IMG/VR virus record: IMGVR_UViG_3300030116_001024
Coordinates: 1,892 to 24,817 of that record
Source: a virus
DNA: 22,926 nt
Reading direction: 5' to 3' (one strand)
Part shown: positions 1-22,926 of the stretch, in pieces
How the letters are laid out: each line of letters begins with the position of its first letter
How positions within the stretch are numbered: position 1 is the stretch's first letter
The notes under the pieces: model-generated
Databases searched by the model: none
Told to the model about the DNA's origin: nothing
What the model saw: only the letters and a program-made list of their open reading frames with translations
Translations under genes and position numbers: made by a program

Positions 1-523
1 CTAGATGTAATACTCTTATACCTGTTGGATTTATATAAAGTAAAACATTACCAGCAATAATTAATTGCTTGAAAGCTTCATGCATGGACGCTCTGAAACT
101 CATAGTTTCAAGCATGTTGCTTACTTGCTGCTCTACTTTTACTAATGCTGTATCTAATTCTGTCTTAGCTTCTGGCCCTTGTTGTGCCACTATCATTCCA
201 AGACCATCTATCTCAAGCTTGAAGAAGCCTGTATTAATAGGGAAAAGATTTATGCCAAGTTTATTTGCAATATTTAAAACTCCCCTTGCACCCATTGATT
301 GGTGTGGAGTATCTACTTTACCTCTGTCTCCATATGTATCATCTGGATATTCAAAAGGTATAGTAACTTTTGCATTTGCTCTAGCCCTGTCGCTGTAAGG
401 AGATCTATTAGATTTTCCTTTAGCATACTTAGATGCAACAGTAACGCCTTTCTTCTCATCCATCTGAGATTTGTAGTCGTTAGTTTTATCTACGCTACTT
501 GTCAGGGTAACTTCATTGTCCAT
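1..523 (-). CDS. Portal (head-tail connector) protein, T7 gp8-like, 3' end beyond window
   Basis: The minus-strand frame opens with ATG at 523 and stays open to the window edge, giving the first 174 residues. It matches the N-terminal pattern of T7 gp8: a charged start, a TIPFEYP stretch, then the segment GARGVLNIANKLGINLFP, which parallels the T7 GARGLNNLASKLMLALFP stretch, and later FKQLIIAGNVLLYI, which parallels the T7 LKQLVVAGNVLLYL stretch. Portals form the dodecameric ring at the capsid vertex through which DNA is packaged and ejected. T7 gp8 is about 536 residues, so roughly a third is visible. The gene starts 6 nt after the preceding small gene. It is notable that it lies on the strand opposite to the capsid gene. 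The assignment is confident; the missing part cannot be judged. Confidence 0.93.
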   Translation of the reverse strand, partial: MDNEVTLTSSVDKTNDYKSQMDEKKGVTVASKYAKGKSNRSPYSDRARANAKVTIPFEYPDDTYGDRGKVDTPHQSMGARGVLNIANKLGINLFPINTGFFKLEIDGLGMIVAQQGPEAKTELDTALVKVEQQVSNMLETMSFRASMHEAFKQLIIAGNVLLYINPTGIRVLHL

Positions 524-528
524 TTAGT

Positions 529-840
529 TTAAGGGATTTGTAGTCCAGAGCCTTGTTTTAAATCTGTTCTTAAACGTCTACGTCCATAGCCTCTTCTCTG
601 CTCTGCTGATCCTATTCCAATACCTCCAGCTGGTATTTCTAATGCAGCTGCTACTGCGGTAGCTGCTTCGCTTGGTGCTGGTGCTGGTGCTGCTGTTGCA
701 ATTTTCTTTTGCTCTTCCTGTCTTTTTAAATTGTCTGACCTTGTTTGTTCGTATTGTCTTTTTTGTTCTGCTATCTGCTCTCGTTGGACAGCAAGCATTT
801 CATCAGTACGATCTGGTGGTCTTCTGCTACCTCCGCACAT
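529..840 (-). CDS. Small coiled-coil protein upstream of portal, possibly T7 gp7.3-like
   Basis: This 103-residue protein starts MCGGSRRPPDRTDEM, followed by a Gln/Glu/Lys/Arg-rich helical stretch (about residues 18-47) that is probably a coiled coil, an Ala/Pro linker (about 49-70), and a basic, glycine-containing C-terminus ending GSGLQIP. The start at 840 has a good ribosome site (AGAGGT, a few bases upstream). It lies immediately upstream of the portal gene, where T7 has gp7.3, a virion/tail assembly protein with an Ala-rich middle and a basic GGGINI-type end. The similarity is in position and composition rather than a clear alignment, so the gp7.3 role is inference. No enzyme motif is visible. 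Confidence 0.75.
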   Translation of the reverse strand: MCGGSRRPPDRTDEMLAVQREQIAEQKRQYEQTRSDNLKRQEEQKKIATAAPAPAPSEAATAVAAALEIPAGGIGIGSAEQRRGYGRRRLRTDLKQGSGLQIP

Positions 841-849
841 AGCTACCTC

Positions 850-1035
850 TTAAATAGTGTTCGTGTTTTGCTCATTGTAAACTGATTCGAGCATTTTTAC
901 CACGCTTCTCTGACCAGAATAGAACCAGATGTTTCTATCTTTCTCATCAATAGCTGGGCATTTCTCAGGATACAATTCATTTAAACGAATAATAAGTGCT
1001 TCATCAACTGGTGGAAAGTTATCGTCAATAGCCAT
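850..1035 (-). CDS. Small hypothetical protein
   Basis: This 61-residue protein contains the stretch FPPVDEALIIRLNELYPEKC, then an IWFYSGQRSVVKML segment. I recall small proteins of this pattern (FPxV...L...P.KCP...IW..GQRxVV..L) in many marine phages next to structural genes, with no assigned function. It is soluble, acidic at the N-terminus, and ends NTNTI. The gene begins head-to-head with the plus-strand gene at 1074, leaving only 38 nt between the two ATGs, and is followed after 9 nt by the next minus-strand gene. No Shine-Dalgarno is obvious; an AT-rich element resembling a T7-type promoter lies directly upstream (1037-1053). Confidence 0.75.
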   Translation of the reverse strand: MAIDDNFPPVDEALIIRLNELYPEKCPAIDEKDRNIWFYSGQRSVVKMLESVYNEQNTNTI

Positions 1036-1036
1036 A

Positions 1037-1053
1037 TCTAGTGGTAAGTTATA
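1037..1053 (-). promoter_or_regulatory. Candidate phage promoter-like element
   Basis: The minus-strand 17-mer TATAACTTACCACTAGA shares its first six bases and a CACT core at the same offset with TATAACCTTACACTTAT at 15133-15149 upstream of the capsid (11 of 17 identical). By eye it matches 10 of 17 positions of the T7 promoter upstream of its start site. It ends 1 nt before the ATG at 1035, so a transcript starting there would be essentially leaderless, which argues for caution. Confidence 0.25.
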
Positions 1054-1073
1054 TACATAATACTTTATTTGTT

Positions 1074-1226
1074 ATGGCTAAGAAAGGATTGTATTACAAC
1101 ATAAATAAAAGAAAGAAAGCTGGCACTAGTAGAAGCAAAGCAAATAGTACTATCTCAGATAAGGATTATAAAAACATGAAAGCTGGTTTTCCTAAAAAGA
1201 AAAAGAATCCATTAGAGATTGATTAA
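1074..1226 (+). CDS. Small basic protein, MAKKGLY-type
   Basis: This 50-residue, strongly basic protein begins MAKKGLYYNINKRKKAGT, with a Lys-rich end (KKKKNPLEID). An upstream in-frame ATG-like start at 1041 exists, but ATG at 1074 gives the conserved-looking N-terminus. Proteins of this MAKKGLYxNIxxKRKR type are, as I recall, widespread in marine cyanophages and related phages; their function is unknown to me, and DNA- or capsid-associated roles are only guesses from the charge. It is the only plus-strand gene inside the leftward block. Its stop TAA overlaps the stop of the convergent exonuclease gene within the four-base palindrome TTAA (1223-1226). Confidence 0.8.
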   Translation: MAKKGLYYNINKRKKAGTSRSKANSTISDKDYKNMKAGFPKKKKNPLEID

Positions 1227-1954
1227 GGTTTCCAAAGTTTTACCTTACCAGTATTTTTATTGTAGTCACCACTTCTTAGTATCCTTGCCAGTCTTGCTGT
1301 AAGCAATGCTTCTTTGTATCCGCCAGATTTCTTTTCGTATTCTTTAACTACTATCTCCCACATCTCATCAAGTTGTTTTGCATCTCCTAATATTTTGTTA
1401 GCTGTTACTGTACCTACACCAGATATACCTTTGTAGTTATCAGTTGTATCTCCTGTCAATGCTTGAGCCATCCAGTTTCTATCTGCCTGTCTTCTTGTTA
1501 TAAGTTCTAAGTCTTCACCAGCTAATAGTTTGCAAGGTATAGTTCTCATATCTTTATCTGGACTAACAATAATAGGATCATCAAGCGTCTTGTCTGTAGC
1601 TAATAATCCAAGTACATCATCACCTTCTAACCCTTCATACCTTACACACTTATACCTGTCAGACAATGCACTCATAACTGCTTTAAGTGCTAATGGTTTT
1701 CTACGACTCTTTCGGTTAGCTTTGTACTCTTGATATAACTCATGTCTAAATGTTGGATAAGAAGTAAAGCACATAATTACTTCGCCTTCATCTTCTGATA
1801 CTTGCTTGTATCCTTTGATGTATGTCTCGATAAGGTCTAACGCCCAGCTAGGTCTTGAGTACAATACATGCAAGTTGTCATCAAACCTGTCGTCATTCTC
1901 TACAGCGTAGCAACAATGGTAACAAAGCCAGTCGGCATCAATTAATAAAGTCAT
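1223..1954 (-). CDS. 5'-3' exonuclease, T7 gp6-like (FEN/PIN fold)
   Basis: The product is 243 residues. It carries the acidic metal-binding set of FEN-type nucleases: DAD (Asp6, Asp8), the YKANR stretch near 77-81, EGDDVLG (Glu110, Asp112, Asp113), SPDKDM (Asp133, Asp135), and GDTTDNYKGISGVGTVTA (Asp169, Asp172 and the helix-hairpin-helix). In T7 the gp6 exonuclease removes RNA primers, helps degrade host DNA and supplies recombination ends. ATG at 1954 is chosen because it overlaps the upstream primase-helicase stop (TAATG), the usual coupling in this block; an upstream non-ATG start at 2029 would extend 75 nt into that gene without homologous sequence. In T7 the DNA polymerase gene separates gp4 and gp6; here it does not. 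Confidence 0.93.
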   Translation of the reverse strand: MTLLIDADWLCYHCCYAVENDDRFDDNLHVLYSRPSWALDLIETYIKGYKQVSEDEGEVIMCFTSYPTFRHELYQEYKANRKSRRKPLALKAVMSALSDRYKCVRYEGLEGDDVLGLLATDKTLDDPIIVSPDKDMRTIPCKLLAGEDLELITRRQADRNWMAQALTGDTTDNYKGISGVGTVTANKILGDAKQLDEMWEIVVKEYEKKSGGYKEALLTARLARILRSGDYNKNTGKVKLWKP

Positions 1955-3594
1955 TAGAAGTTTGTTAGTGAAGGGGTAAGGCGACCAGTAGATTCGTTGT
2001 ATAACAACTTGTCTGCTTTGCCCAAGCATCCATTATGTCTATTCTTTAATACCTTTAACTGCAATTCATTGCTACTCTCTTCCGACTGCTGCGATCTAAT
2101 GCCACATATTACTAGGTCACTTAACTGAGCTATGCTTTGACTACCTCTTAATGCTGCTAAGTTTATATCTCCTCCCTCTTCAGCTGGCTTGCCATCTGTT
2201 CTACGCAAGTGGCTGACCATAACTAAACCTACTCCTGTCTTTTCAACCACTTGTCTTAACTTGGTACAACATACATCTATTTGTTTTCTTTCATCTCCAT
2301 CTGTTAGTCCAGATACTACAAGACTTAGATGATCCAAGAAGATAACATCACATTCTTCACCAGTAGCCATGTATGTTATCTGATCTATTAATCTATCTGG
2401 ATCTAACGAACCAAAGTGCTGAAGTAATACAAATCTATTGTCACTAAATAAATAGTCGAATGCTTGTCGTAACTCTTTCTCATCAACAGCCTTCTCATCT
2501 ATATGTAGTGGTTTGTTTAATGCTATAGATAGTATGCCTTGCATACTTCTCTTACTGCTTTCTTCGAGGCCAATCCATCCGACCTTAAGATTATGATTTA
2601 AAAAATGATAGCCCATCTCACGACAGAGTAAGCTCTTGCCCACGCCTGTGCCAGCACAAATTGTAGTGAGCGACTGCTTTCTATATCCTTGTACCATCTT
2701 GTTTAATTCTGGAAAAGGATAGCTACATATCTGTGAGTTATCTTCCTTAACTAAATCTTCCCATAGATCGTAGGCAGAGAATATGTTGTCGGGTCTGATA
2801 GGACTTGCTTTGAAGAGGAGATCTCTAAGTAACTCTTGCTCCCCTGCGATGAGCATTTCATTAGCATCCTTTCTTGGTAGGTTAGCGATAGCTGCCTTAC
2901 CAGTAGGTAAGATCTTTGCAACCTTTTGGGCAGCATCCAAGCCAGCTGAGTCGTTGTCAAAACAAATAACAATTCGAACAAACTGAGATAACCATTTTAA
3001 ATTTGCAGCTACATACTTGGTAGCAGACTGAGCGCCTGATGGCAAACTTACGACTGGAAAATAGTTACCAGTACTAGAACGAGTGGCTTGGGCTACACTC
3101 ATACAATCAATCTCGCCTTCTGTAATTGTTACGAAAGAACTACCAGTATTAAATTGTCTCCATAATTCCTGACCCCATAGCTTTATATCTGATAAGTCTC
3201 CCTTCCATATAAATCTTTTATCTTTAAATCTAATATGTTGTGCTGCTATTAATCCACGTTGATCTCGATAGGTTGCAACTTGACAATCACTACCACTAAA
3301 TTGTGATACGCCATAGTTAAAAAACTTACATGTCTCTTCTGTTATTCCACGCTTGGGTAGCTCACAAGGAATTGCGGTTAGCGGACTCCATTCTTTTTTC
3401 ATTGGTACGAAAGTGGGTTTGTCTAAAATTTTTTTGGGTTGAAATTGCCAACCACATCCAAAGCAATGTTTATGTCCGTCATCGTAAACAGCTACGTTAT
3501 CTTTGCTGTTACATTCTGGGCAAGGTTCTTTGCTTATGTATTTACTCGGCATACCATTCTTTAGGGATAGTTTTGTTACACCAAAGAAAGCCAT
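1954..3594 (-). CDS. DNA primase-helicase, T7 gp4-like
   Basis: This 546-residue protein has the full T7 gp4 layout. An N-terminal zinc ribbon has Cys25, Cys28, Cys44 and Cys47. A TOPRIM primase fold has TITEGEID (Glu159) and CFDNDSAG (Asp213, Asp215). The RecA-type hexameric helicase has Walker A GTGVGKS (315-321) and Walker B DVIFLDH (Asp421). The length is close to T7 gp4 (566). It unwinds DNA and lays down primers at the fork. The C-terminus ends SLTNF: the terminal Phe is as in T7 gp4, where it docks on DNA polymerase, but the acidic run before it is missing. ATG 3594 overlaps the endonuclease gene by 53 nt; ATG 3552 is an alternative that still keeps the zinc ribbon. Neither start has a clear ribosome site. 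Confidence 0.96.
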   Translation of the reverse strand: MAFFGVTKLSLKNGMPSKYISKEPCPECNSKDNVAVYDDGHKHCFGCGWQFQPKKILDKPTFVPMKKEWSPLTAIPCELPKRGITEETCKFFNYGVSQFSGSDCQVATYRDQRGLIAAQHIRFKDKRFIWKGDLSDIKLWGQELWRQFNTGSSFVTITEGEIDCMSVAQATRSSTGNYFPVVSLPSGAQSATKYVAANLKWLSQFVRIVICFDNDSAGLDAAQKVAKILPTGKAAIANLPRKDANEMLIAGEQELLRDLLFKASPIRPDNIFSAYDLWEDLVKEDNSQICSYPFPELNKMVQGYRKQSLTTICAGTGVGKSLLCREMGYHFLNHNLKVGWIGLEESSKRSMQGILSIALNKPLHIDEKAVDEKELRQAFDYLFSDNRFVLLQHFGSLDPDRLIDQITYMATGEECDVIFLDHLSLVVSGLTDGDERKQIDVCCTKLRQVVEKTGVGLVMVSHLRRTDGKPAEEGGDINLAALRGSQSIAQLSDLVICGIRSQQSEESSNELQLKVLKNRHNGCLGKADKLLYNESTGRLTPSLTNF

Positions 3595-3991
3595 GACGTT
3601 CAGCCCATTGCCAATACGTCAGGCTTCTTTTAGCTTTACTAAGTTTGTTGTTTGCGTTTTGAAAACAGAACCGCAAGCTTAGTGTGGGATGTTGCGTCTT
3701 GACTGCAATATATTTTTTTCTTTCTTCTTTAAGTAGCGTTCCTTTGAGTTCAACCACACAGTTAGGAAGGATGATGTCAGGAGTGTAGCTACTGCTGATG
3801 ATGTAATCATAGCTGACAGTTTCATAGCTGAATTGTACTTTCTTTTTGATTAAGTCAGAGGCAACTTGAGCCTCGAACTTTGATCTAAAATGTACTACCC
3901 CCGAAGGAGTTTTCAACATTTGAGGGTGTGAGGTCTTGCGTTTCACTCTTGCTTTGGAACTTGAACCCTGAGAGGTCTGTCGTTTTTTCAT
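3542..3991 (-). CDS. Endonuclease I / Holliday junction resolvase, T7 gp3-like
   Basis: The product is 149 residues from ATG 3991. It aligns along its length with T7 endonuclease I: FRSKFEAQVASDL (the T7 Glu20 region), YTPDIILPN (Asp55), VVELKG (Glu65 and Lys67), a KTQHPTLSLRF stretch, and IPKEW near the end. The T7 enzyme is a dimer that cleaves branched DNA, resolving replication and recombination intermediates before packaging. The start is uncertain. ATG 3991 gives a basic 30-residue N-terminal extension and overlaps the SSB gene by 107 nt; ATG 3919 gives a length nearer to the T7 core and a 35-nt overlap. No ribosome site decides between them. The 3' end overlaps the primase-helicase start. 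Confidence 0.92.
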   Translation of the reverse strand: MKKRQTSQGSSSKARVKRKTSHPQMLKTPSGVVHFRSKFEAQVASDLIKKKVQFSYETVSYDYIISSSYTPDIILPNCVVELKGTLLKEERKKYIAVKTQHPTLSLRFCFQNANNKLSKAKRSLTYWQWAERHGFLWCNKTIPKEWYAE

Positions 3992-4520
3992 ATGGAACAA
4001 AATTCATAATGACTATGGCTTCTGGTTGAACTGTTAATCCAACACCATAAGTCGGATGGTTGTACCCTTGAACTCTTAGCTTGGCTTGTACTGTTGTACC
4101 TCTACCTAAACCTATGTACTTTTCTTTTTCTTCTGGTGGTATAGGAGTGCCATACTTATCTAAAAGAATAGGTGGTGTATTCTTAAATCTATTAGCACCT
4201 TGCCCTGCTTCTACAGGTTTTTTACATTTGATCTCCATTACATTTTTGCCCTCGAACTCAGTAAATCCATACCTTGAATGTTCGCCCATTTTAAAAGTTT
4301 GTTGTGGGAAAGCAGTCTTAAGCTGTACCTTCCATGCTTCAAGACCTTTCTCGAACTCGTCAAATACTCTTGTTGTTTCTTTTGAGTCTGGATCTAACAA
4401 TAAAGTTACGCTCCATTCTGGTGCTTTATTAAATGCATCATCTGGTTTTACTAGATGACTCCATGCAACTCCACATTCTGGTGTGAAGATATAAAAAGGA
4501 TTTGCTTTAACTTGATTCAT
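3885..4520 (-). CDS. Single-stranded DNA-binding protein, T7 gp2.5-like
   Basis: This 211-residue protein begins MNQVKANPFYIFTPECGVAW and has the gp2.5-type OB-fold pattern, including a KCKKP stretch, a GRGTTVQAKLRVQGY strand and the PEAIVIMNFVPY strand near the end. T7 gp2.5 (232 residues) coats single strands and recruits polymerase and helicase. ATG 4520 overlaps the RNA polymerase stop as ATGA, so translation is probably coupled. The C-terminal 20 residues carry only three acidic residues, unlike the strongly acidic T7 tail, but the protein still ends in Phe (GGSTF), the residue used by T7 gp2.5 to contact its partners. The region coding for this tail also codes for the N-terminus of endonuclease I in another frame. 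Confidence 0.92.
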   Translation of the reverse strand: MNQVKANPFYIFTPECGVAWSHLVKPDDAFNKAPEWSVTLLLDPDSKETTRVFDEFEKGLEAWKVQLKTAFPQQTFKMGEHSRYGFTEFEGKNVMEIKCKKPVEAGQGANRFKNTPPILLDKYGTPIPPEEKEKYIGLGRGTTVQAKLRVQGYNHPTYGVGLTVQPEAIVIMNFVPYEKTTDLSGFKFQSKSETQDLTPSNVENSFGGSTF

Positions 4521-6889
4521 GTTATGAAGTAGGTTGATGAACGTGTAAGTAAAACATCCAAGTCTCCAAGAGTAGGCTCTGGAGGTAGGCTGTCTATTTG
4601 GTTGTCTGTTAATTGTGCTTTTAATTCTGCCTTTAGTTTTGATAGACAATCGACTGAATACATATCAGCAAATGTCTGTCTAACAGAGTCACGCAGTTCA
4701 CTCATCTCAGACGGAGTAGTAACGAAACAATCGTGGATGCCACAGATATTTTCGACTCCTTTTATTGAAGCATGAATTGTAGAAAATGCCATATGAGATG
4801 AATCAAAACTATGTAATATATTTGCTGAGATAGCATGCCCCATCTTCTTTGTATTAAGTTCTGGCGTATCCTCGTTTGTTCTTATATCTAAATAAACATC
4901 CGACAAATACTTTAATTGGATTCGTATTTTCTTTGGGTCGTAATACTTTTGCTCGACATATAAACCAGTCGGACTTGTCCATGATACTGGCTTGTTGTCT
5001 TTACCTAATTCTCTGCCTACTGCTCTAAACCATTTCATTGCAATAACTGCTGGCTTGATAGACTTGGCTGCCTCCTGATACAGCAAGCTAGCCATGTAAC
5101 TTACTGTTGTCATAGCCCCCTTACCTCTTGTCCAATTATTTTTACCTAAAGTTGTACCCCTCTCGATAGCCCAGCTGTAAGCATGATGATAAAAGGCACT
5201 ATTAGTAGCCGAGTATGGTGCTGTCATCACGCAAGGTTTAGTCAACGATCTATCCACGTTTAACATTAACCACTTCTTGGCTCTAGGGTCGTCACTCTCA
5301 ATAAGTCTTTTGTTTATCTCAGTTGCTACCTCGCTGTATATATCTTGTGGTCTATCAGAGTTTATAAGGTTTACCTTTTCACCCATCACTTGGTCACGAA
5401 GCAAACCTGAGAAGTGCTGAATAGAACTGCAAGTGCAATCAAGGTGGCAGGGAAGCTGACATAGATAGCTACTTGGTTCTTGTTGATAAAGATAGATTGC
5501 CCTGCAAAAAGCAAGAAAACTCCAAGCCTTATCTGCTCGCATCCATAGTTCTGGTGTTGCCCAACAATCTCTTCCAATAGAATTAATCTCTTTTAAATTA
5601 TTATTAACCCATTCTATTTTTGTTTGGAAGTCTTGTTTGATACCAAACATATTTGCACCATGTATCTTTAACCAATTCAAATCCTCTTCTGTTTTAATTA
5701 ACTTGCCATTAGTAAATTGCAATAGCGATCTTGATACATCATTACCCTGCACATTTAAGAATGGAACTCTATCGTATACTCTGCCTCGAAAATCTAATTG
5801 CTTTGGAAAGTATAGGTTAGGTTCGTCTTTGTATTTTTGTGCCATCCATATAGTTTTAGCTATACCTATACGACTACCTTTTGTATAGTTATTCTTATCT
5901 ATAATTCTCTTGCAATCTATTCTCCACTTAATAACTTGTGGGTCATTCTCTTCCAGATGCTTTGGATATGGTGGTACTGCATACCCATCTCTTGGTAGTA
6001 AACAACCTATTTCTAAATTGTTGTCGTATGCATATAGTATCTGATCTAAAATATATTTATTAACCTGTAAACTTACGTTGCCTTGTATGTTTGCAACCTT
6101 TAAGAACGCTGTATCTGTCTGTATTCTTGAAGCTATTTCTTTATTGTTACTTTTAAATAAATTAAATTTTATATTCTCATTGTAGTATCCGCCATCGTAT
6201 GGATTAGTCCATCGTTTTGGTTTTATCAGTAAGGGTAAAAAGTTAGGTGTCTGTATTTTAAGGTCAGTATCTATTTTCTTTACCCATTCCATGCATTTAT
6301 CGGTAGCTCTTACCATTCTTCGTGGTGTCTTATAACTTTTATCTAAAAAAATTTGTATTAGTCCTGTATATTTTTGTATTAACTCAACCATAAATAGACC
6401 ACTTGCCATCCGTTGTCTTGCATTCCATTGCTCGGTGTTAGTCATTGTATTTATTAAATAGATTCGATACCTTTTCTTATGTCTACCCCTTTTGTATTTT
6501 CGTAGCTCACTATCAGTAGCCCTATCGAGCATTGTCTCAATCCATATCCTTTCGATAACATTAGCTGCCACTTGATGGAGGCTTGGTGTACTTGATAGCG
6601 TATCTACTACTGTCCTTATAGATGCAGCTGCCACTTGTTGGGGTGGCAAGTCAAGTAGAGGCGTAAGCATAGCGTAGTTAGTACCAGCTTTCCCTTGCTC
6701 TATCTTTCTTCTAATAGCTCGCAAGTGACTAACAATTATGTCCACATTAAAAGAGCATAGAGCCTCACCATAAATGGTAAGAGACTCCATGCTCGCTAGT
6801 TGTTTTCGATTGTGTTGTGATCTTATTCTATTCTGACCCATGTTTAACATCAGGTCTTCATTAGCTAGTTGATCTTCAAGGGTTCGCAT
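4517..6889 (-). CDS. T7-type single-subunit DNA-dependent RNA polymerase
   Basis: This 790-residue protein (T7 883) transcribes phage genes from phage promoters. Recognisable stretches include LDFRGRVYDRVPFLNVQGND, WLKIHGAN, SSIQHFSGLLRD and ILHSFDSSHM. The catalytic residues are present: Asp484 (T7 Asp537), Lys551 (Lys631), Tyr559 (Tyr639) and Asp720 (Asp812). Neighbouring positions that are normally near-invariant differ: the T7 DGSCSG run is DCTCSS, T7 KRSVM is KPCVM, T7 YG is YS, HDSF is HDCF, and the C-terminal FAFA foot is YFIT. In the specificity loop, T7 RLN is RIQ and T7 FRLQ is VYLD, predicting a promoter unlike T7's. The start has a good GGAG ribosome site 4 nt upstream. It overlaps the RHH gene upstream by 14 nt and SSB downstream by 4 nt. 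Confidence 0.96.
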   Translation of the reverse strand: MRTLEDQLANEDLMLNMGQNRIRSQHNRKQLASMESLTIYGEALCSFNVDIIVSHLRAIRRKIEQGKAGTNYAMLTPLLDLPPQQVAAASIRTVVDTLSSTPSLHQVAANVIERIWIETMLDRATDSELRKYKRGRHKKRYRIYLINTMTNTEQWNARQRMASGLFMVELIQKYTGLIQIFLDKSYKTPRRMVRATDKCMEWVKKIDTDLKIQTPNFLPLLIKPKRWTNPYDGGYYNENIKFNLFKSNNKEIASRIQTDTAFLKVANIQGNVSLQVNKYILDQILYAYDNNLEIGCLLPRDGYAVPPYPKHLEENDPQVIKWRIDCKRIIDKNNYTKGSRIGIAKTIWMAQKYKDEPNLYFPKQLDFRGRVYDRVPFLNVQGNDVSRSLLQFTNGKLIKTEEDLNWLKIHGANMFGIKQDFQTKIEWVNNNLKEINSIGRDCWATPELWMRADKAWSFLAFCRAIYLYQQEPSSYLCQLPCHLDCTCSSIQHFSGLLRDQVMGEKVNLINSDRPQDIYSEVATEINKRLIESDDPRAKKWLMLNVDRSLTKPCVMTAPYSATNSAFYHHAYSWAIERGTTLGKNNWTRGKGAMTTVSYMASLLYQEAAKSIKPAVIAMKWFRAVGRELGKDNKPVSWTSPTGLYVEQKYYDPKKIRIQLKYLSDVYLDIRTNEDTPELNTKKMGHAISANILHSFDSSHMAFSTIHASIKGVENICGIHDCFVTTPSEMSELRDSVRQTFADMYSVDCLSKLKAELKAQLTDNQIDSLPPEPTLGDLDVLLTRSSTYFIT

Positions 6890-7052
6890 TACTCCAAAAC
6901 TCTAGGTTTTTTGTGTAATTACCTTCAAGCCATTCAGTAATAATACGTTTAGATAGCTCGGCTCTAGTAATACCCATGCTTTCAGCTAGATGATCTAACC
7001 TATTGCATACTTGGGGCGGTAGAAAAGCCTGTAGCTTTTTACTTTCTTCCAT
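6876..7052 (-). CDS. Ribbon-helix-helix DNA-binding protein (putative regulator)
   Basis: This 58-residue protein matches the CopG/Arc-type ribbon-helix-helix layout: a short beta strand (KLQAFLP, residues 6-12), helix 1 (PQVCNRLDHLAESM, 13-26), the Gly27 turn (GITRAEL), and helix 2 (SKRIITEWLEG). Such proteins dimerise, insert the paired strands into the major groove of inverted repeats, and usually repress transcription. The gene overlaps the preceding gene by 14 nt and the RNA polymerase start by 14 nt, and the polymerase ribosome site lies inside it, so the two are probably translated together. The fold is confident for so small a protein; the target is unknown, the inverted repeat at 10850-10919 being an attractive guess. 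Confidence 0.82.
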   Translation of the reverse strand: MEESKKLQAFLPPQVCNRLDHLAESMGITRAELSKRIITEWLEGNYTKNLEFWSNANP

Positions 7053-7374
7053 CGAAGAACCTCCTTGCTGTATCCCATACTAATTTAACTGTCGAATACA
7101 TAGCTACCCTATGCTCGACATTAGTAAAAGCTTGTTTAAGTAAATCGTTCATAGCTCTATCGCTAGCCTCATCCTCTGTCTCTATCTTCTCTGGATTATC
7201 AGGAAGCATAGTCCAATAGATAGCATTCGATGGGTGGTAGTTGTATGAATAACTAATCCATTGTCCGTTAGGTGTGAACTCATCACCCTTAGTAAAGTAG
7301 AGAACTAGCCCAGCGTTATTAGCGTGGGCTTTGTTTGGTTTTTTAATTGCTATTTTGTACAGCTGATGATCCAT
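7039..7374 (-). CDS. Hypothetical protein
   Basis: I do not recognise this 111-residue protein. It starts MDHQLYKIAIKKPNKAH, has an aromatic-rich central stretch (NGQWISYSYNYHPSNAIYWTM), an acidic turn (EKIETEDEASDRAM) and a basic amphipathic end (ARRFFDGRK). No signal peptide or membrane helix is visible. The ATG at 7374 is preceded, after exactly 5 nt, by a 15-nt element identical to one before the gene at 10365. No Shine-Dalgarno is seen. The 3' end overlaps the RHH gene by 14 nt. Confidence 0.75.
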   Translation of the reverse strand: MDHQLYKIAIKKPNKAHANNAGLVLYFTKGDEFTPNGQWISYSYNYHPSNAIYWTMLPDNPEKIETEDEASDRAMNDLLKQAFTNVEHRVAMYSTVKLVWDTARRFFDGRK

Positions 7375-7474
7375 TTTGTTTAAGTAGTAGGTTGTATTCT
7401 GGATTGAATCCTATAAGGATTGTTAATGGAGACATAATAAAAAGCAAGAATATAAATTGATATCTTAACTTCAC
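7343..7474 (-). CDS. Putative 43-residue single-span membrane protein (GTG start)
   Basis: A GTG at 7474 overlaps the upstream gene's stop as GTGA and opens a frame of 43 codons. The product (VKLRYQFIFLLFIMSPLTIL then IGFNPEYNLLLKQ) has one strongly hydrophobic segment at residues 6-22 with a basic N-terminus, as in small phage inner-membrane peptides. Without it, a 96-nt gap would separate two genes in an otherwise overlapping block. Against it: the start is GTG without a ribosome site, and 32 nt overlap the next gene. The repeated 15-nt element at 7380-7394 lies inside it. Confidence 0.45.
   Translation of the reverse strand: MKLRYQFIFLLFIMSPLTILIGFNPEYNLLLKQNGSSAVQNSN
7380..7394 (-). repeat. 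15-nt element, copy 2 (5 nt before ATG 7374)
   Basis: Minus-strand CAACCTACTACTTAA, identical to the copy at 10371-10385. Both stand exactly 5 nt before an ATG on the same strand. It may be a promoter or translation signal; the function is not known. Confidence 0.6.
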
Positions 7475-7668
7475 GATGCCTCCAACTTTTGATTAGCTTT
7501 TATTAATTTCACCTCATAAATATCTTTATAAGGTATCTTGCTTCGCATAAAGCTAGTCAATGCCTCGTATAAATTAACTCCTTTTTGGTAGTAGGCCTCA
7601 ACAAAATTTGTTGAAGCACTACTATAAATAATTTCATACGTTTTCATTTCTTTATTAACTATCTGCAT
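7471..7668 (-). CDS. Small hypothetical early protein
   Basis: This 65-residue protein starts MQIVNKEMKTYEIIYSSAST, with predicted alternating strand and helix (beta strand KTYEIIY, then a helix around VNLYEALTSFMRSK, then strand YEVKLIKA). ATG 7668 is preferred because it overlaps the upstream gene by 10 nt and has GAGG about 9 nt upstream; Met8 is an alternative. It resembles the other small alpha/beta protein at 8296-8478 in general plan but is not clearly homologous. No catalytic motif or membrane segment. It is probably an early host-interaction protein by position only. Confidence 0.72.
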   Translation of the reverse strand: MQIVNKEMKTYEIIYSSASTNFVEAYYQKGVNLYEALTSFMRSKIPYKDIYEVKLIKANQKLEAS

Positions 7669-7997
7669 GAGTTCATTACCTCCACTATGGGAATTAAAGC
7701 CTCGATTATATGCTTAATTAATAAATGTCTAGCCTTGCATGAATCATCTGGTAACACTATTGCCATGTCAGTATTACCTTCGAGGTTGTTAAGTACCCCC
7801 AAGATATAAGTTAGACGCTGCACTTGTGTATGCCAGAGAGGATTATCTTTTAATAATTTAAGAAGTTCGATATCAACCGCACCGATCTCTCTTAAATAAT
7901 CCGAATCTTTATATTCTCCTGTATTAGAGAACATATATCTATCGTTGATAATGCCATACTCCAGATGGATACGTTTAAACTTTTCATCTAAGCCCAT
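7659..7997 (-). CDS. Hypothetical early protein
   Basis: I do not recognise this 112-residue, apparently mostly helical protein. It begins MGLDEKFKRIHLEYGIINDR, includes a helix IELLKLLKDNPLWHTQVQRL, and a C-terminal helical segment (RHLLIKHIIEALIPIVEVMN). It is soluble, with a mild net negative charge. It overlaps the genes on both sides by about 10 nt, consistent with translational coupling in the early block. Confidence 0.75.
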   Translation of the reverse strand: MGLDEKFKRIHLEYGIINDRYMFSNTGEYKDSDYLREIGAVDIELLKLLKDNPLWHTQVQRLTYILGVLNNLEGNTDMAIVLPDDSCKARHLLIKHIIEALIPIVEVMNSCR

Positions 7998-8296
7998 TGT
8001 TTTGACCTCACTCCTCTTTTTCTATAGACCATAGCGTAGCTACAAGACTCGGCTAGCTCTGGATTAAGCACGTTTTCGCAGAAAGTAGAAAAGTCTGGAT
8101 GCAACCAGCTTTCTAATTCTTGTGTGCTGTTGGTATAGCAACTTACTTTTAAGTCGTTACCTCTTCGAACAAAGTCGAGGTCTATTGCCTCGACAAGTTC
8201 TTCATAATCACAGTCGATAGTAAAGACTACCCTGTATTTATATTGATGTTCGACCTGATCCGTATGTATTGGATAGTCGCAAAGTGACATTCCCAT
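7988..8296 (-). CDS. Hypothetical early protein
   Basis: This 102-residue protein starts MGMSLCDYPIHTDQVEHQYK, followed by a strand YRVVFTIDC and a helix YEELVEAIDLDFV, suggesting a small alpha/beta fold. Five cysteines are scattered without a zinc-binding pattern. ATG 8296 shares one base with the upstream stop (TAATG); a second in-frame ATG lies two codons later. I do not recognise the family. Confidence 0.75.
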   Translation of the reverse strand: MGMSLCDYPIHTDQVEHQYKYRVVFTIDCDYEELVEAIDLDFVRRGNDLKVSCYTNSTQELESWLHPDFSTFCENVLNPELAESCSYAMVYRKRGVRSKQWA

Positions 8297-8478
8297 TAGG
8301 CAATTTCCTCCGTAAATGCGTGGTCTTTAGCTTCGATGCCTACATCCCATGTTTCAATAGCCCATGATTTAGTTTCATCGTATGCAAAAGCTCTGTCTAC
8401 TGCTTCATCCTCATTCTTAGCTTTAACTTTGTAATACTGTGAGTGAGTTTCAGCGATTGCAATTTTATAAATTGGCAT
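8296..8478 (-). CDS. Small DpnD/PcfM-like alpha/beta protein
   Basis: This 60-residue protein begins MPIYKIAIAETHSQYYKVKA, followed by KNEDEAVDRAFAYDE and an acidic C-terminus. The pattern xxYKIxIxETxxxxYxVxAxxEDEA fits the short DpnD/PcfM-type family found on phages, plasmids and conjugative elements, whose function is unknown. The fold should be two strands followed by a helix. It overlaps its upstream neighbour by 14 nt and its downstream neighbour by one base. The family assignment is from motif pattern only. Confidence 0.72.
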   Translation of the reverse strand: MPIYKIAIAETHSQYYKVKAKNEDEAVDRAFAYDETKSWAIETWDVGIEAKDHAFTEEIA

Positions 8479-8665
8479 TTTTTAAATCCTCCTGATTTTG
8501 TTTTACTAGTTTTGGATCATTGCCAAAAAATTGTGACATAAGATCATTGCCTATTTTTTCTTGAATACTTGGAGGGCAATCAGTCCATGTATCGTTTCGA
8601 ACCATCCAGCCATGATCTAATATGGCTGGGATGTTGTCCTTGTTTTTGATGTAGTGTTTAATCAT
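8465..8665 (-). CDS. Hypothetical early protein
   Basis: This 66-residue protein starts MIKHYIKNKDNIPAILDHGW, with an NDTWTDCPPSIQEKIGNDLM stretch and an Asn/Lys-rich end. No recognisable motif; soluble. ATG 8665 overlaps the upstream stop as ATGA, so it is read with its neighbour. I do not recognise it. Confidence 0.72.
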   Translation of the reverse strand: MIKHYIKNKDNIPAILDHGWMVRNDTWTDCPPSIQEKIGNDLMSQFFGNDPKLVKQNQEDLKNANL

Positions 8666-9012
8666 GTGACTACCTGTAATGATTCGATTAATTTAAAAGG
8701 TTTGCACCCTTTGTATTGGTTGTAATAGTCATTTTTATAAGAGTCGGACTCTTTATCTATTACATCTGGATCTCTTAGCTGGTATCCATCCCATGCCCAT
8801 CTTTCGCTGTCTTCGATATCAAATATATGGACTGTCATTATCTGCCAGCCCAATAATTTGTTATCTCTTTTAGCTTTTCTTACGGCCTTTGTTGCATGAA
8901 TAATATTAGGATCATGCCCCGATGACCATGCTATGGATGTTCCACTATTCCATGCAGCAATAGCCAAGATTCTTCTTGGCTGCTGCTCGTATTTAATTTT
9001 CTTTTTAGCCAT
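8662..9012 (-). CDS. Hypothetical early protein
   Basis: This 116-residue protein has a basic start (MAKKKIKYEQQPRR), a hydrophobic strand ILAIAAW, and then WNSGTSIAWSSGHDPN. A middle strand-helix region (WQIMTVHIFDIEDSERWAWD) and an acidic tail with tyrosines follow. Trp content is high. No catalytic motif is recognised. It shares one base of its ATG with the stop of the gene at 9012-9392 and ends as ATGA with the next gene. Confidence 0.73.
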   Translation of the reverse strand: MAKKKIKYEQQPRRILAIAAWNSGTSIAWSSGHDPNIIHATKAVRKAKRDNKLLGWQIMTVHIFDIEDSERWAWDGYQLRDPDVIDKESDSYKNDYYNQYKGCKPFKLIESLQVVT

Positions 9013-9392
9013 CAGTCCATGCTCCTGATGTAGCTTGCTGACTCTGTTCTATCGTGTAGTGCTACAGCCCCATAAAATGTATGGCCTGTTAACTCTTCGA
9101 TTTTTTCATTGAATCTGCTGTCGCTTGTAGCAACATAAGATCCGCCCATCATTGACCATGCTCCAGCGTCTAGTAATTCTTGAGGTACTACTCGAACAGT
9201 TGGGTATTTAAAATGCTTTTCAACTACCAACTGAGCAGCTGGGTATTCATTCGATGGTTCGAATGGTGCTTCGATGTTGGTTATTGTTAGGCCTCTTATA
9301 TGTGGCCTTGTTTGTATGTCGGATACTCCATAATTCGAGCATCCTCCGTTACCTAGTTCATAACATCGGTAAATTTCAACGTGTAAACCCAT
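9012..9392 (-). CDS. Conserved phage hypothetical protein
   Basis: This 126-residue protein starts MGLHVEIYRCYELGNGGCSN. It contains NIEAPFEPSNEYPAAQLVVE, TVRVVP, GGSYVATSDSRFNEKI and YGAVALHDR. I recall a phage protein family with the same order of pieces (an N-IE-PFEP motif, an SSDSRF motif, and a final YG-P--HDR), of unknown function. The start is supported by AGGAGA 8 nt upstream. It is the first gene after a hairpin at 9491-9512 and begins the run of overlapping genes that leads to RNA polymerase. Confidence 0.78.
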   Translation of the reverse strand: MGLHVEIYRCYELGNGGCSNYGVSDIQTRPHIRGLTITNIEAPFEPSNEYPAAQLVVEKHFKYPTVRVVPQELLDAGAWSMMGGSYVATSDSRFNEKIEELTGHTFYGAVALHDRTESASYIRSMD

Positions 9393-9490
9393 TGAATAAT
9401 TCTCCTTTTTTGTAGTGGATTTTTGAGTAATTTAAAAAACTACTCATTCATAGAAGACCTATAAAAGCGTAGTTTTGGAAGGTATAAAGA

Positions 9491-9512
9491 CCCCCGAAGA
9501 AAATTTCGGAGG
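9491..9512 (-). terminator. Hairpin between early genes, terminator or attenuator
   Basis: Read on the minus strand, CCTCCGAA and TTCGGGGG form an 8-bp stem with a 6-nt loop, followed by TCTTTATACC. One pair is U-G on the minus strand but a C-A mismatch on the plus strand, which favours the minus-strand RNA. The U-tract is short, so a partial terminator, processing site or RNA-stabilising hairpin is possible. Confidence 0.55.
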
Positions 9513-9532
9513 CCTTGTAGCTCCTTCTGGAG

Positions 9533-9922
9533 TTAACTATTAGACCATTGAACATGCTTTCTGGCTGGTATTGGCTTTCTCATACAACCCATATAGTTCA
9601 AGCCCTCACCATGATATAAATCAGACTTTTTACAGTCTTTAATTATTCCGTAGTTAAGTTTGAAATTATATAAGTCTTTGGCCTGCCATTTTTGAAGCGA
9701 CTCTTTGAACCATCTGGAGGTCGGAAATAAATATTTAACCGCATCCATAGACTCAAATAAATAAGCCTCCCCATATCCATATTGAAAAGGAATTTCAATT
9801 ATCATTTCATCTTCATGCTCGAGGTTAAGAACTACTCGAGATGAGAAATAAGAATTTCCGTTCACTTTGTCACGCCATTCTTTAGCGATGATGTCAATAG
9901 TTTTAAGTTCTGATAGTTTCAT
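9533..9922 (-). CDS. Conserved phage hypothetical protein (QYGYG motif)
   Basis: This 129-residue protein starts MKLSELKTIDIIAKEWRDKV. Central features are paired strands (SSRVVLNLEHEDEMIIEIPF) running into FQYGYGEAYLFESMDAV. The QYGYG element followed by a helix recurs, as I recall, in short phage proteins of unknown function. The C-terminal part is basic and aromatic. A GGGA ribosome site lies upstream of ATG 9922. It stands between two hairpins, so it may be expressed separately from the downstream run. Confidence 0.75.
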   Translation of the reverse strand: MKLSELKTIDIIAKEWRDKVNGNSYFSSRVVLNLEHEDEMIIEIPFQYGYGEAYLFESMDAVKYLFPTSRWFKESLQKWQAKDLYNFKLNYGIIKDCKKSDLYHGEGLNYMGCMRKPIPARKHVQWSNS

Positions 9923-9972
9923 TTTCTGTCCCTGTATTTGTAATTAATGCGGATAGCTTCGAAGCAAGTAAA

Positions 9973-9990
9973 GAGGGCATAAATGCCCCC
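9973..9990 (-). terminator. Hairpin upstream of the gene starting at 9922
   Basis: Minus-strand GGGGGCA-TTTA-TGCCCTC forms a 7-bp stem with a 4-nt loop, then TTTACTTGC. As at 9491-9512, the single imperfect pair is G-U on the minus strand and a mismatch on the plus strand. It lies after the stop of the 10012-10365 gene. Role: weak terminator or attenuator controlling flow from the early promoter. Confidence 0.55.
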
Positions 9991-10011
9991 GATTAGAATT
10001 AAACATTCCAT

Positions 10012-10365
10012 TTACTGGTAATCTCCATAAGCTGAGACTTCAACGCCTAAAGCTGGGCAATCGTCACAAGCAGGAAATTCCCTCCAGATGTCAGATAATG
10101 CAACATGATCTAAAAAAGATTGCAAAGCTATAACCTGACCTGTTGATGTGCCACCAATAGAAAATTTAAAAGGTTTACTAGTTAATACTGGCTGGTCTTT
10201 ATATGGATAGATTCGAATGTTTAAGAATCCGATTACCCATTCATAAGGAACCTTGCCATCGGCATCATCACATTTAATAGGTTGGCCGAATAGTCCGACC
10301 AGCTGGTTGAAGCTGGCTTCACATTCGCCAATTTTCCAAGTACAGGAATTAACTAAAACAGACAT
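10012..10365 (-). CDS. Hypothetical protein, first gene of the leftward block
   Basis: This 117-residue protein starts MSVLVNSCTWKIGECEASFN, with a stretch VPYEWVIGFLNIRIYPYK and a Cys-rich end (FPACDDCPALGVEVS) that includes a CxxC. Six cysteines in total could make disulfides or a metal site. ATG 10365 is chosen over an upstream TTG at 10404 because it stands exactly 5 nt after the repeated 15-nt element, as the gene at 7374 does. It is the first complete gene in the leftward direction. I do not recognise a function. Confidence 0.7.
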   Translation of the reverse strand: MSVLVNSCTWKIGECEASFNQLVGLFGQPIKCDDADGKVPYEWVIGFLNIRIYPYKDQPVLTSKPFKFSIGGTSTGQVIALQSFLDHVALSDIWREFPACDDCPALGVEVSAYGDYQ

Positions 10366-10370
10366 AACAA

Positions 10371-10385
10371 TTAAGTAGTAGGTTG
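10371..10385 (-). repeat. 15-nt element, copy 1 (5 nt before ATG 10365)
   Basis: Minus-strand CAACCTACTACTTAA, identical to 7380-7394 and at the same distance from an ATG. A shortened relative precedes the SSB gene (4525-4536). A looser relative lies upstream of the capsid. Confidence 0.65.
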
Positions 10386-10437
10386 ATTTAAAAGATTGCA
10401 GCAAGATCCGTAAAGAATCTCAGACAATCCTTTTTAG

Positions 10438-10466
10438 ATATTAGCTGACCTTAAGCCAGTTTGCAA
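10438..10466 (-). promoter_or_regulatory. Candidate host-type promoter for the leftward block
   Basis: On the minus strand TTGCAA is followed after 17 nt by TAATAT, about 75 nt before ATG 10365. Each hexamer matches four of six consensus bases, so this is a weak call supported mainly by spacing and position. Confidence 0.3.
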
Positions 10467-10555
10467 TTAATTAGGCGGTTGATCTCTAAATCATTTATAT
10501 ATTGGCTGCTGATTTGCTCCAGATGGCCGACAAAAACCAGTAATTTCAATGCAGA

Positions 10556-10605
10556 ACTGTCTCAAGGACAGTACTACAAGACCTCCAGAGGCTAGTTATA
10601 AGCCT
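10556..10605. other. Cluster of three small hairpins, possible structured RNA
   Basis: ACTGTC-TCAAG-GACAGT (10556-10572), CCTC-CA-GAGG (10582-10591) and AGGCT-AGTTATA-AGCCT (10589-10605) lie in succession; the last two compete for shared bases. A fourth weak stem is GAGG/CCTC at 10646-10658. The strand of the functional RNA is not determined. On the minus strand this would be the leader of the early transcript. Confidence 0.4.
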
Positions 10606-10756
10606 ATTCTTATTAAATAAATACAATTATTAACCCATTTTGGACGAGGGCTGGCCTCTCTATGTAACATTTTATACAAACTCAATGGGGGAATATATAG
10701 AATCCGTATAGACGTAGAGCCGATCAGATTTTTCTACCAAAATATATCCCAATAGA

Positions 10757-10776
10757 TAACTAATAGTAACTAATAG
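10757..10776. repeat. Tandem 10-bp direct repeat (TAACTAATAG x2)
   Basis: Two perfect adjacent copies of TAACTAATAG, preceded by a further AATAG at 10751 so that AATAG recurs at 10-11 bp spacing. One-helical-turn spacing is typical of iterons or operator half-sites bound on one DNA face. Confidence 0.6.
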
Positions 10777-10849
10777 ATAGCAGGGGAGTGCTTCTTCTAT
10801 TGTGGAGAGCTAGTGGTGGACAGGTTTTTCAAGTAAGATATATTAAGAG

Positions 10850-10919
10850 TAAGCCATTATTATTTACCGAACCCCCAAAGCAGTCGGTCAAATTACCTTA
10901 CACACACTATAATGGCTTA
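10850..10919. repeat. 11-bp inverted repeat flanking the divergent promoter zone
   Basis: TAAGCCATTAT (10850-10860) and ATAATGGCTTA (10909-10919) are perfect reverse complements separated by 48 bp. The right arm overlaps the TATAAT element and the expected start of the terS transcript. The left arm gives an almost identical AATAATGG element pointing the other way. It fits an operator pair or mirrored promoters. Confidence 0.7.
10885..10913 (+). promoter_or_regulatory. Promoter for terS-terL, perfect TATAAT
   Basis: TATAAT at 10908-10913 is a perfect -10 hexamer; at 17-bp spacing the -35 position reads CGGTCA (three of six). The same stretch contains CACTATA (10905-10911), the core of T7-family promoters, preceded by AATTACCTTACAC, which recurs in part upstream of the capsid. 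Whether host or phage polymerase uses it cannot be decided from sequence. It lies about 55 nt before ATG 10967. Confidence 0.6.
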
Positions 10920-10921
10920 TA

Positions 10922-10955
10922 AATGAGGCTTTTCAGTAGTGGGTTGAGCCTCATT
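10922..10955 (+). promoter_or_regulatory. Stem-loop at the 5' end of the terS leader
   Basis: AATGAGGCT (10922-10930) pairs perfectly with AGCCTCATT (10947-10955) around a 16-nt loop. A transcript from the TATAAT element would begin almost at the base of the stem. Such 5' stem-loops protect T7-type mRNAs from decay; control of terS translation is another possibility. Confidence 0.55.
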
Positions 10956-10966
10956 CAATAAATAAA

Positions 10967-11203
10967 ATGGCACGAAAAAACACAAACGAAGTATTAAGCG
11001 ACTTGCATGCAAATTTAGCAAGTGCGTTAGGTGAAATATTAAATAGTGGAGAGGCTACGACAGCAGATATGAACGTAATTCGTCAATTTTTAAAAGACAA
11101 TCAGATAACAGCCCAGCCTGTAGAGGATACACCTTTTGGTGACTTGGCTAAGTCGTTACCTGATATAGAGAATGTTATTGAATTAAAGAAGCGTAGTGCG
11201 TAA
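10967..11203 (+). CDS. terS: Small terminase subunit (DNA maturase A), T7 gp18-like
   Basis: This 78-residue protein begins MARKNTNEVLSDLHANLASA and contains the characteristic helix ATTADMNVIRQFLKDNQI, as in DNA maturase A proteins of T7-like phages (T7 gp18 is 89 residues). It recognises or regulates concatemer processing together with the large subunit. The ATG is preceded by AATAAATAAA and no Shine-Dalgarno. Its stop and the terL start overlap as TAATG at 11201-11205. It is the first gene of the rightward block. Confidence 0.9.
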   Translation: MARKNTNEVLSDLHANLASALGEILNSGEATTADMNVIRQFLKDNQITAQPVEDTPFGDLAKSLPDIENVIELKKRSA

Positions 11204-12933
11204 TGAAGAAGGAAGATTGGCAACAATTACCCGAACCATACAATAAAGACTTTAGATATTTCTTAGTTTTAGTCTGGAGGCATTTACAACTACCAGATCC
11301 TACCGCAGTACAGTTAGATATAGCTGAATATATGCAACAGGGCAGTAAGAGAAGAATAATTGAAGCGTTTAGAGGAGTAGGTAAGTCATGGATGGCAGCA
11401 GCTTATGTACTTTGGTTATTAAGAAACGATCCACAGAAGAAAATTATGGTTGTGTCGGCATCAAAAACAAGGGCTGATGACTTTGCACAGTTTTGTTTAC
11501 GAATAATACAAGAAATGCCAATACTTAAATGTTTAGAACCTGATCGAGAGCAGCAAAGATCAGCTAGTAATAGGTTTGATGTACGTCCAGCTATACCCGA
11601 TCAGTCAGCTAGTGTTAAAAGTGTAGGTATCTTTGGTCAATTAACTGGTAGTCGTGCTGATTTAATACTGGCAGATGACTGCGAAGTACCGAATACAGCA
11701 TGGACTGTAGGCATGAGAGAGAAGTTATTGCAATGTTGCGGTGAATTTAACGCTATTCTTAAGCCTGATGGAGATATTTTGTTTTTAGGTACACCACAAA
11801 CAGAGGAAAGTATATACAACAAGCTACGAAATAGAGGATATGACTGTCGCATCTGGACTAGTAGATACCCTAAGAAACCAGAAAAGTATGGAGATGCCCT
11901 AGCTCCGATGATTCGTAGCCTAGCAACAGTAAAAGCAGGGCAACCAACCGATCCAGATAGGTTTTCTGAAATGGATTTACTGGAAAGAGAAGCTAGTTAT
12001 GGGCGTTCACAGTTTACTTTGCAGTTCCAATTGGACACTAGCCTCTCTGATTTACAGCGATTCCCACTAAGATTAGCCGATTTAGTCGTTATGGAGGTCA
12101 AAGATCATGCTCCTGAGAAGGTTGTTTGGTCATCTGGAGCAGAATATAGGATAGTTGACCTACCAGCTGTAGGTTTTAGTGCAGATTATTACCATAGACC
12201 AGCGTTTTTGCATGGTGATTGGCTGCCTTTTACTGGTGTAGTGGCTTATATTGACCCATCAGGTAAGGGTGTCGATGAAACTGCATACAGTATTGTCGGA
12301 CATTTGAACGGAAACCTGTATGTTTTAGAGGTCGGGTCGTTTTGTGAAGGCTATACTGAGCCAGTTTTGACTGGCATTGCTGAAGCTTGTAAAAGAAACA
12401 AGGTTAATTTAATACTTTTAGAGGATCAGTTTGGTCAAGGTATGATGGAAAGCTTGTTAAAACCATATTTACAGAAGATTTACCCTTGTACTATTGAAGG
12501 TCAAAGAAGCAATGTGCAGAAAGAACGAAGAATAATAAACGCATTAGAGCCTGTTATGAACCAACATAGATTAATAATTAATAGATCAGTCGTAGAAAAC
12601 GATGCAAAGCCTCGAACAGAGGACTCGGTAGATAAAGCATTAGGGTATCAGTTGTTTCACCAGATGACTCATATAACAGTTGATAGAAATTGTTTACAAA
12701 ACGATGACAGACTTGACTCTTTAGCTGGAGCGGTGGAATATTGGAATGAATCACTTGCAATAGATGAAGATAGGGCTATCAAAGATAGGGAAATGGAATT
12801 ATGGGATTTGGAATTGGCTGCTCACAGGGGGGATATTGAAGGGGCTTTGGATGCCCAAGTCTTGGGTATACCGCTTGAAAAACTCGGACATAGACAAGCA
12901 CAGGGGAAATGGAGTCGTGTCACAGGACACTAA
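11203..12933 (+). CDS. terL: Large terminase subunit (DNA maturase B), T7 gp19-like
   Basis: This 576-residue protein is close to T7 gp19 (586). The N-terminal packaging ATPase has Walker A GVGKS (58-62, in EAFRGVGKSWMAAA) and Walker B LILADD (154-159). The C-terminal RNase H-fold nuclease has acidic positions YIDPSG (Asp351), LLEDQFG (Glu407, Asp408) and DDRLDSLAGAVEYW (Asp502, Asp505). It docks on the portal, cuts concatemers and pumps DNA into the procapsid. In T7 the pair lies at the right genome end after tail and lysis genes; here it heads the late block. The last 17 nt overlap the next gene. Confidence 0.97.
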   Translation: MKKEDWQQLPEPYNKDFRYFLVLVWRHLQLPDPTAVQLDIAEYMQQGSKRRIIEAFRGVGKSWMAAAYVLWLLRNDPQKKIMVVSASKTRADDFAQFCLRIIQEMPILKCLEPDREQQRSASNRFDVRPAIPDQSASVKSVGIFGQLTGSRADLILADDCEVPNTAWTVGMREKLLQCCGEFNAILKPDGDILFLGTPQTEESIYNKLRNRGYDCRIWTSRYPKKPEKYGDALAPMIRSLATVKAGQPTDPDRFSEMDLLEREASYGRSQFTLQFQLDTSLSDLQRFPLRLADLVVMEVKDHAPEKVVWSSGAEYRIVDLPAVGFSADYYHRPAFLHGDWLPFTGVVAYIDPSGKGVDETAYSIVGHLNGNLYVLEVGSFCEGYTEPVLTGIAEACKRNKVNLILLEDQFGQGMMESLLKPYLQKIYPCTIEGQRSNVQKERRIINALEPVMNQHRLIINRSVVENDAKPRTEDSVDKALGYQLFHQMTHITVDRNCLQNDDRLDSLAGAVEYWNESLAIDEDRAIKDREMELWDLELAAHRGDIEGALDAQVLGIPLEKLGHRQAQGKWSRVTGH

Positions 12934-13144
12934 GCCAGTAAAGCTAAGACCTAGAGCTTGGTGCATAAGAATCCCTAGAAGTTACATAGGTGATTTACCT
13001 ATGAAAGATGTTGGAGGATTTCAAACAGTTGTTATTGCATATGACCAACGTAACGCTTGGGAATCGGCTATGGGTTCACCTGATTGGGAGATGTTACCTT
13101 TTCCTGTGCAATATGTAGCTATATTTCCTACGCAAATGGTTTGA
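12917..13144 (+). CDS. Small hypothetical protein after terL
   Basis: The most plausible start is GTG 12917, with purine-rich AGGGG/GGAG just upstream, giving 75 residues. The product has LRPRAWCIRIPRSYIGDLPM and ends VQYVAIFPTQMV. A longer reading from 12764 would lie almost wholly inside terL and is unlikely. The protein is soluble with several Pro and aromatic residues and no recognised motif. Its stop faces the stop of the minus-strand gene at 13146 with a single base between. Confidence 0.6.
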   Translation: MSQDTKPVKLRPRAWCIRIPRSYIGDLPMKDVGGFQTVVIAYDQRNAWESAMGSPDWEMLPFPVQYVAIFPTQMV

Positions 13145-13145
13145 T

Positions 13146-13355
13146 TTATAAATCTTTTATAAGAGCATCAAGCCTTTTATTGTAATTCTTTTTGTTTTGA
13201 TAAATTTCTAATAAATTAACTGGAGTTGCAGTAGCGTCACGCCCAAAATTTTTATATTTGTTCATTAAATTACCAACATTGTTGGCTTTTTGAGAGCGTC
13301 TAATTAAATCTTGATTATCATTATCGTTTTGTTTGGTTTGATTAACTCCACACAT
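13146..13355 (-). CDS. Small Asn/Lys-rich hypothetical protein
   Basis: This 69-residue protein starts MCGVNQTKQNDNDNQDLIRR, then SQKANNVGNLMNKYKNFGRD and a basic helical end. It is polar throughout, with no membrane segment. The MCG start recalls the MCGG protein next to the portal (529-840) and gp14, but the rest differs. Its ATG shares a base with the stop of the gene before it (TAATG), so the pair is a two-gene minus-strand unit within the rightward late region. Confidence 0.65.
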   Translation of the reverse strand: MCGVNQTKQNDNDNQDLIRRSQKANNVGNLMNKYKNFGRDATATPVNLLEIYQNKKNYNKRLDALIKDL

Positions 13356-13516
13356 TACTTGTCTTCCAAAAGCATTTCTCTTATTTTAGCAACTGCTGCA
13401 TCATCTAGTTTATTTTCACTAAGTTTTGCAAGTGCTTCTAAAATATCGCAGACCAAAATAGACACACTTTTACTTTTTAAGAAAGCAAAGATAATTGGAC
13501 GAATTAGACTAATCAT
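13355..13516 (-). CDS. Small 53-residue protein with hydrophobic N-terminus
   Basis: The frame runs from ATG 13516 and codes MISLIRPIIFAFLKSKSVSI, then LVCDILEALAKLSENKLDDA and a C-terminal helix ending LLEDK. The N-terminal third is hydrophobic and amphipathic and could associate with a membrane; the rest looks like two charged helices. I recall proteins of this plan (M-x-LIRP---AFL-S--V--LV-D-L) in marine cyanophages without function. It is followed by the 13146-13355 gene with a one-base overlap and preceded by a plausible promoter. Confidence 0.68.
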   Translation of the reverse strand: MISLIRPIIFAFLKSKSVSILVCDILEALAKLSENKLDDAAVAKIREMLLEDK

Positions 13517-13544
13517 TTTAAGAATCTATGGTTACTATGAGTGT

Positions 13545-13573
13545 AGTATAGATTGATTTCTATGGAAGAACAA
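13545..13573 (-). promoter_or_regulatory. Candidate minus-strand promoter for the two-gene unit
   Basis: On the minus strand TTGTTC is followed after exactly 17 nt by TATACT, with the ATG of the 53-residue gene about 28 nt beyond. The -10 hexamer matches five of six and the -35 three of six consensus bases. It overlaps the start of the divergent membrane-protein gene. Confidence 0.4.
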
Positions 13574-13825
13574 GAAAAAGAAGGTATTGATTGGGCTGAA
13601 CTGTTCGGTCATGGGGTCAGATTTATGATTTTGGTCTGGTCTTTATCAATGATGACTTTGGGATACATGGATAAGATCAGGAATGACGGAGCTTTTTTGG
13701 CAGGCCTGACAAGTGGGGTTTTAGGCAGTTATGGAATTTCTGTCAATAAGAAAAAGGGTGGCAATAGCAACAACAAAGACAGTAAGATAGTAGATAATAA
13801 AGACAATACAGTAGGTATCACATGA
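13562..13825 (+). CDS. Two-span membrane protein, holin-like
   Basis: The product is 87 residues from ATG 13562; a TTG three codons earlier is less likely. An acidic N-terminus (MEEQEKEGIDW) is followed by transmembrane helix 1 (about 21-36, FMILVWSLSMMTLGYM), a short charged loop DKIRNDG, helix 2 (about 43-61), and a highly charged Lys/Asn/Asp tail. This two-helix hairpin with a charged C-terminus is the class II holin plan, and a lysis role would suit the late region. No endolysin is seen nearby, so the call rests on topology alone. Its stop overlaps the next start as ATGA. Confidence 0.7.
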   Translation: MEEQEKEGIDWAELFGHGVRFMILVWSLSMMTLGYMDKIRNDGAFLAGLTSGVLGSYGISVNKKKGGNSNNKDSKIVDNKDNTVGIT

Positions 13826-14187
13826 AAAAATTTTTAGCACTAGCTTTATTTTTGGCTGCACCTTGCTACGCAAATGGAATCCCCACTTGGACTACTGGTT
13901 CTAGCAACCGCACAGAGAATACTACTCAGACTATAAATCGCACCATAGTTACTCAGAAATATGGGTCTGCTCTAGAAACTTGGGAAGCCTCAAACATTGC
14001 TGTTACAAGTGCTAGTAACGGAGGAATAACAGCTTCAGATGCAATTTTCACTCCTAATACTGCTACTGCTGATTGGTCATTAAATGTGACTACTAGAGCA
14101 TCAGGAACTAAATTAGAAGAAATTACACAAACAGATGCGATTACGACTACTAGCGTTATCACTTCTTTGTCTGTCTTTAGTCAGTAA
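13822..14187 (+). CDS. Secreted Thr/Ser-rich protein of unknown function
   Basis: This 121-residue protein has a typical signal peptide (MKKFLALALFLAAPCYA, cleavage before NG). The mature part is rich in Thr, Ser, Asn and Ala, probably beta-structured, and ends TTSVITSLSVFSQ. I recall secreted cyanophage proteins with the same kind of Thr-rich end (a TTT-V-SV--SVFSQ pattern), adjacent to a Cys-containing partner, as here. It is coupled to the holin-like gene (ATGA) and overlaps the next gene by 53 nt in another frame. A tail, periplasmic or lysis role cannot be chosen. Confidence 0.75.
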   Translation: MKKFLALALFLAAPCYANGIPTWTTGSSNRTENTTQTINRTIVTQKYGSALETWEASNIAVTSASNGGITASDAIFTPNTATADWSLNVTTRASGTKLEEITQTDAITTTSVITSLSVFSQ

Positions 14188-14659
14188 AGCAAAAGCCGAA
14201 GGCGATACAAACGTACAGGCTCAACCAAATGCGATTGGTAATTCTAGTATTATCAATCAGAATATGAATATAAATAATGGAATGACAGGCAAACAACAGT
14301 TTGGAAATTTAGTTTGTAGTCAACCTACTATGGCAATAACTCCTTTTTATACAGGGAATGACGCACAAGGAGAAGATACATATTCCATAAACGAAGGTTG
14401 GGGAGTGCAAATGAGTTTTATGATACCTCTAGGAGATAATCAAACTTGTAACGAATTATCCAAAGTAAAGCTAGACCTAGCCAAAGAAGAGTTAGACAAG
14501 CAAGTGCATGATAAACAGCTTGTTCGTATTTTGAAATGTAGTCAGCTTCACGCATCAGGCTACATGATAAACCCTGCTTCTAAGTACGCATACATCTGTA
14601 GTGATGTCATCAATATACGAACTTATGTTAAAACTAATTCTGATCTTTTTTCTGATTAG
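14135..14659 (+). CDS. Secreted Cys-containing protein of unknown function
   Basis: This 174-residue protein has a signal peptide (MRLRLLALSLLCLSLVSKAKA, cleavage before EG). The mature protein has an Asn/Gln-rich start (IINQNMNINNGMTGKQQFGN), a segment LVCSQPTMAITPF, a strand GVQMSFMIPLGDN, and a helix LSKVKLDLAKEELDKQVHDK. Four cysteines in the mature part suggest disulfides and hence a periplasmic site. The order of segments resembles a cyanophage family I recall only loosely. The start lies 53 nt inside the previous gene; the 3' end overlaps the convergent minus-strand gene by 26 nt. Confidence 0.75.
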   Translation: MRLRLLALSLLCLSLVSKAKAEGDTNVQAQPNAIGNSSIINQNMNINNGMTGKQQFGNLVCSQPTMAITPFYTGNDAQGEDTYSINEGWGVQMSFMIPLGDNQTCNELSKVKLDLAKEELDKQVHDKQLVRILKCSQLHASGYMINPASKYAYICSDVINIRTYVKTNSDLFSD

Positions 14660-15116
14660 TAATTTCTTTTTTAAGCACCTTTTTAAATATTTTTGTCATT
14701 ATTTTTTTCAACTGATTAATAACACTTTGCAAAACTATTGAACCTGTGACTGCTGCTGTGGCACTTACACCAGATGCTATTACACTTGAAGCAATCACCT
14801 CTGGGGCAGGGATAGGCATTTCACCAAAAAATGGTATATTGAACGTAGCTACAGGTTCTTCGGTTGATAAAGTTTCTTTGGGGTCTGGCAGGTTTGTCGG
14901 TATTGTCTCTTTTGTTAATTGCAACTCTTCCTCCTTTGAAGATGATGTTTCTTCTTCAGCAGAAGATTCCGAAGCTCCCAGACCCGACTCTACCTGTTCC
15001 AAAGATGGAAGGAGTACAGGATCTAGGTACGGAATCTCTGCCACAGGTACGTCAAAAATTGTTTGAGGTGGATTAAGTACATTTATATTTGGTATATAAG
15101 GTAGATCTTCGTTCAT
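14634..15116 (-). CDS. Pro/Glu-rich protein with one membrane-spanning segment
   Basis: This 160-residue protein begins MNEDLPYIPNINVLNPPQTI, with a proline-rich repetitive region (to about residue 40), an acidic Ser/Glu-rich spacer (about 41-88), a hydrophobic Ala/Ser/Val helix (about 107-133), and a basic amphipathic tail (KKIMTKIFKKVLKKEI). The layout suggests membrane anchoring with a long extended domain on one side and a positive tail on the cytoplasmic side. I recall similar Pro-rich/TM/basic proteins in cyanophages. It lies directly upstream of, and divergent from, the capsid gene. Function unknown. Confidence 0.72.
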   Translation of the reverse strand: MNEDLPYIPNINVLNPPQTIFDVPVAEIPYLDPVLLPSLEQVESGLGASESSAEEETSSSKEEELQLTKETIPTNLPDPKETLSTEEPVATFNIPFFGEMPIPAPEVIASSVIASGVSATAAVTGSIVLQSVINQLKKIMTKIFKKVLKKEITNQKKDQN

Positions 15117-15228
15117 TTTTTGATAGTATTGTTATAACCTTACACTTATTCTTTTCAGATAGCATCCTTGCGAGGTATTAGTCTAACTAAGATGAGGGGC
15201 GGTTAAGTAAAACTTATTTCATCCTTAG
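15117..15228 (+). promoter_or_regulatory. Capsid upstream region with promoter-like element
   Basis: This 112-nt region separates the divergent 14634-15116 gene from the capsid. At 15133-15149 it holds TATAACCTTACACTTAT, which shares ACCTTAC and 12 of 17 positions with the terS promoter region (10891-10907) and resembles the element at 1037-1053. A strong late promoter is expected here. No good host-type -35/-10 pair was found. Confidence 0.4.
15187..15228 (+). promoter_or_regulatory. Nested stem-loop ending at the capsid start codon
   Basis: CTAAGATGA (15187-15195) pairs with TCATCCTTAG (15219-15228) with one bulged C. Inside, TAAGT (15204-15208) pairs with ACTTA (15212-15216) around a 3-nt loop. 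The outer stem ends one base before the capsid ATG, and no Shine-Dalgarno is visible. Possible roles are RNA processing, mRNA stability or translation control. Confidence 0.5.
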
Positions 15229-16215
15229 ATGGCTAATTTCACTCCGTCTAGGCTCGGCTTAGTTAACAATACTGGTACAGCCTATGACGCTCTTTTTCTA
15301 AAAGTTTGGAGCGGAGAAGTGCTTTCTGCATTTAGAAAGGCTACAATCTTCGAACCATTACATACAGTTCGTACTATTCAATCTGGAAAATCAGCACAGT
15401 TTCCAATCATTGGATTAGCTACAACTTCTTACCATACAGTAGGAACTCAATTAACAGGTTCAGCAATCAAGCATGCTGAAGCTACCATAAATATTGATGA
15501 CAAACTTGTCAGTCAAGTATTTTTGGCAGACATCGAGGAAGCTAAGAACCATTATGATGTCAGAAGTCGCTATACAACTGAGATGGGCAATGCTTTAGCA
15601 TATCGCTTTGACCAGAACGTAGCTGCAACAATAGCTCAAGCTGCAAGAACAGCTACAAACTTCAACACCGATTTAGCTGGTGGTACAAGAGTTAAAATTC
15701 TTAAAGGTAGTACTGCTAATACAGCTGCTGCTGTTGCTGCTGTTACAGGTGCTGATCTAGTTACTGCTCTTTGGACTGTTGCTCAAACATTTGATGAGAA
15801 CAATGTTCCAGAAGACAATAGATATTTTGCTCTTGATCCAGCAAATTACTATAAATTAGCTCAGACAACTGATGTTCTTAACAGAGACTGGGGCGGTTCT
15901 GGAGCATATGCAGAAGGAACAGTTCTTAAGGTTGCTGGTATTAATATCATTAAGTCTAATCATTTACCTAAGACAAACAGATCTGCGGTAACTGGTGAGA
16001 ATAACACATACCACGCTAACTATACAGACAATATCGGTCTTGCATTTACTCCAGATGCAGTCGGTACTGTTAAGTTAATGGATCTTAAGATGCAGCAAAC
16101 AGGTAATGACGTTTCTGCATTATGGCAAGGTACATTTATGGTTGGTTCAATGGCTCATGGTACTGGCGTTTTACGTCCTGACTGTGCTATTGAGGTATAT
16201 GCAGCTAACTCATAA
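15229..16215 (+). CDS. Major capsid protein, T7 gp10-like
   Basis: This 328-residue protein (T7 gp10A 345) aligns clearly: TIQSGKSAQFPIIGLATTSY, KHAEATINIDDKLVSQVFLA, and DIEEAKNHYDVRSRYTTEMG, which matches the T7 DIEDAMNHYDVRSEYTSQLG stretch. It has the HK97-type capsid fold and forms the icosahedral shell. No scaffold gene precedes it, unlike T7, and the portal is on the other strand. A nested hairpin precedes the ATG and a terminator-like hairpin follows the stop, suggesting a strongly expressed unit. No frameshift-derived minor capsid extension is evident, since the frame closes and is followed at once by the hairpin. Confidence 0.96.
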   Translation: MANFTPSRLGLVNNTGTAYDALFLKVWSGEVLSAFRKATIFEPLHTVRTIQSGKSAQFPIIGLATTSYHTVGTQLTGSAIKHAEATINIDDKLVSQVFLADIEEAKNHYDVRSRYTTEMGNALAYRFDQNVAATIAQAARTATNFNTDLAGGTRVKILKGSTANTAAAVAAVTGADLVTALWTVAQTFDENNVPEDNRYFALDPANYYKLAQTTDVLNRDWGGSGAYAEGTVLKVAGINIIKSNHLPKTNRSAVTGENNTYHANYTDNIGLAFTPDAVGTVKLMDLKMQQTGNDVSALWQGTFMVGSMAHGTGVLRPDCAIEVYAANS

Positions 16216-16227
16216 GTAGTTAATATA

Positions 16228-16245
16228 GGGGGGAAACTTACCCCC
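16228..16245 (+). terminator. Terminator-like hairpin after the capsid gene
   Basis: A run of six G is followed by AAACTTA and five C, then TTATTACT. The stem has 5 G-C pairs plus an outer A-T pair and begins 12 nt after the capsid stop. T7 has its late terminator at the same place after gene 10; here it would lower transcription of tail genes relative to capsid. Confidence 0.65.
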
Positions 16246-16253
16246 TTATTACT

Positions 16254-16325
16254 ATGGCACCCTCTGGCAAAGGAACTTACGGAACTAAAAAAGGTCGTCC
16301 TCCAAAAAAAGGAACTAAAAAATAA
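16254..16325 (+). CDS. Tiny basic protein (23 residues) with AT-hook-like GRPPKK
   Basis: ATG 16254 opens a 23-codon frame coding MAPSGKGTYGTKKGRPPKKG followed by TKK. Nine lysines and an arginine give a very high charge, and GTYGTKKGRPPKKGTK resembles an AT-hook (core R-G-R-P; here K-G-R-P). I recall the same GKGTYGSKxGRPPKK-type tiny proteins in many marine phages near capsid or tail genes. It fits between the capsid terminator and tail tube A, and its stop abuts the next start (TAAATG). Role unknown; DNA or capsid association is inferred from charge. Confidence 0.7.
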   Translation: MAPSGKGTYGTKKGRPPKKGTKK

Positions 16326-16934
16326 ATGGTACTTGCAAGAACATCTAAACTTCAAGCGGTCAATAAGGCTTTGCAAATGATGGGCGAAAGTCCATTAAAT
16401 TCTTTGCAAGGCCTACTTGGTTTAGGAAATTTAGCAGAAGAAACTTTAGATAGTGTTAGCCGTAAAGTACAGGCAGAAGGGTGGTCTTTTAATACTGATT
16501 ATGAAATAACTTTAACTAGAGACTCTACAACTAATGAGATTTCAGTTGGTACTAACGTCAGCAGAATTGTAGTTGATCCTTACGAATATAGCGATGTTGA
16601 CGTTGTGCAACGTGGAAGCAGATTATACGATAGAAGAAACAATACCTATGTTTTTACAATAGATTTAAAAGCAGATATGACTGTCATTCTTGATTGGGAT
16701 GATTTACCAGAACACGCTAGAGTTTACATAATGACTAAAGCTGGTAAAGAACTACAGGAAAATATGATTGGAAGCAAAGACTTAACAGAAATAAATATGG
16801 TATTAGAGCAAGAAGCTAGAACACAATTTTTAGAAGAAGAAACAACTTTAAGCGAGCATAATATGTTAAGAGGTAATGCTAATAAGGCATATCCTATAAC
16901 TGGATTTAGACCTATTAATGTTATACAAAGATAA
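16326..16934 (+). CDS. Tail tubular protein A, T7 gp11-like
   Basis: This 202-residue protein (T7 gp11 196) shares the pattern of an N-terminal helix with AVNKALQMMGESPLNSLQG, then VSRKVQAEGWSFNTDYEITL, a YDRRNNTYVF strand, a DLPEHARVYIMTKAGKELQE helix, and EINMVLEQEARTQFLEEETT near the end. Gp11 forms the dodecameric ring joining the portal to the tail nozzle. The ATG directly follows the tiny basic protein's stop, with no separate ribosome site, so coupled translation is likely. Confidence 0.94.
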   Translation: MVLARTSKLQAVNKALQMMGESPLNSLQGLLGLGNLAEETLDSVSRKVQAEGWSFNTDYEITLTRDSTTNEISVGTNVSRIVVDPYEYSDVDVVQRGSRLYDRRNNTYVFTIDLKADMTVILDWDDLPEHARVYIMTKAGKELQENMIGSKDLTEINMVLEQEARTQFLEEETTLSEHNMLRGNANKAYPITGFRPINVIQR

Positions 16935-16936
16935 CT

Positions 16937-19600
16937 ATGGCATTAATTTCTAGTACTATTCCCAATATGATTAATGGGGTTAGTCAACAGCCTCCAGCGT
17001 TAAGATTAGCTTCACAGGCAGAATCGGTTATAAATTGCTTATCATCTCCAGTAGAAGGATTAACTAAACGTCCTCCATTTAATCACATAGCTAAAATAAT
17101 AAATGGCTCGGCTGGTTCTGGGCATCCTTTTGTTGAAGTTGTAGATAGAGATGGAACTATTCAATATTTAATAATGATTAGAGATGGAGCTATAGATGTA
17201 TTTGATTTAGATGGCAACGCACAAACACTTGCAACTCCTAACGGAACTGATTATTTAGATATTGCTAACAGTTCAGAGCCAGCAGATAAATTTAGAATTG
17301 CGTCAGTAGCTGACTACACTTTTATATGCAACAGAGAAAAAGTTGTAACAATGGATCATGCTGGTACTTACACGCAATCAGGTACAACGATAACTGTTAA
17401 TTCTAATGGTCATGGTTTAACATCTGGAGTAAAAATACAAATAGATTTTACATCAGGATCTAGTGTTGATGGTACATATACCGCAACTGTTGTAAACGCT
17501 AATCAATTTACATTAACTGGAGCTTCAGCAAGCACTAGCGGTAATTGTAGGTTTAATGAATTATCTCCAGATGTATCTGCAAAAGGAATTGTATTTATAA
17601 AAGCTGCTGATTACTCTACGACTTATGAAGTAAAAATAAAAAGTGCTGACGGAAGTAGCACTTTAGCAACTGCATCATATACAACTGCTGCTGTTGGAGG
17701 AGCGGTACCAGATTCGGGTACAATTGCTACTGATTTAAAAAATGATTTAGCAACTGCATTATCTAGTGGTTGGACATTTACTGTAGATCAATACATTATT
17801 AGAATAGAAAAACAGGATGGAACTGATTTTGTTTTAGAAAGTAGTGATACCAAAGCTGGAACTTATACAAAAGCAATTAAAGGAGCGATAGATACTATTA
17901 CCGACTTACCTACGCTATGTGAAAATGGATTTGTTGTTAAGGTGCAGGGATCTAAAACTACAGGATTAGATGATTATTACGTTAAATTTGAAACTTCTAA
18001 TGGTACAGGTTTTGGTTTTGGCATCTGGAGAGAAACAGTTGGCCCTTTAGAACCATATAAATTTAATAAATCAACGATGCCACATGTATTAGTTCGTGAT
18101 GCAGCTACTGGCAATTTTACATTTAAACAGTTTGATTGGTCGCCTAGAATTGCTGGAGATTTACTTACTGCTCCTACCCCTACATTTGTAGGTACTACGA
18201 TTAACAACATTAATACTTTTAGAAATAGGTTAATACTTTTAGCAGATGAAAACGTAATAATGAGTGCTGCTGATAGTTACGATAGATTTTTTCCTGAGAC
18301 AGTACAAACTATTGTTGACAGCGACCCTATTGACTTAGTAACAGGCGGTACTGAAATTCATTTCTTAACGTCTAGCTTGGCTTTTGCAAATACTTTATTG
18401 TTATTTAGTCGGCATGGTCAATTCAGATTAGATGCTGGAGCTTCAACTATTGGCGGTGCTTTAACTCCTAAGACTGCAACTATTACAGCTATAACTACAT
18501 ACGAAACCGAACCAACAGTTGACCCTATCGCTGTAGGTCGGACTGTTTATTTTTCTGTACCTAAAGGAGAATTTAGCGGTTTGCGTGACTTTTATCTTCC
18601 AGATATAACTGCATCAGTTCCAGTTTCAGAGGAAGTGTCGTCAGCTGTTCCTAGATATATTCCTAGAAATATAACAAGTTTAATTAGTTCTGCATCAGAA
18701 GAAACTGTTATAGCTATAAGCAAAGATGAACCTAAACGTATTTATTTTTATAAATTCTTTTATGAAGAAGATTCTAAGCTACAGTCTTCTTGGTCGTTCT
18801 GGGAACTTAAAGGAGAAAAAACTGTAATTGGAGCTTCAATCATAGATAGTGATGTTTATTTTGTTATTCAATATTCAGATGGAGTTTACTTAGAAAAATG
18901 TTCATTACGTCCAGAAGCAGTTGATGCTGGTTCTAATTTAGAAATTTTAGTAGATAGAAAAATAGACGAAACTAAATGTCATATTAATGTAATCAATCAA
19001 GGTGGTGCTGGTGTCCAATCAGTTATATCTTTACCTTATCCAACTGCTACTGCTGGAATACAAATTGTTGTTGGTAGAGATGTTTCTGGCAATACATTGC
19101 AGCATGGAGAAGTAAAAGTACCAAGTGCTGAAAGTTTATCTGGAGCTACACAATCAGGATTTAGTGGTAACGGAACTATGACTGTACTCGGAGACTTGAC
19201 TAATGCAAAGTTTTTTATAGGAGAAAGATATGACATGACTTATGAATTTAGTACACCATATTTAAAAGAACAACCAACTGGTGGTGGTGTTGCTGTAGTT
19301 GCTGGCCCTCGATTACAGATAAGAACTTGGACGTTTGTTTTTGACGATACCTCTGCATTTAAAATAAAAGTAACACCAAGAGGTAGAACTTCGCAGATCT
19401 ATCCTTATAATGGGTTTATTGTTGGTCAAAATCCTCCAGCTTTAGGTCAAGCACCTTTCTTGGCTGGTAAATTTAGAGTGCCAGTAATGGCTCATAACAA
19501 CGATACTAAAGTTGAAATTTTAAGCGATAGCCCACTACCCTGTCGTATCCAATCATCAGAATGGGAAGGATGGCTACACACCAGAGCAAGACGACTATAG
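16937..19600 (+). CDS. Tail tubular protein B (nozzle), T7 gp12-like
   Basis: This 887-residue protein (T7 gp12 794) begins MALISSTIPNMINGVSQQPP, the hallmark gp12 start, followed by QAESVINCLSSPVEGLTKRP. Gp12 forms the hexameric tail nozzle and carries contacts for tail fibres. An apparent insertion at about residues 141-206 (17357-17554) splits the conserved CNREKVVTM and PDVSAKGIVFIKAADYSTTY stretches; it is a small beta domain with the pattern TTITVNSNGHGLTSGVKIQI then DGTYTATVVNANQFTLTG, as in beta modules seen in other phage tail proteins. The gene starts 2 nt after the gp11 stop and overlaps the next gene. Confidence 0.95.
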   Translation: MALISSTIPNMINGVSQQPPALRLASQAESVINCLSSPVEGLTKRPPFNHIAKIINGSAGSGHPFVEVVDRDGTIQYLIMIRDGAIDVFDLDGNAQTLATPNGTDYLDIANSSEPADKFRIASVADYTFICNREKVVTMDHAGTYTQSGTTITVNSNGHGLTSGVKIQIDFTSGSSVDGTYTATVVNANQFTLTGASASTSGNCRFNELSPDVSAKGIVFIKAADYSTTYEVKIKSADGSSTLATASYTTAAVGGAVPDSGTIATDLKNDLATALSSGWTFTVDQYIIRIEKQDGTDFVLESSDTKAGTYTKAIKGAIDTITDLPTLCENGFVVKVQGSKTTGLDDYYVKFETSNGTGFGFGIWRETVGPLEPYKFNKSTMPHVLVRDAATGNFTFKQFDWSPRIAGDLLTAPTPTFVGTTINNINTFRNRLILLADENVIMSAADSYDRFFPETVQTIVDSDPIDLVTGGTEIHFLTSSLAFANTLLLFSRHGQFRLDAGASTIGGALTPKTATITAITTYETEPTVDPIAVGRTVYFSVPKGEFSGLRDFYLPDITASVPVSEEVSSAVPRYIPRNITSLISSASEETVIAISKDEPKRIYFYKFFYEEDSKLQSSWSFWELKGEKTVIGASIIDSDVYFVIQYSDGVYLEKCSLRPEAVDAGSNLEILVDRKIDETKCHINVINQGGAGVQSVISLPYPTATAGIQIVVGRDVSGNTLQHGEVKVPSAESLSGATQSGFSGNGTMTVLGDLTNAKFFIGERYDMTYEFSTPYLKEQPTGGGVAVVAGPRLQIRTWTFVFDDTSAFKIKVTPRGRTSQIYPYNGFIVGQNPPALGQAPFLAGKFRVPVMAHNNDTKVEILSDSPLPCRIQSSEWEGWLHTRARRL

Positions 19601-20064
19601 GTAAGTTTTATTGGCGAAAGTCAATACTTTCTGACGTTGTAGAAGTTGCAAGCAATATGCGATTAGAAGATAAAGAAGAATGTTTAGCGTATTCTGGTTC
19701 TTCTCCAGAAGAAACTTTGTTTTATTGTTTTTTTGCAAGTAAACCTTGTATGACTATGATTGGTCGCAAAGGAAATCTTATGGGTATGTATGGAGTAGTT
19801 CCTTGTTCTAATAAAGTAGGAAGAATATGGATGTTAGGGCATAAGTCTATGACATCTGACTATAAAGATGTTAGAGCCTTTTTACGCAATTCACCTATAG
19901 AACTACAAAAATTTCATTGCAATTACCCACTTTTATATAATTATGTTGATGAAAGAAATACAACTCATATAAAATGGATTAAGTGGATGGGTTTTTCAAT
20001 CATTAAAAAACACGCTACATTTGGTGCAGAAGGTCGAACTTTTTATGAATTTGTAAAAAACTGA
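19570..20064 (+). CDS. Internal virion protein, T7 gp13-like (GNAT-fold-like)
   Basis: This 164-residue protein comes from ATG 19570 (an ATG at 19561 adds three residues). Position between gp12 and gp14 and the pattern ECLAYSGSSPEETLFYCFFA, GRIWMLGHKSM, FHCNYPLLYNYVDERNTTHI and KWIKWMGFSI match T7 gp13 (WRLSG..., LWNYVWVGNTSHIRFLKTIG). The fold resembles a GNAT acetyltransferase, but catalysis has not been shown for T7 gp13, which is needed for virion assembly. It overlaps the gp12 gene by 31 nt, and a purine-rich GGAAGG lies directly at the start. Confidence 0.88.
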   Translation: MATHQSKTTIGKFYWRKSILSDVVEVASNMRLEDKEECLAYSGSSPEETLFYCFFASKPCMTMIGRKGNLMGMYGVVPCSNKVGRIWMLGHKSMTSDYKDVRAFLRNSPIELQKFHCNYPLLYNYVDERNTTHIKWIKWMGFSIIKKHATFGAEGRTFYEFVKN

Positions 20065-20066
20065 TT

Positions 20067-20750
20067 ATGTGCGGTGCAATTCCTTTAGCTGTTGTTTCTG
20101 GAGTCTTAGGCGTAGCTGGTAGCTATATGCAATACCAGCAAGCTAAGACAACTGTTGCATATCAAAACGCTCAACAAAATTTACAGTATCAAAGCAATAT
20201 GTTACAGGCTCAGTCTAACAGGATGACTGAGGAAACAAAGAAGCAGATGAATCAGGATGCTATTGAGCATGCAAATTATTTAGCAGATTTGCAATATGAA
20301 AGAGATAGCACCAGAATCACTATGAATCAGATGCAGCAACAAGAACAACAAGCACAAGATAAGTTAGCAACTGGTCGGTCATATTTAGAAAAGAAAGGAG
20401 AAGTTGCAGCATTAAGAGGATTAGGAACAAACGCATGGACTTTGATTGCGGATATAAAACGCACACAAGCAGCAGCAGATTATATTACGAATCGAAATAC
20501 TGCGTTTAGTTTGGCTGGCACTCAATCGCAACGACTGGATGCTCAAGCGAATCGAGCAAGTAGGCGAGGCCAGACAGCAACTTATCTTAAGAAAACGTAT
20601 CTTGATCCTGTTAAACCCATTGAGATACCGAAGCCTAGCTTTGGCCCATATGCTTTGGGTATGGCTAGTTCTGTTGTGGGTGGCTTTAACACTTACGCAA
20701 GCTTAAAAGGTGCTGGCATGGCAAACTATTCACTAAAAATTACCAGATAA
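20067..20750 (+). CDS. Internal virion protein B, T7 gp14-like
   Basis: This 227-residue protein begins MCGAIPLAVVSGVLGVAGSY, matching the MCWAAAIPIAISG start of T7 gp14 (196 residues), followed by a long Gln-rich helical region (about 25-110) and a C-terminal part with a second hydrophobic stretch (YALGMASSVVGGF). T7 gp14 is ejected into the host and forms a pore in the outer membrane for the DNA-ejection channel; that implies a Gram-negative-type envelope. It starts 2 nt after the gp13 stop and its TAA abuts the next ATG. Confidence 0.92.
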   Translation: MCGAIPLAVVSGVLGVAGSYMQYQQAKTTVAYQNAQQNLQYQSNMLQAQSNRMTEETKKQMNQDAIEHANYLADLQYERDSTRITMNQMQQQEQQAQDKLATGRSYLEKKGEVAALRGLGTNAWTLIADIKRTQAAADYITNRNTAFSLAGTQSQRLDAQANRASRRGQTATYLKKTYLDPVKPIEIPKPSFGPYALGMASSVVGGFNTYASLKGAGMANYSLKITR

Positions 20751-22926
20751 ATGGCATCTGTAAAAGGTTTAAGTCTTGGCAAAAATGAAGACCCTAAAAA
20801 GAAGGGGGCTGGTGTTGCCAAACAAATATCAGTAGATGGTATTACTGTACCGCCATCGGTTGGTAGTACAAAGATAGAACAACCAAAAGTAGTTAATGCT
20901 AGATGGTTTGGAGAGACAGCTGTACAGCCAGCAGCGTTAACACAAATACCGCAATTAGAATTACCTAGTGTCAAAGGTATAATTGAAAATGCTACTCCAG
21001 AAGATGCTGGAAGGTATGCAGAAGCTTTTAGTGATTTTGCACAGCAAGTAGATAGCTTTGGTAGCTCTTGGATTAAAAAAGAAAAGAAAGTAAAAGAAGA
21101 TCTGGATGCTCAAGCACTTAAAGTTTTTTATCAATATGGAGATCCAACAACTGCTGTAAAAGAATTAGATAGTTATATAACAAAGATTGATAAAAGGATA
21201 ACAACATTAAAGGAACTAGAAAAACAAACAGATGACTCTAAACAAGAAATATTAGATCTTGAAAAATTAAAAACACAAATTGCAAACAGTAGACCTTTTA
21301 GGGAATCTTTATTATCAGTCAATAATTCACAAGTAGTACTTAACAGAGCATATGGTTGGACTTTTGCAAAAGAAGACATACTAGTTCCTAATACAACAAC
21401 AGATGGATCAGTTGTAGATAAAGATGGAGAATTAAGCGAGATAAGAGTATCTGAGCTAGATCCTACTGACTCGAGATATGTCCAAGCTTTTCATAATTAT
21501 GTGTATGGAGATACAGATTTAAGTGCTTTTGATTTAAAAAACATAGAAGGCACAATAGCCAATATTTTATATCAAGACAGGCTTAGACAGGAAACAAATT
21601 ATAAAGAATTAACCAAAGACCAAATTGTAACTAGTAGCAATAATCAATTAACAACTAACCTAAGAAATCTAGTAAATTCAGAAGATTTTAGCGTTGCTAG
21701 TTTTATACAAAATACGCAAACAAATCTGGAGTTTATTAAAAATACTCATTTATTTGATGCAGATGAAAAGACAGCAATAGTAAAAAATATGATACAGACA
21801 ATTGTTTATGAATTAAGAAATCAATCTGGTATAGATGCAGAGCAAATACTTAGAACTATTTTCTTAGGAGACAAGCTAGGAACAGAAGATCAAGTGCAGC
21901 CATTAATGATTGGCCCTATAGATGACAGGATACTTAGCAATGGCACTCTTAATAAAAAACTAAGATTAATAGAAAGTATTGGTGGAGAAGCACAACTTAA
22001 TTTAATTATTGGAGATGTATTAAAACAAAACAAAGATAATAACGACAAAATAAATACTGTTAATAAAGATCTGTTTAATAGAACTTTTGAAGATGAAGTT
22101 TTGTTTTCAGAATACGAAGATGGTAAAACTTTTCAACAATTAATTTTAGGAGCAGACGTTGATGATATTCGAGGTAATGAATATGTGCCTTTGTATCTAG
22201 CTAAATTACAAGAAAAAAGACAAGAGTTATTAAAAAAACATGCAGACAATCCAAGAATAATACAAGCTATAAACCAATCATATACTGCACAAGTAGAGAA
22301 TATTAGAAAGAATTTATTAGTAAGTGATTACAATGAAGAGTTAATGGATTTAACACAATTAAGTTTTGAGATACAAAGAGGAGATGACTCAAAGGTTGGT
22401 GACTTTAATTCATTGCTCCAGATCTTTGAAGAAAGTTATACATTTCCTAAAGCTTTAGAAGATTTACAAACAATAAAAGAAAGAGTAAACAATGCAGGGA
22501 ACGTAGATATAAGAAACATGCAACAGGTCGGATTAGACCTTGTTAGAGAGTTACATAAAAACTATGCAACATCTCTTAATGACCCTAACTATAACTACAA
22601 AGAAGTTTTTAAAGAAAATGAAATAAAAATAATGCAAGAAATTGAAGAAATCACTAATTTAGCAAGACAGAAATTTCCAGATGATATTGATGCTCAAAGT
22701 GATTTTGTTACAAAAAGGATAAATGCTAGATGGAATAATAATGGATTTATTACTAGATCAGGTATAGATGTTTCAACTCCACTTTCTGGTAATAGAGGAG
22801 AAAAGAGAGCTTTAAAATATATAGTTAGTGATTTAAAAAAAGGTGGTTTTTATGATGGTTTGTTTCAAGGATCAGCACAACGAAATTTCCTTGCTTATGT
22901 GGAAAGTTCAAAACCTTTCTTTAAAA
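20751..22926 (+). CDS. Internal virion protein C, T7 gp15-like, 3' end beyond window
   Basis: ATG 20751 directly follows the gp14 stop (TAAATG), and the frame stays open for 725 codons to the window edge. The visible product starts MASVKGLSLGKNEDPKKKGA. It is largely helical and charged, with segments such as ATPEDAGRYAEAFSDFAQQV and repeated helical spacers, as in T7 gp15 (747 residues), part of the periplasmic ejection tube. Assignment rests on gene order, length and helical character more than on strong motifs. Whether it is fused to a transglycosylase as in gp16 cannot be seen. Confidence 0.82.
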   Translation, partial: MASVKGLSLGKNEDPKKKGAGVAKQISVDGITVPPSVGSTKIEQPKVVNARWFGETAVQPAALTQIPQLELPSVKGIIENATPEDAGRYAEAFSDFAQQVDSFGSSWIKKEKKVKEDLDAQALKVFYQYGDPTTAVKELDSYITKIDKRITTLKELEKQTDDSKQEILDLEKLKTQIANSRPFRESLLSVNNSQVVLNRAYGWTFAKEDILVPNTTTDGSVVDKDGELSEIRVSELDPTDSRYVQAFHNYVYGDTDLSAFDLKNIEGTIANILYQDRLRQETNYKELTKDQIVTSSNNQLTTNLRNLVNSEDFSVASFIQNTQTNLEFIKNTHLFDADEKTAIVKNMIQTIVYELRNQSGIDAEQILRTIFLGDKLGTEDQVQPLMIGPIDDRILSNGTLNKKLRLIESIGGEAQLNLIIGDVLKQNKDNNDKINTVNKDLFNRTFEDEVLFSEYEDGKTFQQLILGADVDDIRGNEYVPLYLAKLQEKRQELLKKHADNPRIIQAINQSYTAQVENIRKNLLVSDYNEELMDLTQLSFEIQRGDDSKVGDFNSLLQIFEESYTFPKALEDLQTIKERVNNAGNVDIRNMQQVGLDLVRELHKNYATSLNDPNYNYKEVFKENEIKIMQEIEEITNLARQKFPDDIDAQSDFVTKRINARWNNNGFITRSGIDVSTPLSGNRGEKRALKYIVSDLKKGGFYDGLFQGSAQRNFLAYVESSKPFFK

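Follow-up and report, generated by a model that had tools for sequence, protein, structure and literature searches.

The locus analysed here raises the question of whether a T7-type RNA polymerase (RNAP), in which the catalytic residues are in place while several residues beside them are replaced, has a changed chemistry or only carries the ordinary residues of a poorly known clade. The window, i.e., the whole stretch of DNA that was analysed, is 22,926 nucleotides long and comes from an IMG/VR virus record of 24,817 bases, which is a fragment. On its minus strand, the ORF at 4517-6889 encodes a T7-type RNAP of 790 amino acids plus the stop codon, with matches to Pfam RNA_pol (PF00940; 4.7e-80, 270 bits against a cut-off of 22) over the palm and fingers and to the PHROG 'RNA polymerase' (5.7e-177). 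The gene and its signature residues are as follows.

4517..6889, minus strand: single-subunit T7-type RNA polymerase, 790 aa (ORF, Pfam, PHROG, AlphaFold2 model)
5423..5440, minus strand: motif A DCTCSS, residues 484-489 (T7 D537-G542); catalytic Asp kept; G538C, G542S
5225..5239, minus strand: KPCVM, residues 551-555 (T7 K631-M635); catalytic Lys kept; R632P, S633C
5210..5215, minus strand: O-helix Tyr-Ser, residues 559-560 (T7 Y639-G640); ribose-sensing Tyr kept; G640S
4724..4735, minus strand: HDCF, residues 719-722 (T7 H811-F814); second catalytic Asp kept; S813C
4520..4531, minus strand: C-terminal foot YFIT, residues 787-790 (T7 FAFA)

In T7 numbering, the changes are thus G538C, S539T, G542S, R632P, S633C, G640S, S813C and FAFA to YFIT, with D537, K631, D812, Y639 (the ribose sensor), R627, H784 and H811 of T7 being retained. 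The five altered motifs were confirmed as described in the initial annotation. The four residues that it had reported to be in place, Asp484, Lys551, Tyr559 and Asp720, are present at the numbers given and, like Arg547 and His693, occupy columns that are invariant in both alignments (9 and 47 sequences) as well as in the survey table. In the clade to which the enzyme belongs, the equivalents of D421, R425, Y427, K472, D537, Y571, R627, K631, Y639, H784, H811 and D812 are invariant or nearly so. The AlphaFold2 model of the window RNAP (pLDDT 90.2, pTM 0.84) has its best PDB matches in the elongation complexes of T7 RNAP (TM 0.85), followed by the mitochondrial RNAPs, and the fold is predicted to be that of T7 RNAP in the elongation state.

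How common each substitution is was surveyed in a sample that was assembled via similarity scans and is not unbiased, comprising the window's own subclade (13 further IMG/VR sequences with 85-100% identity, each carrying the whole signature), its sister group (72-74% identity, with YFVT as the foot and Ala at the G640 position), some 50 P-SCSP1-type RNAP sequences from IMG/VR that are more distant, and other groups. At the G538 position, Cys is present in 72 of the 74 P-SCSP1-type RNAPs, Ala in 75/75 of the MPP-A/B ones, and Gly in the P-SCSP2-type RNAPs, the pelagiphages and the T7 relatives. The G640 position is occupied by Ser or Ala in the P-SCSP1-type, by Asn in the P-SCSP2-type and nearly all MPP-B RNAPs, and by Gly elsewhere; S633 is variable in every group surveyed; S813 is replaced by Cys in the P-SCSP1-type, P-SCSP2-type and Syn5-like RNAPs. 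The exact FAFA foot occurs in this sample only in T7 and its close relative, the marine RNAPs having FFFA, YFFC, YFFS, YIFT or YFIT. The R632 position is Pro in 69/74 P-SCSP1-type RNAPs (the remainder having Asn or, once, Gly), Lys in the P-SCSP2-type and SP6 RNAPs and Arg elsewhere; R632P and F882I/V are both limited to the P-SCSP1-type. Finally, Ser at the G542 position is found only in the window subclade and its sister (19/19), with Gly in 204/204 others, and is without characterised precedent in the sampled set. The possibility, named in the initial annotation, that these substitutions are common in marine podovirus RNAPs thus holds for the G538, G640, S633 and S813 positions and for the foot, and does not hold for R632P, F882I/V and G542S. 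Its premise that the Tyr-Gly of the O helix and the Gly beside the first catalytic Asp are conserved is only partly right, both of these next-residue positions being variable in marine T7-like RNAPs. As judged from these comparisons of sequence, the odd residues are real and common to the whole subclade, and most of them are ordinary among marine cyanophage RNAPs.

In the tree, the P-SCSP1-type RNAPs (24 sampled sequences) group in a single clade with full support and a long stem, which bears out the earlier proposal of a divergent subfamily. The P-SCSP2-type RNAPs form a separate, equally long branch, and the grouping of the two types as one clade has an AU p of 0.25, meaning that their sister relation is neither rejected nor shown. 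It is noted that the RNAPs of P-SCSP1h (L001:1742-4144) and P-SCSP2 (L002:2142-4538) are only 24% identical and their single-stranded DNA-binding proteins (SSB) 29%, against 48-52% for the primase, exonuclease, portal, capsid and terminase, and that K441R (T7 numbering) is common to the two RNAPs. The best characterised relatives of the window RNAP are those of P-SCSP1a-u (MPP-C, Prochlorococcus; Cai et al. 2022, PMC9860041), with 53% identity over the full length. Like the window RNAP, the P-SCSP1 RNAP has DCTCS, KPCVM, Tyr-Ser, HDCF and YFIT, and its genome has no DNA polymerase gene; by contrast, P-SCSP1h keeps G542 (DCTCSG) and has the RNAP and capsid genes on the same strand, whereas the window subclade has Ser542 and an inverted late block. 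The other core genes of the window are also closest to P-SCSP1/P-SCSP2 (MPP-C), the identity to P-SCSP1h being 80% for terL, 79% for the capsid and 72% for the primase. The P-SCSP2 RNAP (MPP-C), from a phage likewise without DNA polymerase, shares with the window HDC, a non-Gly residue (Asn) after the O-helix Tyr and, as in the P-SCSP1-type, K441R; however, it is about 25% identical, keeps DG, has R632K and has no matching promoter motif. The P-SSP7 RNAP (MPP-B) shares the non-Gly residues after the catalytic Asp (DA) and after the O-helix Tyr (Tyr-Asn), Cys633 and a non-FAFA foot (YFFC), but keeps R632 and S813, is about 24% identical and belongs to a phage with DNA polymerase. The Syn5 RNAP (MPP-A; PMC3950665, PMC4538805) shares the non-Gly residue after the first catalytic Asp (DA), HDC and a non-FAFA foot (YFFS), but keeps R632 and G640, is about 23% identical, comes with a DNA polymerase and uses the promoter ATTGGGCACCCGTAA. 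T7 RNAP itself shares the fold, the catalytic and ribose-sensing residues and the promoter architecture (a core around CACTA), with 26-28% identity, and differs in having DGSCSG, KRSVM, YG, HDSF and FAFA.

The genes around the RNAP gene that are needed for the argument are the following.

3885..4511, minus strand: gp2.5-like single-stranded DNA-binding protein, the next gene downstream of the RNAP gene (PHROG 112, 8e-13)
3542..4000, minus strand: endonuclease I (T7 gp3-like)
1954..3594, minus strand: primase-helicase (T7 gp4-like)
1223..2029, minus strand: 5'-3' exonuclease (T7 gp6-like), directly after the primase-helicase
11203..12933, plus strand: terminase large subunit
15229..16215, plus strand: major capsid protein, the first gene of the inverted late block

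In comparison with P-SCSP1h, the segment that begins with the capsid gene and runs through the last of the tail genes is flipped against the early and replication genes (window 14637-15229). This inversion is present in all eight contigs, from the subclade or its sister, for which the two genes could be located, and additionally in three others (in all, the window, G001, G002, G003, G004, G005, G007, G009, G021, G023 and G025), while 13 P-SCSP1-type and 9 P-SCSP2-type contigs have the collinear order, and it appears that the late block was inverted more than once among the DNA-polymerase-less cyanopodoviruses. The T7-like collinear order of the MPP-C isolates, which is perhaps not required of the clade, is not found in the window subclade. 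Because of the inverted late block, we regard the window phage as a close relative of MPP-C, not as a certain member. The phage is uncultured and, by analogy with its relatives, probably infects Prochlorococcus.

By comparing the RNAP-sense strand with itself, pairwise and in a strand-specific manner, for repeated intergenic words, we found the candidate promoter motif CAACCYACTACTKAA, which has three intergenic copies on the RNAP strand, with none expected by chance.

10930..10951, minus strand: probable cognate promoter AGGCTCAACCCACTACTGAAAA, in the divergent intergenic region (motif comparison)
10369..10390, minus strand: probable cognate promoter TAAATCAACCTACTACTTAATT (motif comparison)
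7378..7399, minus strand: probable cognate promoter GAATACAACCTACTACTTAAAC, immediately 5' of the ORF starting at 7374 (motif comparison)

The word CAACCYACTAC has three exact copies on the minus strand of the window, at 10946, 10385 and 7394, and none in 100 shuffles. With up to two mismatches, CAACCYACTACTKAA has 4 matches in the window versus 0.32 expected, the fourth and weaker one (4541-4520) overlapping the YFIT codons and being left out of the promoter count. The motif lies upstream of early genes and recurs between genes at corresponding positions of other subclade genomes and of P-SCSP1h, which has the same promoter core at 488 and 37083. With a matrix built on 12 sites, further P-SCSP1-type loci had 13 matches in the sense orientation and 0 in antisense, 12 of the 13 being outside the window subclade, and 161 control loci (P-SCSP2-type, MPP-A/B and pelagiphage) had none. 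Applied to the T7 genome, the matrix had 16 of 17 annotated T7 promoters within the 23 best of 79,832 positions; of 300 matrices with permuted columns, none brought more than one T7 promoter into the top 50. Since the motif matrix recovers the T7 promoters and the permuted ones do not, the motif is most probably a promoter of the T7 type whose bases at -11, -8/-7 and -2 are its own. In the opposite direction the comparison is weak, the T7-promoter matrix ranking the window sites 26th, 146th and 343rd of 45,810 positions, as would follow from a change of the GGGAGA start and of G-11; the T7 promoter and the window motif have different bases at -11, -8/-7, -2 and the start. In analogy to T7, transcription from AGGCTCAACCCACTACTGAAAA would begin at the G of GAAAA. 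This distinct, T7-type candidate motif supports the earlier suggestion of a promoter specificity of the enzyme's own. The motif is found on the early strand only, with no good match on the late strand, and neither the L045 nor the L105-110 branch has it; if the promoter reading is right, the promoters of these branches must have drifted. An unbiased search for repeated words recovered the T7 promoters and none in the cyanophages because the copies there are few. Note also that a 9-bp inverted repeat, AATGAGGCT...AGCCTCATT (window 10922-10959), encloses the promoter at 10930-10951 in its loop; as read by eye, its pairing seems to be kept with wobble changes in related genomes.

Based on these results, we consider with a probability of roughly 0.85 that the window encodes a functional single-subunit promoter-dependent RNAP of a T7-like cyanopodovirus near MPP-C (P-SCSP1), which would transcribe the phage genome from few T7-type promoters with the core CAACCYACTAC. 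The substitutions beside the catalytic residues would then reflect lineage drift or a fine-tuning of the packing around contacts that are mediated by the backbone. In T7 RNAP, it is the main-chain carbonyl of the residue after D537 that takes part in metal binding; because the contact is made by the main chain, a side chain at this position would be tolerable, by analogy with the Ala in Syn5. Copying of the genome would fall not to the RNAP but to a host DNA polymerase that is recruited together with the primase-helicase and SSB of the phage.

Alternatively, the foot, S813C and G640S could, as in Syn5, tune the initiation, the 3'-end behaviour or the processivity to a mode in which few promoters give very long transcripts, which we regard as unlikely. 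In favour of such tuning, the foot influences both initiation and elongation in T7 RNAP (PMC10110463), and the Syn5 RNAP, with YFFS and HDC, has a T7-like specific activity, a processivity of more than 30,000 nt, which is higher than that of T7, and very few promoters (PMC3950665), the present genomes likewise showing few copies of the motif. However, the foot variants are widespread and different between clades, and with the late block in the opposite orientation, transcripts that continue from the early promoters would run antisense to the late genes. To our knowledge there is no biochemistry for any P-SCSP1-type RNAP, and we found no assay of these enzymes. As the Syn5 RNAP, carrying DA, HDC and YFFS all together, is active and processive, these three changes alone do not break elongation. 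The suggestion of a changed initiation or processivity is thus unsupported, several of the changes being found either in the processive Syn5 RNAP or in P-SSP7, a phage with a DNA polymerase of its own.

A second alternative starts from the way in which these phages replicate. The MPP-C cyanopodoviruses are abundant in the surface ocean and have no DNA polymerase gene (PMC9860041, in the main text of which the phrase 'RNA polymerase' is absent). We found no DNA polymerase in the 24.8-kb record, a fragment, or in eight close contigs, no such gene between the primase-helicase and the exonuclease of the window, and none in two related near-circular contigs of about 39.1 kb. Family-A DNA polymerase (PF00476) has no match in any of the 40 contigs or genomes with a P-SCSP1- or P-SCSP2-type RNAP, namely 9 window-subclade records, P-SCSP1h, P-SCSP2 and 29 further contigs, many of which are fragments, versus matches in 15/15 comparison records (11 MPP-A/B contigs, P-RSP2, Syn5, P-SSP7 and HTVC120P); family-B polymerase and Pol III alpha have no match in 8 genomes. 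The published absence thereby comes to cover a broader range of uncultured phages. It is noted that the association of this loss with the RNAP type is one over very few evolutionary events and does not imply compensation by the RNAP. A tie between the loss of Tyr-Gly and the loss of the DNA polymerase was also considered and rejected, as MPP-B phages with DNA polymerase have Tyr-Asn.

From this absence it could be argued that the substitutions shift the sugar selection to the point where dNTPs are used appreciably and part of the DNA synthesis falls to the RNAP. R632P places a proline inside the O helix at the residue that in T7 touches the ribose, the same position being Asn or once Gly in other P-SCSP1-type RNAPs and Lys in the P-SCSP2-type, and the wild-type Syn5 RNAP already discriminates only weakly against 2'-fluoro-dNTPs (PMC4538805). 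In T7, however, R632 contacts the ring oxygen, which is common to rNTP and dNTP, whereas Tyr639 contacts the 2'-OH, both before insertion, and R632A is tolerated with natural ATP (PMC9836923). The equivalents of Tyr639 and His784 are retained in all or nearly all surveyed sequences, and because they are kept there is no ground for a relaxed ribose selection. Moreover, G640N, G538A and S813C are present in phages with their own DNA polymerase, SP6 RNAP likewise has Lys at 632, dedicated T7-type candidate promoters are present, and the two groups of RNAP from phages without DNA polymerase are unlike each other at G538, R632 and G640. An appreciable use of dNTPs is thus very improbable, and a direct role of the active site in copying the genome, e.g., by supplying a captured host polymerase with long or mixed primers, can hardly be expected either. 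The changed sugar selection envisaged in the initial annotation is left without support, and we see no evidence for a changed chemistry of the window RNAP.

The last explanation, a cluster of sequencing or assembly errors or a decaying pseudogene, for which it could be said that several normally conserved residues are changed together, has next to no chance and is ruled out because the residues are the same in 14/14 subclade sequences including the window, from different metagenome assemblies, the full-length gene is fully open, and the dN/dS to the closest relatives is 0.09-0.15 (about 0.1). The gene is under strong purifying selection.

The finding is therefore genuine and, for the greater part, ordinary: a poorly known clade has a T7-type RNAP variant with a candidate promoter. 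The clade provides a natural test set for which 'invariant' residues of T7 RNAP are dispensable, which is relevant to enzymes for in vitro transcription, and the proposed promoter makes transcription mapping and in vitro assays directly possible. The MPP-C phages, moreover, are among the most abundant cyanophages of the surface ocean and copy their DNA with no DNA polymerase gene (PMC9860041).

Some minor observations concern the rest of the window, in which no tRNA and no Rfam match were found. In the divergent intergenic region (10405-10966), a sigma-70-like site on the late strand (10817-10844, plus strand) is conserved in 7/7 aligned genomes and possibly serves as a host-polymerase promoter for the late block, although sigma-70-like sites are no commoner than in shuffles. 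About 110 non-coding bases directly upstream of the capsid gene (window 15117-15228) are strongly conserved in 7 genomes. Finally, the small cassette g35-g32 (window 13553-15116), encoding membrane or secreted proteins, is 71-98% identical between P-SCSP1h and P-SCSP2, the core genes being about 50% identical, which suggests recent exchange or strong constraint.
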